Positions 1 through 64,000 of a DNA stretch of 64,000 nt are shown in pieces. Positions within the stretch are counted from its first letter, which is position 1. Every line of letters starts with the position of its first letter. The stretch is from the NCBI RefSeq assembly GCF_016907235.1, contig NZ_JAFBBO010000001.1, positions 2,542,001-2,606,000 of the forward strand, given 5' to 3'. The DNA comes from Oerskovia jenensis. Lineage in GTDB: Bacteria; Actinomycetota; Actinomycetes; Actinomycetales; Cellulomonadaceae. Position numbers and translations under genes: made by a program. The notes beneath the pieces are model-generated. The model was not told the DNA's origin and searched no databases. It saw nothing but the letters and a program-made list of their open reading frames with translations.

Positions 1-1
1 C

Positions 2-664
2 AAGGACGTGTACCAGCACTCGCTGACGGTGCTGGAGCAGGCGATCGCCCAGGAGACCGGGCCCGACGGCGTCGTGCCGGGTCCGGACCTCGTGCTGCGC
101 CTCGCGTCGCTCCTGCACGACATCGGCAAGCCGGACACGCGCCGTTTCGAGCCCGGCGGTGGCGTGAGCTTCCACCACCACGAGGTCGTGGGGGCCAAGC
201 TCACGGCGAAGCGGCTCAAGGCGCTGCGCTTCGACAAGGACACGGTCAAGCAGGTGTCACGGCTCGTCGAGCTGCACCTGCGTTTCCACGGGTACGGGGA
301 GGGGGAGTGGACCGACTCGGCCGTCCGTCGCTACGTGACCGACGCCGGACCGCTCCTGGAGCGGCTGCACCGCCTCACGCGCGCGGACTCGACCACGCGC
401 AACAAGCGCAAGGCGCAGCGGCTCTCCGATGCCTACACGGACCTCGAGCAGCGCATCGAGCGGCTCCGCGGCGAGGAGGAGCTGGCCTCGATCCGCCCCG
501 ACCTCGACGGGCAGCAGATCATGGAGATCCTGGGCATCACGCCGGGCCCCGAGGTGGGGCAGGCCTACAAGTTCCTGCTGGAGCTGCGCCTCGACCGTGG
601 CCCGCTCGGCGAGGACGTGGCCCGCGAGGAGCTGCTGACCTGGTGGGCCGCGCGCGAGGCGTGA
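2..664 (+). CDS. cca: CCA tRNA nucleotidyltransferase, C-terminal part (5' end outside window)
   Basis: The frame is open from the window edge, so only the C-terminal 220 or so residues are present. They carry the HD-type domain seen in bacterial CCA-adding enzymes: an HDIGKPDTR motif near residue 39 and an FHHHEVVGA motif near residue 58, followed by a helical tail. The enzyme adds or repairs the 3' CCA end of tRNA; the nucleotidyltransferase head would lie upstream. In actinobacteria cca sits near oriC next to murJ-like genes, which fits the core genes that follow here. A strong hairpin follows the stop. A multidomain HD phosphohydrolase is a less likely alternative. Confidence 0.85.
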   Translation, partial: KDVYQHSLTVLEQAIAQETGPDGVVPGPDLVLRLASLLHDIGKPDTRRFEPGGGVSFHHHEVVGAKLTAKRLKALRFDKDTVKQVSRLVELHLRFHGYGEGEWTDSAVRRYVTDAGPLLERLHRLTRADSTTRNKRKAQRLSDAYTDLEQRIERLRGEEELASIRPDLDGQQIMEILGITPGPEVGQAYKFLLELRLDRGPLGEDVAREELLTWWAAREA

Positions 665-682
665 CCTGACCCCGAGACGCCG

Positions 683-713
683 GAAGGGCGGGCACCGTCG
701 GTGCCCGCCCTTC
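683..713. terminator. Hairpin between convergent cca and MFS gene
   Basis: A perfect 14-bp stem (683-696 with 700-713) and a 3-nt loop lie just after the cca stop and before the 3' end of the convergent transporter gene. There is no U-tract, as is common in high-GC genomes. It probably ends transcription in both directions. Confidence 0.75.
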
Positions 714-745
714 GTGCACGGTCCCCGGCGGGACCGTTGCGTACC

Positions 746-2281
746 TCAGCGGCGCTCGGTCGCCTCGCCGGCGGTCTCGAGGACGGGAGCGTCCCGCTCG
801 AGGGACGCGACGTCGTCGGACAGGACCGTCGGGGTCTCCACGACCGCCGGCCTGCGCAGGAGGAACGACAGCCCGACCGCGACGAGCATGACCACGGCAC
901 CCCACACGAACGCCGAGGACACACCGTCGGCGAGGGCGACCTGCGGGCTCGCGCCCTCCGCGGTCCTGGCGACCTCGTGCGACGTCATGACGGCGATGAA
1001 CAAGGCCGTGCCCGCCGCCCCGGCGAGCTGCTGGACCGTGCCGATCATGGCGCTGCCGTGCGAGTACAGCGACGGCTTGAGCGCCGAGAGAGCACCCGTG
1101 AACAGCGGCGTGAAGACGAACGCCAGGCCCAGGCTCAGGACGACGTGCGCGCCCAGGACGAACCACGGGGACGTCGTCGCGCCGACCGTGGTGAGCGTCG
1201 CGAGCGCGACCGCGACCGCCGCCAGTCCCGGCAGGACCAGGGGACGCGGGCCGAGGCGGTCGTAGAGGCGACCGACGGTCGGGCCCAGCAGGCCCATGAT
1301 CAGACCGCCCGGCAGCATCAGCAGACCCGTGTACACGGGGTCGAGGCCGAGCGAGCTCTGCAGGTAGAGCGGCAGCAGGATGATCGAGCCGAACAGCGCG
1401 ATCATCGCGACCGACATGATGCCGAGCGAGACCGTGAAGCCGCGCGAGGAGAACACGCGCAGGTCGAGCAGCGCGGCGTCACGCCGCTGCAGCACGAGCT
1501 GGCGCGCGACGAACAGCACGAGGAACACCGGCCCGACGACGAGCGGGATCCACACGGGCACGGCCGGCGTGGCGCGTGCGGCCTCTCCCAGGTTGGACAG
1601 GCCGAAGACCAGGCCACCGAACGCGAGGGCGGCGAGGAACAACGACAGCGGGTCGAGGCGCGTGTGTGTACGGTCGGCCGAGTCCTTGACGTACTTCGCA
1701 CCGAACACGAGGGCCACGAGGGCGATCGGCAGCACGAGACCGAAGATCCAGCGCCAGGACAGGCTCTCGAGGACCAGTCCGGACAGCGTCGGGCCGAGGG
1801 CGGGGGCCGCGGCCATGACGATCGCGACGTTCCCCATGATCCGGCCGCGAGCGGTCGGGGGCACGAGGGTCATGATCGTGGTCATGAGCAGCGGCATCAT
1901 GATCGCCGTGCCCGACGCCTGCACGACGCGAGCCCCGAGGAGCCAGCCGAAGCCCGGCGCGAACGCAGCGAGAGCCGTGCCCACGCTGAACAGCGACATC
2001 GCGAGCAGGAACGCCCCGCGCGTACCCAGGCGCTGGAGCAGGAAGCCCGTCGCGGGGATGACGACGGCCATCGTGAGCATGAAGGCCGTGGTCAGCCACT
2101 GGCCGGTCGAGGCCGTGATCCCCATCTCCTCCATGAGGTGAGGGAGCGCGACGCCCATGGTCGTCTCGTTGAGGATCACGACCGACGCGGAGATCAGGAG
2201 GAGCGCGATCACGAGGAAGTTCTCGCGCGACAGCTTCTCGGGGGTCTGTAAGGACGGGGCGGTGCTCTGCGGTACCTGCAT
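746..2281 (-). CDS. MFS drug exporter, DHA2 (EmrB/QacA) family, 14 TM
   Basis: This is a 511-residue integral membrane protein with about 14 hydrophobic segments, the usual size for proton-driven DHA2 exporters. Visible signatures are the family-typical opening SVVILNETTMGVALPH, the RLGTRG loop after TM2-3, and an antiporter-type motif C (ALGPTLSG) near residue 160. The ATG at 2281 is chosen because AGGAG lies 6 nt upstream; a GTG nine codons earlier has no ribosome site. The substrate cannot be told. A second MFS gene lies upstream on the same strand, but the 224-nt gap suggests a separate promoter. Confidence 0.88.
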   Translation of the reverse strand: MQVPQSTAPSLQTPEKLSRENFLVIALLLISASVVILNETTMGVALPHLMEEMGITASTGQWLTTAFMLTMAVVIPATGFLLQRLGTRGAFLLAMSLFSVGTALAAFAPGFGWLLGARVVQASGTAIMMPLLMTTIMTLVPPTARGRIMGNVAIVMAAAPALGPTLSGLVLESLSWRWIFGLVLPIALVALVFGAKYVKDSADRTHTRLDPLSLFLAALAFGGLVFGLSNLGEAARATPAVPVWIPLVVGPVFLVLFVARQLVLQRRDAALLDLRVFSSRGFTVSLGIMSVAMIALFGSIILLPLYLQSSLGLDPVYTGLLMLPGGLIMGLLGPTVGRLYDRLGPRPLVLPGLAAVAVALATLTTVGATTSPWFVLGAHVVLSLGLAFVFTPLFTGALSALKPSLYSHGSAMIGTVQQLAGAAGTALFIAVMTSHEVARTAEGASPQVALADGVSSAFVWGAVVMLVAVGLSFLLRRPAVVETPTVLSDDVASLERDAPVLETAGEATERR

Positions 2282-2505
2282 GGGCTCTCCTGTGGGGTCG
2301 GTGCGCACTCACGCGACGGGGGACGGCGCGCAGCGAGAGGGGGGAGCGTCGGTCGGGATGTCGTACGCCCTACGAGAACTACGCTCTGCCATCCTCGGAT
2401 ATTCCCCCGGTCCTGACGACTCCTTTTCCGGGCGGGACTCATCGGTGGCACGACGGCGGTCCGCCGCGGCGCGGGGCCGTGCGGAGGACGAGCGGGTGGG
2501 CTATC

Positions 2506-3837
2506 TCACCCCGCCGCGGGGCGCCCGTCGGGAGCGGCCTCGGGAAGGGGAGCGGCGCCGTCGGGCCCTGCGGCGTGCCGCGCCCCGAACCGGCCGAAGA
2601 CCAGCGCGGCACCCGCGTACGCGACTGCGAGGACCACGAACACCGGGCGCGAGTACCCCGTGTCCGGCAGCGTGAACGCCGCGAGAGCGGCCGCACCCAC
2701 GAACGCCGCGTTGTACAGGACGTCGTAGAACGCGAACGCCCTCCCGCGGTAGGCGTCCGCGGTGTCCCGCTGGACGATCGTGTCCACCGCGATCTTCGTC
2801 GCCTGCGCGGCCAGCCCCAGCAGCAGGGCGCCCGCGTACACGATCGTGCGTGAGGGCGTCGTGGCGAGCAGCAGCTGGCTCACCGCGGCCAGCCCCAGCA
2901 TGAGCGCGATCCACAGGTGCGGACCCGTGTACCGCGACAGCGTCGGGGTCGCCACGACGGCGAGCGCGCCACCGACCCCCGTGAGGCCCACGACCGTCGC
3001 GAACGTCGCCAGGCCCGCGTTCGTGTTGCCCGGGTCGGAGAGCAGGTTGCGCGAGATGAGGATCGACGCGATGAACGTGACCCCGTACAGGAACCGGTGC
3101 GTCGCCATGACCACGAGGGCCTGGCCCGGCGTGCGGCGCGCGACGAGATAGCGGGCGCCGTCCGCGAGGCCGCGCGCGACCTTCGCGATCTCGGTCGTGA
3201 TCGCCGCCTCCGCGGGCCGGTCGGGCCCCAGCAGACCGCGCGACATGCGCAGCGCCAGCAACGACGCCGCCCCGAACACCAGGGCCGCGCACACGAGCGC
3301 GACCGAGTCCTTCTGGCGCCCCGGCTCGAAGGTCAGGCTCAGCAGGAAGCCGATGCCACCGCCCACGAACGCCGCCGCGGCACCCAGCGTGGGAGTCAGG
3401 GAGTTGGCCGTGAGCAGCAGCGGACCGTCGACCACGCGCGGCAGCCCCGCGGACAGCCCCGCGAGCAGGAAGCGGTTGACCGAGAGCGTCGCGAGCGCCA
3501 GCACGTAGATCCACGGCGTCACGCCCGTGGTCAGCATGAGGACCGCGGTCGCGGCCGTCAGGACCACACGCACCGCGTTGCCCCACACGAGGACCTGGCG
3601 CCGGCTCCAGCGGTCCAGGAAGACCCCCGCGAACGGGCCCACGATCGTGAACGGGGCCAGCATCACCGCGAACGCCGCGGCGATCGAGGCCGCCGTGCCC
3701 TGGGACTCCGGGGAGAAGAAGAGGAGCGACGCCAGCCCGACCTGGAACATCCCGTCGCCCGCCTGGCTGACCAGCCGGACCGCGAAGAGCTTCCTGAAGT
3801 CGCGCAGCCGAAGCAGGACACCGAGTTCCGAGATCAC
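2506..3837 (-). CDS. MFS transporter, 12-TM exporter of the MFS_3/EntS-like type
   Basis: The product is 443 residues when read from the GTG at 3837, where the conserved part starts (VISELGVLLRLRDFRKLF). The open frame extends 106 codons further upstream, but that stretch is low-complexity Pro/Arg/Gly and is not taken as protein. Twelve hydrophobic segments, the DRWSRR loop after TM2 and the LGAAAAFVGGG segment match exporters related to macrolide or siderophore efflux. The last ~25 residues are a PDGAA-rich tail encoded by a copy of the GGCGCCGTCGGGC repeat. The ribosome site is weak, so the exact start is uncertain. Confidence 0.82.
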   Translation of the reverse strand: MISELGVLLRLRDFRKLFAVRLVSQAGDGMFQVGLASLLFFSPESQGTAASIAAAFAVMLAPFTIVGPFAGVFLDRWSRRQVLVWGNAVRVVLTAATAVLMLTTGVTPWIYVLALATLSVNRFLLAGLSAGLPRVVDGPLLLTANSLTPTLGAAAAFVGGGIGFLLSLTFEPGRQKDSVALVCAALVFGAASLLALRMSRGLLGPDRPAEAAITTEIAKVARGLADGARYLVARRTPGQALVVMATHRFLYGVTFIASILISRNLLSDPGNTNAGLATFATVVGLTGVGGALAVVATPTLSRYTGPHLWIALMLGLAAVSQLLLATTPSRTIVYAGALLLGLAAQATKIAVDTIVQRDTADAYRGRAFAFYDVLYNAAFVGAAALAAFTLPDTGYSRPVFVVLAVAYAGAALVFGRFGARHAAGPDGAAPLPEAAPDGRPAAG

Positions 3838-3998
3838 ACCCACCGGTTCAGGGTATGCGGTGGGGCGGGTGGTTCCCGCCCGGGGACGGCCCGACGACGG
3901 CGCGCCCCTCGGATTCGGGGGTGCACCGGGGTGCGGGGGTGGGGTTGGCAGGGGGCCGGTCCCAGCGCGGTCCCGGCGCGGTCCCGGCCCCGGACGGT

Positions 3999-4075
3999 GA
4001 GATGGGTGCTTCCGTCCGAGGTGGGTCCCCGGGACGCTGCCCGCACGACCCGTCTCGTGCGGGAGCACCCATCTC
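3999..4075. repeat. Nested inverted repeats in the 425-nt gap before ino1 terminator
   Basis: A perfect 12-bp inverted repeat (3999-4010 with 4064-4075, GAGATGGGTGCT) encloses a second perfect hairpin (4040-4048 with 4055-4063, CCCGCACGA). No gene was seen between 3838 and 4262. The region lies upstream of the MFS gene and downstream of ino1, so it could be an operator, a terminator or a mobile palindrome remnant. Confidence 0.6.
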
Positions 4076-4156
4076 GCCCCGGTGCCCTGGGCCTGGGCGA
4101 GCCGACCGGGGCGGGGGAGCGACGCCGTCGGGCCGTGCGACGCGTGGCCGGGCATG

Positions 4157-4197
4157 CGAAGAGGGCCCGGAAACCCTCAGGTTCCGGACCCTCTTCG
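4157..4197 (-). terminator. Terminator of the padR-ino1 operon
   Basis: A long hairpin has arms CGAAGAGGGCCCGGAA and TTCCGGACCCTCTTCG, with one mismatch and a 9-nt loop. It lies 66 nt after the ino1 stop, and in ino1 orientation it is the first strong stem. Confidence 0.75.
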
Positions 4198-4262
4198 ATT
4201 GCGTCAGATCAGCGCAGGTACGTGCGGTCGCGCTGGTCCTGCGCTCGCAAGTTCGCTACGGA

Positions 4263-5354
4263 TCAGCGCTCGTTCTCGCCGGAGATGAAGGCCTCCAGAG
4301 CCGCACGGCCCTTCGTGTCCTCCATCTGGACCGGCGGGGACTTCATGAAGTACGTCGAGGCCGAGAGGATCGGGCCGCCGACCCCGCGGTCCTTGGCGAT
4401 CTTCGCGGCGCGGACGGCGTCGATGATGATGCCGGCCGAGTTGGGGGAGTCCCAGACCTCGAGCTTGTACTCCAGGTTCAGGGGCACCTCGCCGAACGCG
4501 CGACCCTCGAGGCGGACGTACGCCCACTTGCGGTCGTCGAGCCACGCGACGTAGTCCGACGGGCCGATGTGCACGTTGCGGTCCTCGGTCTTGCCACCGA
4601 GGGGACCCTCGAGGTTCGACGTCACGGCCTGCGTCTTCGAGATCTTCTTGGACTCGAGGCGCGTGCGCTCGAGCATGTTCTTGAAGTCCATGTTGCCGCC
4701 GACGTTCAGCTGGTACGTACGGTCCAGCACGACGCCGCGGTCCTCGAAGAGCTTCGCGAGCACGCGGTGCGTGATGGTCGCACCGACCTGCGACTTGATG
4801 TCGTCGCCCACGATCGGGACACCGGCGGCCTCGAACTTCGCGGCCCACTCGGGGTCCGACGCGATGAAGACCGGCAGGGCGTTGACGAAGGCGACACCCG
4901 CGTCGATCGCGCACTGCGCGTAGTACTTCGCGGCGATCTCCGAACCGACGGGCAGGTAGCAGACGAGCACGTCCGCGCCCGACTCCTTGAGCGCGGCGAC
5001 GATGTCGACCGGCTCGGCGTCCGACTCCTCGATGGTCTCGCGGTAGTACTTGCCGAGACCGTCGTTCGTCACGCCACGCTGGACGGGCACGCCCAGCGGC
5101 GGGACGTCGGCGATCTTGATGGTGTTGTTCTCCGAGGCGTGGATGGCCTCCGAGAGGTCGAAGCCGACCTTCTTGGCGTCGACGTCGAAAGCGGCGACGA
5201 ACTCCAGGTCGGACACGTGGTAGTCACCGAACTGCACGTGCATCAGTCCGGGCACGGTGCTGCTCGGGTCAGCGTCGCGGTAGTAGTGCACGCCCTGGAC
5301 CAGGGAAGATGCGCAGTTTCCGACGCCAACGATGGCGACGCGGATGGAGGACAT
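4263..5354 (-). CDS. ino1: Inositol-3-phosphate synthase
   Basis: This 363-residue cytoplasmic enzyme makes 1L-myo-inositol 3-phosphate from glucose 6-phosphate using NAD, the first step toward phosphatidylinositol and mycothiol in actinobacteria. The N-terminal Rossmann motif [13 protein letters not shown] (residues 6-18), the central [13 protein letters not shown] and [15 protein letters not shown] motifs, and LNVGGNMDF near residue 217 match the actinobacterial short-form synthases. The ATG at 5354 has an AAGGAG site. It lies 52 nt after padR on the same strand, a pairing conserved in actinobacteria, so both are probably controlled by the palindrome at 6075-6099. Confidence 0.97.
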
Positions 5355-5406
5355 CCTCGCTCCTTGCTGTCAGTGCCGGGGGCGCTGCGCGCCGACGGCT
5401 TCGTAG

Positions 5407-6015
5407 TTAGTGGTTGTCTTGCCCGTGACGGTTCTCGGGGCCGCTCGACGGCCGGGTGCGACGACGGTCGCGCTCGGTCGTGATCAGTCCGTCGAGCCAG
5501 CGAACCTCACGTTCGACCTGTTCCAGGCCGTGACGCTGCAGCTCAAGGGTGTATTCGTCCAGACGCTCGCGAGTGCGGGCGGCGGACTCCTTGACCGACT
5601 CCAACCTCTCGGTGAGCCGGCTGCGCCGACCCTCGAGGATGCGGAGACGGGTCTCGGCGTCGGTCTGCGCGAAGAACGCGAACCGGACGTCGAAGCTCTC
5701 GTCCTCCCAGGCTGCCGGACCCGAGGTCGCGAGGACCGTCTGAAGACGCTCCTTGCCCTCGGCCGTGAGCTGGTACACGATGCGTGCCCGCTTGCCGGAC
5801 AGCGCGTGGGGAGGGGTGGTGGGTGACTCGGTGCCGACGATGTGGCCGTGCGCGACCATCGCCTTCAGCGCCGGGTAGAGCGAACCGTAGGAGAACGCCC
5901 GGAACGAACCGAGCAGCAGGTTGAGGCGCTTGCGCAGCTCGTACCCGTGCAGCGGGGACTCGTTCAGGAGGCCGAGGATGGCGGTCTCCAGCACGTCGGA
6001 ACGGCTGCGTGCCAT
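5407..6015 (-). CDS. PadR-family transcriptional regulator
   Basis: A 202-residue DNA-binding protein. The N-terminal winged helix (residues 7-90) carries the PadR hallmarks ILGLLNESPLHGYEL and SYGSLYPALKAM. The C-terminal half is a charged helical region (about residues 125-185) of the kind that dimerises in PadR proteins. The ATG has a strong GAGGAGG site. It is the first gene of an operon with ino1, so it probably controls inositol and mycothiol precursor supply and its own expression through the adjacent palindrome. The inducer is unknown. Confidence 0.9.
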   Translation of the reverse strand: MARSRSDVLETAILGLLNESPLHGYELRKRLNLLLGSFRAFSYGSLYPALKAMVAHGHIVGTESPTTPPHALSGKRARIVYQLTAEGKERLQTVLATSGPAAWEDESFDVRFAFFAQTDAETRLRILEGRRSRLTERLESVKESAARTRERLDEYTLELQRHGLEQVEREVRWLDGLITTERDRRRTRPSSGPENRHGQDNH

Positions 6016-6074
6016 GGCACCTCCTCCTCGGTCAGGCTGTCACCGCGGAGGGCGGATCGGGCTGGTTCACCTAC

Positions 6075-6099
6075 TCGATGTATCGAGTCGATACATCGA
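6075..6099. promoter_or_regulatory. Perfect palindromic operator upstream of padR
   Basis: The site is TCGATGTATCGA, one base, then TCGATACATCGA: a perfect 12-bp inverted repeat centred 72 nt before the padR start. It is AT-rich against its surroundings and contains ATGT/ACAT ends as in known PadR operators. It is probably bound by the padR product and lies between padR and the divergent PBP gene, so both could be affected. Confidence 0.75.
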
Positions 6100-6369
6100 C
6101 AGGCTAGGTGCAATCGAACCGCTGCGCAATGCGCCGGTGCATAGAACCCTGTGTCCCCCGTGCGACGGGCCAGATGTGAAGGACTGGCGGAACTGCCGAG
6201 TGGCTGTGGCGAAACAATGACCTTCCCCCCGCCGAGGTCCTTGTCCTCACGGGCTGACGGCCTATTGTTCAGGGTGGTCCGATGCATGTCCCGCGTCCCC
6301 CGTCGCCCTCCCCCTGGGCGAAGCGCGGTGCGGTCCGGACCTGAAGTGACCCCCAGAGGAAGGTGAACC

Positions 6370-8787
6370 GTGGCGAGCTCCGCGAGGCAGACGAAGGGCA
6401 CGGCGCGCACCGCCAGCACAGCGCGTACGGCCACCCCGGCGCGCAAGCGCCGGTTCTTCAACTACCCCCGGTCCCACGTCAAGGGGTTCCGTCGCTGGCT
6501 CCCCTCGTGGCGCGTGCTGCTCGGGACGTTCCTGACGGGTGTCGCGCTGGTCGCCGGCATCGTGATCGCCGCCTACGCCACGACGACCGTCCCCGCAGAA
6601 GCCGCCTACGCGAAGCAGCAGAAGACGACCGTCTACTACGCCGACGGCGTGACCGAGATCGGGACGTTCCAGGTCGAGAACCGCGTGATCGTCCCGTTCG
6701 ACAGCCTGCCCAAGCACGTCGGGGACTCGGTCGTCGCCTCGGAGGACGAGACGTTCTGGGAGAACTCCGGGGTCGATGTCAAGGGCATGGCCCGCGCCGC
6801 GCTGAACAACATCACGGGGGGTCCGCGCCAGGGCGCGTCGACGATCACGCAGCAGTACGCCGAGCGCTACTACTCCGACGAGACCATCTCCAGCTACGCG
6901 GGCAAGTTCCGTGAGGCGATGCTCGCCCTGCGCCTGACGCAGAAGGAGGACAAGAAGGAGATCCTCGGGAACTACCTCAACACGATCTACTTCGGTCGCG
7001 GGGCGCACGGCATCGAGGCCGCCGCGCAGGCGTACTTCGGTGTCCCGGCCGCGGAGCTCACCCTCTCGCAGGCCGCGCTGATCACGGCCGTCATCCCGAG
7101 CCCGAACCGCTACGACCCGGCGGTCAACCCGGAGGCCGCACAGGTCAAGTGGGATCGAGTGATCCGCCGCATGGGCGAGCAGGGGCTGATCACGCCCGAG
7201 GAGAAGGCCGCCGCCGCCTTCCCGGCCGACACGCTCCTGCCGAAGGCCCCCGCCACCAACTCCAAGGGTGGGCAGGCGGGCTACCTCCTGGACATGGTCC
7301 AGGACGAGTGGGCCAACTCGGGCCGTGACTCCGAGGACCTGTTCACCAAGGGCTACACGATCGTCACGACGATCGACAAGACCATGCAGGACCTCGCCGT
7401 CGCGACGGCGGAGGACCCCGCGACGATCCCCCGGGACGGCGACCATCCGGCCGCTGCCGGCCTGAGCCCGTCGATCGTCTCGATCGACCCGGCGGACGGT
7501 GCGGTCAAGGCCATCTACGGCGGGGCGGACTTCGTGAAGGTGCCGTTCAACTCCGCGACGGACGGCATCGCGCAGGCCGGTTCGACCTTCAAGCCGTTCA
7601 CGCTCGTCGCGGCGCTCGAGAAGGGGATCGACCTGTCCGCGACGTACGACGGCAACAACGACGTCGAGGTGCCCGGGTTCTCCGAGAAGGGCAAGGGGGT
7701 CAAGAACTTCGGCGACGTGCCGTACGGCCAGGTCGACCTCGTCAAGGCCACCGCGAACTCCGTCAACACGGTCTACGCGGCGCTCAACATGGAGATCGGT
7801 CCCGAGGCCACGGTCGAGGCGGCCGTCAAGGCGGGCATCCCGGCCGACACCATGGACCTCAAGCCCGTGCCGTCGAACGTGCTCGGTACCGCGTCGGTCC
7901 ACCCGATCGACCTCGCGCACGCCTACGCGACGTTCGCTGCGCAGGGCTTCGAGTCGACCCCGCACGTCGTGCAGTCCGTCAAGCTGCTCAGCAGCGGTGC
8001 CGAGATCTGGGAGCCCGTGGGCCGCAACGACCGCGTCTTCGAGCCGGACACCATGGCGGCCGCGACCTACGCCATGACGCAGGTCGTCGAGTCCAAGGGC
8101 GCCTCGGGTGCACCGGCCAAGGCGCTCGGGCGGCCCGTCGCGGGCAAGACCGGAACGTCGAACGACAACAAGTCGGCCTGGTTCGCCGGGTACGTCCCCC
8201 AGCTCGCGACCATCGTCGGTCTCTATCAGACCAACCTCGAGACGCAGGCCCAGGAGCAGATCCAGCCGTTCGGCGAGTACTACCGCAAGTCCATCACGGG
8301 TGGAACCTGGCCCGTGGACGCCTGGACGCAGTACATGGAGGGCGTCCTCGCGCTCCCGCAGTACGCCGAGGTGCAGGAGTTCCCGCAGTACACGCCGAAG
8401 AAGCCGGTCCCGACCGAGACGCCGAGCGAGGTCCCCACGGAGATCCCGCCGGTCGAGGAGCCCGTCGAGCCCGATCCCGTCGAGCCCACCCAGCCGACGG
8501 TCCCGACCGACCTCGTGGGCAAGTCGAAGGACGACGTGGCGCAGATCCTGGCCCGTCTGGGGCTCGAGGTGAGCTTCACGGAGGACTGGTCCGACCAGCC
8601 GCCAGGAGTGGTGATCCGCGCGCCGGGAGGCAAGGTCGTCGAGCCGGGCTCCCGCGTCTCGATCGTCCTGTCGAAGGGCCCCAAGCCCGTCGCCCCGGTC
8701 CCCACGCCCACACCGACGCCCACGCAGACCACGCCTCCTGAGGGAGGCGACGGTGGTGTTCCGGGCGGTGGCGGGACCAGGCCCTAG
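6370..8787 (+). CDS. Bifunctional penicillin-binding protein (class A PBP) with C-terminal PASTA domain
   Basis: This is an 805-residue membrane-anchored enzyme that polymerises glycan strands and cross-links peptidoglycan outside the membrane. It has a basic cytoplasmic tail (1-48) and a TM segment (about 51-72). The GT51 glycosyltransferase domain has catalytic Glu125 in SEDETFW and GASTITQQY near 156. The transpeptidase carries S405-TF-K408, S464-V-N466 and K593-T-G595. A PASTA domain (about 710-775) follows a Pro/Glu-rich spacer, and the protein ends in a Pro/Thr/Gly-rich tail. The GTG start has GAGGAAGG upstream. It is divergent from padR. The domain set matches mycobacterial PonA-type PBPs. 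Confidence 0.96.
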   Translation: MASSARQTKGTARTASTARTATPARKRRFFNYPRSHVKGFRRWLPSWRVLLGTFLTGVALVAGIVIAAYATTTVPAEAAYAKQQKTTVYYADGVTEIGTFQVENRVIVPFDSLPKHVGDSVVASEDETFWENSGVDVKGMARAALNNITGGPRQGASTITQQYAERYYSDETISSYAGKFREAMLALRLTQKEDKKEILGNYLNTIYFGRGAHGIEAAAQAYFGVPAAELTLSQAALITAVIPSPNRYDPAVNPEAAQVKWDRVIRRMGEQGLITPEEKAAAAFPADTLLPKAPATNSKGGQAGYLLDMVQDEWANSGRDSEDLFTKGYTIVTTIDKTMQDLAVATAEDPATIPRDGDHPAAAGLSPSIVSIDPADGAVKAIYGGADFVKVPFNSATDGIAQAGSTFKPFTLVAALEKGIDLSATYDGNNDVEVPGFSEKGKGVKNFGDVPYGQVDLVKATANSVNTVYAALNMEIGPEATVEAAVKAGIPADTMDLKPVPSNVLGTASVHPIDLAHAYATFAAQGFESTPHVVQSVKLLSSGAEIWEPVGRNDRVFEPDTMAAATYAMTQVVESKGASGAPAKALGRPVAGKTGTSNDNKSAWFAGYVPQLATIVGLYQTNLETQAQEQIQPFGEYYRKSITGGTWPVDAWTQYMEGVLALPQYAEVQEFPQYTPKKPVPTETPSEVPTEIPPVEEPVEPDPVEPTQPTVPTDLVGKSKDDVAQILARLGLEVSFTEDWSDQPPGVVIRAPGGKVVEPGSRVSIVLSKGPKPVAPVPTPTPTPTQTTPPEGGDGGVPGGGGTRP

Positions 8788-8791
8788 CCGA

Positions 8792-8823
8792 GGTCCGGTG
8801 GCGGCACCCTCCGCCACCGGACC
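8792..8823 (+). terminator. Terminator after the PBP gene
   Basis: A perfect 13-bp GC stem (8792-8804 with 8811-8823) and 6-nt loop start 5 nt after the PBP stop codon and separate it from the ribosomal operon. Confidence 0.8.
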
Positions 8824-8887
8824 CGCGCCTGGAGCCCCCCAGATTTCCCGACCCCGGCCCTGACCGGGTACCTTGGGATCTTGCTGT

Positions 8888-8919
8888 GTCCCGATCCGCG
8901 CTGCCATCAGCGCGGGGAC
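8888..8919 (+). promoter_or_regulatory. Candidate S6:S18-type mRNA leader hairpin before rpsF
   Basis: An 8-bp stem (8896-8903 with 8108-type arm at 8908-8915) is capped by CCAT. A 4-nt CGAT bulge (8892-8895) separates it from a further 4 bp (8888-8891 with 8916-8919), leaving an exposed CCG. Ribosomal protein S6:S18 complexes are known to bind rpsF leaders that present CCG in a bulge beside a hairpin. Its position about 75 nt before rpsF fits autoregulation, but the fold was judged by eye only. Confidence 0.45.
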
Positions 8920-8992
8920 CGCACAGCGACGCACAACCCTCCTGTCACGGAGAGACCGTGACCGCTGAGTCCGCAGGAGGTGGGTTAACCGC

Positions 8993-9283
8993 ATGCGTCA
9001 GTACGAATTGATGATCATCCTCGACCCCGAGATCGAGGAGCGCACCGTTGCTCCGTCGCTCGACAAGTACCTGACGGTCATCAAGACCGACGGTGGCACT
9101 GTCGACAAGGTGGACATCTGGGGGCGTCGCCGCCTGTCCTTCGAGATCAACAAGAAGTCCGAGGGCATCTACGCCGTCGTCGACTTCACCGCGACGTCGG
9201 ACACGGCCAAGGAGCTGGACCGTCAGCTCGGCCTCAACGAGGTCGTCCTGCGCACGAAGGTCCTGCGCACCGACGCTCGCTGA
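8993..9283 (+). CDS. rpsF: 30S ribosomal protein S6
   Basis: A 96-residue protein with the S6 opening [13 protein letters not shown] and the family's [15 protein letters not shown] segment, which places the beta-sheet that contacts S18 and 16S rRNA. Length is normal. It has an AGGAGGTGGG ribosome site. It heads the rpsF-ssb-rpsR-rplI operon, the standard bacterial order, so it is probably expressed at high level and controlled by the leader hairpin upstream. Confidence 0.98.
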
Positions 9284-9431
9284 TCGCCTCGCACGTCTGA
9301 CTTCCCTCGCGCCGTCCCGGTGCGCTGCGCGTCCTCACGGGCGTCGTCAGTGGCACGTGGTGGGATGTCCGCGGACGGGGGTCATCCCCTTCGAAGTTTC
9401 TTCGATACGCAACGAACAATGAGGAGCTGGC

Positions 9432-9971
9432 ATGGCTGGTGAAACCGTCATCACGGTGGTCGGAAACCTGACCGGGGACCCGGAGCTTCGCTTCACCCCT
9501 GCAGGGGCTGCCGTCGCCAACTTCACCGTGGCGTCCACGCCGCGCACCTTCGACAAGAACGCCAACGAGTGGAAGGACGGCGACACGCTGTTCATGCGCT
9601 GCTCGATCTGGCGCGAGGCCGCGGAGAACGTCGCCGAGTCCTTGACCAAGGGCATGCGCGTGATTGTTCAGGGCCGACTGGTCCAGCGTTCGTACGAGAC
9701 CCGCGAGGGGGAGAAGCGCACGGTCGTCGAGCTGCAGGTGGAGGAGATCGGTCCTTCCCTGAAGTACGCCTCCGCGAAGGTCACCCGGGCCCAGCGCACG
9801 GGTGGCGGCAACTTCGGTGGTGGCGGCGGCGGTTTCGGCGGCGGCGGCGCTTCGAGCGGCGGTGGTTTCAGTGCTTCCGGCGGTGGCCAGCAGAACAACG
9901 ACGACCCGTGGGCCACGGCTGGCCCGGCGTCGTCGGGTGGATCCTCGTTCTCGGACGAGCCCCCCTTCTAG
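9432..9971 (+). CDS. ssb: Single-stranded DNA-binding protein
   Basis: This 179-residue protein coats single-stranded DNA in replication and repair. The OB fold spans residues 1-110 ([19 protein letters not shown], then [18 protein letters not shown]). A Gly/Ser-rich linker, about 119-160, is encoded by GGTGGCGGC repeats. It ends in the acidic SDEPPF tip that recruits partner proteins. A GAGGAGC site precedes the ATG. Its place between rpsF and rpsR is the usual one, and dnaB lies nearby. Confidence 0.98.
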
Positions 9972-10068
9972 TCACCGCTCACCCCAGACAAACCCTTCCC
10001 GGCAGGGCAGGTGCCCGACGACGGCACCCACCCCGGCCGGGGATAGCACCTTGTGAAGGAGCAACACC

Positions 10069-10305
10069 ATGGCGAAGCCAGTGGTGCGCAAGCCCAAGAA
10101 GAAGTCCAACCCCCTGAAGTCGGCGAAGATCGAGTCGGTCGACTACAAGGACACGACCCTGCTGCGGAAGTTCATCTCCGACCGCGGGAAGATCCGTGCC
10201 CGTCGCGTGACCGGCGTCTCCGTCCAGGAGCAGCGTCAGATCGCACGTGCCGTCAAGAACGCTCGCGAGATGGCGCTCCTGCCGTACTCGTCGTCCGCAC
10301 GCTGA
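10069..10305 (+). CDS. rpsR: 30S ribosomal protein S18
   Basis: A 78-residue basic protein with the S18 core [17 protein letters not shown] and a run of Arg residues that binds 16S rRNA beside S6. The N-terminus contains [11 protein letters not shown] and no Cys pair, so it is the zinc-free form. The ATG has GAAGGAG. It is followed 17 nt later by rplI. Confidence 0.97.
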
Positions 10306-10322
10306 TCGAGAGGGGATAGAAC

Positions 10323-10772
10323 ATGGCAAAGCTCATTCTGACCCACGAGGTCACCGGCCTGGGCGAGCCCGGCGACGTGGTCGAGGTCAAGGACGGGTAC
10401 GCCCGTAACTTCCTCGTGCCCCGTGGCCTGGCGACCGGATGGTCCAAGGGCGCCGAGTCGCAGATCTCTGCGATTCGCAAGGCTCGTAAGGCTCGCGAGA
10501 TCGCGACGCTCGACGAGGCCAAGGCGACGCGCGACTCGCTGCAGTCGAAGCCTGTCGTCGTGCAGGCCAAGGCGGGCCAGGGCGGCCGTCTGTTCGGTGC
10601 GGTCACCACCGGTGACATCGCCGAGGCCGTCAAGGCCGCCGGCGGCCCGTCCGTCGACAAGCGCAAGATCGAGATCGGCCAGCCGATCAAGTCGACCGGT
10701 TCGTACACGGTCACCATCCGCCTGCACGCCGAGGTCTCGGCGAACATCGCGGTCAACGTGGTGGCTGCCTGA
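10323..10772 (+). CDS. rplI: 50S ribosomal protein L9
   Basis: A 149-residue protein with the L9 N-terminal signature ([20 protein letters not shown], residues 11-30), a long connecting helix (about 40-75) and a C-terminal RNA-binding domain containing [10 protein letters not shown]9 binds 23S rRNA near the L1 stalk and helps keep the reading frame. It is the last gene of the operon and ends before a strong terminator. Confidence 0.98.
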
Positions 10773-10822
10773 TCGACTGATCGCCCCTGTCCCGTGAGGG
10801 ATGGATGGATCGGAGATCTCAC

Positions 10823-10864
10823 CCGACGGCCCGGTCCCCTCTGCGGAGGGGGCCGGGCCGTCGG
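10823..10864 (+). terminator. Terminator of the rpsF-rplI operon
   Basis: A 19-bp stem with one G-T wobble (10823-10841 with 10846-10864) and a TGCG loop lies 50 nt after rplI. The outer arm contains CCGACGGC, like the other GACGGC-type stems in the window. Confidence 0.85.
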
Positions 10865-10882
10865 CGTTCCCCCTGAACCGTG

Positions 10883-10924
10883 TGTCAGAACGAGCGTGAC
10901 CTCTGGCCCTCGCTCGTTCTGACA
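10883..10924. repeat. TGTCAGAAC palindrome, copy 1
   Basis: A perfect 14-bp inverted repeat (TGTCAGAACGAGCG, 10883-10896 with 10911-10924) with a 14-nt loop, between the convergent rplI and MATE genes. Related copies lie at 46843, 47843 and 62690. Here it could act as the MATE gene's terminator. Confidence 0.85.
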
Positions 10925-10937
10925 GGTCCGGGTCCGG

Positions 10938-12461
10938 TCAGGCTCCCGTGACCATCCACCGGTCGCCGCGCGCACGGAGCCCCGTGGTCAGGGCGCGCGC
11001 CGCCATGAAGACCCCCGCGAAGGCCGCCCACAACCACGCGAGCCCAGCGGCGCCGTCGGGCGCGAGAGCGCGGACCGCGAGGGCCACCGGGACGTACACG
11101 ACGAACGTGACCATGCCCGCCCACGCGAGGTAGCGGCCGTCCCCGGCGCCGATCAGCACGCCGTCGAGGACGAACACCCACCCCGCCATGGGCAGCAGCA
11201 GCCCGCACACGGCCATGCCGAGCGCGACGGCGGCGCGGACGTCGGGGTCGGACGTGAAGAGCAGCGCGAACCACCAGCCGCCCGCGGCCATGACGAGGCC
11301 CAGCAGCGCGCCCGCGCCGACGCCCCACTGCAGCGTGCGACGCAGGACCGAGCGCACGTGCGACCGGTCTCCCGCGCCCAGGCCGTGGCCCACGAGGGCC
11401 TGCGCGGCGATCGCGAGGGCGTCGAGCGCGAACGCCGCGAGCCCCCACACCGACGCGACCACCTGGTAGCCCGCGAGCGTGACCTCGCCCAGGCCCGTCG
11501 CGACGAAGACCGTCAGGAGGATCGCGAGGCGCAGCGAGAGCGTGCGGACGAGCAGCGGCGCGCCCGCGCGCGCGTTGGACCAGATGCCGCCCGCGGCGGG
11601 GCGCAGCGACGCGCCCTCGCGCCGGGCACCACGCACGACGACGACGGCGAGCACCGCGCCCATGGTGAGCTGCGCGACGGCCGTCCCGATGCCCGAGCCC
11701 GCGATGCCCAGGCCCACGCCGTACACGAGGACCACGTTGAGGACCGCGTTGAACGTCGCGCCGCCCGCGGCGACGTAGAGGGGCGTGCGGGTGTCCTGCA
11801 GGCCGCGCAGCACGCCCGTGGACGCCAGGACGACGAGCATGCCCGGCAGGCCCAGGCCGGACCATCGCAGGTACACCAGCGCGTGCTCGGCGACCTCGCC
11901 CGTGCCGCCCATCGCGCCGATCGCCCAGCCGCCCCCGATCCACAGGGTCGCCGCGAGCACCAGGCCCAGGCCCAGCGCGAGCCACATGCCGTCGATCCCC
12001 GACTGGAGCGCCTCGCGCCGGTGGCCCGCGCCGATGCGCCGGGCCACGGCCGCGGTGGTCGCGTAGGCGAGGAAGACGCACAGGCCCACGAGGGTCAGCA
12101 GGACCGTGGAGGCCAGGGAGAGCCCGGCGAGCTCTGCGGTCCCCAGATGCCCGACGACGGCGCTGTCCACGAGCACGAAGATCGGCTCCGCGACGAGCGC
12201 GCCCAGGGCGGGGACCGCGAGAGCGAGGATCTGCCTGTCGATGAGCCGACGGCTGGGGGGCCCGTCCGCTGTGGACGGCCCGTCCCCTGTGGACGACGAC
12301 GGGCCGTGCGGGGTGCCCTCGGTGGACGGGGAGCGGTCCTCGGATGAACGGGGTGAACGACCGGCGTCGGAGCGCTGACCTGGGGCTGGCTGGCGTGCGT
12401 GCGGCGTGTCGCCGGAATTTCTTTCGTCCACACCCCCGAGCCTAGTGAACAGGCTGCTCAT
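10938..12461 (-). CDS. MATE-family multidrug/Na+ exporter (DinF-like)
   Basis: This is a 507-residue membrane protein. After a polar, disordered N-terminus of ~70 residues, twelve hydrophobic segments begin with the MATE signature LALAVPALGALVAEP and VDSAVVGHLGTAELAG, typical of the DinF branch. It would export organic cations or drugs using an ion gradient. No clear ribosome site precedes the ATG at 12461; a GTG at 12431 after a GGGGG run is an alternative start. Two DnaA-box-like 9-mers (12270, 12288) fall inside its 5' coding part. A PDGAAG stretch near 11050 is encoded by the GGCGCCGTCGGGC repeat. Confidence 0.88.
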   Translation of the reverse strand: MSSLFTRLGGVDERNSGDTPHARQPAPGQRSDAGRSPRSSEDRSPSTEGTPHGPSSSTGDGPSTADGPPSRRLIDRQILALAVPALGALVAEPIFVLVDSAVVGHLGTAELAGLSLASTVLLTLVGLCVFLAYATTAAVARRIGAGHRREALQSGIDGMWLALGLGLVLAATLWIGGGWAIGAMGGTGEVAEHALVYLRWSGLGLPGMLVVLASTGVLRGLQDTRTPLYVAAGGATFNAVLNVVLVYGVGLGIAGSGIGTAVAQLTMGAVLAVVVVRGARREGASLRPAAGGIWSNARAGAPLLVRTLSLRLAILLTVFVATGLGEVTLAGYQVVASVWGLAAFALDALAIAAQALVGHGLGAGDRSHVRSVLRRTLQWGVGAGALLGLVMAAGGWWFALLFTSDPDVRAAVALGMAVCGLLLPMAGWVFVLDGVLIGAGDGRYLAWAGMVTFVVYVPVALAVRALAPDGAAGLAWLWAAFAGVFMAARALTTGLRARGDRWMVTGA

Positions 12462-12566
12462 GGGCGTGTACAGGGGACAACTCGTCACTTGTCCACATGG
12501 TTGTCCACATGCCTGTGAACAGGCTGACGGGGTCTGTCCACAGGCTGTCCACACCTCTGTGAACAG
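12270..12566. promoter_or_regulatory. Cluster of DnaA-box-like 9-mers upstream of dnaB
   Basis: Two perfect TTGTCCACA boxes (12489-12497, 12501-12509) match the preferred DnaA box of high-GC actinobacteria. Near-matches are CTGTCCACA at 12534 and 12545, TCGTCCACA at 12424, CTGTTCACA on the minus strand at 12514 and 12558, and TCGTCCACA/CCGTCCACA on the minus strand at 12288 and 12270. Nine sites in 300 nt straddle the MATE start and stop about 190 nt before dnaB. No dnaA or dnaN is nearby, so this is probably not oriC itself; a DnaA-titrating or dnaB-regulating site is inferred. Confidence 0.7.
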
Positions 12567-12759
12567 GGTCGTTTGCGGGGGATGGAAGCGCGATCTACTG
12601 TCGCTGAGTCGTGCATGCTCGGGCCTACGGACGGTCGACGGTGCAGCACCACACGACACCCCTCGACGACGCGGGCTCAAGACGTGTCGGTGGGCCGGAG
12701 TAGAACAGATGTGCGACGCAGGACGATACCCGGCCATGCCGGGGGAGTGAGGGGCCCGC

Positions 12760-15417
12760 ATGTCGATCGACGAGCTCGAGTCGAGCTTCGGACCACCCGC
12801 AGGCAGCGGCGGTCCCGGGTTCGACCGCACCCCGCCGCAGGACATCGCGGCCGAGCAGAGCGTCCTCGGCGGCATGCTCCTGTCCAAGGACGCCATCGCG
12901 GACGTGATCGAGCAGATCCGCGGCACCGACTTCTACAAGCCGGCGCACGAGTCGATCTACGACGTCGTCATCGACCTCTACGGACGAGGTGAGCCCGCCG
13001 ACGCCATCACGGTCGTCGCCGAGCTGACGCGCCGCGGCGAGCTGGGCCGGATCGGCGGCGCGCCCTACATCCACGACCTCATGGCCATGGTCCCCACTGC
13101 GGCCAACGCGGGCTACTACGCCCGCATCGTGCGCGAGCGGGCCGTGCTGCGCCGCCTCGTCGAGGCCGGGACCCGGATCGTGCAGCTCGGCTACGCGACC
13201 GACGGCGGCGACGTCGACGACGTCGTGAACAACGCGCAGGCCGAGGTCTACGCCGTGACCGAGCGACGCACCGCCGAGGACTACATCGTCCTGGGCGAGG
13301 TCATCGGCGGGACGGTCGACGAGATCGAGGCCGCGGGTCACCGCGGGGAGGGCATGGTGGGCGTCCCGACGGGGTTCGCCGACCTCGACCGGCTGACCAA
13401 CGGGCTGCACCCCGGGCAGATGATCGTGATCGCGGCACGCCCGGCCATCGGGAAGTCGACGCTGGGAATCGACATAGTAAGGAGTGCTTCCATAAAGCAC
13501 AACATGACGTCCGTCGTGTTCTCGCTCGAGATGAGCCGCAACGAGATCACGATGCGTCTGTTGGCTGCCGAGGCGCGCATCCACCTGCAGAAGATGCGCA
13601 ACGGCTCCATGGGGGAGGACGACTGGCAGAAGCTCGCAGGCACCATGGGCAAGATCTCCGAGGCGCCGCTCTTCATCGACGACTCGCCCAACATGTCGCT
13701 CATGGAGATCCGCGCCAAGTGCCGCCGGCTCAAGCAGAAGCACGACCTCAAGCTCGTCGTGATCGACTACCTCCAGCTCATGACGTCGGGCAAGCGCGTC
13801 GAGTCCCGCCAGCAGGAGGTCTCCGAGTTCTCCCGTGCGCTCAAGCTCCTCGCGAAGGAGCTCGAGGTGCCGGTCATCGCGATCTCTCAGCTGAACCGTG
13901 GCGCCGAGCAGCGTACGGACAAGAAGCCCGCTATGTCGGATTTGCGTGAGTCGGGCTGCCTCACAGAGGACACCAGGATCCTGCGAGCGGACACGGGCGC
14001 TGAGACCACGATGGGCGAGCTCTACGCGCTCGGTGCCAAGGACGTCCCCGTGTGGGCGCTCAACGAACGCCTCCAGTATGTGCGCCGCCACCTCACGCAC
14101 GTGTTCCCCACCGGGACGCGCGAGACGTTCCGCCTCAAGCTGGCCTCCGGCAAGGAGATCAGCGCGACCGCGAACCACCCGTTCCTCACGTACGAGGGCT
14201 GGACGCCGCTCGGCGAGCTGCAGGTGGGCTCGCGCCTCGGCGTGCCCCGCCACGTCCCCGGACCGGAGCAGAGCGTCGCGTGGGACGACCGCAAGGTCGT
14301 CATGCTCGCCCACATGCTGGGCGACGGCTCGTTCGTCAAGCGCCAACCCATCTGCTACGCGTCGATCGACGAGAAGAACCTCGCGGTCGTCTCGGAGGCC
14401 GCGGGTGCCTTCGGCATCACCCCGATCCGCGACGAGTACGCGGTCGCCCGCTGCACCACACTGCGGCTCCCGGCTCCCTACCGACTGGCCCGCGGCAAGC
14501 GGAACCCCGTCGCCGAGTGGCTCGACGACCTGGGTCTCTTCGGGGCGCGGAGCCACGAGAAGTTCGTGCCCTCGACCGTGTTCCACCTGCCCAAGGAGCA
14601 GATCGCGCTCTTCATCCGGCACATCTGGGCGACCGACGGCTCGGTGACCGTCAACGCCAACGGCCGCAGCGGCCGCATCTACTACGCCTCGACCTCACGA
14701 CAGCTCGTCGACGGACTGTCCCGCCTGCTGCTGCGCTTCGGCATCTCCACCCGCCTTCGCACGGCCACCCCCAAGGGCGCGTACCGGACCGGGTACACGC
14801 TCGACATCTCCGGCGTGGACGACCAGCGGCGTTTCCTCCAGGAGATCGGGGTGCACGGTGAGCGCGGGGCCGCCGCCGAGAGGCTCCTCGAGATCATCCG
14901 CGACACCCGCGCGAACACCAACGTCGACACCGTGCCGCGCCAGGTGTGGGACGACGTCCGAGTGCTCCTCGAGGAGCGCGGGATGTCGCACCGGAAGTTC
15001 GCCGAGGCCATGGGGACGCAGTTCTGCGGGAGCACCCTGTTCAAGCGCTCCCCGTCCCGGCAGCGGCTCGGGAAGATCGCGGAAGTCCTCGACAGCGAGG
15101 AGCTCGAGATCATGGCGGTCAACGACCTGCTGTGGGACGAGGTCGTCTCCATCACCCCCGAGGGTGAGAAGCCCGTCTACGACGCGACCGTGGTCGGCAC
15201 CCACAACTTCGTCGCCAACGGCATCGCCGTCCACAACAGCATCGAGCAGGACGCCGACATGGTCATCCTGCTCCACCGCGAGGACGCCTACGAGAAGGAG
15301 TCTCCGCGAGCCGGCGAGGCCGACCTGATCGTCGCCAAGCACCGTAACGGCCCGACCGACACCATCACGGTGGCGTTCCAGGGGCACTACGCGCGGTTCG
15401 TGGACATGCAGGTCTGA
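12760..15417 (+). CDS. dnaB: Replicative DNA helicase DnaB precursor containing an intein
   Basis: The precursor is 885 residues. After splicing, the exteins (1-399 plus 827-885) give a 458-residue DnaB, the normal size. The N-terminal domain (about 25-130) binds primase, and the RecA-like ATPase domain has Walker A ARPAIGKST (226-234), Walker B LVVIDYLQLM and the C-terminal SIEQDADMVILLHR. The hexamer unwinds DNA at the fork. The intein sits within a conserved ATPase motif, so helicase activity should need splicing. Codons 236-245, just after the P-loop, are unusually AT-rich (ATA, GTA, AGG, ATA). Start ATG follows GTGAGGGG. Confidence 0.97.
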   Translation: MSIDELESSFGPPAGSGGPGFDRTPPQDIAAEQSVLGGMLLSKDAIADVIEQIRGTDFYKPAHESIYDVVIDLYGRGEPADAITVVAELTRRGELGRIGGAPYIHDLMAMVPTAANAGYYARIVRERAVLRRLVEAGTRIVQLGYATDGGDVDDVVNNAQAEVYAVTERRTAEDYIVLGEVIGGTVDEIEAAGHRGEGMVGVPTGFADLDRLTNGLHPGQMIVIAARPAIGKSTLGIDIVRSASIKHNMTSVVFSLEMSRNEITMRLLAAEARIHLQKMRNGSMGEDDWQKLAGTMGKISEAPLFIDDSPNMSLMEIRAKCRRLKQKHDLKLVVIDYLQLMTSGKRVESRQQEVSEFSRALKLLAKELEVPVIAISQLNRGAEQRTDKKPAMSDLRESGCLTEDTRILRADTGAETTMGELYALGAKDVPVWALNERLQYVRRHLTHVFPTGTRETFRLKLASGKEISATANHPFLTYEGWTPLGELQVGSRLGVPRHVPGPEQSVAWDDRKVVMLAHMLGDGSFVKRQPICYASIDEKNLAVVSEAAGAFGITPIRDEYAVARCTTLRLPAPYRLARGKRNPVAEWLDDLGLFGARSHEKFVPSTVFHLPKEQIALFIRHIWATDGSVTVNANGRSGRIYYASTSRQLVDGLSRLLLRFGISTRLRTATPKGAYRTGYTLDISGVDDQRRFLQEIGVHGERGAAAERLLEIIRDTRANTNVDTVPRQVWDDVRVLLEERGMSHRKFAEAMGTQFCGSTLFKRSPSRQRLGKIAEVLDSEELEIMAVNDLLWDEVVSITPEGEKPVYDATVVGTHNFVANGIAVHNSIEQDADMVILLHREDAYEKESPRAGEADLIVAKHRNGPTDTITVAFQGHYARFVDMQV
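13957..15237 (+). mobile_element. DnaB intein with LAGLIDADG homing endonuclease
   Basis: Residues 400-826 of the DnaB precursor (427 aa) form a class 1 intein. Cys400 follows SDLRESG and the C-terminus is VHN before Ser827 of SIEQDAD, the same site as the Synechocystis and Rhodothermus DnaB inteins. Block A is CLTEDTRILRADTG, block B contains TANH, block F is VYDATVVGTHNFVANG, and block G is IAVHN. The two endonuclease motifs MLAHMLGDGSF and FIRHIWATDGS keep their acidic residues, so the homing enzyme looks intact. GC content and codon use resemble the host gene, suggesting long residence. Confidence 0.95.
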
Positions 15418-15510
15418 TTCGATCCTGTGTGGTTCCGGCCTCGCTATGGGGTGCGTGTGAGCCCTGGAAGGCGTGGACGACCCGGTTTCACGTCGTCGAC
15501 GCTGTGGCGC

Positions 15511-16005
15511 ATGACCACTCCACCTGTGGATGCCGTCCGTTCCCCGCTCGACCTCTGGACGTCCCTCGTCCTGAGCGTCGAGGAGGACACCTGCGAGGTC
15601 TGGAAGGACGGTGTGGTCAGCCGGGTCCGGTTCGCACCGATCTTTCCCGGGCCGCGGGTCGAGCGGGTGTCCCCTGGCCATCTGGTCGCGATCGCCCCCG
15701 GGTCCGACGGCGCCGGTGTCGTCGTGTGGAGGTGGTACGACGCGGTCGTCCTGGGACCGACCGGCGACGACTCGGTGCGCTTGTGGGAGCCGGCGCACGG
15801 TGAGGTCGTCGCTCGAGGGCGGGTCGGCTACCAGGCGCAGGACCCGGGGTCGCGAGCGTGGGCGTCGGCCGGTCTTCCGGGGGCGGACTGGTGGGTCGCC
15901 GGTCCTGCCGGTGCCCCCGCTCCCGGGATCGTCGACCTGGACGAGGTCGCACGGTTCTACACCGAGCACAGCCTCTGGGCAGCGGCTCTCGACGTGATTC
16001 CCTGA
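15511..16005 (+). CDS. Hypothetical protein, 164 aa
   Basis: No family recognised. The sequence is a soluble, mixed alpha/beta-looking protein with many Trp (LWTSLVL, VVVWRWYDAVV, RLWEPAHG, ADWWVAG) and an acidic tail. It lies 93 nt after dnaB on the same strand. The ATG at 15511 is used because residues upstream are Arg/Gly-rich and unlike protein, but no ribosome site is visible, so it may be leaderless. Frame use and codon bias support coding. Confidence 0.6.
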   Translation: MTTPPVDAVRSPLDLWTSLVLSVEEDTCEVWKDGVVSRVRFAPIFPGPRVERVSPGHLVAIAPGSDGAGVVVWRWYDAVVLGPTGDDSVRLWEPAHGEVVARGRVGYQAQDPGSRAWASAGLPGADWWVAGPAGAPAPGIVDLDEVARFYTEHSLWAAALDVIP

Positions 16006-16135
16006 CGACCACGTCCACGGACCAGCAGATGCGTGCCCGCGCACGGGTCGTGAGGCATCCGACGAACTGCTCGACGCCGCCACACCTCCGGTGGGGGGCC
16101 CGGCCCCCGGGGTGGATATCTGGCGACCGGGCTCG

Positions 16136-16828
16136 TCAGCCGACCGTGCCGAGCGCGCGGTACGCGAGGAGGAACCCCGCGGCAACGACGGCGGTGCCCG
16201 CCGTGGTCAACGCCACCTGCAGGGTGCCGCGGAGCGCACGCCCGAGCATGACGGCGAGCAGGACGAGCGACACGAGCCCGATCGCGACCCAGTAGCCTGC
16301 TCCCGTCGTCTCCACGACGGTCGTCAGCCCGTACACCGACTCGCCGAGCCCGATCCCCGCGAGCAGCGCTGTGCCCAGGGCGGCGCGCACGCCCGTCTCG
16401 CGCAGCCACGCCGCTCCGACACCGACGAACGGACCGACGAGCAGGCCGACGACCTCGAACAGCGTGGGGTCGTAGACGTACCCGCGGACGTCGGAGGCGA
16501 CCGTGTAGCCGAGGACGAGGAGCACGAAGCTCGCGGCTCCGAGCACGGCGGCGTGCCACGTCCGGGCCCGTGGGTCGCGCGCCGCCCAGGCGACGAGGAG
16601 CGCCGTGAGCAGGGTCCAGCCGCTCGCGGAGTTCGCGAAGGGAGCTGCGGCGTCGGGCAGGAAGCCCTGGGCGAAGGACGTGAGCCCGCCGAGCAGGAAG
16701 CTTGCCGCGAGCACGACGGCGCCGCGCGACCAGGGCTGTCCGCTGGGCGCCGTCGTCCTGCCGGGGCGGGACGGTGCGACGGGCGAACGGTCGTCGAGAG
16801 GGTCGTGGAGCGAGGTCGAGTCGGGCAC
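16136..16828 (-). CDS. DUF6518-like membrane protein
   Basis: A 230-residue protein with a polar N-terminus of 35 residues and about seven hydrophobic helices. The segment GGLTSFAQGFLPDAAAPFANSA-like region at residues 46-68 (Asn-Ser-Ala-Ser-Gly-Trp) is characteristic of small actinobacterial DUF6518 membrane proteins. Function is unknown. It is a single gene; no operon partner is close. Confidence 0.65.
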   Translation of the reverse strand: MPDSTSLHDPLDDRSPVAPSRPGRTTAPSGQPWSRGAVVLAASFLLGGLTSFAQGFLPDAAAPFANSASGWTLLTALLVAWAARDPRARTWHAAVLGAASFVLLVLGYTVASDVRGYVYDPTLFEVVGLLVGPFVGVGAAWLRETGVRAALGTALLAGIGLGESVYGLTTVVETTGAGYWVAIGLVSLVLLAVMLGRALRGTLQVALTTAGTAVVAAGFLLAYRALGTVG

Positions 16829-16997
16829 ACCCCGACGCTAGGCACGCGCTCGCGTCCGGGCGTCCCCCCGTCGTCGGACGCCAGGGCGACGGGGTCCTCC
16901 CGTGGCAGGACGACCGAGCCCGAGGAGCCCGCCGCCATCTGCGACGCGCCGAAGAGCGGGGTCGCGGGCCGGCGGCAGCGCTCGGATCGGCAGGTCG

Positions 16998-17363
16998 TCA
17001 GGCCTGCTCGACGCGCAGCGTGGTGGCCCGCGCCCTGGGGGCCGTGATGTGGTCGACGGCCGAGCCGTTGCCGTACTTGGCGCGGTAGGCGGAGTCGATG
17101 GCGTCGTCGTGGCCGTCGTCGCGGACGAAGGTCACGTCGGCGCGGACTCCGCCGGAGTCGATCTGGCCGGTACGGGTGCGCTGCACGCCGCGGTACCAGG
17201 CGCCGTCGACGCCGCGCACGGAGCGGATGTACAGATGGCCGTCGACGACGACGTGCCACACGATGCGGGGGGTACGCAGCGTCCCGTCGGGGCGGTGCGC
17301 GGCGACGCGCAGCTCGCCGTCGGCGTCGATGGCCGCCAGGTCTGCGGAGCTCCAGTCGCTCAT
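16998..17363 (-). CDS. DUF2255-family protein
   Basis: A 121-residue soluble protein. The pattern LAAIDADGELRVAAHRPDG at the start, YIRSVRGVDGAWYRG in the middle and AYRAKYG near the end is that of DUF2255, a small family with a split-barrel-like fold often found next to oxidoreductases. The ATG at 17363 has AAGGAGAAG; the frame stays open for another 159 codons but overlaps the ADH gene and is rejected. It lies 73 nt downstream of the ADH gene, probably in the same operon. Confidence 0.78.
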   Translation of the reverse strand: MSDWSSADLAAIDADGELRVAAHRPDGTLRTPRIVWHVVVDGHLYIRSVRGVDGAWYRGVQRTRTGQIDSGGVRADVTFVRDDGHDDAIDSAYRAKYGNGSAVDHITAPRARATTLRVEQA

Positions 17364-17436
17364 GGTGCTTCTCCTTCGTGGTCGGGGACACAGACGGGGG
17401 AGAGGGTGGGCGCCGGGGCGCCCACCCCCCCGAGGT

Positions 17437-18486
17437 TCAGGGCCGCAGGGCGACCTTGAGGGACTCGCGTGAGTCCATGAGGCGGTAGGCCTCGGCGACG
17501 TCCTCGAGCGGCAGAGTCGCGTCGAACACCCTGCCGGGGTCGATCTCGCCTGCGAGGACCTGGGCGATCGCTGCCTCCTGGTATGCCCGCACCGGGGCGG
17601 GGCCACCGGCGAGGCGTGCGTTCTTCCCGAACAGGGACCCGAACCCGACGGGGGCGTCCTCGTACTGGGGGACGCCGACGCGGGAGATGATCCCGCCGGG
17701 GCGCACGACGCCGTAGGCCTGCTCGTAGGCGGGCATGTGGCCCACGGCCTCGAGCACGGCGTGCGAGCCTTCACCTCCGGTGAGGTCCATGACCTTGCCG
17801 ATGCCCTCGGCGCCACGCTCCGCGACGACGTCGGTCGCACCGAACTCGCGTCCCAGGTCGGTGCGCGCGGCGTGGCGGCCCATGAGGATGATCCGCTCGG
17901 CGCCGAGCTGCTTGGCGGCGAGCACGGCGGAGAGCCCGACGGCGCCGTCCCCGATCACGGTGACGATCTGGCCGGGCTGGACCTGTGCCATGTGCGCCGC
18001 GTGGTAGCCGGTGAGGTACACGTCGGACAGGGTGAGCAGGGAGTTCAGCAGTCCCTCGTCGGCGGTCGCCGGGTCGACGTCGGGGACGACGACGAGGCTG
18101 CCGTCGGCCAGCGGGATGCGCGCGAGCTCGGCCTGTAGGCCACCGGTCTCGGGGGAGCCGTACCAGCCGCCGTGCACGCACGAGGTCTGGAAGCCCTCAC
18201 GGCAGAACACGCACGTGTTGTCGGAGAACGCGAACGGGGCGATGACGAAGTCGCCCTTCTGGACGTTCGTCACGACGCTGCCGGTCTCCTCGACGACGCC
18301 GATGAGCTCGTGCCCCATCGGGTTGCCCCGGGTCGAGCCGCGCATGGAGTGGTAGGGGTGCAGGTCCGACCCGCAGACGCAGGCTCGCACGACACGCACG
18401 ATCGCGTCCGTGGGTTGCTGGAGGACGGGGTCGGGGACGGTCTCGATGCGGACGTCTCCGGCGCCGTACATGAGTGTTGCTCGCAT
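17437..18486 (-). CDS. Zinc-dependent alcohol dehydrogenase
   Basis: A 349-residue medium-chain dehydrogenase. Catalytic zinc ligands and neighbours are Cys38, Asp41, His59 and Glu60 (VCGSD, GHE). A structural-zinc loop has Cys92, Cys95 and Cys103; the expected fourth Cys is not obvious. The NAD(P) motif is GDGAVG near residue 180. It oxidises alcohols or reduces aldehydes; the substrate is unknown. It follows the aldo/keto reductase gene by 67 nt on the same strand, so the two and DUF2255 probably form one operon facing the MmyB-type regulator. Confidence 0.9.
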   Translation of the reverse strand: MRATLMYGAGDVRIETVPDPVLQQPTDAIVRVVRACVCGSDLHPYHSMRGSTRGNPMGHELIGVVEETGSVVTNVQKGDFVIAPFAFSDNTCVFCREGFQTSCVHGGWYGSPETGGLQAELARIPLADGSLVVVPDVDPATADEGLLNSLLTLSDVYLTGYHAAHMAQVQPGQIVTVIGDGAVGLSAVLAAKQLGAERIILMGRHAARTDLGREFGATDVVAERGAEGIGKVMDLTGGEGSHAVLEAVGHMPAYEQAYGVVRPGGIISRVGVPQYEDAPVGFGSLFGKNARLAGGPAPVRAYQEAAIAQVLAGEIDPGRVFDATLPLEDVAEAYRLMDSRESLKVALRP

Positions 18487-18553
18487 GAGGTGGTGCCTCT
18501 CGGTGGTGCGTGGATGGATCGGGTGTGGCGGTCGCTGTCGGCGGTGCTGGTGC

Positions 18554-19453
18554 TCAGGCTTCGGGGATCTCGCGGCCGAAGGTCTCGAGCGTGATGTCGG
18601 CGGGGTCGGGACCGCCGCGGACGCCCGTGTCCAGGCCGTCGATCGCGGCCAGCTCGTCGCCCGTGAGCTCGAAGTCGGTGACGGCGAAGTTCTCGGCGAT
18701 GCGCGCGGGGGTGACGGACTTGGGGATCGCGGAGCGGCCCTGCTGCAGGTGCCAGCGCAGCATCACCTGCGCGGGCGTCCTGCCGTGCGCGGTGGCGATC
18801 CTGCCGATCGTCGGGTCCTCGAGCGTGCTGCGACGCTCCTCGCCGTAGCCGGGGTAGAACGTGATGCCGCCGATCGGCGACCACGCCTGGGTGAGGATGG
18901 CGTGCTCGGCGTGCAGCGCCTGGAGGCCCTTCTGCTGGAAGTAGGGGTGGACCTCGATCTGGTTGACGGCCGGGACCACCGTGGTGGCCTCGAGGAGCGA
19001 GGTCAGGTGCTCGGGCATGAAGTTGCTGACGCCGATCGCGCGGACCTTGCCGTCGGCGAGCAGCGTCTCCAGCGCTCGGTAGGCCTCGATCGTCAGGTCG
19101 AACCGGCTCGGCAGCGCCTGGTGCAGGATCAGGAGATCGATGGTCTCGATGCCGAGCTTGCCGGCGGACTTGTCGAACGCGTGCAGCGTCGCGTCGTAGC
19201 CGTAGTCGCTGATCCAGACCTTCGTCTCGACGAAGATCTCGCCGCGCTCGAGACCGGATCCGGCGATGGCGCGTCCGACCTCACGCTCGTTGCCGTAGGC
19301 GGCGGCGGTGTCGATGTGCCGGTAGCCGGTACGCAGCGCTTCGGTGACCACGTCGACGGTCTCCTGCGGGGGCGTCTGGAAGACGCCGTACCCCAGGGCA
19401 GGCATCTCGGTGCCGTTGTTCAGAGTCAGCGTGGGGATCGGGTTCGTCGTCAT
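18554..19453 (-). CDS. Aldo/keto reductase
   Basis: A 299-residue TIM-barrel NADPH-dependent carbonyl reductase. The catalytic tetrad is visible: Asp48 (HIDTAAAYGNE), Tyr53, Lys78 (VETKVW) and His111 (LLILHQ). GVSNFMPEHL and IPKSVTPARI mark the cofactor-binding half. The ATG at 19453 is chosen because it starts the conserved barrel and has GAAAGG upstream; an in-frame extension runs through the divergent regulator and is rejected. It is the first gene of the operon and starts next to one arm of a long inverted repeat. Confidence 0.93.
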   Translation of the reverse strand: MTTNPIPTLTLNNGTEMPALGYGVFQTPPQETVDVVTEALRTGYRHIDTAAAYGNEREVGRAIAGSGLERGEIFVETKVWISDYGYDATLHAFDKSAGKLGIETIDLLILHQALPSRFDLTIEAYRALETLLADGKVRAIGVSNFMPEHLTSLLEATTVVPAVNQIEVHPYFQQKGLQALHAEHAILTQAWSPIGGITFYPGYGEERRSTLEDPTIGRIATAHGRTPAQVMLRWHLQQGRSAIPKSVTPARIAENFAVTDFELTGDELAAIDGLDTGVRGGPDPADITLETFGREIPEA

Positions 19454-19488
19454 GCCTTTCACGCTAGGAGGTGTCTGCCGGATGAGGC

Positions 19489-19613
19489 AGGTTCTGCTGG
19501 TACCCCGCTCCGAGCTCCCGACGTCCGAGGTTACCGACGTCCGGTGCGGCGCCGGTCTGCGCCGGCTCGACCCGGCGCGGGAGCCGCAGGAGTTCCGGGT
19601 ACCGGCAGAACCT
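19489..19613. promoter_or_regulatory. Paired inverted 17-bp sites in the AKR/MmyB-regulator divergent promoter
   Basis: AGGTTCTGCTGGTACCC (19489-19505) recurs in inverted orientation as GGGTACCGGCAGAACCT (19597-19613), with 16 of 17 bases matching. One copy lies about 36 nt from each start codon. Each contains GGTACC at its end. They probably bind the adjacent MmyB-type regulator, controlling both directions. Confidence 0.75.
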
Positions 19614-19648
19614 CCCAGAAGCAGGGTGTCGGCCGTACCGTCGACGGC

Positions 19649-20581
19649 ATGGACCTGAAGGCCGAGACCCGCGAGTTCCTCACGACGCGCCGCGCCCGGA
19701 TCACCCCCGACAAGGCCGGGCTGCCCGCGTACGGCGGCAACCGGCGTGTGCCGGGTCTGCGCCGTGAGGAGGTCGCGATGCTCGCGGGGGTGAGCGTCGA
19801 CTACTACACCCGGCTCGAGCGCGGGAACCTGGGCGGCGTGTCCGAGGAGGTCCTCGAGGCCGTGTCTCAGGCGCTGCAGCTCGACGAGGCCGAGCACCAC
19901 CACCTGTTCGATCTCGCCCGCGCGGCGAACCAGTCCGGGGCTGCCCGGTCACGCGCCAGGCGCACCTCCGCGCCCGTCCTCCGTCCGGTGGTCCAGCGGA
20001 TCCTGGACGCGATGGAGGGCGCTCCGGCGTTCGTGCGGAACGGTCGGCTCGACGTGCTCGGGGCGAACTCGCTGGGCCGGGCCCTGTACTCGCCCATCTA
20101 CGAGTCGCCCGAGCGGATCGCGAAGAGGCCGGTCAACAGTGCCCGGTTCCAGTTCCTCGACCCGGAGGCGGCCCAGGCGTTCTGGGGAGACCGGTACGAC
20201 CGCATCGCGCACGACGCGGTCGCGATCCTGCGGGCCGAGGCGGGCAAGAACCCGTACGACACCGCGCTCACGGCTCTCGTCGGCGAGCTGTCGACACGCA
20301 GCGAGGACTTCCGTCGGCTGTGGGCGTCACACGACGTACGGCTCCACCGCACGGGCACCAAGGTCTTCCACCACCCGGTCGTCGGCAGGCTCGAGCTCGA
20401 CTTCGAGGCACTCGAGCTGCCCGCCGACGCCGGGTTGCAGCTCAACGTGTACACCGCGGTCCCCGGCTCCCCGTCCGACGACGGGCTCAAGCTCCTCGCG
20501 TCCTGGGCCGCGACCCGCGAGCAGGAGGAACACCCCGCTCGGTCCACGTCCCCGTCCACGCTTCGAGGAGAAGACCACTGA
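19649..20581 (+). CDS. XRE-family regulator with MmyB-like ligand-binding domain
   Basis: A 310-residue regulator. An N-terminal helix-turn-helix (about residues 8-85) contains RRVPGLRREEVAMLAGVS and DYYTRLERGN, typical of this family. The C-terminal PAS-like MmyB domain (about 105-290) contains FVRNGRLDVLGANSLGRALY and the histidine-rich FHHPVVGRLEL. MmyB-type regulators are commonly divergent from short-chain or aldo/keto reductase genes and are thought to bind hydrophobic ligands. The ATG start lacks a good ribosome site. Its stop overlaps the ATG of a short fragment by ATGA. Confidence 0.92.
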   Translation: MDLKAETREFLTTRRARITPDKAGLPAYGGNRRVPGLRREEVAMLAGVSVDYYTRLERGNLGGVSEEVLEAVSQALQLDEAEHHHLFDLARAANQSGAARSRARRTSAPVLRPVVQRILDAMEGAPAFVRNGRLDVLGANSLGRALYSPIYESPERIAKRPVNSARFQFLDPEAAQAFWGDRYDRIAHDAVAILRAEAGKNPYDTALTALVGELSTRSEDFRRLWASHDVRLHRTGTKVFHHPVVGRLELDFEALELPADAGLQLNVYTAVPGSPSDDGLKLLASWAATREQEEHPARSTSPSTLRGEDH

Positions 20582-20724
20582 TGAAGACCCTGCCGCAGGT
20601 CCCCACGACGAAGAACCCGCCCGAGCAGTTCACCTCCGTGGGCGACCGGGCGGCGCGACACGCTCGGCGGGGTGGCCGACCGGCTCTCGTCCGGGCGGCC
20701 CACGGAGAGGTGATCAGAGGTTGA
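20581..20724 (+). pseudogene. 47-codon fragment, possibly the remnant of a cupin-type gene
   Basis: The frame starts with an ATGA overlap on the regulator's stop and reads MKTLPQVPTTKNPPEQFT, a start resembling small cupin proteins (PxPTTKxPxEWFTG). After residue 18 it turns into an Arg/Ala-rich tail and stops, overlapping the next gene's 3' end. The remaining cupin body is missing. It is probably a truncated gene once co-transcribed with the regulator, but the identification rests on 18 residues. Confidence 0.4.
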
Positions 20725-20941
20725 GGGCCTCGCCGAGCGGGACCCGGCTGATCCGGACGAGCCAGAGGCCGACGGCCCCGACGGGGACGGTGACCGCGAA
20801 GATCCCCCACGCCACTCCTCGTTCCCCGTGCACGAGGTTCCAGATCGCGACCGCGGCGAACAGGGCGGTGAGGACCACGCCGGCCAAGAACAGGAGCGCA
20901 CCGATCAGCGCGACGAAGGGTCGTTCCCTGGGCTTGGCCAT
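20714..20941 (-). CDS. Small two-TM membrane protein, hypothetical
   Basis: A 75-residue protein with two hydrophobic helices (about 9-37 and 43-62) separated by a short charged loop (HGERG) and an MAKPRERP cytoplasmic start. The ATG has GAGGAAC. No family recognised. It overlaps the tail of the convergent fragment by 11 nt. Confidence 0.6.
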   Translation of the reverse strand: MAKPRERPFVALIGALLFLAGVVLTALFAAVAIWNLVHGERGVAWGIFAVTVPVGAVGLWLVRISRVPLGEALNL

Positions 20942-21065
20942 CCGTGCGGTTCCTCTCGGTCGTCGAGCCCGGTCCCCTGCCCACAGGACCGGCCTCGGGG
21001 CAGAGCGGGCAGCTCACAGTAGTGGGTGTGCTCCGCGGGCCGAAACCCGCGCCCGTGCCGCCCCA

Positions 21066-21112
21066 TGCCCGACGGCGCCGCTCACCCGGGAGGTGAGCGG
21101 CGCCGTCGGGCA
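21066..21112 (-). terminator. 21-bp perfect hairpin after the LVIVD-repeat protein gene
   Basis: Arms 21066-21086 and 21092-21112 pair perfectly with a 5-nt loop. Both arms contain the GGCGCCGTCGGGC element. It lies 37 nt after the stop of the minus-strand gene and is the longest perfect stem in the window. Confidence 0.88.
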
Positions 21113-21148
21113 GTGGTCACCCGGGCCGCAGCCCGGGCGAGGCGCAGG

Positions 21149-22933
21149 TCAGCCCTGCGGAGCCCACGGACCCCAGCGGTCGCCGGGCGCCTGGTTCCTC
21201 GTCCACCACTTCGCGGTGTACGTGGTGCCCTGGTGCGTCACGGTCTCGCCCGAGGAGTAGACGCGGGTCGGCTTCCACGCCCCGACGCCCTTCGAGTCGA
21301 CGCCCGCGATCTCCTCCCACGGACCCCACGGGTCCCCGGGGGTCTGGCCCTGGGTCCACCACTGGGCCCGCCAGACGGCGCCCTTGTACGTGACCGTCGT
21401 GCCGCCCGCGTAGGCGGTGCCCTTGGCCCACGCGGCCGGCTCGACGTACGTCGGCTGGGCCTGCGGGTTGAGCTCGGTCGTGAGGACCGACTTCGCGGCG
21501 TTGGTCACCGGGTCGTCGAGCAGCAGGACGTCGAGGCCCTTCTGGATGTCGTTCGAGATGATCGCGCCGTTGTACCAGTACGCCGACCACGAGCCGCCGA
21601 GGATCAGCCGCTCGGAGGACAGCGCTCCGCGGTCGAACCACGCGATCTCGACCGGGTTGGCCGAGTCCGTGAAGTCCCACACCGAGATGCCGCCCTGGTA
21701 CCAGGCCTGGACCATGACGTCGCGGCCCGGCACGGGGATGAGCGAGCCGTTGTGCGCGACGCAGTTCTCCGTCGCGGCCTGCTCGCGCGGGATCTTGTAG
21801 TAGCTCTTGAACACGAGCTGTCCGTCCACGATGTCGTAGATCGCGTCCGCGCCCTTCTCGGGCCCGACCGTCGCGTTGCAGGTCGGTGCGCCGCCGCCGC
21901 CGAGCTCGTCGGTGAAGACGACCTTGGTGCCCGCGTTGTTGAACGTCGCCGAGTGCCAGAACGCGAAGTTCGTCGTGTCCCGGACGACCTCGGTGACCAC
22001 GGGGTGCGCGCGGTCGGTGATGTCCATGAGGATGCCGTCGCCCATGCACGCGCCCGCCGCGATGTCCTTGGACGGGTAGGTCGTGATGTCGTGGCAGCCC
22101 GACGTCGTGCTCGAGCCGTTGCCGCCCGGGTTGCCGCCGTCCGGGAAGAGGACGGGGGTCGAGACGAGCGCGGCGGCCGTCGGGTCGTCGACCGGGATCT
22201 GCACGACGCTGATGAGGTCGTGCGGCGGCTTGCAGTCGGGGAAAGCGGCGTTGGGCGAGTAGGACGAGACGTACACGAACAGGTCCTTGCCGTCCTTCGA
22301 CGGGGCGAGCGAGTTCGTGTGCGAGCCGCACTGGGTCTCGACGGCCGACACGTACTTCGGCGACGTCGGGTCGGAGATGTCGAAGACCTTGAGGCCTTCC
22401 CACGAGTCCTTGATCGTGGCGCTCTGGGCGACGTTGTCGCACGAGGCGTTGCTGCGCGAGGAGTCGGTGCTCAGGACGAGCAGGTCCCCGTAGACCGAGA
22501 TGTCGTTCTGGGAGCCGGCGCAGACCACCTGGGCGACCTGCTGCGGGTTCTTCGGGTCCGCGACGTCGTAGACCGTGAACCCGCCGTAGTTCCCGGCGAA
22601 CGCGTAGTGGTCCTGGAAGGCGAGGTCGCTGTTGTACTGGCCCTCGGGGGCGAAGGCCCCGTTCTTCGGGATGTTGGCGACGAGGGACAGGTTGGGGCTG
22701 CCGGCGATCTCCCCGGGGGCCAGGACGGCGGTGGCCTGGGCGAGGGGAGCGAGGCGCTGTGCGGGGAGCGAGGACGGGGCCTGCTCGAGGAGCTCGGCCA
22801 CCGCCTCGGGAGATCCGTCGGACGGTTCGGCGTACGCCGCCGACGCGACCGCGAGCGAGGAGACGGAGAGGGTGAGTGCCACGGACGAGGCGAGCAGGAC
22901 CCGGCTTCTGTGACTGCGCGTTCTTCGATGCAC
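21149..22933 (-). CDS. Secreted LVIVD-repeat protein with two C-terminal chitin-binding (CBM5/12-like) modules
   Basis: A 594-residue exported protein. The signal peptide (basic start, hydrophobic core, cleavage near SAAYA, residue 35) precedes a beta-propeller-like LVIVD-repeat region (repeats such as FTVYDVADPKNPQQV and GLKVFDISDPTSPKYV). The last ~95 residues hold two aromatic CBM5/12-like modules, each ending in WWTxxQxPGDxWGPW, so it should bind chitin or cellulose. The GTG at 22933 has AAGGAGG at correct spacing. It is divergent from a DUF305 lipoprotein, a pairing seen in other actinobacteria. The enzymatic role is unknown. Confidence 0.88.
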   Translation of the reverse strand: MHRRTRSHRSRVLLASSVALTLSVSSLAVASAAYAEPSDGSPEAVAELLEQAPSSLPAQRLAPLAQATAVLAPGEIAGSPNLSLVANIPKNGAFAPEGQYNSDLAFQDHYAFAGNYGGFTVYDVADPKNPQQVAQVVCAGSQNDISVYGDLLVLSTDSSRSNASCDNVAQSATIKDSWEGLKVFDISDPTSPKYVSAVETQCGSHTNSLAPSKDGKDLFVYVSSYSPNAAFPDCKPPHDLISVVQIPVDDPTAAALVSTPVLFPDGGNPGGNGSSTTSGCHDITTYPSKDIAAGACMGDGILMDITDRAHPVVTEVVRDTTNFAFWHSATFNNAGTKVVFTDELGGGGAPTCNATVGPEKGADAIYDIVDGQLVFKSYYKIPREQAATENCVAHNGSLIPVPGRDVMVQAWYQGGISVWDFTDSANPVEIAWFDRGALSSERLILGGSWSAYWYNGAIISNDIQKGLDVLLLDDPVTNAAKSVLTTELNPQAQPTYVEPAAWAKGTAYAGGTTVTYKGAVWRAQWWTQGQTPGDPWGPWEEIAGVDSKGVGAWKPTRVYSSGETVTHQGTTYTAKWWTRNQAPGDRWGPWAPQG

Positions 22934-23043
22934 GAGAGAAACACCTCCTTGATAGGGTTCTGCGCATTCTGACCGGCAAATGTGACATGCACCACTTAAA
23001 CGGGATCGGTCCGGCAAGGTTTTACACGGAGGGAACAGAGCGC

Positions 23044-23787
23044 ATGCGGAGTTTTCCTGGCGGTAACGCGGTGCCGGCGACCGGGGCGCGCGCGAGCGTC
23101 CGCGTCCTGACCTGCGGGTTCGTCGTCGTGGGGGCGGTGCTCGGTGCCACGGCGTGCACGGGCGACCCCGCGCCGACCTCGACGCCGTCGAGCATCGTCG
23201 TCCAGCCCGGCCTGCCGGGGGAGACCAACGCGACCGTCTCGCCCGAGGACTACGACGACGCCCCGGTGGAGGGCTCCTGGAACCAGGCCGACGTCGGGTT
23301 CGTCGCCGGGATGATCGAGCACCACCTGCAGGCTCTCGAGATCGCCGCGCTCGCCCCCGACCGTGCGGAGTCCGGTGCCGTCCGCTCGTTCGCCGAGCGT
23401 GTCACGGCCGCGCAGGGTCCGGAGATCCACGCGCTCGCCTCGTGGTTGCAGGCGCGCGACGTCGCCGTTCCCGAGGGGGCACGGGACCTCGGGGGTACCG
23501 GTCCTCGGGTGTCGGCGGGTTCGGGGGGCGAGCACGGCGCCCACGGGGACGGCGTCGTCGGGATGCTCACGGCCGAGCAGATGGCCGCGCTCGCCGGGGC
23601 GGACGGCGCCGAGTTCGACCGGCTCTTCCTCGAAGGCATGATCGCCCACCACCAGGGCGCGCTCGCCATGGTCGACGTCGTCCTGGTCGACGGGCAGGAC
23701 CTGTTCGCGCACGAGATCGCCGCCGAGACCGCGTCGGGCCAGGCGGGCGAGATCGACCGCATGCGCGACCTCCTCGACGGGCTCTGA
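23044..23787 (+). CDS. DUF305-domain lipoprotein (first of two)
   Basis: A 247-residue exported protein with a probable lipid-attachment Cys38 (GATAC) after a hydrophobic helix. The two halves of the ferritin-like DUF305 fold carry their His pairs: MIEHHLQAL (His93-94) and MIAHHQGAL (His202-203). DUF305 proteins such as CopM are linked to copper binding; other members are uncharacterised. A His/Gly-rich loop separates the halves (GEHGAHGDG). The ATG has GGAGGGA. It shares a 110-bp AT-richer promoter region with the divergent LVIVD-repeat gene. Confidence 0.9.
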   Translation: MRSFPGGNAVPATGARASVRVLTCGFVVVGAVLGATACTGDPAPTSTPSSIVVQPGLPGETNATVSPEDYDDAPVEGSWNQADVGFVAGMIEHHLQALEIAALAPDRAESGAVRSFAERVTAAQGPEIHALASWLQARDVAVPEGARDLGGTGPRVSAGSGGEHGAHGDGVVGMLTAEQMAALAGADGAEFDRLFLEGMIAHHQGALAMVDVVLVDGQDLFAHEIAAETASGQAGEIDRMRDLLDGL

Positions 23788-23891
23788 GGCGCCGGCCAGG
23801 GCAGCAGGGCCCGCGCCGACGTGCCGCGTCCGCCGCACGACCTCGGTCCCGGACGAGGGCTGACGAGGGTCTCTGCTCCGGTGTCCCGCGG

Positions 23892-24527
23892 TCAGCCCTC
23901 CCACCGTTCGCGGTGGACCACCTCGGCCAGGGGGCGGCGCCGTGGCTCCGACCACCGGCCGCGCTCGGGGTAGCCGAGCGGGATCAGCCCCATGGTCGCG
24001 GCATCGGCCGGAAGGCCGAGGAGCGCGGCGACCTCGGCCTCGTGGCCCGTGTGGAAGCTCGTGAGGGTCGTCCCGATCCCGTAGGCGCGGGCCGCGAGGA
24101 CCAGGTGCTGGACGGCTCCGTAGATCGAGGCGCCGAGCCGCGGGTCGGTCGATCCCGCCGCGTTCCGCAGCACGGGGAACACCCACACGGGGGCCTCCTC
24201 GAGGTGGAGCGCGAGGTGCTCGACCGCGCGGAACGTCGCGGGGCTCACGCCCGTGCCGCCCGCCGCGGCGGCCAGCACGTCGTCGCGACGCTGCCCGTAG
24301 GCCGCGCGCCAGCCCTCCCGGTACCACTCGGCGATCTTCGCCTTGACCGCGGGGTCGGTCACGACGATCCAGGCCCACTGCTGCCGGTTGCCCCCGCTCG
24401 GGCCACGGATCGCGGCGTCGAGGATCGCCTCCAGCACGTCGTCGGGGACGGGGTCGGGCGACAGGTAGCGCCGGGACGGCGTCGAGTGCAGGGCTCGAAG
24501 GATGGACAGTTCCTCGGGTGCGGTCAT
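23892..24527 (-). CDS. Nitroreductase-family flavoprotein
   Basis: A 211-residue FMN enzyme. The family's FMN-binding start (TPSRRYLSPDPVPDDVL) and GPSGGNRQQWAWIVV near residue 42, with GLIPLGYPERG at the C-terminus, define the nitroreductase fold. It would reduce nitro groups, quinones or flavin using NAD(P)H. It is divergent from two flavin-dependent monooxygenases and could supply them with reduced flavin; that link is inference. A perfect 12-bp inverted repeat begins 3 nt before its ATG. Confidence 0.9.
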   Translation of the reverse strand: MTAPEELSILRALHSTPSRRYLSPDPVPDDVLEAILDAAIRGPSGGNRQQWAWIVVTDPAVKAKIAEWYREGWRAAYGQRRDDVLAAAAGGTGVSPATFRAVEHLALHLEEAPVWVFPVLRNAAGSTDPRLGASIYGAVQHLVLAARAYGIGTTLTSFHTGHEAEVAALLGLPADAATMGLIPLGYPERGRWSEPRRRPLAEVVHRERWEG

Positions 24528-24529
24528 GG

Positions 24530-24558
24530 GAGCGGATGGTACGGGCTACCATCCGCTC
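24530..24558. promoter_or_regulatory. Perfect 12-bp inverted repeat in the nitroreductase/monooxygenase divergent region
   Basis: GAGCGGATGGTA (24530-24541) and TACCATCCGCTC (24547-24558) flank 5 nt. In nitroreductase mRNA it would form a hairpin covering the start region. It may be an operator or an RNA structure. No regulator gene adjoins it. Confidence 0.7.
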
Positions 24559-24642
24559 GTTCGCGGGGCATCCGGCATCGTCTCGAAGGGTGACCGAGCC
24601 ACGAGGTGCCGTGGTCGAGGGTCCCGCGCGAGGAGGAGAGAC

Positions 24643-25614
24643 ATGAGCGGGAGAGTGCTGGTCGCGGCCCACGTCGACACCGGGGAGGCCGACGCGGCCG
24701 AGTCGTTGCGCGAGAGGGTGGTCGCGCTCGAAGCCGCGGGGGCGCACCTCGTCACGTTCGCCGGCGGCCCGGGCGGGGAGGGGCTGTCGGCGATCGAGGC
24801 GGCGTCGTTCGCCGCGGCCTGGACCGACCGGGTCGGGCTGGTCCCGGTCGTCGACCCGGTCCACGGCGAACCCTTCCACCTGTCCAACCAGCTCTCGAGC
24901 CTCGACCGGATCTCCCGTGGTCGGGCGGGCTGGTGGATCGAGGTCGTCGACGACGAGGCGCACGCCCGGGCCAGGTCCAGGACGCCGGTCGGCGACGCCC
25001 TCGGCGTGGAGGTCGCCGAGGTCGTGCAGGTCGTGCGGCTGCTCTGGGACTCGTGGGACGACGGCGCTCTCGTCGCCGACCAGGCGTCGGGGCGGTTCCT
25101 CGACGCCGACCGGATCCACTACGTCGACTTCGTCGGCCGACGCTTCTCGATCAAGGGGCCGGCCCTGCTGCCCCGCCCACCGCAGGGTCGGGTCCCCGTG
25201 CTCGCCGCCGCGGGGTGGCTCGACCAGGAGCCCGCCGACGTGGCCGTGCTGTCCGGGACGCTCCCGCGCCCTGGCGGGCAGGAGCAGCGGACCGTGGTCG
25301 ACGTCGTCGTGGGCCCGGAGCCCGACGGGGGCGACGGGGCTCCCGGGAGCGACGAGAGCGACGCGGTCGTCGAGAGGGTGCGGCGGCTCGGGGGCGCCGT
25401 CACGGCGGTCCGGCTCGTCCCCACGGGACCCGAGGGTGCGCGCCGCGTCGTGCAGGACGTGATCCCCGCCCTGCGTGCGGCCGGGCTCGTGGCTCCGCCA
25501 CCCGAGAGCGGGCGGACGCTGCGTGACCTGTTCGGGCTCCCGCGGCCCGCGGGAGTGTTCGCCTCGGCACGCGGCAGCGTGTCGTCCACCGAGAACGAGA
25601 GCGGGACCCGATGA
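24643..25614 (+). CDS. Luciferase-like flavin monooxygenase
   Basis: A 323-residue protein of the bacterial luciferase-like (LLM) superfamily. The HLSNQLSSLDRISRGRAGWWIEV segment (split here as HLSNQLSSLD and RISRGRAGW, near residues 85-105) and FVGRRFSIKGPALLPRPPQGRV-like region match the TIM-barrel flavin site. The C-terminal part contains an acidic loop (PDGGDGAPGSDE) and is less conserved. It oxidises an unknown substrate with reduced FMN or F420. The ATG has GAGGAGGAG; its stop overlaps the next gene's ATG by 4 nt. Confidence 0.85.
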   Translation: MSGRVLVAAHVDTGEADAAESLRERVVALEAAGAHLVTFAGGPGGEGLSAIEAASFAAAWTDRVGLVPVVDPVHGEPFHLSNQLSSLDRISRGRAGWWIEVVDDEAHARARSRTPVGDALGVEVAEVVQVVRLLWDSWDDGALVADQASGRFLDADRIHYVDFVGRRFSIKGPALLPRPPQGRVPVLAAAGWLDQEPADVAVLSGTLPRPGGQEQRTVVDVVVGPEPDGGDGAPGSDESDAVVERVRRLGGAVTAVRLVPTGPEGARRVVQDVIPALRAAGLVAPPPESGRTLRDLFGLPRPAGVFASARGSVSSTENESGTR

Positions 25615-26915
25615 GCGCGCCGCGCCGTGAGCTGCACCTCGCGGGCTTCTTCCCGTTCGGTCCGCACTACGACTGGACCGCCCGCGAGGACCCGGAGGAC
25701 TACTACGACGTCGAGTCGTACGCCGGCCTGGCGCGGTCGGCCGAGCGTGGGCTGTTCTCGGCCCTGTTCCTGGGTGACAGCCAGCGGCTGCGCGAGCACC
25801 TGGGCCGGGTGAACGACACCGTCGTCACGGGCCGACCGGACCAGCTCGTGCTCTTCGCGCACCTGGCCGCCCGGACCCGGCACCTGGGGTTCGTCGCGAC
25901 GCTCAACACCACGTTCTCGGACCCGGTCGACCTGGCCGCGCGCGTCGCGACCGTGGACCGTCTCTCGGGCGGCCGTGTCGGGTGGAACCTCGTGACGACC
26001 GAGAACGCCTGGACGGGGGCCAACTTCCGTCGCGGCGGGTACCTGCCCGCCTCGGAGCGATACCGGCTCGCCGAGGAGCACCTCGCGGTCGCCCGACGCC
26101 TGTGGGACGCCGAGCAGGGCGCCGAGGTGCGGCACACGGGCGCGCACTACGACCTGGTCGCGACGTCCCCGCTGGCGCCCTCGGCCCAGGGCCGGCCGGT
26201 CCTGTTCCAGGCCGGTGAGTCCGACGAAGGGCGGGACTTCGCCGCCCGGCACGCCGAAGGGATCTTCTCGCGGTACCTCGACCTCGACGCCGCGACGTCG
26301 TTCGCCGACGACATGCGGCGTCGGCTCGTGGCGCACGGGCGGCCGGCGGGCGCCCTGCGGATCTTCCCTGCGGCGAGCATCACCCTGGGGGACACCGAGG
26401 CCGAGGCGCGTGAGAAGGCGGAGTGGTTCCACCGGCGGACGTGGACCGACCGCATGGTCCTCGCGGTCGTCGAGGCGGTCTGGGGTCGCGACCTGTCCTG
26501 GCTCGACCCCGACGGCCCACTGCCCGACGTCGACCCGGTCTCGGCCGAGCAGACCAGGACCCACGGCGTCGTCAACACCCGCGACCGGCCCCTCGAGACG
26601 GCCGCCCGCTGGCGGAAGGTCGTGGCCGACGAGGGGCTCACGGTCCGGCAGCTCGTCGACAGGGTCACGACCTCGGCCGCGTTCGTCGGGACGCCCGGGG
26701 GCGTGGCCGACCGGCTCGCCGAGTACGTCCGCGCAGGGGCCCTCGACGGCATCAACCTCACGCCGCAGTCGGTCCCCGACGGCTTCGACGACGTCGTGGA
26801 CCGGCTCGTGCCCGAGCTCCAGTCGCGTGGGGTCTACCGCACGGAGTATCCCGGGACGACGTTGCGCGAGAACCTCGGGCTGCGCAGCGCGGTCGTGCAG
26901 GGGGCGCGTGGCTGA
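25611..26915 (+). CDS. FMN-dependent monooxygenase of the NtaA/SnaA/DszA family
   Basis: A 434-residue member of the two-component monooxygenase family that cleaves C-N or C-S compounds such as nitrilotriacetate or dibenzothiophene sulfone. Characteristic segments are RTRHLGFVATLNTTFSDP (residues 85-102), DRLSGGRVGWNLVTT (117-131) and a C-terminal INLTPQS. It is translationally coupled by ATGA overlap to the smaller LLM protein. These enzymes need a flavin reductase partner, and the divergent nitroreductase is a candidate. The substrate is unknown. Confidence 0.92.
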   Translation: MSAPRRELHLAGFFPFGPHYDWTAREDPEDYYDVESYAGLARSAERGLFSALFLGDSQRLREHLGRVNDTVVTGRPDQLVLFAHLAARTRHLGFVATLNTTFSDPVDLAARVATVDRLSGGRVGWNLVTTENAWTGANFRRGGYLPASERYRLAEEHLAVARRLWDAEQGAEVRHTGAHYDLVATSPLAPSAQGRPVLFQAGESDEGRDFAARHAEGIFSRYLDLDAATSFADDMRRRLVAHGRPAGALRIFPAASITLGDTEAEAREKAEWFHRRTWTDRMVLAVVEAVWGRDLSWLDPDGPLPDVDPVSAEQTRTHGVVNTRDRPLETAARWRKVVADEGLTVRQLVDRVTTSAAFVGTPGGVADRLAEYVRAGALDGINLTPQSVPDGFDDVVDRLVPELQSRGVYRTEYPGTTLRENLGLRSAVVQGARG

Positions 26916-27031
26916 GGGGACGGCGTCGGGCATCGTCCTCGGCGACGTCCCGGTCGGGTGCGTCGTGCCCGGCCAGGGTGCGACGAGCCCGCCGGGACGC
27001 GCCCCGCGGCTACCCCGGCGATCATGGGGGC

Positions 27032-27520
27032 ATGCCCTCGCTGCTGCAGGTCGTCCGGTCCGTGGTCGCCCCGCTCACGCGCACGCGCTCCTTCCGCCGG
27101 GTCGCCCCGGTCGTGCTGCCGCCGGTCGAGCGGTTCCTCGCGCGCGTGTCGGGCGGGCGGTGGCAGATCAGCGCGATCCTCGTCCCGTCACTCGTCCTGC
27201 ACACGACGGGCGCGCGGTCGGGCGAGCCGCGCAGCACCTACCTCATGTACACGCCCGACGGTCACGGTCGAGCGATCGTCGCGGGCACGTCGTTCGCGCG
27301 CGACCGCCACCCGGCGTGGACGTACAACCTGCTGGCGCACCCCGACGCCTCGATCACGGTGCGCGGCCGGGACCTGCGGGTCCGGGCGAGCCTGCTCGAG
27401 TCCGACGACGAGCGCGAGGCCGCGTGGGAACTGATCCAGGCGCAGTGGCCCGGGTACCGCGCGTACGAGCGCGAGTCGGGGCGCGTGGTCCGACTCTTCC
27501 GGCTCCAACCCCTCGCCTGA
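27032..27520 (+). CDS. Deazaflavin (F420)-dependent nitroreductase family protein
   Basis: A 162-residue protein of the Ddn split-barrel family. Signature parts are LVLHTTGARSGEPRSTYLMY (residues 57-76), the glycine turn VAGTSFARDRHPAWTYNLLAHPD and VRGRDLRVRA. Relatives use coenzyme F420 to reduce nitroimidazoles or quinones. The ATG at 27032 is chosen because the conserved domain starts there; no ribosome site is seen. It lies 116 nt after the monooxygenase pair on the same strand. Confidence 0.88.
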   Translation: MPSLLQVVRSVVAPLTRTRSFRRVAPVVLPPVERFLARVSGGRWQISAILVPSLVLHTTGARSGEPRSTYLMYTPDGHGRAIVAGTSFARDRHPAWTYNLLAHPDASITVRGRDLRVRASLLESDDEREAAWELIQAQWPGYRAYERESGRVVRLFRLQPLA

Positions 27521-27560
27521 GGGGAGGGACCTGCTCCCGTCCGGAGGGCCGCGCCGAGCG

Positions 27561-28232
27561 TCACCCCAGCGGTTCGACGACGGAGCGTTCGTCGGGCAGC
27601 CCCGTCACCCGGTCGAGGGGCTCGCCCCGCCCGCGCGGCCACTCGCGGAAGTCGCGGAACGTGATCGGCACGCCGCGGGCGACCGTGAGGTCGGCGCTGT
27701 CGGTGACCTGCAGGTGCACGTGCGGCTGGGTCGAGTTCCCGGAGTTCCCGCACTCGGCGAGCGGCTGCCCGACCCGCACCTCGTCGCCGACCCGGACCAG
27801 CAAGGACCCGCGCCGCAGGTGCACGACCGACACGAGGGCCACGGACCCCGGCAGCGCGATGGTCACGTGGTTCCCGGCCACGGCGTGCACGCCCTGCCGC
27901 AGCCGCGCCGCGGCCCCGAGCGCGTAGGGCACGAGGGACACCTGGGAGCGCCGGGCGGCGTGGTCGTCCTCGCCGTCGTGCACCTGGACGACGACGCCGG
28001 CCGCGGGCGCGAGGACCGGGCGACCGAACGCGACGAAACGTTCGGGGGGTTCGGTCGCGAGGACCGTGCGCCAGTCGCGGACCGCGGCCGTGCGGTGCCG
28101 GGAGTCGACGCCCACGAAGTCGATCGCATACCGCTGGCCCAGGAGGTCGACGCCGTGGCTCGGGACCCGGCGCGCAGGACTGTTCTGCACGAGCCAACGC
28201 CCACGGAACGGCAGCGCGAGCGTCACGGTCAT
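27561..28232 (-). CDS. M23-family peptidase-like protein
   Basis: A 223-residue protein with the LytM/M23 layout. The first zinc motif is HGVDLLGQRYAIDFVG (His26, Asp38) and the second is PHVHLQV near residue 170, with AGNHVTIAL and VRVGDEVRVGQPLAECGNSGNS between. M23 enzymes cleave peptidoglycan cross-bridges. No signal peptide or TM helix is visible, which is odd for a wall enzyme, so it may act inside or be released another way. It is 29 nt upstream of, and probably in operon with, no other gene but follows the hydrolase below. Confidence 0.85.
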   Translation of the reverse strand: MTVTLALPFRGRWLVQNSPARRVPSHGVDLLGQRYAIDFVGVDSRHRTAAVRDWRTVLATEPPERFVAFGRPVLAPAAGVVVQVHDGEDDHAARRSQVSLVPYALGAAARLRQGVHAVAGNHVTIALPGSVALVSVVHLRRGSLLVRVGDEVRVGQPLAECGNSGNSTQPHVHLQVTDSADLTVARGVPITFRDFREWPRGRGEPLDRVTGLPDERSVVEPLG

Positions 28233-28261
28233 GGCGCCTCCGCCACGCGTGCCGTCCCGCC

Positions 28262-29600
<1,339 letters not shown>

Positions 29601-29828
29601 CCGGCCATGCTCGCCCGGGTCGCCCCGGTTGGCATCTGGGGGCGCCGTGGCGGTCCGGCCCGACGGCGCAGCGCCCCTGCGTGGCTGCCCTGGTCCGCGC
29701 CGCGGCACGACGGGGATGCCGGTGCCCCTGACGCGCGACCACGGTCGTCGGCTGCGCGCGCCGAGCCGCTGCTAGCGTGGCGATCGCCCCGGTCTTCCGG
29801 AGGCGTCGTCGAGAGTTCTGGAGCAGGG

Positions 29829-30857
29829 ATGAGCACGCCGAACGTCCGGACGGAAGCCGGACCCGGACAGCCGGACGACGAGGGCCGCAGGTCGCGGAGC
29901 GGGCTGGTCGGACTCCTCCTGCTCGCCCTCCTGGGGGTCGTGCTGGTCGTCGCACCCGTGTGGGTCGTGGCGACGACGGGGGACGCGGTCCGGCACCAGC
30001 ACTGGGCGCTCACCGCCGTCCTGGTGGCGAGCGCGGTCGCCGGAGTGCTTCTCCTCCTGGTGACCGTCGTGCAGGCTCGGCGGCCGGCTCGGCGCCCGGA
30101 GCGGTCGCGATCCCGGCGTGTGCTCCGCGGGATCTCCCTCGGTGCGGGACTGACCGTGCTCGTGGCGCTCGCTGCGGCGGTCGTGTGGCTCAGGCCCTTC
30201 CCGGCGACCACCCCGGCGCTCGCGGCCCTCGAGAGCGACGACTCGGTCGAGGTGCTCGACGAGGCAGGATGGATCGCGTTCGTCCCGCGGGACGGGGAGG
30301 CGACGACCGGGCTCGTCTACTCGCCGGGGGCTCGGGTGGACGTGCGCGCCACAGCCGCGGTGCTCCGCCCGCTCGCCGAGGCGGGCTACCTGGTCGTGGC
30401 GCTCAAGGAACCCCTGGGGATCGCCTTCACGTCTCCGAACCAGTCGGCCTCCGCGATGGCGGCGTTCGACGAGGTCGACACCTGGGCCGTGGGCGGTCAC
30501 TCCCTGGGTGGCGTCGTCGCCGCGTCGTTCGCCGCCGCGCACGACGACGAGGTCGACGGCCTGCTCCTGCACGCCTCGTACCCGGCCGCCGACATGAGCG
30601 CGGCGGACGTCGAGGTGACGTCGGTGTGGGGATCGCGCGACGGCCTGACCACGCCCGACAAGATCGAGGCGTCCCGCGCCGACCTGCCCGTCACGGCCGA
30701 GCTCGTCGAGATCCCGGGGGCCGTCCACGCCTTCTTCGCCGACTACGGGGCGCAACCGGGGGACGGTGAACCGACCACGAGCCGGGCCGAGGCCCAGGCG
30801 CAGATCGTCGAGGCGTCGATCGGGGCGCTCGACCGACTGGCGGCGTCGAGACCCTGA
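29829..30857 (+). CDS. Membrane-anchored alpha/beta hydrolase
   Basis: A 342-residue protein. Three hydrophobic helices (about 25-49, 60-82 and 100-120) are followed by an outside hydrolase domain (about 140-335). The nucleophile elbow is GGHSLGG (near residue 223), the acid is probably in WGSRDGLT, and the base His is in PGAVHAFFADYG. The last motif is that of alpha/beta hydrolases related to dienelactone hydrolases. The ATG follows GGAGCAGGG. It is divergent from the DoxX gene. Confidence 0.82.
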   Translation: MSTPNVRTEAGPGQPDDEGRRSRSGLVGLLLLALLGVVLVVAPVWVVATTGDAVRHQHWALTAVLVASAVAGVLLLLVTVVQARRPARRPERSRSRRVLRGISLGAGLTVLVALAAAVVWLRPFPATTPALAALESDDSVEVLDEAGWIAFVPRDGEATTGLVYSPGARVDVRATAAVLRPLAEAGYLVVALKEPLGIAFTSPNQSASAMAAFDEVDTWAVGGHSLGGVVAASFAAAHDDEVDGLLLHASYPAADMSAADVEVTSVWGSRDGLTTPDKIEASRADLPVTAELVEIPGAVHAFFADYGAQPGDGEPTTSRAEAQAQIVEASIGALDRLAASRP

Positions 30858-30887
30858 CACTTCCGGGGCCCCTCATCCTGGTGTGGG

Positions 30888-31295
30888 TCAAGCCCCCGCG
30901 TCGAGCAGCGCCTCGTACGGCGCGGTCTCGATCACGCCGCGGACCGCGCGAGCGAGCTCGGCGTCCGTCGTGACGAGGGCATCCCCCTGGAGCTGCGTGA
31001 GGGCCACGTACTCGGCGTCGTAGGTCGAGGCCCAGCCGAGCCGATCAGCCACCGTCCACGCGGTGCGGCGCAGCACGCCGTCGCCGAGGAGCCGGATCTT
31101 CAGACGGCCGACGCGGGCCAGCCGCTCCCGTCCGACCTCGACCGACAGGTCACCGCGATGCACGGCCTCGTGCAGAGCGGACAACGTCTGCGACCGCAGG
31201 AGGGTCGGCGCGAGCAGCTCGTGCGTGTCCGAGACCTGGGAGTCGTCGGCGACGAGCCGCAGGACCGTGCCGGGGTCGACGACGAACCGGGTCAT
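30888..31295 (-). CDS. PIN-domain protein (VapC-like), no antitoxin gene seen
   Basis: A 135-residue protein with a PIN-nuclease pattern: VVDPGTVLRLV at the start (Asp7), LSALHEAV mid-way (Glu near 43), and STYDAEYVALTQL and LVTTDAELA (acidic residues near 95 and 114). PIN domains cleave RNA, often as VapC toxins. No small antitoxin gene lies immediately upstream: the next gene is divergent and encodes a SUKH protein. It may be an orphan or use another partner. The ATG has GAGGTG. Confidence 0.8.
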   Translation of the reverse strand: MTRFVVDPGTVLRLVADDSQVSDTHELLAPTLLRSQTLSALHEAVHRGDLSVEVGRERLARVGRLKIRLLGDGVLRRTAWTVADRLGWASTYDAEYVALTQLQGDALVTTDAELARAVRGVIETAPYEALLDAGA

Positions 31296-31423
31296 GGAGC
31301 ACCTCGCTGGTGTGGGGAGAGGAGGGTGTACGTGCCTCCGCCATGGTCCCGCCCGGCGGCGACAGACGCACCCGGGGCGCGTGACGTCGTCGGGCTGTCC
31401 CAGGCCCCGGCTACCGTGCACGT

Positions 31424-31885
31424 ATGGTGCTGACCCCCGACCTCCTGGCGCGGCTCGACGCCGCGGTGGCCCTCTACGGCGCGGGCGAGCCCTCGACGCG
31501 CGACGAGATCGAGGAGGCCGTGAGCGGCCTCGACGTGGTCCTCGACCCTGGGTACGTGGAGGTGGTCGGGCGGCACGGCGGCTGCTTCGTGGGCGTCCCC
31601 GTCCACGGGCTGCACAACGCGCCGCTCCTCGAGGGCGCCGACGTCGCGGCCCTCACGCGCGCCTTCCGCGCGGACGGCTGGGCCGTCGCGGACGAAGGGC
31701 TCGTGATCGGGTTCGACGGCTCGGGCAATCCCCTCGTGATCACGAACGACGGCCCCGTCGTGACCTTCGACCACGACACGGGCGAGCGGCGCACTCTCGC
31801 CGAGACCTTCGCGGACCTGCTCGACCAGAACCTACCCGACCTCCCGCCCACCCCGCCCACCCCGCCGACCGGGCCGACCGCATGA
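31424..31885 (+). CDS. SMI1/KNR4 (SUKH)-family protein
   Basis: A 153-residue protein with the SUKH pattern: an N-terminal helix, EGLVIGFDGSGNPLVITND (residues 90-108), FDHDTGERR and the C-terminal LAETFADLLD. It ends in a Pro-Thr repeat (PPTPPTPPTGPT). SUKH proteins commonly act as immunity proteins for secreted toxins, but no toxin gene is seen here. It overlaps the next gene by ATGA, so the two are translationally coupled. Confidence 0.78.
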   Translation: MVLTPDLLARLDAAVALYGAGEPSTRDEIEEAVSGLDVVLDPGYVEVVGRHGGCFVGVPVHGLHNAPLLEGADVAALTRAFRADGWAVADEGLVIGFDGSGNPLVITNDGPVVTFDHDTGERRTLAETFADLLDQNLPDLPPTPPTPPTGPTA

Positions 31886-32286
31886 TCCTCGCGCAGCGCA
31901 ACGTCCTGGGCGGCCCCGACCGGGATGTCGGCGCGGTGGTCCGGCTGCGCCGCGCGCTCCTGGCCGAGTGCGCCCCGCTCGACGTCCCGGGCCTGGACGA
32001 GCTCGACGTCATGCTCGCGCTCGGCGGCTCGGTCACGCCCTCGGCCGGCCCGGCCGGGGTCCGCAACGTCCGGTTCTCCCGGTCGCGGCGACGGATCACC
32101 GCGACGGTCGTCGTGCCCGCGCACGAGCTCGACGCGACGACCCCGGAGCTCGACGCCCTGCTGCCCCACCTCGCCGAGCTCGCGGCGACCGTGGCCGCGC
32201 GCTGCGCCCCCGACGCCCCGGACGCGGTCCGTGCGGCGCTCGCGGGCGCTTTCGAGCGGGCCGTCGCGACGGCGACCCGCGCCTGA
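31882..32286 (+). CDS. Hypothetical protein, 134 aa, coupled to the SUKH gene
   Basis: No family recognised. The protein is soluble, with a central strand-rich NVRFSRSRRRITATVVVPAHEL region (Arg cluster near residue 57) and an Ala-rich helical C-terminus. It is translated from the SUKH gene's ATGA overlap, so the two products may act together. Confidence 0.65.
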   Translation: MILAQRNVLGGPDRDVGAVVRLRRALLAECAPLDVPGLDELDVMLALGGSVTPSAGPAGVRNVRFSRSRRRITATVVVPAHELDATTPELDALLPHLAELAATVAARCAPDAPDAVRAALAGAFERAVATATRA

Positions 32287-32354
32287 GCGGAGCGGGGAGT
32301 CGAGGCGCGGGCGCAGTCCCGGACGCCGGTATCGGCCGTGGGACGATGTCGCGC

Positions 32355-32975
32355 ATGACCGAGCTGACCCTGCACGACGACGCGAAGCGGCGCATGGTGC
32401 GCACCAACCTGATGCTCATCGGGATCCTGGCGCCGCTCCTCGGGCTGAACGCGGTCACGCTCGCGATCACCACGCGGAGCATCGCGCTCCCGCTCGTCTT
32501 CCTGGGCCTCGTGCTCGCCATGATCCCGCTGACGTACGCCCTCGCCCGCCAGGTGGCCGACACGTCGCGCGTCACGTTCGGTGACGGGACCCTCACGGTC
32601 CAGGGGTGGGGGCGGTCGAAGACGTTCACGGTCGAGGACATGGAACGCGTCGTCACGATCGACAGCATGGGGTTCGCCGGCGCCGCGCCCACCCATCACC
32701 TCGTCGTCGTCGGACCGCGCAAGCGTCTCCTCCTGCTCGTGGGACAGATGTGGGACCGCGAGCAGCTCTCCGCCCTCGCGCTCGACCTCGCCGGTCGCGG
32801 CGTCCCGCTCACGCCGATTCGTCAGCCCGTCACGCCGACCCAGCTCCGTGCCCTCGACCCGCGCCTCGTGCCGTGGCGCCAGGCCCACCCCGTCGCCGTC
32901 AGCCTGCTCGTCGGCCTCGGTGTGCTCCTCGTCCTCGTCACGCTGTTCGTCACCGTGGTCGCGATCCTGGTCTGA
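32355..32975 (+). CDS. Membrane protein, hypothetical, PH-like middle domain
   Basis: A 206-residue protein with two N-terminal TM helices (about 19-40, 45-66), a soluble strand-rich middle (RVTFGDGTLTVQGWGRSKTF onwards) that looks like a bacterial PH-type domain, and one C-terminal TM helix (about 180-205). Function unknown. An ATG three codons earlier (32346) is an alternative start; neither has a clear ribosome site. Confidence 0.65.
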   Translation: MTELTLHDDAKRRMVRTNLMLIGILAPLLGLNAVTLAITTRSIALPLVFLGLVLAMIPLTYALARQVADTSRVTFGDGTLTVQGWGRSKTFTVEDMERVVTIDSMGFAGAAPTHHLVVVGPRKRLLLLVGQMWDREQLSALALDLAGRGVPLTPIRQPVTPTQLRALDPRLVPWRQAHPVAVSLLVGLGVLLVLVTLFVTVVAILV

Positions 32976-33031
32976 GCTGCGCGCTCGGCGCAGGGGCGGC
33001 GGGCGGCGCGTCCCCGGGGGATGCTGGGCGG

Positions 33032-33325
33032 ATGGAGATCGAGGCCGTCGGCGAGGTGTGGCACTGGCGGGGGCCCGCGCCCTTCCACTTCGTGACCGTG
33101 CCCGACGACGAGAGCGCCCGCATCCACGAGGTCGCGGCTCTCGTGACCTACGGCTGGGGCATGATCCCCGTCTCGGCGCGCATCGGGGGCACGACCTGGA
33201 CGACGTCGCTCTTCGCGAAGGACGGCCTGTACGTCGTGCCGCTCAAGGACGCGATCCGTGCGGCAGAGGGCGTCGAGCTGGGCGACGTGGTCACGGTGCT
33301 CCTGACGCTCGACGTCACGCGGTGA
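33032..33325 (+). CDS. DUF1905-domain protein
   Basis: A 97-residue protein with the DUF1905 beta-barrel pattern: GEVWHWRGPAPFHFVTVP, then GWGMIPVSARIGGTTWTTSLF and a final VVPLKDAIRAAEGVELGDVV. The function is unknown; relatives are often fused to or near YdeI-type proteins. It ends 11 nt inside the 3' end of the convergent sulP gene. Confidence 0.85.
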   Translation: MEIEAVGEVWHWRGPAPFHFVTVPDDESARIHEVAALVTYGWGMIPVSARIGGTTWTTSLFAKDGLYVVPLKDAIRAAEGVELGDVVTVLLTLDVTR

Positions 33326-35102
33326 GGGCGTCCCGGGGTGGGACCTCGGCGGCGCTCGTGGGCCGCTCCGCGGTCCCGGCCTGAGCCCGCACGACGTGCG
33401 AGCGAGCGTGCTCGATCGCGGGCGGCAGGTCTGCGAACAGGTGCTTCTCGTGGCGCAGCTCGTCGAGCACGCCGACGCGTGTCAGCACGGGCAGGTGGGC
33501 GGGCTGGATGCCCTTGACCAGGACCGTGACGCCCGAGCGCTCGAGGTCCGCGACGAGCTCGCCCAGCGCGTGGGCGCCCGTCGCGTCGACGAGGCGCAGG
33601 TGCGAGAGCCGCAGGACGACGACCAGGGCGTCCTGGTCGTCGCGGATCTGGGCGTGGATGCGGTCCGCCGCGCCGAAGAACATGGCGCCGTCGAGCCGGT
33701 AGAGCGCGATGTGCTCGTCGCCCGGCACTGCGGGCCCGGGGAGCGGCTCCCGGTGCACGGCCGCCGCCTTCGCGACCGACCGCAGCGCGAAGAACGCCGC
33801 GACGAGGAGCCCGATCTGCACGGCCTCGATGAGGTCGACCGCGATCGTCACGACCGCTGTCACCACGAGCACGAGGGCGTCCGCCCGGGTCGAAGTGAGC
33901 ACGGCGCGGAGGGTCGCGACCGAGACCATGCGCACCGCGGTGACCATCAGGACACCGGCCAGCGCCGCGAGCGGGATCGCCGAGACGGGTCCCGTCGCCA
34001 GGTAGATGACGCCCAGGATGACGACCGAGTGCACGACGGCCGCGAGCCGCGTCCGGGCACCCGCGCGCACGTTGACCGCGGTCCGTGCGATCGCGCCCGT
34101 CGCGGGCATCCCGCCGAACACGCCGCTCGCGATCGATGCCAGGCCCTGGCCCACGAGCTCGCGGTCGGGGTCGTAGCGGTGGGAGGCGTCGTCGGGCACG
34201 GCCGGGGTGCGGGCCCCGGAGGTGCCGCGTCCGGGAACCGCGCGCCCGGCTCGACCGGCCGGCTCGGGCGAGGGCATGGCCGCAGCGACGCGCGCCGACA
34301 GGAGGGACTCGATCGCGGCAAGGGCAGCGACGGCGAACGCAGGGCCGATCAGCGACCGCAGCAAGCCCGCGTCGAGGGGCGGCACGGTCGGCAGGGGCAG
34401 GGAGTCGGGCAGCGCCCCGATGCGCGCGACGGGCGCGCCGGCGAGCTGGGCGACGACGGTCGCGAGCACGACCGCGACGAGCGAGGCGGGCAGCGCAGGA
34501 GCCACGCGCGGCAGCACCAGCATCACGACGGCGACGAGCGCCACGGTGCCGACCGTCCACAGCGCCGTGGGCCCGTTCGCGACCGCCGCGACCACCGAGT
34601 CGACGGCGACCACCAGCGGGTTGCCGCCCACCGCGCCCGTGACGCCCAAGGCCGCGGGGACCTGCTGGAGGAAGATGATCGCGGCGATCCCGGCCGTGAA
34701 CCCCTCGACCACGGGCCACGGGATGAACGTCACGACGCGACCCAGCCGCGTCACCCCGGCCAGCAGCACGACGACGCCCGCGAGGATCGCGACGAGGGGC
34801 ACCGCCGCGGGGCCGTGCTGGGCGACGATCGGGGCGAGGACGACGGCCATCGCGCCGGTCGGCCCGCTGACCTGGACGCGCGAGCCGCCGAACACCGCGG
34901 CCACGACGCCCGCGACCACGGCTGTCACGAGGCCGGGACCGGGCCCGACCCCGGCACTCACACCGAAAGCGAGGGCGAGCGGCAGGGCGACCACGCCGAC
35001 CGTGATGCCGGCCAGCAGGTCGGCGCGCAGCGTCCGCGGCCGCAGGTCGACGTCGGCGCGCGAGGGGAGCAGGTCGCGTACCGAGCGGCCCGCCCGGCTC
35101 AC
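33315..35102 (-). CDS. SulP-family anion transporter with STAS domain
   Basis: A 595-residue membrane protein with 10-12 hydrophobic helices including the SulP markers GITVGVVALPLALAFGVSAG (residues 31-50), VSGPTGAM and ELVGQGLAS(IAS)GVFGGMPATG. A cytoplasmic STAS domain occupies about 445-560 (LRLSHLRLVDATGAHALGEL). It imports sulfate, bicarbonate or another anion. Its start overlaps the arsR stop by 4 nt, so it is co-transcribed and translationally coupled. Confidence 0.93.
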   Translation of the reverse strand: MSRAGRSVRDLLPSRADVDLRPRTLRADLLAGITVGVVALPLALAFGVSAGVGPGPGLVTAVVAGVVAAVFGGSRVQVSGPTGAMAVVLAPIVAQHGPAAVPLVAILAGVVVLLAGVTRLGRVVTFIPWPVVEGFTAGIAAIIFLQQVPAALGVTGAVGGNPLVVAVDSVVAAVANGPTALWTVGTVALVAVVMLVLPRVAPALPASLVAVVLATVVAQLAGAPVARIGALPDSLPLPTVPPLDAGLLRSLIGPAFAVAALAAIESLLSARVAAAMPSPEPAGRAGRAVPGRGTSGARTPAVPDDASHRYDPDRELVGQGLASIASGVFGGMPATGAIARTAVNVRAGARTRLAAVVHSVVILGVIYLATGPVSAIPLAALAGVLMVTAVRMVSVATLRAVLTSTRADALVLVVTAVVTIAVDLIEAVQIGLLVAAFFALRSVAKAAAVHREPLPGPAVPGDEHIALYRLDGAMFFGAADRIHAQIRDDQDALVVVLRLSHLRLVDATGAHALGELVADLERSGVTVLVKGIQPAHLPVLTRVGVLDELRHEKHLFADLPPAIEHARSHVVRAQAGTAERPTSAAEVPPRDALTA

Positions 35103-35485
35103 TGCCCGGTCCGTTCGCTCTCCCCCTGGAGGGGAGGCAGCTCGTCCGCAGCGGCGAGCTGTCGCCCGGACGCGTCGAGCGTCTCGCGCAGGAACGCGCG
35201 CGCCACGACGAGCAGCTCGGCGACGAGCGGCCTGCTCAGCCGGTAGACGACCGTGTTGCCCGTGCGTGACGAGGTCACGACGCCGGCCCGCTTGAGCACG
35301 GCGAGGTGCTGGGACAGGACCGAGGCCTCGACACCGGTCGCGGCGAGCAGGTCGCTCACGGGGGCCTCGTGGTCGGGTGCGACGCTGAGCACCTCGAGCG
35401 CCTGGATGCGGGTGGGGTGCGCGAGGGAGCGGAACAGCTCGGCCTTGATCGCGTAGAGCGGCGCCGTGGTGGCGGTGGTGGGCAC
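35099..35485 (-). CDS. ArsR-family winged-helix regulator
   Basis: A 128-residue repressor-type protein with the winged helix RSLAHPTRIQALEVL, SDLLAATGVEASVLSQHLAVLKRAGVV and SSRTGNTVVYRLS (residues 15-85). It contains no Cys, so metal or thiol sensing through the classical Cys sites is unlikely. The GTG start follows AGGAGG. It forms an operon with sulP and probably controls it through the palindrome just upstream. The inducer is unknown. Confidence 0.92.
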   Translation of the reverse strand: MPTTATTAPLYAIKAELFRSLAHPTRIQALEVLSVAPDHEAPVSDLLAATGVEASVLSQHLAVLKRAGVVTSSRTGNTVVYRLSRPLVAELLVVARAFLRETLDASGRQLAAADELPPLQGESERTGQ

Positions 35486-35499
35486 AGGACCTCCTGGAG

Positions 35500-35527
35500 A
35501 CTTGACAAGTTTAGCAACTCCTCAAGT
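35500..35527. promoter_or_regulatory. Operator-like palindrome upstream of arsR-sulP
   Basis: ACTTGACAAGT (35500-35510) is a perfect 5-1-5 palindrome, and TCAAGT at 35522-35527 gives a second outward-facing half-site with ACTTGA. It is AT-rich and begins 15 nt before the arsR start, as expected for ArsR autoregulation. Confidence 0.65.
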
Positions 35528-35565
35528 CGCGGCAAGGCCGGGTCGCCGCCGGCCGTGGCTCGCCG

Positions 35566-36165
35566 TCACCTCTCGGTCGACGGTGCCGGGGGAGGCGTCG
35601 GGTCGAGGGCCACGAGGACCGCGGGCACCTCGCACCCGAGCGGCGCGGCCACGTCCATGCGCGTCACGACGGTGTAGCCGTCCTGGGTGAGCGGGGTGTC
35701 GAGCTCGACCGAGGCCCCGCTCACCAGCGCTGCCGAGTAGTCCGTGAGGCGCGTCCCGAGCGTCGTCCAGTCGACCACCCAGTAGCGGGTCGGCCTGTCG
35801 CCGTCGACCAGGTCGGCAGGAAGCGCGGCGACCGACGCCGCGAGGTCGTCGATCGCGGTGACCACGCCCGTGAGCTGCGCCGCCCGCTCGGGGGCCGGAG
35901 CCGTTGGGTCGAGATTCGCGGCCGCCGCCTGGACCGCTGCGCAAGGAGCCTCCAGCGCCTCGGTCACCGGGGGGCTGTCGATGAGCTCCAGCGGGTCGTG
36001 CGACAGGTACGGCCCGAGGACCGTGACCACGCCCCAGACGCAGGCTCCGACCAGAGCGACGCCCGACGCTCCGAGCGCCCAGGCCCAGACCGGCCCGTGG
36101 CCGCGTCGCCGGTGCGCGACCTCCGAGGGCGAGGGTGGCGGCATGGGCCCCGGATGCGACGTCAT
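35566..36165 (-). CDS. Hypothetical membrane-anchored protein, 199 aa
   Basis: One TM helix (about residues 26-50) follows a proline-rich cytoplasmic start. The outside part contains two Cys (near 74 and 178) that could form a disulfide, and ends in a Pro-rich tail. No family recognised. It lies 80 nt upstream of the arsR-sulP promoter region on the same strand and is divergent from the acetyltransferase. Confidence 0.6.
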   Translation of the reverse strand: MTSHPGPMPPPSPSEVAHRRRGHGPVWAWALGASGVALVGACVWGVVTVLGPYLSHDPLELIDSPPVTEALEAPCAAVQAAAANLDPTAPAPERAAQLTGVVTAIDDLAASVAALPADLVDGDRPTRYWVVDWTTLGTRLTDYSAALVSGASVELDTPLTQDGYTVVTRMDVAAPLGCEVPAVLVALDPTPPPAPSTER

Positions 36166-36253
36166 GCCGGGATCCTGGCAGGTGGCTCCGCGTCACGGGG
36201 CGATCTGCATCGGATCGTGACCGGTCCGCAACCCTCGTGGGACGATCGCTCGC

Positions 36254-36823
36254 GTGCCGATCCTCACCGAGCCCACCGTTCCCTCCGGCCGCCTGAGCGC
36301 GCAGCCCATGCCCGTCCTCGCGGGCGACGGTCTGACGCTGCGGCCCTGGGTTCGGGCCGACGCACCGGCCCTGCTCGTCGCCTACCAGGACCCGGCGATC
36401 CAGCTCTGGCACGCCCGCGCGATGGTCGACGTCGCCGAGGCGGAGACCTGGATCGACTCGCGGGCCGAGCACTGGGAGCAGGAGGCCGCCGGGGACTGGG
36501 CCGTCGAGTCCTGCGGCGTGGTCGTCGGGCGCGTCGCCCTGCACCACCTCGACCTGCACGAGGGCGGGGGAGAGGTCGGGTACTGGGTCCTGCCCGCCGC
36601 GCGAGGTCGCCGGGTCGCGCCGCGTGCGGTCGGTCTCCTGGTCGCCTGGGCGTTCGCGGACCTGGGCCTGCACCGTCTGCGGCTCGTGCACTCGACGCGC
36701 AACGAGGCGTCGTGCAAGGTCGCGCTCGCGGCGGGGTTCGCGCCCGAGGGCACGCTCCGGGAGAGCGGCAAGCACGTCGACGGTTGGCACGACATGCACC
36801 TGCACGGGCGCCTCGCCGGCTGA
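36254..36823 (+). CDS. GNAT-family N-acetyltransferase (RimJ/RimL-like)
   Basis: A 189-residue acyl-CoA transferase. LTLRPWVRADAPALL opens the domain, GEVGYWVLPAARGRRVAPRA (residues 105-124) forms the acetyl-CoA loop with the RGR pattern, and LVHSTRNEASCKVALAAGF precedes the C-terminus, as in RimL-type enzymes that acetylate protein N-termini. The GTG start has no strong ribosome site. Confidence 0.88.
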   Translation: MPILTEPTVPSGRLSAQPMPVLAGDGLTLRPWVRADAPALLVAYQDPAIQLWHARAMVDVAEAETWIDSRAEHWEQEAAGDWAVESCGVVVGRVALHHLDLHEGGGEVGYWVLPAARGRRVAPRAVGLLVAWAFADLGLHRLRLVHSTRNEASCKVALAAGFAPEGTLRESGKHVDGWHDMHLHGRLAG

Positions 36824-36891
36824 CGGGCCGCCCGCCTCATCTGGCCCTCATCCGCGGTGGCTACGCTCGGCGAGCCATCACATATACGGAC

Positions 36892-36923
36892 GATCCGGCG
36901 CTTTCTCCGCAAGGCGCCGGATC
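36892..36923 (+). promoter_or_regulatory. Hairpin between the acetyltransferase and DoxX-like genes
   Basis: GATCCGGCGC (36892-36901) and GCGCCGGATC (36914-36923) pair perfectly around a 12-nt loop. It ends 28 nt before the DoxX-like start codon and follows an AT-rich CACATATA stretch. It could be a terminator for the acetyltransferase gene or a leader structure. Confidence 0.5.
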
Positions 36924-36951
36924 TTCCGCACGCTCTCGACGAGGAGACCAG

Positions 36952-37545
36952 ATGCCCGCCGCCGAACCCCAGACCCTGACCTCGGCGCCCTCGCCGACCG
37001 CGCTCAGCGACCGGCCCGCCCCCAGCGACCCGCCCATGCCCAGCGACCCGCCCGCGCCCGGCGACCCGACCACCGGGCAGGGGCCCGCGCGGCGCTCCGA
37101 CGCCGTGGCCGTCGCCCTGGCGGTCCACCTGACGCGGTGGTCGGTGCCTGCGCTCCGGGTCACGCTCGGACTCGTGTTCCTGGGCTTCGGGGTGCTCAAG
37201 TTCTTCCCCGGCGCGAGCCCGGCGGAGCAGATCGTCACGCAGACCGTGGGGGCCCTGACCTTCGGGGTCGTGGAGGGTGCGGCGGCGGTCGTCCTCACTG
37301 CGGTCGTCGAGACCTTCATCGGGCTGACCCTCCTGACGGGACGGGGCCTGAAGGTCGGCCTGATCGTGCTCGCCGTCGCGCTCGTCGGCATGATGTCGCC
37401 CGTCGTGCTCTTTGCCGGCGAGCTCTTCGGGGACGGCATGACGCTCCTGGGCCAGTACGTCCTCAAGGACGTCGTCTTCGTCGCGGGGGCGGCCGTGGTC
37501 GCGGCAAGCACGCTGGGAGGACGGCTGACCGGCGATCCGAGATGA
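36952..37545 (+). CDS. DoxX-like membrane protein
   Basis: A 197-residue protein with an unusual 50-residue N-terminal Pro/Ser/Asp repeat (SDRPAPSDPPMPSDPPAPGDP) before four hydrophobic helices. LRVTLGLVFLGFGVLKFFPG and the following helices resemble DoxX-type proteins. The ATG has GAGGAGAC. Function unknown. Confidence 0.78.
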   Translation: MPAAEPQTLTSAPSPTALSDRPAPSDPPMPSDPPAPGDPTTGQGPARRSDAVAVALAVHLTRWSVPALRVTLGLVFLGFGVLKFFPGASPAEQIVTQTVGALTFGVVEGAAAVVLTAVVETFIGLTLLTGRGLKVGLIVLAVALVGMMSPVVLFAGELFGDGMTLLGQYVLKDVVFVAGAAVVAASTLGGRLTGDPR

Positions 37546-37564
37546 CCGCTCGAGACCTTCCGCA

Positions 37565-37598
37565 GCCCGACGGCGCCACGTGCGTGCCGCCGTCGGGC
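37565..37598. terminator. GCCCGACGGCG hairpin between convergent genes
   Basis: An 11-bp perfect stem (37565-37575 with 37588-37598) and 12-nt loop lie between the DoxX-like gene and the convergent ferric-reductase-like gene. The sequence CGTGCGTGCCGCCGTCGGG recurs near 39110. Confidence 0.75.
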
Positions 37599-37618
37599 CG
37601 GGGGAGGAGCGGTGCGCC

Positions 37619-38977
37619 TCAGGAGTCCCAGATGGCGCCGAACGCGGGGATGCCCCGCGACTCGAGACCCTCGACGACCTCGAACGTCGTCGGACGGTTG
37701 GAGATGCAGATGACGGCCTCTGCGCCGGTCGCGCGCACCGCGTCGAGCGCGAGGGCCACGAGGTCCGGCTTGCCCTGGGCGCGGGTGTCCCACACGAGGG
37801 CGTCCGGCAGCGACTCGGTGATCTCGGCGACGAGCCCGGGGCCGAACGTCTTCTCGGGTGTGCGCGTGACCCACACCAGGTGGGCCGGTGCGCCCGCGAG
37901 CAGGCTCGGCAGGCACGGGCCGATCCCGCTGCCCGTCGTGATCCACACGACCTTGCGGAAGAGCTTGCCGACGTTCCCGGCCCCGGCCGTGGGGACGCCG
38001 CGGACCCACACGTGGTCCGGCGGGGAGTCGATGAAGGACCCGGTCCAGTCGCCCGCCCGGGAGATCGCGAGGCGCAGCTCGGGGCGGCTCGGCGTGACGA
38101 GGTTGGCGAACGGGTGCCACTGGCCGAGGGGGTGCCGGGCGATCGTGGTCGAGGAACCCACGAACGTCCGCGGGTCGTGGTGGAGGCGCACGATCGCGAC
38201 GTGGGAAGACGGCGTGTGCACGTCCACGGCGACCTTGCGCAGGTGCAGCCACGGCAGCCCCACGCACACGACCACGACCGCCAGGACCCACGTCGCGGGA
38301 GCCGAGAGGATCGCGGCCCAGGGGTCGGCGGGCGCGAGGTCGTGCGCGAACAGGACGGTCAGGGCCACGAAGCCCGCGAGGGTCGACCACCCGCCGAGCC
38401 GGTGGCTCATCTCGAACAGGTCGTGGCGCCGCCGGCGCAGCGGCGCCGTGGCCAGGGCGGCGATCGTCAGCAGCAGCAGGGCGAGCGCGACGACCACCCC
38501 GAGGGTCGGCGACGACAGCGCGTCGCGCCCCGACGGGCTCAGGGCCGTCGCGGCGAACAGGGTGAACCACGCGGTCGCCGAGATCGCCGCCCCGACGTGG
38601 ATCCCGCCCAGGTGGTAGACCTTCGCGAGCCCCGCGCGGACGCGCAGCGGCCACGTCACGGGGGCGCTCGTGGCGAGGCGGAACAGCAGGTTGACCACGT
38701 GCTGCTGCCGGATCACGGCCGCGGCCCCGAGGTTCAGCGCGGCCGCCGTCAGGGTCAGGTCGAGACGTGCGGTCGTCGACGTGCCCGGGAGCAGGGCGAA
38801 GGCCGCCCCGACGTTGACCGCCAGGACCAGGACGACGAGCCGCACGTAGGGCATGAGCGCCGGGCGCGTCCACAGCCGCCGCCAGCCCGTCAGCAGGGGT
38901 GGGAGGTCGGCCTCGGTGGTGGTGTGCGCCACGGTGGTCGTGGCCGAACGGTGGTCGGTGGACTGGGGGGAAGTCAT
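37619..38977 (-). CDS. Ferric-reductase-like transmembrane flavoprotein
   Basis: A 452-residue protein. Six or so TM helices (about residues 40-245) contain His residues spaced as heme ligands (VYHLGGIHVG and SHRLGGW...LFAHD). The cytoplasmic half looks like a ferredoxin-reductase domain with the NAD-binding WITTGSGIGPCLPSLL (near 342) and the C-terminal AIWDS. It would move electrons from NAD(P)H via FAD and heme across the membrane. The ATG at 38977 has GAGGAGG; an earlier in-frame extension is rejected. Confidence 0.78.
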   Translation of the reverse strand: MTSPQSTDHRSATTTVAHTTTEADLPPLLTGWRRLWTRPALMPYVRLVVLVLAVNVGAAFALLPGTSTTARLDLTLTAAALNLGAAAVIRQQHVVNLLFRLATSAPVTWPLRVRAGLAKVYHLGGIHVGAAISATAWFTLFAATALSPSGRDALSSPTLGVVVALALLLLTIAALATAPLRRRRHDLFEMSHRLGGWSTLAGFVALTVLFAHDLAPADPWAAILSAPATWVLAVVVVCVGLPWLHLRKVAVDVHTPSSHVAIVRLHHDPRTFVGSSTTIARHPLGQWHPFANLVTPSRPELRLAISRAGDWTGSFIDSPPDHVWVRGVPTAGAGNVGKLFRKVVWITTGSGIGPCLPSLLAGAPAHLVWVTRTPEKTFGPGLVAEITESLPDALVWDTRAQGKPDLVALALDAVRATGAEAVICISNRPTTFEVVEGLESRGIPAFGAIWDS

Positions 38978-39262
38978 ACGGTGGCCTCCTCGTCGGTGCG
39001 CTGACCATACTGTGACGGAGACCGCCGGGGCGCGGGATCCACAGGGTGATCTGGTGGCGCGCTCCTTCACCCGCCCGCCTCGTGCGGCACCGGACCCGAC
39101 GACGTCGCGTGCGTGCCGCCGTCGGGCGCCGCGGGGCACGGGCCCGGCTCCCGCTCCCGACCGTGCACAGTCGGCTCCCAGACTCGGCATCTACCCTGGT
39201 CGGACGCTCGCCGGAACCGGCGCCCGCGTGCCCCGGCGATCCCGAGACACACCGGAGTCCTC

Positions 39263-39886
39263 ATGAAGAAGCTGCCCACCGCCCTCACCGTGCTCGTCCT
39301 GACCGCCGCCCTCGCGGGCTGCTCGACCGGCGGTGACGCCAGCGGGCCGGGGGACGGTCCGGCCGCGCCGGGCGGCACCTCGAGCACGGGCTCCGCCCCG
39401 GCCGAGGTCAACGACGTCGACACCCACTTCGTCGCGATAATGACCCCGCACCACGAGCAGGCCGTCGAGATGAGCGAGATCATCCTGGCCGTCGACGGCG
39501 TGAGCGCACCGACGCGCGACCTCGCGCAGCGGATCCTCGACGGGCAGGCCGAGGAGATCGGGACCATGCTCGGCTGGGCCGACGCCTGGGGCCTCGACGA
39601 CCTCATGCAGATGCACTCCGTGCACGTCGCGAACGGCATGCTCACGAGCGACCAGATGGGGTCCCTCGAACGCCTCGCGGACGCGAGCACGGGCGACCCG
39701 ACCGTCGTCGGCGAGGCCGAGAAGACGTTCCTCGAGCTCATGCACTCGCACCACGAGGGCGCGATCGCGATGACGCAGGGCGAGATCGAGGGTGGCGGCC
39801 ACGTCGGGCTCCGGGATCTCGCGCAGGTCATGGTCGACGTGCAGACGGCCGAGATGGCCGAGATCGACGCGCTGCTCGGACGGTAG
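39263..39886 (+). CDS. DUF305-domain lipoprotein (second of two)
   Basis: A 207-residue exported lipoprotein with a clear lipobox ALAGC (Cys20). Two DUF305 halves have their motifs: IMTPHHEQAVEMS (His pair near 64) and LMHSHHEGAIAMT (near 162), with Met-rich segments (LMQMHSVHVANGM, DQMG) that could bind copper. It is shorter than the copy at 23044, which has a Gly/His linker. No metal-transport gene is adjacent. It starts downstream of a GACGACGTCG/CCGCCGTCGGG repeat. Confidence 0.9.
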   Translation: MKKLPTALTVLVLTAALAGCSTGGDASGPGDGPAAPGGTSSTGSAPAEVNDVDTHFVAIMTPHHEQAVEMSEIILAVDGVSAPTRDLAQRILDGQAEEIGTMLGWADAWGLDDLMQMHSVHVANGMLTSDQMGSLERLADASTGDPTVVGEAEKTFLELMHSHHEGAIAMTQGEIEGGGHVGLRDLAQVMVDVQTAEMAEIDALLGR

Positions 39887-40181
39887 GTCGCGCCCGTCCG
39901 GGCGACCGCACCGCTCCCCCGGCCGCCGCACCAGCACGTGGACGAGGGTCGACGACAGCCCGTAGCCGACGCCGTCGCGCTCCTCCGCCACGACCGAGGG
40001 CCGGGTGGACCGCCGCAGGACCTCCCAGCCGGCGTAGGCGTCGTCGAGCAGACCGAGGGCCTCGTCCGACGTCAGGGGGGAGCTCGACCGTCGCAGGCCG
40101 GACGCTCCCGTCGGCGAGTGCCGTCTCCTGGCGTGCGGTGCCCACGTCGGTCGTGCGCGGCGGCTCCTCGGGCGTGCTCAC
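39887..40181 (-). pseudogene. Frameshifted gene of unknown function
   Basis: Reading from a GTG at 40181 gives a protein-like MSTPEEPPRTTDVG start that degenerates to Arg-rich sequence after about 33 codons. The next frame then reads SSPLTSDEALGLLDDAYAG onward to YGLSSTLVHVLVRRPGERC, again protein-like. The switch falls at a run of six G (40075-40080), where one fewer base would restore the frame. No stop is seen before the DUF305 gene, so the end is unclear. It may be a pseudogene, a phase-variable gene or a sequencing error. Confidence 0.5.
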
Positions 40182-40275
40182 GGTGCCGAGGCTAGCGCCG
40201 CGGCCACCGATGAGTTCCGCCCGTCCGCCCGGTCCACCCCCTCGACACACGTCCTGCGCACCTCTGGAGGTTCTC

Positions 40276-41121
40276 GTGACCGACACCCCGGCCGTCTCCG
40301 CGGCCGTCCCCGCGACCATCCGGTCCCTGCGGGTCCCCGGCGCCGCTCTCCACCACGAGGTCCGTGGTCAGGGGCCGCTCGTGGCGCTCGTCGGCGCCCC
40401 CATGGACGCCGACGCGTTCGCTCCCCTCGCCGACCTGCTCGCGGCCGACCACACCGTCCTGACGACCGACCCGCGGGGCATCCACCGCAGCACGGTCGAC
40501 GACCCGGACCAGGACACGCCCCCCGAGGTCAGGGCCGACGACCTCGCACGCCTCCTGGCCGGTCTCGACGCGGGCCCCGCGACCGTCGTCGGGTCGAGCG
40601 GTGGCGCCGTGACCGCGCTCGCCCTCGCCCAGTCGCACCCCGACCTGGTCAGGACGGTCGTCGCGCACGAGGCGCCGCTCGACGCCCTCATGCCGGACCG
40701 TGAGCGGCTGCACGCCGCGACCCGCGAGCTCGTGGCCGACCACCGCGCGGGCGACGTCGTCGGGGCCTGGCGGAAGTTCTTCGCGGTCGGCGACATCGCC
40801 GTCCCGGACGGGATGGTCGAGCACATGTTCGGCGGCGAGCGGGACCCTCAGCAGGTCGCGGACGAGCGTTTCTGGTTCGCGCACGACCTCCTGGGGACGA
40901 CTCTCTTCGAGCCCGACGTCGAAGCCCTGAGGGCCTCTCCCGTCCGGGTCGTCGTCGGGGTCGGCGAGGACTCGACGGGTCAGCTCTGCGACCGGACGTC
41001 GTCGGCGCTCGCGGCCCTGCTCGGGACGACGACCACGCTCTTCCCGGGCGACCACACGGGCTTCGTCGACGACCCGTCGGCCTTCGCCCAGCGCTTGCGC
41101 ACGGTCCTGCGGACCGCGTGA
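40276..41121 (+). CDS. Alpha/beta hydrolase
   Basis: A 281-residue hydrolase. The nucleophile elbow is GSSGG (near residue 120), an unusual variant of GxSxG. The acid lies in VVGVGEDSTG and the base in FPGDHTGFV near residue 260. A PRGIHRSTV segment follows strand 4 as in epoxide-hydrolase or haloperoxidase-like enzymes. The substrate is unknown. The GTG has TGGAGG upstream. Confidence 0.88.
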   Translation: MTDTPAVSAAVPATIRSLRVPGAALHHEVRGQGPLVALVGAPMDADAFAPLADLLAADHTVLTTDPRGIHRSTVDDPDQDTPPEVRADDLARLLAGLDAGPATVVGSSGGAVTALALAQSHPDLVRTVVAHEAPLDALMPDRERLHAATRELVADHRAGDVVGAWRKFFAVGDIAVPDGMVEHMFGGERDPQQVADERFWFAHDLLGTTLFEPDVEALRASPVRVVVGVGEDSTGQLCDRTSSALAALLGTTTTLFPGDHTGFVDDPSAFAQRLRTVLRTA

Positions 41122-41167
41122 GCCGCACCCTCCCGATCCACCCGATCCATCAGAAGCGAGGAGCACC

Positions 41168-41458
41168 ATGTCCTTCCAGGCCTATCTGGACACCATCGAG
41201 GACAAGACCGGCCTCACCCCGCGCCAGCTCGTGGCGATCGCCCACGAGAAGGGCTACGACGATCCGTCGGTCAAGGCGGGCGTGATCGTCGAGTGGCTCA
41301 AGGAGGACTACGACCTGGGCCGTGGTCACGCGATGGCGCTCGTCCACGTCATCAAGAAGGGCCCGACGATTGACAGCAAGCACGTCGGTTCGACGGGTAC
41401 GCACCGGGACGAGTCGGACACCCTGTGGCTGGACGGCAAGGCGACCAAGCCCGCCTGA
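41168..41458 (+). CDS. DUF4287-domain protein
   Basis: A 96-residue protein with the DUF4287 pattern: FQAYLDTIEDKTGLTPRQL, GVIVEWLKEDYDLGRGHAMALVHVI (residues 37-61). Relatives are small helical proteins sometimes fused to DUF5655. The function is unknown. The ATG has GAGGAGC, and the gene follows the hydrolase by 46 nt. Confidence 0.88.
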   Translation: MSFQAYLDTIEDKTGLTPRQLVAIAHEKGYDDPSVKAGVIVEWLKEDYDLGRGHAMALVHVIKKGPTIDSKHVGSTGTHRDESDTLWLDGKATKPA

Positions 41459-41486
41459 GCACCGCTCCGCCCACCGTCCCCGACGG

Positions 41487-41519
41487 CGGCCCGCACCCTT
41501 CGCGCGAGGGTGCGGGCCG
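41487..41519 (+). terminator. Terminator after the DUF4287 gene
   Basis: A perfect 13-bp stem (41487-41499 with 41507-41519) is followed by TTGTCAT. It lies about 30 nt after the stop and separates the gene from the riboswitch transcript. Confidence 0.82.
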
Positions 41520-41556
41520 TTGTCATAGCTGGACGGATGTCCGACTCGCGCGGTTC

Positions 41557-41596
41557 GTTACCTCATTGTGACAATCGCAGCGTCGCCATGTACCGT
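41557..41596 (+). promoter_or_regulatory. MtrA-like direct repeat and promoter before the riboswitch
   Basis: GTTAC, six bases, then GTGACA (41557-41573) resembles the direct-repeat target of the actinobacterial MtrA response regulator, which controls NlpC/P60 and Rpf genes. ATTGTGACAAT within it is also a 5-1-5 palindrome. A TTGTGA/TGTACC pair with a 17-nt spacing could be -35/-10. Assigned by eye. Confidence 0.5.
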
Positions 41597-41620
41597 CGAT
41601 TCTGCTCCGCAGAGAACCTT

Positions 41621-41817
41621 CTCGCTGGAGTGCCCCGGTGGACGCCGAACCCTGTCACCTCCGGAGCCACGAACTACACCCATGGCAGGGGTGGGGGACC
41701 CAATTTCGTGGGCACCGGAGACGGTGTCCTTGGGGTGAAGCCGGTCGGACCTCGGTCCGCCCGGCCGGGCAGAGTTTCTCCGGCCCGAACCCGACAGCTG
41801 ACCTCTCAGGCGTCCAG
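41621..41817 (+). ncRNA. Cyclic di-AMP riboswitch (ydaO/yuaA type)
   Basis: The 5' untranslated region has the class's conserved blocks: CCGAACCCTGTCACC near 41645, GGAGCCACGAAC, CTTGGGGTGAAGCCGG near 41730, and CCGAACCCGACAGCTGACC with CAGGCG near 41782-41812. CTGGA (41625-41629) pairs with TCCAG (41813-41817) to close the element. In actinobacteria this riboswitch controls wall hydrolases such as the NlpC/P60 gene that starts 12 nt later. High c-di-AMP normally turns the gene off. Confidence 0.93.
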
Positions 41818-41828
41818 GAGAATCACAC

Positions 41829-42617
41829 GTGACTTCACGCCCACGTGCGCGCCATCGTGCTGCGCACCGCCCCATCACCCCCTTGACCTCCCTCGGTCGG
41901 TCTGCCGCGTCCGGAGCGACCGCCGTCGTGCGTCGCAGCGCGGTCGTCGCCGCGTCGTCGGGCCTGCTGATCTCGGTCTTCACGGCCCCCGCGAACGCCG
42001 CCCCGGCGTCGGACGAGTCGAAGTCCATCGGCTCGGTCGACCTCGCCGCCGTGACCGCACAGGCCCGTGAGGCGCTGGCGACCAGCCCCGCGGTCACCGT
42101 CGCCGCCGACGCGGCCCTGCCGATCGAGCAGGCGTCCGTCGCGGTCACCCCCGCCCCGGAGCCCGAGCCGGCGCCCGCGCCTGCTCCCGCTCCCGCCCCT
42201 GAACGCTCGGCCGCTGCCTCGCGCAGCGTCGAGCGCGCGCAGCCTGCTGCGGCGAAGGCCGCTCCTGCTCCGGCGGCCTCGGCCTCGGGCTCTGCCGTCG
42301 TCGACATCGCCCTGAAGTACGTGGGCGTTCCCTACGTCTACGGCGGCTCGTCGCCGAGCGGGTTCGACTGCTCCGGCCTGACGCAGTACGTCTACGCGCA
42401 GCTTGGCGTCTCGCTGCCGCACCAGTCGGGCGCCCAGCGCGACGCCGGTACGCCCGTCTCGGCCGCCGAAGCACGTCCGGGCGACCTCATCTGGTCCCCC
42501 GGTCACGTCGCGATCTACGCCGGCAACGGCATGCAGATCGAGGCCACGACCCCGGGCAGCACCGTCAAGCACAGCAAGATCTGGCAGAACAACCCGACGT
42601 TCATCCGCGTCGGCTGA
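41829..42617 (+). CDS. Secreted NlpC/P60 peptidoglycan endopeptidase
   Basis: A 262-residue exported enzyme cutting D-Glu/diamino-acid bonds in the wall stem peptide. An unusually long Arg-rich signal peptide (cleavage near PANA, residue 58) is followed by a linker with a PAPAP repeat (about 110-140). The catalytic NlpC domain (150-262) has Cys181 (FDCSGLTQYVYAQLG) and His226 (GHVAIYAGNG). The GTG has AGGAG. The c-di-AMP riboswitch upstream ties its expression to osmotic and wall state. Confidence 0.95.
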   Translation: MTSRPRARHRAAHRPITPLTSLGRSAASGATAVVRRSAVVAASSGLLISVFTAPANAAPASDESKSIGSVDLAAVTAQAREALATSPAVTVAADAALPIEQASVAVTPAPEPEPAPAPAPAPAPERSAAASRSVERAQPAAAKAAPAPAASASGSAVVDIALKYVGVPYVYGGSSPSGFDCSGLTQYVYAQLGVSLPHQSGAQRDAGTPVSAAEARPGDLIWSPGHVAIYAGNGMQIEATTPGSTVKHSKIWQNNPTFIRVG

Positions 42618-42628
42618 CCCACTGCCCG

Positions 42629-42664
42629 CGAGGCCCCGTCCACAGACCTGTGGACGGGGCCTCG
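42629..42664 (+). terminator. Terminator of the NlpC/P60 gene
   Basis: A perfect 16-bp stem (42629-42644 with 42649-42664) and 4-nt loop lie 12 nt after the stop codon. Confidence 0.88.
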
Positions 42665-42748
42665 TGCGTTCCCGGCCCGTTGTGCCCGTCCGACGCCGGG
42701 CCGTCCTCCGCCGACGGCCAGCGCGCCGGCGCCGGTATGCTCCACGCC

Positions 42749-43051
42749 ATGCGCATCCCCAAGGCCGCGATCGGATGGACCGTCGCGGCCGTCGTCCTGG
42801 TCGGGCCGTTCGTCGCCTGGGTCGCGACCTGGACGACGACCGAGCAGACGTGCCTCGCCGAGGACGACCTGGTCTCGCACACGAACCGTTCCACGACGTA
42901 CTACCAGGTGCGGACGTCCTGTGGCCTGCTCCAGGTCAACGAGAACCGCCAGAGCCGGCTGGACGACGCGATCGACGCCGGGCAGACGTACCGGATGACG
43001 ATCGAGGACCGGACCGTCGTGCAGTGGCTGATCGAGGTCGAGGCACTCTGA
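42749..43051 (+). CDS. Small secreted or membrane-anchored hypothetical protein
   Basis: A 100-residue protein with one N-terminal hydrophobic helix (about 8-28), then an outside part with two Cys (near 35 and 58) likely to pair. No family recognised. The ATG at 42749 is chosen because the hydrophobic start fits an export signal; the frame extends 33 codons upstream without such features. Confidence 0.62.
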   Translation: MRIPKAAIGWTVAAVVLVGPFVAWVATWTTTEQTCLAEDDLVSHTNRSTTYYQVRTSCGLLQVNENRQSRLDDAIDAGQTYRMTIEDRTVVQWLIEVEAL

Positions 43052-43104
43052 CGGTGCCCTCGTGCGTGCCGCGACGTCCGGCCGGTCGGGCGTGGACCGG
43101 AGGG

Positions 43105-43521
43105 TCAGCCCACGAAGAGGCAGAACGGGTGCCCGGCCGGGTCCGCGTACACGCGCAGAGGCTCGACCGGGTCGTCCGAGCGGTCGAGCAGCAGGCGGGC
43201 CCCCAGGGTGACGGCGCGCTCGTGCTGGGCGTCGAGCGCGTCCCGGTCGGGGACCGTGCAGTCGAGGTGGAGCTGTTGCGGGACGGCCGGGTCGGGCCAC
43301 GTCGAGGGGCGCAGGTCCTCGACCTGCTGGAACGCCAGGGGGATGCCCCCGGGCGAACGCAGGACGAGCCAGTCCTGGCCGTTCGGGTCGGGGGTGCCCA
43401 CGGCCGGGGGCTCGTCGCCCGGGCGGTACTCCAGCCCGAGCAGGGCACGGTAGAACTCGGCGAGGGCGCGGGCATCGGTCGTGTCGAGCACGACCTGGCG
43501 GACGGTCGGGAAAGTGGTCAT
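43105..43521 (-). CDS. VOC-family (glyoxalase-like) protein
   Basis: A 138-residue protein of the vicinal-oxygen-chelate fold: two beta-alpha-beta-beta units with FPTVRQVVLDTTDARALAEFYRALLG at the start (TTD and EFY), QQLHLDCTV in the middle (His near 84) and ADPAGHPFCLFVG at the end. Members bind metal, bleomycin or act as isomerases or dioxygenases. The ATG has GGAGGTG. Confidence 0.88.
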   Translation of the reverse strand: MTTFPTVRQVVLDTTDARALAEFYRALLGLEYRPGDEPPAVGTPDPNGQDWLVLRSPGGIPLAFQQVEDLRPSTWPDPAVPQQLHLDCTVPDRDALDAQHERAVTLGARLLLDRSDDPVEPLRVYADPAGHPFCLFVG

Positions 43522-43749
43522 CGGGCACCTCCGTGGGAGGACGGTCTGGGGGGACGACGTCGTGCCGGCGCCGGACAGGGGCCCGACTCCTGACCCTCTC
43601 GAACCGGTCGGCGGGCGACCGCGCGACCCGTGTCCCTCCCCACCGTCAGGTCGGCCACCTCTCCGGAGTGTGGCACGGGACCGGTGACGGCACTCGCCGA
43701 GGGAGGCGCCCACCGCCCGGGCGGCGCCTCACGGGACGGGTCGAGCCCG

Positions 43750-44553
43750 TCAGACGACGACGGTCGCCACGAGGACCACCGCGAGCAGCACGAGGTAGGC
43801 CCGGGCGTGCACGCGGTCCGGCATCCGGCCGACGAACCGGCGCGTGAGCACGATCCCCAGGACGGATCCGACCGCCAGGCCGACGAAGGCCGAGAGATCG
43901 ACGTAGCCGAGGTGACCGGCCCCGACGACCGATGCCGAGGCGCCCCCGGCCACCACGTAGGTGATCGAGGCCGCGACGGCGACGGGCAGGCCGAGCGGGT
44001 TGGCGAGACCGGCGGAGTCCGTCATGGACCAGCCGTGGCGGCGGAAGAGCGGGACCGTCATGACGCTGCCACCCACGCCCAGCAGCGCCGCGACCGCGCC
44101 CACCGCGGGTCCGACGACGAAGGTCGTCGCCCGGCCCAGCGGGCGCGCGGGTCGTGCCGTGGCGAGGAACCCCGGGCGCAGCACCGCGTGGAGGAGCGTG
44201 ACCGCGAGGTAGACGACGAACGCCCACCGCAGAACCTCGCCGGGCACCAGGCCGGCGACCGAGGCGCCGAGCGCCGCGCCGATGGCGATGAACGCCGTGA
44301 GGGGCCAGAGCGCGTCGGTCCTCAACGTCCCGGCGCGATGCTGGGCGAACGTCGCGACCCCCGCGTTGACGACCATGACCGCGGACGAGGTGGCGACCGC
44401 GACGTGCATCCCCAGGTCCTCGGTGAGCGGTGCGGATCCCGGCCCCGAGAGGAGCCACAGCAGCAACGGAACGATCATGAAGCCGCCGCCGAAGCCGAAG
44501 AGGACGGTGGTGACGCCGGTGAGGCATCCGGACAGGAGCAGGACGAGGAACAT
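43750..44553 (-). CDS. TauE/SafE-family sulfite exporter
   Basis: A 267-residue membrane protein with eight hydrophobic helices. GVTTVLFGFGGGFMIVPLLL (residues 13-32) and VAALLGVGGSVMTVPLF (about 148-165) are the paired TauE signatures. It may export sulfite or another organosulfonate-derived anion. The ATG at 44553 starts the first helix and has a weak ribosome site. It is divergent from an AraC-family regulator, a common arrangement for this transporter. Confidence 0.9.
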   Translation of the reverse strand: MFLVLLLSGCLTGVTTVLFGFGGGFMIVPLLLWLLSGPGSAPLTEDLGMHVAVATSSAVMVVNAGVATFAQHRAGTLRTDALWPLTAFIAIGAALGASVAGLVPGEVLRWAFVVYLAVTLLHAVLRPGFLATARPARPLGRATTFVVGPAVGAVAALLGVGGSVMTVPLFRRHGWSMTDSAGLANPLGLPVAVAASITYVVAGGASASVVGAGHLGYVDLSAFVGLAVGSVLGIVLTRRFVGRMPDRVHARAYLVLLAVVLVATVVV

Positions 44554-44646
44554 CAGGGTCCACGCTAGGAAGCGAGCCCGGTGGCGCGCATCCGCGGACG
44601 TGCCAGGTTCCTTCGCGATCACGCCAGGGCTGGCTAGGGTCGTGGT

Positions 44647-45447
44647 GTGCGCAACATTCCGATCGACCAGGTCGACGACGTCCCGCGCGACGTCCTCCCG
44701 ATCGGTACCGACTACGCGACGGGCGAGGTGCTCACCCCGCACCGTCACCGCCGGGCACAGCTGTTGTACGGGGCGACCGGGGTCATGCACGTCGAGACGG
44801 ACGACGGCAGCTGGGTCGTCCCGACGCACCGCGCCGTGTGGATCCCGCCGGAGACCGTCCACCAGGTCACCATGTACGGCGTCAGCACGTGCAGCCTCTA
44901 CGTCGAGCCCGTCGCTGCGCCGTGGGGACCGGCCACGTGCGAGGTCGTGACGGTCTCGCCCCTCGCCCGGCAGCTCCTCCTCGAGGCGGTCGACCTGCCC
45001 GCGGAGTACGACGAGCACGGCCGCGACGGCGCCCTGGTCCGGCTGCTCCTGTTCGAGGTGTCGCGCATGACGCCTCTGCCGCTGCACGTCCCGCTGCCGA
45101 ACGACCGTGCGCTGCTCGTGATGTGCCGCGCCTTCCTCGACGCCCCGGACGCCCATGCCTCGCCCGCGACCTGGGCGGCCACGCTGCACGTGAGCCTGCG
45201 GACGTTCAACCGCCGCTTCGGGGCGCAGACCGGGCTGACCTTCGACCGGTGGCGACAGCGCGCGTGCGTGCTGGCGGCCCTGCCCCGGCTCGCGGCGGGG
45301 GAGTCCGTGACGCGCGTCGCCGGCGCGCTGGGGTACGAGAGCCCGGCCGCGTTCTCGACCATGTTCCGCCGGGTCCTCGACGCGAGCCCGCAGGACTACC
45401 TCGGCACGGGTGCGCACCCTGGTCCTCGCGGCCACGTGACATCCTGA
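44647..45447 (+). CDS. AraC-family regulator with cupin sensor domain
   Basis: A 266-residue regulator. The N-terminal cupin (about 20-100) contains TPHRHRRAQLLYGATGVMHV and IPPETVHQV. Two HTH motifs are at about 165-255 (PATWAATLHVSLRTFNRRF and VTRVAGALGYESPAAFSTMFRR). It probably controls the divergent sulfite-exporter gene. The GTG start lacks a strong ribosome site. Confidence 0.92.
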   Translation: MRNIPIDQVDDVPRDVLPIGTDYATGEVLTPHRHRRAQLLYGATGVMHVETDDGSWVVPTHRAVWIPPETVHQVTMYGVSTCSLYVEPVAAPWGPATCEVVTVSPLARQLLLEAVDLPAEYDEHGRDGALVRLLLFEVSRMTPLPLHVPLPNDRALLVMCRAFLDAPDAHASPATWAATLHVSLRTFNRRFGAQTGLTFDRWRQRACVLAALPRLAAGESVTRVAGALGYESPAAFSTMFRRVLDASPQDYLGTGAHPGPRGHVTS

Positions 45448-45451
45448 CCGG

Positions 45452-46084
45452 GTGCGCGTCGAGCCGGTCGGTCCCGAGGTCCTGGTCGCGCGGATCGCCG
45501 CGCTCGTCGCAGACCACCCCCGCGTCCGCGGTGCGGTGCGCGTCCTCGTCGACGGCCACCCTTCGACGGACCCGGCCTCGCTCGCCGACCGGCTCGTCGA
45601 ACCCCTGCGCGTCGCGGGCCGCCCGACGGCGCGCATCGGCCTGCGGGACTTCCTGCGGCCCGCGTCGGTGCGGCTCGAGCACGGCCACGAGGACCCGGAC
45701 TCGTTGCTCGACGAGTGGATCGACGTGGGCGCGCTGAACCGTGAGGTGCTGACCGCCGTCGGGCCGGACGGGGTCGGGCGCTACCTGCCGAGCCTGCGCG
45801 ATTCCGTGACCTCGCGCTCGACGCGCGCCGACTACGTCGAGGCGCCACCGGGGCTCGTCGTGCTGCTCGACGGGTCGCTGTCGCTCGGGCGCGGGCTCGA
45901 CGTCGACCTGACCGTCCACCTCGCGCTCCAGGACGCGACGATCGCGCGGCGCACGCAGCCCGCCGACGCCTGGACGCTGCCCGCGTACACGCGGTACCGG
46001 GCCGAGGTGGCCCCCGAGCGGACGGCCGACGTGGTCGTGCGCGTCGACGACGCGCGCCGCCCCGCCTGGGTCGCGCGGGGGTGA
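45452..46084 (+). CDS. Uridine-kinase-like P-loop fold protein with degenerate Walker A
   Basis: A 210-residue protein resembling actinobacterial proteins annotated as uridine kinase: VRVLVDGHPSTDPASLADRLVEPL (Walker region), DFLRPASVRLEHGHEDPDSL and WTLPAYTRYRAEVAPERTADVVVRVDD. The Walker A lysine-serine is missing: GHPSTDPAS stands where GxxGxGKS would be, so kinase activity is doubtful. The function is unknown. It starts 4 nt after the AraC-type gene. Confidence 0.78.
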   Translation: MRVEPVGPEVLVARIAALVADHPRVRGAVRVLVDGHPSTDPASLADRLVEPLRVAGRPTARIGLRDFLRPASVRLEHGHEDPDSLLDEWIDVGALNREVLTAVGPDGVGRYLPSLRDSVTSRSTRADYVEAPPGLVVLLDGSLSLGRGLDVDLTVHLALQDATIARRTQPADAWTLPAYTRYRAEVAPERTADVVVRVDDARRPAWVARG

Positions 46085-46106
46085 CCTGCTGCGCTGGAGG
46101 TGCGCG

Positions 46107-46150
46107 GCGCCGTCGGGCGGCAGGCGCCTCCCGCGGCCCGACGACGGCGC
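46107..46150. terminator. Imperfect GCGCCGTCGGGC stem
   Basis: GCGCCGTCGGGC (46107-46118) pairs with GCCCGACGACGGCGC (46136-46150) with a 3-nt bulge and a 17-nt loop. It lies in the 193-nt gap after the uridine-kinase-like gene and probably ends its transcript. Confidence 0.6.
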
Positions 46151-46277
46151 GCGCCCCGCACGCGAGCGTCCGGTAGGGTCTGCGCAGCGTCGCGTGCCGG
46201 TGGCAGACCGTGCCAGGCATGGAGGCGCCGGACACGAAGGAGCACGACGATGAGAGCGTCGACCCCTTCGCCCTCAC

Positions 46278-46793
46278 GTGACTGAGGGCGACACGACCGG
46301 GACCGGCGCACGGCCCGGGCCCACCACGCAGTCCGACACGTCCCGGCTCGTCGCCTGGAGCCGCGAGCTGCGGGCCGTGCACGACCGGCTGCGCGAGGCG
46401 CTGCGCGTGACCCGTGCCGCGCTCGACGACGGAGAGCAGGCCCGACCAGCGACCCGCGACCTGCTGCTGTTCTGCCACGGCTTCTGCACCGCGCTGACAG
46501 GGCACCACGAGGGCGAGGACCGCGAGCTGTTCCCCGCGATCGCGGCCGCGCACCCCGAGCTGGTCGGGACGTTGCGGAACCTGAGGCAGGACCACTCGAT
46601 GATCGCGCACCTGCTGAGCGGCCTCACGGCTGCGGTCGACCGCGCGGCGCCCCCGGACGAGCTCGAGCGTCACCTCGAGGGGGTCGCCGCGATCATGGAG
46701 TCCCACTTCCGGTACGAGGAACGCATGCTGCTCACGGTTCTCGACACGCTCGTGCTCGACGCCGACGCCCGCGACGTCCTGGGGCCGCTCTGA
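46278..46793 (+). CDS. Hemerythrin HHE-domain protein
   Basis: A 171-residue helical protein with a diiron hemerythrin pattern: RAVHDRLRE (His near 35), TALTGHHEGEDRELFP (near 76, HHxxED), RQDHSMIAHLLS (near 107) and SHFRYEERML (near 142). These proteins bind oxygen or nitric oxide or act in iron or redox sensing. A start 21 codons long, rich in Thr/Gly, precedes the domain. The ORF begins at GTG. Confidence 0.9.
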   Translation: MTEGDTTGTGARPGPTTQSDTSRLVAWSRELRAVHDRLREALRVTRAALDDGEQARPATRDLLLFCHGFCTALTGHHEGEDRELFPAIAAAHPELVGTLRNLRQDHSMIAHLLSGLTAAVDRAAPPDELERHLEGVAAIMESHFRYEERMLLTVLDTLVLDADARDVLGPL

Positions 46794-46842
46794 CGGCCCG
46801 GTGGACCGGCCCCCCGCGCACGTTCGGCCCTCGGCCCCTCGG

Positions 46843-46884
46843 TGTCAGAACCAGCGTGCGCTCGGGGTCACGCTGGTTCTGACA
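46843..46884. repeat. TGTCAGAAC palindrome, copy 2
   Basis: A perfect 16-bp stem (46843-46858 with 46869-46884, TGTCAGAACCAGCGTG) and 10-nt loop lie between the convergent hemerythrin and DUF4097 genes. It lies just inside the gap and may terminate both. Confidence 0.88.
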
Positions 46885-46889
46885 GCAGC

Positions 46890-47624
46890 TCAGCCCCGGG
46901 AGACCGTGACACGCCCGTTGGACGAGGACGCCTCGATCTCGAACTCGCCGTCGGGGTCGTGCGGGACCGAGACGTCGGTGCCGCCCAGGTCCGTCTCGGC
47001 GCGGATCCGATAGCTGCCGTCGGGGACCGTGACCTCGACCCTGCCGTTGTCGGTCGCCGCCCGGACGTCCTGCGGGGTCGTGAGGGACAGCTCGACCGCA
47101 CCGTTGGAGGTCTCGGCGTCGATGCCGTCCGTGCCGCCGAGGCGGGTCCCCGTGACCTTGCCGTTGTCCGAGCGTGCGACGATCCTCGCGTCGACCTCGG
47201 TGAGCGTGACGGAGCCGTTGGAGGTCTCGACGTCCACCGCGCCGGTCGAGGTCAGGTCGATGCTGCCGTGCTCGGTCCCGCCCGTGACGGGCAGGCCGGC
47301 GGGCAGGTCGATCGAGTAGCTCGCGGAGCAGCGCCGACCGCACCCGGAGAGCACCAGGACACCGTCCTCGACGCGGTGGGTCTCCTGCCCGGGGTAGGAG
47401 CCGGTGTAGTCGACCGTGCGCTCGATCCCGACCTCGGTCGCCGAGGGGTCGCCGCGCAGCGCGACGGAACCGGCCTCGAGGTCGAGGCGCACCGACGTGA
47501 TCGGCTCCGTGACCGTGTAGGTGTCGGTCGCGACCGAACGCGGCCCGAACCCGCACGCCCCGAGCGCGACCGCCGCGATGGCGACCAGGCCGGCCGTCGC
47601 GAGTCGTCGGTGTGTGGTCCGCAT
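46890..47624 (-). CDS. DUF4097-type lipoprotein
   Basis: A 244-residue exported lipoprotein (lipobox VALGAC, Cys24). The mature part is a beta-helix-like repeat with the DUF4097 cadence of SNGSVTLTEVD, SDNGKVTGTRL, SNGAVELSL, DNGRVEVTV and SNGRVTVSRG. Its role is unknown. Two Cys (SGCGRRC) near residue 94 could form a disulfide. The ATG has AAGGGGAAC. Confidence 0.88.
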   Translation of the reverse strand: MRTTHRRLATAGLVAIAAVALGACGFGPRSVATDTYTVTEPITSVRLDLEAGSVALRGDPSATEVGIERTVDYTGSYPGQETHRVEDGVLVLSGCGRRCSASYSIDLPAGLPVTGGTEHGSIDLTSTGAVDVETSNGSVTLTEVDARIVARSDNGKVTGTRLGGTDGIDAETSNGAVELSLTTPQDVRAATDNGRVEVTVPDGSYRIRAETDLGGTDVSVPHDPDGEFEIEASSSNGRVTVSRG

Positions 47625-47842
47625 GTCGTTCCCCTTGCTCGTCGTGTCCCAGGTGCTGCCGAGACGGGCCTCCGCTCGCGGAGCGCGCGCGGAGTCGTGG
47701 TGGGGGCCCCACCCCCCGGCGGGGCCCACCATCACCGAGGCTAGGGGGCGCGGTGCGCCGGGCGACATGGGGTGTTCCCCCCATTTCCCGGTCGGGGTGA
47801 ACCCCGAGACCCGCAGCCCCGACGGCGCCCACGGCGGGATGC

Positions 47843-47886
47843 GTGTCAGAGTGGGCGTGACCCCGGGGCCACGCTGGTTCTGACAC
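47843..47886. repeat. TGTCAGAAC palindrome, copy 3 (degenerate)
   Basis: Arms 47843-47859 and 47870-47886 share GTGTCAGA/TCTGACAC and GCGTG/CACGC ends but differ at four internal bases, three of which are G-T pairs. It lies between the divergent DUF4097 and MBL genes, so it is not a terminator here, which argues for a mobile or spreading element. Confidence 0.75.
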
Positions 47887-47915
47887 GGCCCCGTTCCGAG
47901 GAGAGGACGACCCCG

Positions 47916-48731
47916 ATGACGTGGTGGATCTGCAGGACGTGCGCCGTCGAGCACGCCGAACGGCCCGAGGTGTGCGCGATCTGCGCCGACGAACGCCAGT
48001 GGGTGCCCGCAGAGGGCCAGGCCTGGACGACGCTCGACGAGCTCGCCGCCGAAGGGCACGAGGTCACGGTCACCGAGCTCGAACCCGACCTCTTCGCACT
48101 CGCCGGGAGCCCCGGTGTGGGCATCGGTCAGGAGTCCAAGGTCGTGCGGACCCCGGTCGGGATGCTGCTGTGGGACCCGGTCGGGTACGTCGACGACGAC
48201 GCGGTGCGCCAGGTCCGGTCGCTCGGTGAGGTCGTCGCGGTCGTCGCGAGCCACCCGCACATGTTCGGCGTCCAGGTCGAGTGGAGCCGCGCGCTGGGGG
48301 ACGTGCCCGTCCTCGTCGCCGAGGCCGACGCGGGGTGGGTCGCCCGCCCCGACCCGGTGATCCAGACGTGGTCCGAGGACCGCGAGATCCTGCCGGGCGT
48401 GACGCTGACCCAGCCGGGCGGTCACTTCCCCGGCAGCGCGGTCGCCCACTGGGCGGCCGGCGCCGACGGCAAGGGCGTCCTGCTCAGCGGGGACACGATC
48501 TTCGCGAACCCGGACCGCACGTCGGTGAGCTTCCTGCGCAGCTACCCCAACCGGATCCCGTTGTCGGGGGCCGTGGTGGACCGGGTCGCGACGCACGTCG
48601 AGCGTTTCGCGTTCGACCGGCTCTACAACAACTTCGAGGGCGTGATCCCGGTGGACGCGCGGGCCGTCGTGCGGCGCTCGGCCGACCGGCACGCGGCCTG
48701 GGTGCGCGGGGACTTCGACCACCTCACGTAG
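47916..48731 (+). CDS. Metallo-beta-lactamase-fold protein with N-terminal zinc-ribbon
   Basis: A 271-residue protein. An N-terminal rubredoxin-like ribbon has Cys6-x-x-Cys9 and Cys20-x-x-Cys23. The MBL domain has the SHPHMFG motif (near 112, in place of HxHxDH), GGHFPGS (near 170) and GDTIF (near 194). A related family with HPHxYG is known; its substrate is not. The ATG follows GAGGAGAGG. Confidence 0.85.
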   Translation: MTWWICRTCAVEHAERPEVCAICADERQWVPAEGQAWTTLDELAAEGHEVTVTELEPDLFALAGSPGVGIGQESKVVRTPVGMLLWDPVGYVDDDAVRQVRSLGEVVAVVASHPHMFGVQVEWSRALGDVPVLVAEADAGWVARPDPVIQTWSEDREILPGVTLTQPGGHFPGSAVAHWAAGADGKGVLLSGDTIFANPDRTSVSFLRSYPNRIPLSGAVVDRVATHVERFAFDRLYNNFEGVIPVDARAVVRRSADRHAAWVRGDFDHLT

Positions 48732-48818
48732 GGCTGCGGCTCGTCGCCGAGCGCTTCGCCGACGGACGGCCAGAGCTGCACGCTCGACGTACAGGGACAT
48801 CGGCGACAGGATGTCCGC

Positions 48819-49619
48819 GTGAGCACCGGACCAGCGCTGGACCCCGAGATCCTGGACTTCTACACCGACCGCTACCGCGAGGAACGTCGCCTCCATGCGA
48901 CCGCTCACGGTCGCCTCGAGCTGCTGCGCACGCGCGAGCTCCTGAGCAGGTTCCTCCCGGCAGCCCCCGCAAGGGTGGTCGACGTCGGGGGTGCGACCGG
49001 GGTGCATGCGGCCTGGCTCGCGGACGCCGGGTACGACGTCGACCTGATCGACCCCGTGCCGTCGCACGTGGCCCGTGCGGCGGAGATCCCTGGGGTGCGT
49101 GCGCAGGTCGGGGACGCGCGGGAGCTGCCCTTCGCGGACTCCTCGGCGGACGCCGTGCTCGTCCTGGGGCCGCTCTACCACCTCACGGAGCGGCCCGACC
49201 GGTTGCTCGCACTCCGTGAGGCGGCGCGCGTGGCGCGCAGCGGAGGCGTCGTGGTCGCCGCGGCGATCAGCCGGTACGCGGGGCTCCTGGAGCTCGCGGC
49301 CGTGGGAGAGGTGTCGGACGAGACGGAGGCGTCGCTGCGTCGCGCTGTCGAGACCGGCCTGAACGACCCACGGTCCGGCTTCACGACCGCGTACTTCCAC
49401 CGTCCCGACGAGCTCGCGGGGGAGCTCGAGGACGCGGGGCTGGGGACGGTCGCGGTCTGCGGCGTCGAGGGGCCGAGCGCCCCGGCGCTCGACAACCTGC
49501 CGCTGGACGAGGCCGAGCTCCTGCTGGGTTCCGCGGTCAGGGCGGCGCGCCTGCTCGAGCAGGACCCGGCGCTGATCGCCGCGAGCCCGCACTTCCTGGC
49601 CTTCGGCCTCGTGGACTGA
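48819..49619 (+). CDS. Class I SAM-dependent methyltransferase
   Basis: A 266-residue enzyme. The SAM motif is VVDVGGATGVHAAWLADAGYDVDLIDP (motif I near residue 53), followed by VGDARELPFADSSADAVLVLGPLYHLTE (motifs II and III). The substrate is unknown. The GTG start lacks a strong ribosome site. Confidence 0.9.
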   Translation: MSTGPALDPEILDFYTDRYREERRLHATAHGRLELLRTRELLSRFLPAAPARVVDVGGATGVHAAWLADAGYDVDLIDPVPSHVARAAEIPGVRAQVGDARELPFADSSADAVLVLGPLYHLTERPDRLLALREAARVARSGGVVVAAAISRYAGLLELAAVGEVSDETEASLRRAVETGLNDPRSGFTTAYFHRPDELAGELEDAGLGTVAVCGVEGPSAPALDNLPLDEAELLLGSAVRAARLLEQDPALIAASPHFLAFGLVD

Positions 49620-49722
49620 CCGCCCACGACACGCTTGTGCAATCCGTCACAAGCGTCGCGACTTCGGTCCCCGGAGATGCGACGATCGAGACAGCCGAGG
49701 TCCCACGACGGAGGAGACTGCC

Positions 49723-50361
49723 ATGAGACCGCTCGTACGACGGACCGCCGCTGCGGCGCTCCTGGTCGGAGCGCTGCTCCTGACCCGACGCCTGACCATG
49801 ACCTGGGGGACCCGCGACGGCGAACCGTCGGCCTCGCTCGCGGGCGACGAGATCGTCCCCGACGCCGACGCGGTCGCGACCCGCGCCGTCACGATCGACG
49901 CCCCGCCGCGCGAGGTGTGGAAGTGGGTCCTGCAGCTCGGCCAGGGGCGCGGCGGCTTCTACAGCTACGAGTGGCTCGAGAACCTCGTGGGCTGCGACAT
50001 CGAGAACGCGGACCGGATCGACCCGCAGTGGCAGCGGCTCGCGGTCGGCGACGACGTGCGCCTCCACCCCGACGTGGCGCTGCGCGTCGCCGCGATGGTC
50101 CCGGACCGGCACCTCGTGCTGCGTGGCGCGGTCCCGGTCGGCGCCTCCGCACCTCCCTACGACTTCACCTGGTCGTTCGTGCTGCGCCCCGTCCCGGACG
50201 GTGCGACCCGGCTGATCGTGCGCGAGCGCTACGGCTACACCCGGTGGTGGTCGGGTGCGGTCGTCGAGCCGGTCCAGCCCGTCAGCTTCCTCATGAGCGC
50301 GCGCATGCTGCGCGGCATCCGCGACCGCGCCGAGGGGCGCGTCGGCGAGCGGGCCTCCTGA
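49723..50361 (+). CDS. SRPBCC-fold membrane-anchored protein
   Basis: A 212-residue protein. One hydrophobic helix (about 8-22) precedes a START-like lipid/ligand-binding domain: VTIDAPPREVWKWVLQLGQGRGGFYSYEWLENL (near 55), LTWSF-type strands and RLIVRERYG near 165. Its ligand is unknown. The ATG has GGAGGAG. Confidence 0.82.
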   Translation: MRPLVRRTAAAALLVGALLLTRRLTMTWGTRDGEPSASLAGDEIVPDADAVATRAVTIDAPPREVWKWVLQLGQGRGGFYSYEWLENLVGCDIENADRIDPQWQRLAVGDDVRLHPDVALRVAAMVPDRHLVLRGAVPVGASAPPYDFTWSFVLRPVPDGATRLIVRERYGYTRWWSGAVVEPVQPVSFLMSARMLRGIRDRAEGRVGERAS

Positions 50362-50364
50362 TGC

Positions 50365-50406
50365 GAGCGGCGCCGTCGGGCACGATCCCGCCCGACGACG
50401 CCGCTC
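50365..50406. terminator. GAGCGGCGCCGTCGGGC hairpin between convergent genes
   Basis: A 17-bp stem with one mismatch (50365-50381 with 50390-50406) and 8-nt loop lies between the SRPBCC and the minus-strand lipoprotein genes. It carries the dispersed GGCGCCGTCGGGC element in both arms. Confidence 0.8.
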
Positions 50407-50442
50407 ACGTCCCGGACGACGCTCGTCCCCGGGAGCGCCGGG

Positions 50443-51258
50443 CTAGAGGATCGGCTCGGCCGTGATCTGCTCGGGGGTCGGGGCGACGACCGCGGGAGCG
50501 GCGCCCCAGGCGGTGTACGCGAACTCGAGGTTCTCGGCGCCGACGACCTGGACGTGCTTGCGGACCAGGTCGTCCGCGCCGACCCAGAGCTGGACCGCCA
50601 AGGTCGGGGGCAGGATGCCGTCGTCGCCCTTGATGGCCTCCTGGGCGACGGCGTCGAGCCTGGCCGTGTCCACCGTCAGGGTGTAGGGCTGGGTCTCGAC
50701 GCCGTCGACCACGACCGGGTCGCCGCTCTTCTCCAGGCTCGTGACGCCGGGCGCGAGGAGGCCGATGCTCTGCGCGGGGTCGAGGGCGGCGGCGATGAGC
50801 CCGAGGCCCGCCGGGCCGTCGGCCGGTCCCGCGATGTCCACCGTGTTGAACATGTTCGCGCTCAGCTCGCCGGCGCCCAGGTAGTACGTGCCGGTGACGC
50901 GGCGGACGTCGATCGTGACGCCGGGCATGGCGAACGCGAGACGGAGGTCCTGGGAGCCGTCGAGGAAGGCCACGTCGCCCGTGATCGCCATGGGCTCGCC
51001 GTCGATCGTGACCGACGTCGACAGGGTCACGCTGCCCGCGGCGCGGTGCGCGGCAGTGAGTCGTCCGATCACGTTCTCGGCCGTGAGCTCGTTCGACACC
51101 TTCTCGGTCGGGGAGGGGGTCGGGGTAGGGCTCGGGGACGTCTCGGGGCTGGCCGCCGGAGGACTGGCGACGGGCTCGGCGTCGCCCGAGCACGCGCCGA
51201 GGGCGAGGGTCATGGCCGACGCGAGGGAGAGCGCGGCGAGGCCGCGGGAAAGACGCAC
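50443..51258 (-). CDS. LppX/LprG-like lipoprotein (copy A)
   Basis: A 271-residue exported lipoprotein (lipobox ALGAC, Cys23) with a Pro/Ser/Thr linker (about 30-52). The rest is an LppX/LprAFG-like beta-barrel half: VTLSTSVTIDGEP, VVVDGVETQPYTLTVDT and VGADDLVRKHVQV. In mycobacteria such proteins bind and move acylated glycolipids; here the ligand is inferred. It is 80-aa-scale similar throughout to the copy at 51973, on the other side of arfB. The GTG has AGGAGC. Confidence 0.78.
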   Translation of the reverse strand: MRLSRGLAALSLASAMTLALGACSGDAEPVASPPAASPETSPSPTPTPSPTEKVSNELTAENVIGRLTAAHRAAGSVTLSTSVTIDGEPMAITGDVAFLDGSQDLRLAFAMPGVTIDVRRVTGTYYLGAGELSANMFNTVDIAGPADGPAGLGLIAAALDPAQSIGLLAPGVTSLEKSGDPVVVDGVETQPYTLTVDTARLDAVAQEAIKGDDGILPPTLAVQLWVGADDLVRKHVQVVGAENLEFAYTAWGAAPAVVAPTPEQITAEPIL

Positions 51259-51380
51259 GATGGTGCTCCTAGGTGGTGCCGACGGGGGCCGACGATGGCG
51301 CCCGCGGCACATCGTAGGACCAGCACGCCCGTTCCGGTAATGAAGGGCTCCTGCCGGCCACGACAGGCGATGATGGTCGG

Positions 51381-51818
51381 GTGACCACCGTCCCGCACCG
51401 CGGCCTCGCGGTCAGCCCTGCCCTGACCATCCCCGAGGGCGAGCTCGCCTGGCGGTTCTCGCGCGCCTCGGGCCCGGGTGGGCAGGGCGTCAACACCACG
51501 GACTCGCGCGTCGAGCTCTCGTGGGACGTCGCCGCGTCGGTCGTCCTGAGCGACTCGCAGCGGGCGCGGCTCCTCGAACGCCTCGAGAAGAGGCTCGTCG
51601 CCGGTGTCCTCACCGTGACGGCGAGCGAGAACCGCGAGCAGCTCCGCAACCGGGCGGCCGCACGGACGCGCCTCGCGGCGCTCGTCGCCGAGGGCCTCGC
51701 GCCGCCCGCGCGCCAGCGACGTGCGACCCGTCCCACGCGCGGCTCGCAGGAGCGTCGCCTCACCGCGAAGAAGCAGCGCACCACGACCAAGCAGATGCGT
51801 CGCCGCCCCACGGACTGA
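51381..51818 (+). CDS. arfB: Peptidyl-tRNA hydrolase ArfB (ribosome rescue)
   Basis: A 145-residue class I release-factor-like protein with the catalytic GGQ (residues 33-35) in SRASGPGGQGVNTTDSRV, a WDVAAS strand and a basic C-terminal tail (KKQRTTTKQMRRRP) that enters the empty mRNA channel. It frees peptides from stalled ribosomes. The GTG start has no obvious ribosome site. Confidence 0.95.
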   Translation: MTTVPHRGLAVSPALTIPEGELAWRFSRASGPGGQGVNTTDSRVELSWDVAASVVLSDSQRARLLERLEKRLVAGVLTVTASENREQLRNRAAARTRLAALVAEGLAPPARQRRATRPTRGSQERRLTAKKQRTTTKQMRRRPTD

Positions 51819-51897
51819 CCGGCCCGAGGCCGCCTCGTGCACGGCGGTCGACGCGCAGCGCCCGCCGCGCCCCGGTCCCCGCTCGGCCGGGCAGCAC

Positions 51898-51935
51898 GAC
51901 GGCGGCGCACCGGCCGGGACCGGTGCGCCGCCGTC
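51898..51935. terminator. Terminator between convergent arfB and lipoprotein B
   Basis: A perfect 16-bp stem (51898-51913 with 51920-51935) and 6-nt loop, with GCCGCCGTC in one arm, between two convergent genes. Confidence 0.85.
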
Positions 51936-51972
51936 GGGACGCGGGCTCAGCGCCCGTGCAGAGCGCGGCGGA

Positions 51973-52773
51973 TCAGAAGATCGGCTCGGTCGTGATCTCC
52001 TCGGCCGACGGCGCGACGACCTGCAGGTCCTCGCCCCAGTTCGTGAAGGTCATCTCCACGGTGGCGCCCTGGACGCTCGTGACGACCTTGCGCATCCGGT
52101 CGTCCGCGTCGATCCAGTACTGGTAGGTCAGCGTCTCGGGGAGCGCACCGCCGGCGGCGTCGACCTCGTCCTTCATCGAGCCCGAGAGCTTCGTGGTGTC
52201 GACCACGATCGTGTACGGCTGGGCCTTGACGCCGTCGACGTCGACGGGCTCGCCGTCCTTCTCGATGCTCACGATCGCCCCGTCGAGCTCCTTGACGCTC
52301 GTCGTGGGGTCCATCTGCTCGGCGAGGTCCTCGAACGAGGAAGCCATGGGGTTGGACGTGTCGGCGGGGTCGATCGTGGCGAACTTGCCCTGGCTGAGCG
52401 TGCCCAGGTTCAGGTAGATCAAGCCGTCGACCACACGGATCTGCATCTCCTCCGAACCCGGTACGGCCATGGTCATCGCGAGCTGCTGCTTGCCGTCCTT
52501 CATGACGATGTCGCCCGTGACGTCCATGGTCGCGCCGGCGGCCGCGGTCGACATGGAGATGGTCACGCTGCCGGCGTCGATCACCGCGGCGGTGACGCGC
52601 TTGGCGAAGTTCTCGGGCGTGAGCTCCGACGAGGACTCCTTCGCCGGGGCCTTCTCGGCGTCGGCGGCGGTCGATGTGGACGCGGGGGCATCGGTCCCGG
52701 ACGAGCACGCGGCGAGGCCGAGGACCCCGACGGACGCGACGGACAGGACGGCGATACCGCGGACGAGACGCAC
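51973..52773 (-). CDS. LppX/LprG-like lipoprotein (copy B)
   Basis: A 266-residue exported lipoprotein (lipobox GLAAC, Cys23). It parallels copy A through the domain: PENFAKRVTAAVIDAGSVTISMS, VDVDGVKAQPYTIVVDTTKL, DADDRMRKVVTSVQGA and APSAEEITTEPIF (copy A: APTPEQITAEPIL). The two flank arfB on the same strand and are probably paralogues from an old duplication. The GTG has GGGAG. Confidence 0.78.
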   Translation of the reverse strand: MRLVRGIAVLSVASVGVLGLAACSSGTDAPASTSTAADAEKAPAKESSSELTPENFAKRVTAAVIDAGSVTISMSTAAAGATMDVTGDIVMKDGKQQLAMTMAVPGSEEMQIRVVDGLIYLNLGTLSQGKFATIDPADTSNPMASSFEDLAEQMDPTTSVKELDGAIVSIEKDGEPVDVDGVKAQPYTIVVDTTKLSGSMKDEVDAAGGALPETLTYQYWIDADDRMRKVVTSVQGATVEMTFTNWGEDLQVVAPSAEEITTEPIF

Positions 52774-52956
52774 GAAGAAAGCTCCCTCAAGGGTGGTGGG
52801 GTGTGGTGGCGGGGGCCACGGGGTCCACTGTGGAGGGTCGCGGTGTCCCCACGCAATGGGGAGGGGTGCCCGGAGCGGGTGATGTGTGTCGCGCGGGTGC
52901 TCGGGGCGCTCGCCGGCCCCCGGATGCCGAGCCTCCTCCGCGGTGCGAGCATCGAC

Positions 52957-53015
52957 GTGGCGCGCGTGACGCATGGCGCGTGGCGCGTGACGCGGGCCGC
53001 GGGCCGCGTGGCGCG
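52957..53015. repeat. Imperfect TGGCGCGTGACGC repeats
   Basis: Short direct repeats of GTGGCGCG and GCGTGACGC occur several times within 60 nt, in the 291-nt gap between the divergent lipoprotein B and MscS genes. This may be a regulatory array or simple low-complexity DNA. Confidence 0.5.
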
Positions 53016-53064
53016 GTCGGCCGGGTCGCCGCGCGCCCGAGCAGTCCCGACGAGGAGGTCGTGC

Positions 53065-53886
53065 GTGATCGACACCGTGAGCGGCTGGTTCGCCGACACC
53101 GACATCTCGGGCTGGGACGTCGTCCTCGCGGTCCTCGCGGTGCTCGGTGCGTGGATCCTGTCACGCCTGGCGCGCAAGGGGGTGCGGGCGCTGGGTGCCC
53201 GCACGAAGGGCCTGTCCCCCCAGCTCCTCGCGGTCGCCGAGCGGGTCGTGCACTACTTCCTGCTGCTCGTCGGGATCGGGCTCGCGCTGGCCTTCCTCGG
53301 GTTCCGCACCGAGCCGATCCTCGGTGCGGTGATCGTGGTCGTGATCGTCGCGGTCCTGGCGCTGCGCGGGATCGCGGACAACTTCGGGGCGGCGGTCATC
53401 CTCCAGACCCGCATGCCGGTGCGCCTGGGCGACGAGATCGAGTCGCTGGACTGGACGGGCGTGGTCAAGGAGCTCAACGGCCGGTCGGTCGTCATCGCGA
53501 CGGTCGACGGTCGCGAGGTCCACCTGCCGAACTCCGCGGTCCTCGCGGCCCCGCTCGTCAACCACTCGGTGCTCGGTGCGCGCCGGGCGACCGTCGAGAT
53601 CCGGCTCGGAGACGCCCGGGCCGACGAGGTCGAGACCACCGTCCTGCCCGCGGTCGCCGCGGCGCACGGCGTCCACAAGCGACCGGCCCCCGAGTTCCTC
53701 ACCGTCGCGGTCGAGCCCGACCGCACGACCGTCCACGTCCGCTACTGGCACGCGCCCCGGAACGCACCGCACGTCACCTCGGCCGTGGTCGCGGCGGTGG
53801 GGGAGGCGCTGCGTGACCGCCCCGGCGAGTGGGCCGTCACGGGGGACCTGCCGGCGCCCCCGTTCGTCCCGCCACCGCCGGTCTGA
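53065..53886 (+). CDS. Mechanosensitive channel, MscS family
   Basis: A 273-residue membrane protein. Three TM helices (about 19-34, 55-80, 85-105) end in the pore-lining helix GIADNFGAAVILQTRMPVRLGDEIE (about 100-125), followed by the cytoplasmic beta domain (IATVDGREVHLPNSAV). It opens under membrane tension. The GTG at 53065 is preferred over the one at 53061 (other frame); GAGGAGG precedes it. Confidence 0.92.
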   Translation: MIDTVSGWFADTDISGWDVVLAVLAVLGAWILSRLARKGVRALGARTKGLSPQLLAVAERVVHYFLLLVGIGLALAFLGFRTEPILGAVIVVVIVAVLALRGIADNFGAAVILQTRMPVRLGDEIESLDWTGVVKELNGRSVVIATVDGREVHLPNSAVLAAPLVNHSVLGARRATVEIRLGDARADEVETTVLPAVAAAHGVHKRPAPEFLTVAVEPDRTTVHVRYWHAPRNAPHVTSAVVAAVGEALRDRPGEWAVTGDLPAPPFVPPPPV

Positions 53887-54009
53887 GCGCACGCGCCACG
53901 GACGGCCGTGGAGAGAGGTGTCGAGGCCGGTCCCTCGGCCGTCCCGCCACCACCAGCGATGCCACCGGCACCACATCGTCCGTTCGTCCGTCCCAGGAGA
54001 GGAACCACC

Positions 54010-54960
54010 GTGCACGCCGCTCTCGTCACGTCCTTCGACCGGCCGCCGCGCTACGCCGAGGTGCCCGACCCCGTCCCGCGACCCGGCGAGGTCCTCGTGC
54101 ACGTCCTGGCCGCGGGGCTGCACCCGCGCGTGCGCTCGGGGGCCGCGGGCACGCACTACACGAGCGACGGCGTCCTGCCGCTCGTCCCCGGCTTCGACGG
54201 CGTGGGTCGTACCGCCGACGGCCGTCGCGTGTTCTTCGCGGGGCTGCAGGCGCCGCACGGCAGCATGGCCGAGCTCGTCGCGGTCCCGGCGGACCGCCTG
54301 GTCGACCTGCCCGACGGGCTCGACGCCGTCACGGTCGCGGCCGCGATGAACCCCGCGATGTCGGCGTGGCTCGCGCTGCGCCACCGGGCCGACCTCCGCC
54401 TCGGGGAGAGCGTCCTGGTCCTGGGCGCGACGGGCAACGCGGGTCGCCTCGCGGTCCAGCTCGCCCGGCACCTGGGTGCGGGTCGCGTCGTGGGGGCCGG
54501 CCGCGACCTGGCCTCGCTCGAGGTCGTCCGGCGTCTCGGCGCGGACGCGGTCGTCCCGCTCACGGCCGACGACGTGGCCGAGCGCCTCGCGCGCGAGGCC
54601 GCCGACGTCGACGTGGTCGTCGACTACGTGTGGGGAGCCCCGACCGAGACGGCCCTCGCGGCCGTGACGGGGGCCCGGACGGATCCGGCTCACGTGCTGC
54701 GCTGGGTCCACGTCGGCGCGACCGCAGGGCCGACCATCACGTTGCCCGCGGCGACGCTCCGGAAGACGAACGTGCAGGTCAGCGGCAGCGGGCAGGGATC
54801 GGTGTCGCCCGAGGGGATGGTCGCCGCCGTCCGTGAGCTCGCGGCCCTGCTGCCGCAGGTCCGGCCCGAGGTCGCGGTCGTGGCGACCCCGTTGCGCGAC
54901 GTCGAGGCGGCCTGGGGGGCCAGGACGGCGTCGGGCACGCGGATCGTGCTCGTGCCGTGA
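54010..54960 (+). CDS. Zinc-free MDR-family oxidoreductase (quinone-oxidoreductase-like)
   Basis: A 316-residue medium-chain dehydrogenase. No structural- or catalytic-zinc ligands are visible. The NADPH motif is VLGATGNAGRLAVQLARHLGA (near residue 140), and VDYVWGAPTETAL follows. The substrate is unknown. The GTG has AGGAGAGG. A separate small gene follows after ~100 nt. Confidence 0.88.
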   Translation: MHAALVTSFDRPPRYAEVPDPVPRPGEVLVHVLAAGLHPRVRSGAAGTHYTSDGVLPLVPGFDGVGRTADGRRVFFAGLQAPHGSMAELVAVPADRLVDLPDGLDAVTVAAAMNPAMSAWLALRHRADLRLGESVLVLGATGNAGRLAVQLARHLGAGRVVGAGRDLASLEVVRRLGADAVVPLTADDVAERLAREAADVDVVVDYVWGAPTETALAAVTGARTDPAHVLRWVHVGATAGPTITLPAATLRKTNVQVSGSGQGSVSPEGMVAAVRELAALLPQVRPEVAVVATPLRDVEAAWGARTASGTRIVLVP

Positions 54961-55062
54961 CGCTTCACCCGCCCCGGGGTGCGCGGCGGGCGACCGGACC
55001 AGGGCAGGATACCCAGTGACCCGGTATCGACCGGTGCCGGGATCCGACGGAAGGACGAGGAC

Positions 55063-55242
55063 ATGAGCGAGTCGAAGGGTGGCGCACCGGGTGGCCTGGG
55101 CGGCATCGTCGCCAAGGCCAAGGAGGCCCTGACGGACGAGCGCATCGACCAGGTCGCGAGCCTGGTCAAGGGCCGGACGCCGGACTCGGTCGACAAGCAC
55201 GTCGACACGGTGGCCGAGCAGGCCAAGAAGCTCAACGACTGA
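55063..55242 (+). CDS. MT0933-like antitoxin-family small protein
   Basis: A 59-residue helical protein: GIVAKAKEALTDERIDQVASLVKGRTPDSVDKHVDTVAEQAKKLND (shown here in short: two amphipathic helices joined at GRTPDS). It resembles the MT0933-type antitoxin family. No toxin gene adjoins it, so the antitoxin role is doubtful and the name is only a family label. The ATG has AAGGACGAGG. Confidence 0.7.
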   Translation: MSESKGGAPGGLGGIVAKAKEALTDERIDQVASLVKGRTPDSVDKHVDTVAEQAKKLND

Positions 55243-55254
55243 ACAGGTCGTGAG

Positions 55255-55286
55255 GAAGGGGCGGTCCCGCTGGGGACCGCCCCTTC
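55255..55286 (+). terminator. Terminator after the small MT0933-like gene
   Basis: A perfect 14-bp stem (55255-55268 with 55273-55286) and 4-nt loop start 13 nt after the stop. Confidence 0.88.
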
Positions 55287-55332
55287 GTGCGTCGGGCGCT
55301 CGTCCGCGCACCTGTCGGCCCGACGGCGGCGC

Positions 55333-56271
55333 TCACCGCCGCGGTCGGGTCGCCCTGCGTGGGCGGCCAGGGCGCGGGTGCGGTGCGGGTGCGGCGTCCG
55401 TCGGGGCAGCGGTCCAGTGCCCGGGGCGTTCGAGGCCCTCGGGCAGGCGGGTCGCCGTGTCGCCGCGGGCCGCGTTGACCTGGGCCTGGGTGCAGAACAG
55501 GGCGTCGGTGAGGTCGGCACCGCGCAGGTCCGCCCCGCGCAGGTCGGCCCCGATCAGGTCGGCGCTGCGCAGGTCCGCGCCCCGCAGGTCCGCCCCGACG
55601 AGCAGGGCGCCGCGCAGACCGGCTCCGCGCAGGTCGGCGCGGGCCAGTCGCCTCCCGACGAGATCGGCCCCGCGGTGGTCCGCGCGTCGGCCACGGGGCT
55701 GGTGCCGCGAGCGGGCGCGGGCGTCCTCGCTCGCGCGGAGCAGGAGCGGGTTGACGCCGCCCCGCAGGGCGTCGAGGTCCAGTGCGAGCAGGTCCTGCGG
55801 GGTGCTGAGCGAGAGTCGCTCGACCCGGTCGACGGCGGCGTGCAGGTCCGAGGTCAGCACGCGGCCGTCGGGGCTGTCGTGGCCGTCGGTCAGCGCCACG
55901 GCCTCGGTGAGGTACCAGAGCAGCTCGTGGACGTGCCGCAGCACGGGCAGCAGGGCGAACATCGACGTCCGCACCTCGGGGTGCTCGCGCCAGTCCTGCC
56001 CCGCGAACGTGACCCGGGAGATCTTCTGCCCCGCCCCGAAGCAGTCGTAGACCGTGCACCCGACGAACCCGCGTTCACGGAGCTCCGGGTGGATGCCGCA
56101 CCGGTGGTCGGGCCGCAGGTTGCGGCAGGGGTCGCCCGCGTCCTTGTCGATCGGGAAGTCGGCCGAGCGCGTGAACGCGAGCGCCACGCAGCACAGGCCG
56201 AAGCAGCTCGCGCAGTCGGCGTGCAGGCCGAGGCGTTCGCGGTCGGTGGCGGGACTCGGGGACGAGGGCAC
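55333..56271 (-). CDS. Pentapeptide-repeat protein with N-terminal Cys cluster
   Basis: A 312-residue protein. The N-terminus has Cys20-x-x-Cys23-x-x-x-Cys27-Cys28 and more Cys near 49, 58, 72 and 77, a pattern like YkgJ-type metal-binding motifs. The pentapeptide repeats (A[D/N]LRG units at about 197-255: ADLRGAGLRG, ADLRGADLRS and so on) form a right-handed beta-helix. It ends in a Pro/Arg-rich tail. The function is unknown. The GTG has AGGAG. Confidence 0.85.
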   Translation of the reverse strand: MPSSPSPATDRERLGLHADCASCFGLCCVALAFTRSADFPIDKDAGDPCRNLRPDHRCGIHPELRERGFVGCTVYDCFGAGQKISRVTFAGQDWREHPEVRTSMFALLPVLRHVHELLWYLTEAVALTDGHDSPDGRVLTSDLHAAVDRVERLSLSTPQDLLALDLDALRGGVNPLLLRASEDARARSRHQPRGRRADHRGADLVGRRLARADLRGAGLRGALLVGADLRGADLRSADLIGADLRGADLRGADLTDALFCTQAQVNAARGDTATRLPEGLERPGHWTAAPTDAAPAPHPRPGRPRRATRPRR

Positions 56272-56372
56272 GGGACTCCTGGCGGGGCGGGGGCGGGGGG
56301 TCTCCAGTACATCGCGCGCGCCGCCCGGGAGTCGAGCGAGTTCCGGGTGGCCGGTCGTCGTGTCCGATTGTC

Positions 56373-56448
56373 ACCCTGCGGGCGACGCCGGTACGCCGCA
56401 GTGCCGACGTGCCCGCACGGAACCTCGCCCGCACCTCGCCCGCAGGGT
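56373..56448. promoter_or_regulatory. Inverted and tandem repeats in the 340-nt gap before the MmpS-like gene
   Basis: ACCCTGCGGGCGA (56373-56385) recurs inverted as TCGCCCGCAGGGT (56436-56448), perfect over 13 bp with a 50-nt spacer. CCTCGCCCGCA occurs twice in perfect tandem (56423-56433, 56434-56444). No gene was seen between 56272 and 56611. This could be an operator for the divergent genes. Confidence 0.6.
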
Positions 56449-56611
56449 CGATGCACGCCCCCGGTCCGCGCGCCTAGCGTGGGAGCAGCGCACCCGACGC
56501 CCCGTCCCACGGACCGGAGGCGTCGCGGTGTGCTCGACGGCGCCGTACCCGGTGCCCGTTCCCGTCGGCCCCGCGCACCCCGCCTCGGCCGCAGATCATT
56601 CGGAGTGCGCT

Positions 56612-57058
56612 GTGCAGAGCAAGGTCGGTCCTGTCCTCGTCGTCGTCGGTTCGATCCTGGGCATCGCCCTGCTCGTGGTGGGGTTCCTGGCGCTGCGCAC
56701 GGCGATCATCGACCGGCCGATCGACTCGTACTTCCTCACGTACGAGGTCACGTCGGACACGGGCGTCGAGTCGGTCGTCTGGACGCAGGCCCCGGCGGGC
56801 GACCGCACGGGCGAGTCGGTCGAGCAGAGCGCTCCCGGTCCCGTGGAGTCGCCCTTCACGACCGAGGCGGTCGTGGCGGCCGGGCAGCCGGCCCGGGTCG
56901 AGGCGACCCCCGCCGGTGAGGGCACCGCGTCGTGCCGCGTCCTCAAGGACGTCGGGCGCACCAACGAGGCCGTGCTCGTCGAGGCCACCTCGGCCACGCC
57001 GGGCGCTCCTGTGACGTGCGACGTGACCCTGCCGGCGGACGGGACGTTCGAGAAGTGA
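56612..57058 (+). CDS. MmpS-like membrane-anchored protein
   Basis: A 148-residue protein with one TM helix (about 7-30) and an outside domain: YFLTYEVTSDTGVESVVWTQ (near 42), PFTTEAVVAAGQPARVEATP and two Cys in SCRVLKDVG and VTCDVTLP, the last Cys pair as in mycobacterial MmpS proteins. Its stop overlaps the next gene's GTG by GTGA, so it is coupled to the CPBP gene. The GTG at 56612 has CGGAG. Confidence 0.68.
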   Translation: MQSKVGPVLVVVGSILGIALLVVGFLALRTAIIDRPIDSYFLTYEVTSDTGVESVVWTQAPAGDRTGESVEQSAPGPVESPFTTEAVVAAGQPARVEATPAGEGTASCRVLKDVGRTNEAVLVEATSATPGAPVTCDVTLPADGTFEK

Positions 57059-57852
57059 GCCGGTCGTCGAGCGACGTCGCCCGGCCCTGGTCGCGGCCGC
57101 CGTCGGTCCTGTGGGGTGCGACCACGATCGTCGTCCCGTACGCGGTCGCGTTCGGGCTGTACGTGTACGGGGCCGTGCAGATCCTCTCCGGCTCGTCGTC
57201 CTCGGGCTCGCCCGACGCGGGCGCCATGGCGGTCCTGTGGGGGACGGCACTCGTGGGCATCGCGGCGGCGATCGTGCTGGCCGCTCGGGGCGGCGTGGAC
57301 CGCGTGGACCTGGGGCTCGTCCGTCGTGAGCGGTCGGGCTGGTGGGACAGGCTCGGGCTCTTCGCGGTGGCGTACCTCTTCCTGTGGATCGCGTTCCAGG
57401 CCGCGTCCTTCGCCCCGGTCCTGGAGCAGGCGGGGTCCGGCGGCGGTGAGCGCCCCGGGGCGGTCCTGGTCCTGCTCTACGCGCTCCACGCGGGCGTGGC
57501 CGAGGAGATCCTGATCCTGGCCGTCCCGGTCGCGGTCCTCACGCGGCTGCGGGCACCGGGCTGGGTGCAGGTCGCCGTGATCGTCGTGCTCCGAGGTCTC
57601 TTCCACCTCTACTACGGGGTCCCGATGACCATGACCCTGGTGCTCGTCTGGTCCGTCCTCTTCTGGTTGCTGTACTCGCGCCACCGCGACGTCTGGCCTT
57701 TCGTGGCCGCCCACGTGCTGTACGACGTCGTGGTCGCGAACTCGGCGTTCGGCCCGGCCGGCAAGGTCGTGGTGCTCGTCGCCGTCGTGACCCTGGCCCT
57801 CGGCGTGGTCACGTGCGTCCGCGCGGCCCTCGCGTGGCGGTCGTCCCGCTGA
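57055..57852 (+). CDS. CPBP-family intramembrane protease
   Basis: A 265-residue membrane protein with seven or eight hydrophobic helices. The CPBP motifs are AGVAEEILIL (near 148, EE pair, but the following Arg is not seen), LRGLFHLYYG (near 180) and AAHVLYDV (near 220). Such proteases process prenylated or secreted substrates, or act in bacteriocin immunity. It is coupled to the MmpS-like gene by GTGA overlap. Confidence 0.85.
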   Translation: MSRSSSDVARPWSRPPSVLWGATTIVVPYAVAFGLYVYGAVQILSGSSSSGSPDAGAMAVLWGTALVGIAAAIVLAARGGVDRVDLGLVRRERSGWWDRLGLFAVAYLFLWIAFQAASFAPVLEQAGSGGGERPGAVLVLLYALHAGVAEEILILAVPVAVLTRLRAPGWVQVAVIVVLRGLFHLYYGVPMTMTLVLVWSVLFWLLYSRHRDVWPFVAAHVLYDVVVANSAFGPAGKVVVLVAVVTLALGVVTCVRAALAWRSSR

Positions 57853-57951
57853 CCGGTGGGTGATGGGCGTCCTACCGGCGGTTGTCCGAGATGTGAAAGA
57901 GTTGCCGCGCGCACGTCGATCGGTGTGCGCTTCGTCCGCCGAGAGGTCGTC

Positions 57952-58836
57952 ATGGGTTTGCTGAGCTGGTTCAAGGGTCGTCGGAAGAAGGCGGAGGCCG
58001 CACCGGTGGTGAGCGTCGCGTCCCTGTTCGACGTCGCCCAGAAGACCGCTGCCGACACCACTCCTGCGCAGGCACCGGCCCGCACGACGGCGCCGGTCGC
58101 TCCCGCCGCAGCGGCCGAGCCCGCGACGACGCCCGTCGCGATCGCCGTCCTGGAGCCGGAGACCGCGCCCACGGCCGAGGCGCCCGTCGTCGACCGGGAG
58201 CCCGTCTCCGCGGTCGAGACACCCGAGGTCACCCAGGTCGTCGAGGTCGTCGAGACCGTTGAGGTCGTCGTGGTCGAGACCGAGACCGAGACCGAGACCC
58301 AGGCTGTGGCAGCGGTCGAGGCCGTGGAGACCGAGCCCGTCGTCGCAGCCACCGAGCCGGAGCCGGCGGCCGACCCGGTCGAAGCCACCGAGCCGGAGCC
58401 GGCGGCCGAGCCGGTCGCAGTCGTCGAGGTCACCGAGATCGTCGAGACCGAGATCGTCGAGACCGAGACCGTCGCCGAGGCACCCGAGGAGGTCGACGTC
58501 GTCGAGACCGGGGCCGTCACCGTCGAGACCGGGGCCGTCACCGTCGAGGTCGTCGAGTCGGTCGTCGTCGAGTCGGTCGTCGTCGAGGTGGCCCCCGAGG
58601 CCCCTGCCGAGCCCGAGCCCGTCGTCGAGCAGGCCCCCTCGTCCGCGGCGCCCGCCGCCCCCGAGGCCGCCGCGGCCCCGAAGAGCACGGGATACCTCCT
58701 GCCGGGCGAGACGACCGCCGAGATCCGCACCTGGGCGTTCGCGAACGGCCACACCGTGAGCCCCAAGGGGCGTCTGCCCAAGGCCGTCCTCACCGCGTAC
58801 CGCGCGGCGAACGGTGCGGCCCCGGCCGCCGACTGA
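57952..58836 (+). CDS. Acidic-repeat protein with C-terminal Lsr2-type DNA-binding domain
   Basis: A 294-residue protein. The N-terminus MGLLSWFKGRRKKAE looks like a short amphipathic, membrane-binding helix. A long spacer (about 20-245) consists of Val/Glu/Thr/Pro repeats: ETETETET, duplicated ATEPEPAA blocks, duplicated ETGAVTV blocks and VVVES repeats. The last ~45 residues (GYLLPGETTAEIRTWAFANG, then HTVSPKGRLPKAV) match the C-terminal domain of Lsr2, which binds AT-rich DNA through an RGR-like loop (here KGR). No Lsr2 N-terminal domain is present. The ATG has GAGAGG. The combination was not recognised. Confidence 0.8.
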   Translation: MGLLSWFKGRRKKAEAAPVVSVASLFDVAQKTAADTTPAQAPARTTAPVAPAAAAEPATTPVAIAVLEPETAPTAEAPVVDREPVSAVETPEVTQVVEVVETVEVVVVETETETETQAVAAVEAVETEPVVAATEPEPAADPVEATEPEPAAEPVAVVEVTEIVETEIVETETVAEAPEEVDVVETGAVTVETGAVTVEVVESVVVESVVVEVAPEAPAEPEPVVEQAPSSAAPAAPEAAAAPKSTGYLLPGETTAEIRTWAFANGHTVSPKGRLPKAVLTAYRAANGAAPAAD

Positions 58837-58871
58837 CCCAGCATCACCCGCCGGTCCACGGACCGGCCCGC

Positions 58872-58914
58872 GACGGCGGCGCTCACGGGACGGACTTCCG
58901 GCGGCGCCGCCGTC
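58872..58914. terminator. GACGGCGGCGC stem after the Lsr2-domain gene
   Basis: An 11-bp perfect pair (58872-58882 with 58904-58914) with a 21-nt loop lies 36 nt after the stop and carries the dispersed GACGGCGGCG motif. Confidence 0.55.
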
Positions 58915-59025
58915 GTCGTCCCCGGGAGGAGCCCCCGGCGCGGCGTGGGCCTGATCCTTTGGGGTGACCCCGGGTCGTCCCGACTGGCGATGTGCACCGC
59001 CCGCCCGCACGCATAGTCTCGCCGC

Positions 59026-60270
59026 ATGCCTCCTGCTCGGCCGATCCGCTACGTGCCCTACTCCACGTTCGACATGTCCTGGCGGCTGGCGGCCGCGTTC
59101 GGGTTCGGCGCCCTGCTGTACCTCGCCAACGCGCTCCTGACCGCGGAGGACCCCCAGGGGGCGACGTTCGAGCAGTGGGGGGCGATCTTCCTGCTCGACC
59201 TCCTCCTCGGCGTCGTCGCGCTGGTCCTCCTCCCGGCGGTCCGTGCGGCACCGCTCACCGTGGCGCTCCTCATGGGGGCGGTCGGCGGCTTCACGACCTT
59301 CGGTGCGGGGGCCGTCGTGATCGCGCTGATCTCGCTCGCGACCCGTCGACGGTTGCGCGAGATCGCGGGCGTCGGGTTCGTCTACATGGCGTCCAGCCTG
59401 GGGAACGAGGCGCTCTTCCGCTCGCTGATCCCCGAGTGGGCGCAGACGCCCTGGTGGGTGTGGGTCGTCGTCGGGGCGCTCGTGTACGCCCTGCTCGTCG
59501 CGATCGGTGTCTCGATCGGGAACCGCCGCGACCTCGCGGAGTCCTGGCGCGTGCGGGCCGTGACGGCCGAGCGTGAGCAGGCCGCGCGTGTCGACCAGGC
59601 ACGCTCGACCGAGCGCACCCGGATCGCGCGCGAGATGCACGACGTCCTGGCGCACCGCATCTCGCTCGTCGCGATGCACTCGGGCGCGCTCGCGTACCGC
59701 ACGGACCTCACGCAGGAGGAGACCGCCGCGACCGCGGGCGTGATCCGCGACAACGCGCACCTCGCGATGACCGAGCTGCGCGAGGTCCTCGGCGTCCTGC
59801 GCGAGACCGACGTCCCGGGCGGGACCCCCGAGCGCCCGCAGCCGACGCTCGTCGCCCTGCCCGACCTGCTGGCCGAGGTGCAGGGCCCGGACGGCTCCGA
59901 CCCGGTCACGTGCGAGGTCGACCCGGTCACGAGCGAGCAGCTGCGCGAGCTCGGCGACCAGGTGAGCCGGAGCGCGTACCGCATCCTGCAGGAGTCGCTC
60001 ACGAACGCCCGCAAGCACGCACCGGGCGAGCCCGTGCGGGTCGAGATCGACGGGGCGCCCGGAGAAGGACTCGTCCTCCGGGTCGCCAACCCGCTCGTCG
60101 CGGTCCGCACTCCCGACGACGGCGACGCCCCCAGCACGTCCGGTGCGCCGCCGTCGGGCCTGGGGCTGACGGGGCTCGCCGAGCGCGCCCGCCTCACGGG
60201 CGGTGAGCTCACCGCGGGGCCCGACGGGGCCGGTCGCTTCGTCGTGAGAGCGTGGCTCCCGTGGACGTGA
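59026..60270 (+). CDS. NarL-type sensor histidine kinase (first)
   Basis: A 414-residue membrane sensor. Five to six TM helices (about 18-165) are followed by the HisKA_3 dimerisation helix with His205 (ERTRIAREMHDVLAHR) and the HATPase_c domain (RILQESLTNARKHAPGEP and GLGLTGLAERARL). The kinase loop contains the dispersed GGCGCCGCCGTCGGGC element (SGAPPSG, near 60145). It overlaps the response-regulator gene by 19 nt, so the two are co-expressed and probably a cognate pair. Confidence 0.93.
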   Translation: MPPARPIRYVPYSTFDMSWRLAAAFGFGALLYLANALLTAEDPQGATFEQWGAIFLLDLLLGVVALVLLPAVRAAPLTVALLMGAVGGFTTFGAGAVVIALISLATRRRLREIAGVGFVYMASSLGNEALFRSLIPEWAQTPWWVWVVVGALVYALLVAIGVSIGNRRDLAESWRVRAVTAEREQAARVDQARSTERTRIAREMHDVLAHRISLVAMHSGALAYRTDLTQEETAATAGVIRDNAHLAMTELREVLGVLRETDVPGGTPERPQPTLVALPDLLAEVQGPDGSDPVTCEVDPVTSEQLRELGDQVSRSAYRILQESLTNARKHAPGEPVRVEIDGAPGEGLVLRVANPLVAVRTPDDGDAPSTSGAPPSGLGLTGLAERARLTGGELTAGPDGAGRFVVRAWLPWT

Positions 60271-60965
60271 CCCCTTCGACTGCTCCTGCCGCCCCCGGGA
60301 CCCGGACGGACGCGCCCCTGCGCGTCGTCCTGGTCGACGACGACACCCTGGTCCGCGCGGGACTGCGCCTCATCCTGGGCGGCGACCGGACGATCGAGAT
60401 CGTGGGGGAGGCCGCCGACGGGATCGCGGCCGTGTCCGAGATCGCGCGCACCCGGCCCGACGTCGTCCTCATGGACATCCGCATGCCACGCCGCGACGGG
60501 CTCGCGGCCCTCGAGATCGCGCGCGCCGCCGACCCGGCGCTCAAGGTGATCGTGCTGACGACGTTCGACGCCGACGACATGGTGCTGACCGCGCTGCGGC
60601 TGGGCGCGGCCGGGTTCCTGCTCAAGGACACTCCTCCTGCCGAGCTCGTGGCCGCGGTCCGGCTCGTCGCGGAGGGGCGCTCGATGCTGTCGCCGTCGGT
60701 CACGGAGCAGCTCATCACGGCCGTCGCACGTCAGCCCGTCGACGACCGGGAGGCCGCAGCGAGGACGCGCCTCGCACGGCTGACCGAGCGCGAGCTCGAG
60801 GTCGCGGTCGCGATCGGTGCGGGGCTGTCCAACGCGGACATCGCGACGAGCCTGTTCCTGAGCATCGCCACGGTCAAGACCCACGTGGGCAGGGTGCTCG
60901 ACAAGCTCGGGGCGGACAACCGCGTGCAGGTCGCGATCTGCGTGCACGACGCGGGTCTGGCCTAG
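60252..60965 (+). CDS. NarL/LuxR-type response regulator (first)
   Basis: A 237-residue regulator. The receiver domain has the acidic pocket DDD (29-31), phosphoacceptor Asp75 in LMDIRMP and the Thr and Lys of VLTTFDAD and FLLKDTP. The C-terminal LuxR HTH (about 175-235) reads LTERELEVAVAIGAGLSNADI. It is coupled to the upstream kinase. Two GTG codons (60252 and 60261) are possible starts. Confidence 0.95.
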   Translation: MAPVDVTPSTAPAAPGTRTDAPLRVVLVDDDTLVRAGLRLILGGDRTIEIVGEAADGIAAVSEIARTRPDVVLMDIRMPRRDGLAALEIARAADPALKVIVLTTFDADDMVLTALRLGAAGFLLKDTPPAELVAAVRLVAEGRSMLSPSVTEQLITAVARQPVDDREAAARTRLARLTERELEVAVAIGAGLSNADIATSLFLSIATVKTHVGRVLDKLGADNRVQVAICVHDAGLA

Positions 60966-60996
60966 CCGACGCCGGACCGTCGGCGGGCGGGGCGGG

Positions 60997-62604
60997 TCAG
61001 GGCGCCTCGTAGAGCAGCAGCGCGACGTCGTCCCTGGCGCCGTCCGCGAGGAGCTCGGCGAGCAGCGCGTCCGGCAGGTCGGCCGCGGGACGCTCCTTGC
61101 GGATCGCGAGGGCAGCGTCGGCGAGCCGGCGCAGCCCCGTCGACAGGTGCTCCCCGCGACGTTCGACCAGCCCGTCGGTGTACAGGACGACGGCGTCGCC
61201 GCTGTCGAGCGCCGCTGTCGCCTCGGGGCGGGGGACCGTGCTGAGTGCGAGCGGCGTGCCGCGCCCCTCGTTGAGCCAGCACGTCGCGGACTCGTTGACG
61301 ACGAGCGGCGGCAGGTGGCCTGCGGCCGAGTAGGTCAGGGTGCGGGCGTTCTCGTCGACGATCGCGCACAGGACGGTCGCGAGCTCGGCGCCGGGCAGCG
61401 TCCGGGCGAAGCGGTCGAGGCCCTCGAGCGTGGCCGCGGGGCCCAGGTTCTCCAGGAGCAGGGCACGGCTCGCGCTGCGGAGCTGGCCCATGACGGCCGC
61501 GGCGCGCAGGCCCTTGCCCACGCAGTCGCCCACGACCAGGCCGAACCGCCCGCCGGACAGGTCGACGACGTCGTACCAGTCGCCGCCGATGAGGAGGCTG
61601 TCGTCCGCGGGGCGGTAGCGGGTGTGCCAGCCCGGGGCGGTCGGGTCGTCGGGCAGCATGGCGTCCTGGAGGGCGTTCGCGACGTCGCGCAGCTCGTCGA
61701 CCTGGCGGATCTGGGCGAGCGTGCTGCTGAGCGCGGTGCCGACCGCGGAGGCGACGAGCTGGAGGAACGACCGCTGGTCGTCGTCGTCGGGGCGCTGCGG
61801 GTTCCCTTCGAGGACGATGACGCCGGCGACGGCCCGGTCACGGCTGGCCGCGAGGGGCGCGACGAGCGCTGGGCCGACCTGCTCGAGGCGGCGTTCGTCG
61901 GCGACCTCGCGCAGGACCTGCGACGGGACCGACTCGTCGTGGCGCTCGTGGGTCGAGGCGAAGGGCACCAGCCCGGCCGACGTGTCGAGGTAGAGGTCCG
62001 CTCGGGTGACGTCGACGCTGCGTCCGAGCACCCCGACGGTCGCTGCCGCGAGCTCGTCGACGTCGCCCTGGAGGCGCTGGAGCGTCGCCGTGAGGGTGCC
62101 GAGGGTCTGGAGCCGGCGGGCGTCGACCACGTGGTCGGTGGTCTCGGTCGCGACGTCGAGGACACCGCGGATGACGCCTTCGTCGTCACGCAACGGGCTG
62201 TAGGAGAACGTGAAGGCCGTCTCCTCGTCGAAGCCCGAGCGGTTCATGATCAGGGGCTGGTCCTCGGACCAGGTGGGCTCGCCGGTCTTCAGGACCCCGG
62301 CGAACAGGGGCTCGATCTCGTCCCAGATCTCGGCCCACACGTCGGCCGCGGGGGCGCCCATGGCGCCGGGGTGCTTGTCCTGCCCGAGCATGGGCCGGTA
62401 GCCGTCGTTGTACAGCATCACGAGGTCCGGTCCCCAGGCGATGAAGATGGGGAAGCGCGTGCTGAAGCACAGGCGCACGGCGGCGCGCAGCGTCTTGGGC
62501 CAGGTGTCGGGGGAGCCGAGCGAGGTGGCGGACCAGTCGATCGACCGGGCCAGCTCACCGCTCTCGGTGCCCTGGGTGGCCAGGTCGAACCAGTCGGAAC
62601 TCAC
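60997..62604 (-). CDS. PAS-GAF-PP2C (SpoIIE-like) phosphatase
   Basis: A 535-residue soluble signalling protein. A PAS-type domain (about 30-165, FIAWGPDLVMLYNDGYRPMLG), a GAF domain (about 165-310) and a PP2C/SpoIIE phosphatase (about 325-535) follow. The metal-binding residues are seen in IGGDWYDV (near 345), GDCVGKG and GARDDVALL near the C-terminus. It probably dephosphorylates an anti-sigma-antagonist or similar target; no such gene is in the window. The GTG start is at 62604. Confidence 0.92.
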   Translation of the reverse strand: MSSDWFDLATQGTESGELARSIDWSATSLGSPDTWPKTLRAAVRLCFSTRFPIFIAWGPDLVMLYNDGYRPMLGQDKHPGAMGAPAADVWAEIWDEIEPLFAGVLKTGEPTWSEDQPLIMNRSGFDEETAFTFSYSPLRDDEGVIRGVLDVATETTDHVVDARRLQTLGTLTATLQRLQGDVDELAAATVGVLGRSVDVTRADLYLDTSAGLVPFASTHERHDESVPSQVLREVADERRLEQVGPALVAPLAASRDRAVAGVIVLEGNPQRPDDDDQRSFLQLVASAVGTALSSTLAQIRQVDELRDVANALQDAMLPDDPTAPGWHTRYRPADDSLLIGGDWYDVVDLSGGRFGLVVGDCVGKGLRAAAVMGQLRSASRALLLENLGPAATLEGLDRFARTLPGAELATVLCAIVDENARTLTYSAAGHLPPLVVNESATCWLNEGRGTPLALSTVPRPEATAALDSGDAVVLYTDGLVERRGEHLSTGLRRLADAALAIRKERPAADLPDALLAELLADGARDDVALLLYEAP

Positions 62605-62689
62605 GCCTCATGATAGGAGGTCCGTGCCTCGGAGCCCGCATCCTGTGCAGTGCACGCCGGGAGGGCCGCCGCTCGTCGAGCGGGTGCCT

Positions 62690-62729
62690 GTCAGAACGAA
62701 CGAGCCCTCGGGGTCACGCTCGTTCTGAC
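62690..62729. repeat. TGTCAGAAC palindrome, copy 4
   Basis: GTCAGAACGA (62690-62699) pairs with TCGTTCTGAC (62720-62729); the middle contains GGTCACGC as in copy 1. It overlaps the stop codon (62714) of the minus-strand response regulator, so the element supplies the last codons and the terminator-like stem. Confidence 0.85.
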
Positions 62730-63367
62730 GGCCCGACCAGGCCCGACTCGTAGGCCGCGATCACGAGCTGCACGCGGTCGCGGCAGCCCAGCTTGCGCAG
62801 CGCCTCCGACACGTGCGACTTCACGGTCTGCTCGGAGATGAACAGCTCGGCCCCGATCTCGGCGTTCGACAGCCCGCGCGCGACCGTGAGCAGCACCTCG
62901 CGCTCGCGGCACGTGAGGTCCTCGATCCCGGGGGCGACCCGGGGGGCGCGCTGCGCGAAGTCGCCCACGAGGCGGCGGGTGACCGTGGGCCCCAGGAGCA
63001 TCGAGCCGTCGGCCACGAGCCGCACACCCTCGACCAGCCGGGGCGCCGGGGTGTCCTTGAGCAGGAATCCCGACGCCCCGGCCTGGAGCGCGTCGAACAC
63101 GTACTCGTCGAGGTCGAACGTCGTGAGGATGAGGACGCTCGTGCCGGGGTACCGGTCGCAGATCGCGGCGGTCGCGGCGATCCCGTCCAGGACGGGCATG
63201 CGCACGTCCACGACGGCGACGTCGGGCCGGCGGGCCGCGACGACGTCGAGCAGCTCGGCGCCGTTCCCTGCCGAGCCGACGACCTCGATGTCCTCGGCCG
63301 CGTCGAGGATCGCCGCGAAGCCGTACCGGACCACGGGCTGGTCGTCGGCGACCACGACCCGGGTCAT
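62714..63367 (-). CDS. NarL/LuxR-type response regulator (second)
   Basis: A 217-residue regulator with receiver Asp54 (VVDVRMP), ADD acidic pocket (7-9), LTTFDLDEY and LLKDTP, and a LuxR HTH (about 150-210: LTCREREVLLTVARGLSNAEI). Its C-terminus is formed within the TGTCAGAAC palindrome (SGLVGPSERA). Its start overlaps the upstream kinase gene by ATGA, so the two are coupled. Confidence 0.94.
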   Translation of the reverse strand: MTRVVVADDQPVVRYGFAAILDAAEDIEVVGSAGNGAELLDVVAARRPDVAVVDVRMPVLDGIAATAAICDRYPGTSVLILTTFDLDEYVFDALQAGASGFLLKDTPAPRLVEGVRLVADGSMLLGPTVTRRLVGDFAQRAPRVAPGIEDLTCREREVLLTVARGLSNAEIGAELFISEQTVKSHVSEALRKLGCRDRVQLVIAAYESGLVGPSERA

Positions 63368-64000
63368 GCGTCGATCCCGTCCGCGGCGTCGGGGAGCGGC
63401 AGGGGGTCGCCCGCGTGGCCGTACAGGGACGTGCCCGTGCGCTCGGCGGCCGTGGCCGGTTCCGGCCCGTCGACCGGGAGCGCGAGCTCCACGACGAACG
63501 AGCCGTCCTCCTCGCCCGCCGTGAGCGAGCCGCCGATGGACTCGACGCGTTCGCGCATCCCGAGCAGCCCGCGGCCTGGAGCAGCGGGGGATGTGCGCGG
63601 GACGAGGGGGTTCGCGACGCGCGCGGTCACGGTGGTCCTCGCCTCGTGGCCGGCCGTCGGGGACGGGCCGTCCGGGGGAACGGGCAGCGTGCCCGTGCCC
63701 GACGGCGCCGCTCCCGTCCCGAGGGCGAGCGTCACCGGTTGCCCCGGGGCATGGCGGCGCGCGTTAGTGAGCGACTCCTGCACCGCGCGGTAGAGCACGA
63801 TGCCCTGGGCCGGTGGCAGCACCGGCACGTCGCCCACGACCGTCACGGACTGCCCGGCCGAGCGTGCCGCGTCCACGAGCGCGACGACGTCCGCGGCCCC
63901 GGGCTGCGGGGCCCGGTCGGCGTCCTCGGTGCGTTGCAGGACCGCGAGCACCTGCCGCAGCTCGCCCAGCGCGCGCCGGGCGTCGTCGGCGATGTCCGCG
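63364..64000 (-). CDS. NarL-type sensor histidine kinase (second), 5' part outside window
   Basis: Open to the window edge. About 212 C-terminal residues are present: the end of the HisKA_3 helix (ARRALGELRQVLAVL), then the HATPase_c domain with LYRAVQESLTNARRHAPGQP and GLLGMRERVESIGGSL. A GTGAAPSGTGTL insert is encoded by the dispersed GGCGCCGTCGGGC element (near 63700), like the insert in the first kinase. It is coupled to the response regulator by ATGA overlap. Confidence 0.93.
   Translation of the reverse strand, partial: ADIADDARRALGELRQVLAVLQRTEDADRAPQPGAADVVALVDAARSAGQSVTVVGDVPVLPPAQGIVLYRAVQESLTNARRHAPGQPVTLALGTGAAPSGTGTLPVPPDGPSPTAGHEARTTVTARVANPLVPRTSPAAPGRGLLGMRERVESIGGSLTAGEEDGSFVVELALPVDGPEPATAAERTGTSLYGHAGDPLPLPDAADGIDA

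Follow-up and report, generated by a model that had tools for sequence, protein, structure and literature searches.

The dnaB gene of Oerskovia jenensis lies in a window of 64,000 nucleotides taken from the 4,453,691-base genome (genome positions 2542001-2606000; positions below are those of the window unless marked as genomic). Its product matches the Pfam families DnaB N-terminal (4e-33), DnaB_C (9e-102), Intein_splicing (5e-22), and LAGLIDADG_3 (9e-26), and residues 1-247 are identical to those of the Oerskovia douganii protein (L001). An intein with a LAGLIDADG domain extends from 13957 to about 15237 within the gene; in several of the sampled relatives, too, the dnaB frame is far longer than 460 amino acids. 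A gene for a MATE transporter diverges from dnaB, and the DNA between the two contains a cluster of DnaA boxes, a predicted promoter (P1), and a second promoter-like motif (P2) (Table 1).

Table 1. Features at the dnaB locus. Distances are counted from the first base of the predicted -35 element of P1 to the start of the box; changes are relative to TTGTCCACA.
Feature	Position	Strand	Remarks
MATE transporter gene, divergent	10938-12461	-	Pfam MatE, 6e-44; upper limit a guess, because the ATG ending at 12461 is not conserved in all relatives
Two outer box-like sites, CCGTCCACA and TCGTCCACA	12270-12296	-	In or just before the MATE frame; poorly conserved
Outlying DnaA box, TCGTCCACA, one change	12424-12432	+	TCCACA conserved in 14/16 aligned rows
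DnaA box, TTGTCCACA, perfect	12489-12497	+	-84; register compared among loci
DnaA box, TTGTCCACA, perfect	12501-12509	+	-72
DnaA box, CTGTTCACA, two changes, inverted	12514-12522	-	-59
DnaA box, CTGTCCACA, one change	12534-12542	+	-39
DnaA box, CTGTCCACA, one change	12545-12553	+	-28; commonest plus-box position among the compared loci
DnaA box, CTGTTCACA, two changes, inverted	12558-12566	-	-15; ends 6 nt before the predicted -35
P1, predicted sigma-A-like promoter of dnaB	12573-12601	+	TTGCGG (12573-12578), 17-nt spacer, TACTGT (12596-12601)
P2, PafBC/RecA-NDp-type motif, TGTCGG-N10-TAGAAC	12685-12706	+	Last base C instead of T
SOS-box-like GAACAGATGTGC, overlapping P2	12703-12714		One change from GAAC-N4-GTTC
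dnaB, replicative helicase with intein, presumed target gene	12760-15417	+	Pfam matches (see text)

The reference sequence for the boxes, TTGTCCACA, is given in PMC4285127 as the high-affinity box for both M. tuberculosis and S. coelicolor. Counting both strands, the 297 nt from 12270 to 12566 (genome 2554270-2554566) hold ten sites with at most two changes from it: two perfect, four with one change, and four with two. A preliminary description of this DNA had reported nine boxes in 300 nt upstream of dnaB, two of them perfect, and the recount bears this out, the tenth being TTGTCCCCT at 12472. Six sites with at most one change compare with 0.02 expected (Poisson probability 7e-14, for a single window at genome density). 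Elsewhere in the 64 kb window there are two one-change sites and none that is perfect, and no other 297-nt stretch, taken in 10-nt steps, has more than one site with at most one change. The whole genome (4.45 Mb) has 18 perfect sites. If one change is allowed the count rises to 289, against 267 for a reversed control pattern, so that single near-boxes are mostly background. Pairs of boxes are another matter: a scan for two copies of TGTBVACA no more than 30 nt apart found eight places in the genome, five of them in the cluster, two at oriC, and one at genome position 2331251, and the reversed control gave one place. The genome-wide scan suggested in the preliminary description as a check on the cluster thus showed paired clusters to be rare, with the one upstream of dnaB among three paired-box loci in 4.45 Mb. 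That it arose by chance or from base composition, as the commonness of near-boxes in the genome might suggest, is hardly credible in view of this rarity, the Poisson value, and the conservation in relatives described below; we regard it as already refuted.

The conserved core of the cluster, from 12489 to 12566, packs six boxes into 78 nt. They form two plus-plus-minus triplets, 44-45 nt apart, and all six share roughly the same face of the helix. In the alignment columns of the inverted box at 12514-12522, relatives have TGTGCACA, TGTGAACA, or TGTGGA. For comparison among loci a strict box was defined as [TC][TC][GA]T[CT]CACA. Oerskovia flava (L005) has only two of these, its other aligned sites being degenerate, and has no strict match at the sites corresponding to 12270 and 12288; these two outer sites are probably incidental. 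P1 reads toward dnaB, and its 17-nt spacer also appears in five aligned loci (L002, L005, L014, L016, and L017).

Conservation of boxes in relatives, the other check suggested beforehand, holds at all three levels sampled: within the genus, among named loci, and across the class Actinomycetes. The five box pairs of the cluster, recognised by sequence and spacing, recur in 6/6 other genus genomes. The 80 named loci, the best of 440 confirmed matches, lean to near relatives because of that choice; within 600 nt upstream of dnaB these 80 contain 234 strict boxes in 47,432 nt (4.93 per kb), compared to 43 in 470,637 nt (0.091 per kb) for the rest of the same loci, and every one of the 80 has at least one strict box there. 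Three records with ill-fitting labels (Bifidobacterium breve, Acidobacteria, and Sporosarcina: L055, L071, and L080), whose dnaB loci are 69-72% identical to the Oerskovia jenensis one over the matched part, are probably mislabelled or contaminated; they are included in the counts.

Two further samples, both hand-picked and mostly from different families, with some families taken more than once, comprised 52 of 107 other class genomes listed and 28 of 136 genomes from other classes of the phylum. Forty-seven of the 52 class genomes have at least one strict box within 800 nt of dnaB (105 boxes in all), and five have none; the reversed pattern yielded seven boxes in seven genomes. Control regions of the same sample held one box in 31,252 nt of dnaB coding sequence, and one in the next 400 nt upstream of the 800 (20,800 nt in all). 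Outside the class, six of 28 genomes have boxes (nine boxes; none in the control). Three of the loci from other classes (L102, L116, and L107) carry a pair of minus-strand boxes, separated by 53-55 nt and lying 75-191 nt before the dnaB match; this may be another version of the same control.

The boxes go with dnaB rather than with its neighbour. Among the named loci (best 80 of 440 matches), MATE genes were sought by tblastn (E up to 1e-5) in at most 3 kb of upstream DNA, with only 150 and 484 nt for L057 and L077. All 33 loci with a MATE gene upstream have boxes (mean 2.8), as do all 47 in which none was found (mean 3.0). A link between cluster and MATE gene was therefore rejected, boxes being equally frequent either way, and the cluster is assigned to dnaB because boxes precede that gene with or without an adjoining MATE gene.

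The arrangement of the boxes relative to the promoter was compared in 121 class loci, which remained of 133 after removal of near-duplicates and of L057, with too little upstream DNA. Boxes on the same strand tend to stand multiples of about 11 bp apart, with 55 as a peak value, and for plus-minus pairs the preferred spacings are 13-14. The promoter pattern TTGNNN-N16-18-TANNNT, of which the first occurrence within the final 500 nt before dnaB was used, was found in 84/121 loci (reversed control 6/121), a proportion that leans on the named loci, mostly Micrococcales, since the class sample alone gives 27/52 (control 4/52); the remaining 37/121 had no match. In the other classes the pattern was found in 6/28 loci (control 3/28).

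Where the pattern is present, boxes take preferred positions relative to it. Between the -35 element and the end of the closest upstream box there are 5-9 nt in 25 loci, 15-19 nt in another 25, and 20-24 nt in eight. Plus boxes start at -30 to -27 in 40/84 loci, and minus boxes at -17 to -13 in 15/84; a strict box occupies one of these two commonest positions in 46 loci, and neither in 38. Other plus-box peaks are near -16, -39, -73, -83, and -94. Measured against the -35 element, the phase of the plus boxes (122 boxes in 71 loci) gives R = 0.81 at 11.0 bp, and R = 0.84 when only one locus per family is kept (10 families); none of 2000 random shifts gave as high a value in either case. The register value, too, leans on near relatives.

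This register bears on what the array might do. DnaA represses its own gene in some bacteria. It would be quite unlikely, although not without precedent, for DnaA bound at the array to repress dnaB or the divergent MATE gene. The array does lie between divergent genes, and DnaA can act as activator or repressor (PMC8203912, accessible part), but a simple repressor should sit over the core promoter, and only 2/84 loci have a strict box there; boxes are also present where no MATE gene was found upstream. In M. tuberculosis, moreover, the DnaA variant I282T binds less upstream of dnaB, and dnaB is under-expressed (PMC7738170, accessible part): weaker binding goes with lower, not higher, expression, the reverse of what repression would give.

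The cluster is outside oriC, as the preliminary description had said, but its "away from any dnaA" is too strong: dnaA (genome 2521037-2522464) is only about 32 kb off. The genes dnaN and dnaA with the box-rich region between them span genome 2518512-2522464, and the intergenic region itself (genome 2519676-2521036; 1361 nt) is 33 kb from the cluster. Boxes at genome 2515079-2515099 are within the gyrB coding sequence and were judged incidental. The 297 nt of the cluster hold six sites with at most one change, and the 1361 nt of the dnaN-dnaA intergenic region hold ten; with up to two changes allowed, there are ten and 25. The cluster is thus the denser of the two. A density equal to or above that of an origin could conceivably mark a secondary replication origin, or the remnant of one, beside dnaB. 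This is highly improbable, however: the usual place for the origin in this class is beside dnaA and dnaN, where the cluster does not lie and where a box-rich region is found 33 kb away, and the array is tied to the promoter register.

The same density, the five of eight genomic box pairs that fall in the array, and its position 33 kb from oriC could also be accounted for if the array served mainly as a reservoir, titrating DnaA or lowering DnaA-ATP when copied soon after oriC, with its position at dnaB secondary. Several observations make this unlikely as the main role. A pure reservoir needs no particular register to a promoter, but the boxes keep a preferred one to the likely dnaB promoter; they stay with dnaB when its neighbour differs, which a pure reservoir would not need either; and most relatives have only one to four strict boxes there (75/80 named loci, from the best 80 of 440 matches, and 43/52 class genomes). 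By our own yardstick a reservoir should lie free of any gene's promoter, and the phase values, unequalled by random shifts, place this array otherwise. It is because of the promoter register that the reservoir, proposed in the preliminary description by analogy with datA and without direct support here, is treated as a rival reading. Some titration of DnaA may occur as a side effect of the array.

A clearer candidate for a reservoir lies elsewhere, about 190 kb from oriC. This second cluster (genome 2331227-2331291; L083:5228-5292) consists of several box-like sites in a block some 55 nt long, between converging genes which by eye encode a GH3-type hydrolase and a livF-type ATPase. Of six aligned genus genomes, five carry the block with hardly a letter changed and the sixth (G246) lacks part of one end, while the left flank diverges. 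In 30/61 family genomes there is a comparable double box with at most three changes, whatever its position (reversed 0/61). The block at genome 2331227-2331291 is a better candidate for a DnaA reservoir than the dnaB array. A third site, 27 nt around TGTGCACAGAATCTGTGGATAACTCT (genome 2941406-2941432; L205), recurs in 7/7 genus genomes searched, differing by one base at most.

Downstream of P1, the P2 motif resembles the PafBC motif TGTCGG-N10-TANNNT (PMC8151990, accessible part). A loose version is found upstream of dnaB in 46/121 class loci (reversed 1/121) and a stricter one in 27/121 (reversed 0); the class sample has the motif in 12/52 (reversed 0), and neither version was found in the 28 loci from other classes. 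Two WYL-domain matches in the genome, at 306180 and 307246, are about 1 kb apart on one strand, and may be pafB and pafC. The M. tuberculosis dnaB gene is reported to depend in part on PafBC and to have a putative SOS box (PMC8151990, accessible part). A LexA operator over P2 would be a full GAAC-N4-GTTC palindrome, from which GAACAGATGTGC differs by one base; by eye, the full palindrome overlaps P2 in five of the 46 loose hits, all Cellulomonas. An SOS box as a general feature of dnaB is unsupported: the class loci show no excess of SOS-box-like sites (25/121, against 29/121 for the reversed pattern), which occur in 6/28 loci of other classes (reversed 0).

Several DnaA boxes thus lie directly upstream of dnaB, next to a likely promoter. 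The interpretation we favour, with a probability of roughly 0.7, is that they form the array through which DnaA regulates a dnaB promoter, with bound DnaA activating dnaB. The layout is that of an activator because the boxes are on roughly one face of the helix and are tied to the -35 element but not placed over it; together with the mycobacterial and Caulobacter data, this makes activation of dnaB by DnaA the most likely reading. Since the array adjoins the likely promoter and most sampled relatives have a similar layout, DnaA probably sets the amount of helicase. The direction of the effect is drawn from this geometry and from a single mutant of a distant relative, in which the protein may be defective in other ways as well, and six boxes exceed what an activator needs, which speaks against activation. 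The suggestion in the preliminary description that the cluster is a control element, tying the supply of helicase to the level of DnaA, gains support, as an inference, from the independence of the MATE gene, the register, and the I282T result.

As to mechanism, DnaA would fill the two boxes adjoining the -35 element together with the upstream triplet, and the resulting oligomer, in a class-II-like position, could touch RNA polymerase and raise dnaB transcription. The supply of helicase would thereby follow the amount or activity of DnaA. A PafBC-type P2, nearer the gene, would raise dnaB expression after DNA damage without DnaA. The sites, their conservation, and the register are shown here; binding, activation, and the order of filling, like the promoters P1 and P2 themselves, are inferred. 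A more tentative generalization, to which we give somewhat less than even odds, is that the class Actinomycetes shares a helically phased DnaA array activating a housekeeping promoter, with a PafBC-type damage promoter below it, as a feed-forward loop from initiator to helicase. If so, helicase supply would be coupled to the initiator class-wide, and the PafBC promoter would free dnaB from DnaA when forks break.

To our knowledge, the matching of helicase supply to initiation in actinobacteria has been little studied, and a DnaA array on the dnaB promoter would provide a direct and testable link between initiator and helicase in non-pathogenic organisms. It also helps in telling promoter-type clusters of DnaA boxes from likelier reservoirs, such as that at genome 2331227-2331291. 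Earlier work had established DnaA binding before dnaB in two mycobacteria, as well as dependence of dnaB expression on DnaA in M. tuberculosis and Caulobacter; new here are the shared register of the boxes with P1, and the P2 motif outside mycobacteria. No description of either was found in the literature searched, which is weak evidence, subscription papers being mostly outside the search.

Known systems offer several points of comparison. In E. coli, datA forms an IHF-dependent complex. Like the array described here, datA and the DARS sites are DnaA-binding elements outside oriC, but they are not arrays at the promoter of a helicase gene. They are non-coding, and alter the nucleotide state of DnaA (PMC4585315, accessible part).

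Among actinobacteria, Smulczyk-Krawczyszyn et al. in 2006 reportedly studied the DnaA-box clusters H69, H24, and D78 near oriC of Streptomyces coelicolor as reservoirs setting the frequency of initiation. H24 may be the dnaB region. These are likewise clusters outside oriC, but they were reportedly studied as reservoirs, not promoter arrays.

In Caulobacter crescentus, of a distant phylum, dnaB belongs to the DnaA regulon, with predicted DnaA boxes before the gene and DnaA-dependent expression (PMC8203912 and PMC7738170, citing Hottes et al. 2005; accessible parts). P2 has TGTCGG, the 10-nt spacing, and TA in common with the mycobacterial PafBC (RecA-NDp) promoters, but the last base of its -10 element is C, not T. 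For mycobacteria there are both in vitro and in vivo demonstrations of DnaA binding, and a link to dnaB expression, whereas the Oerskovia array is known from its sequence; on the other hand, the latter has six boxes in 78 nt, in two triplets, and the accessible part of the mycobacterial account (PMC7738170) describes no register of boxes to the dnaB promoter. According to the same part of that account, M. tuberculosis DnaA binds five regions, one of them upstream of dnaB (Rv0057), and ChIP-seq located DnaA upstream of dnaB in M. smegmatis: in both of these, likewise actinobacteria, DnaA is bound directly before the helicase gene, where the boxes of Oerskovia are found.
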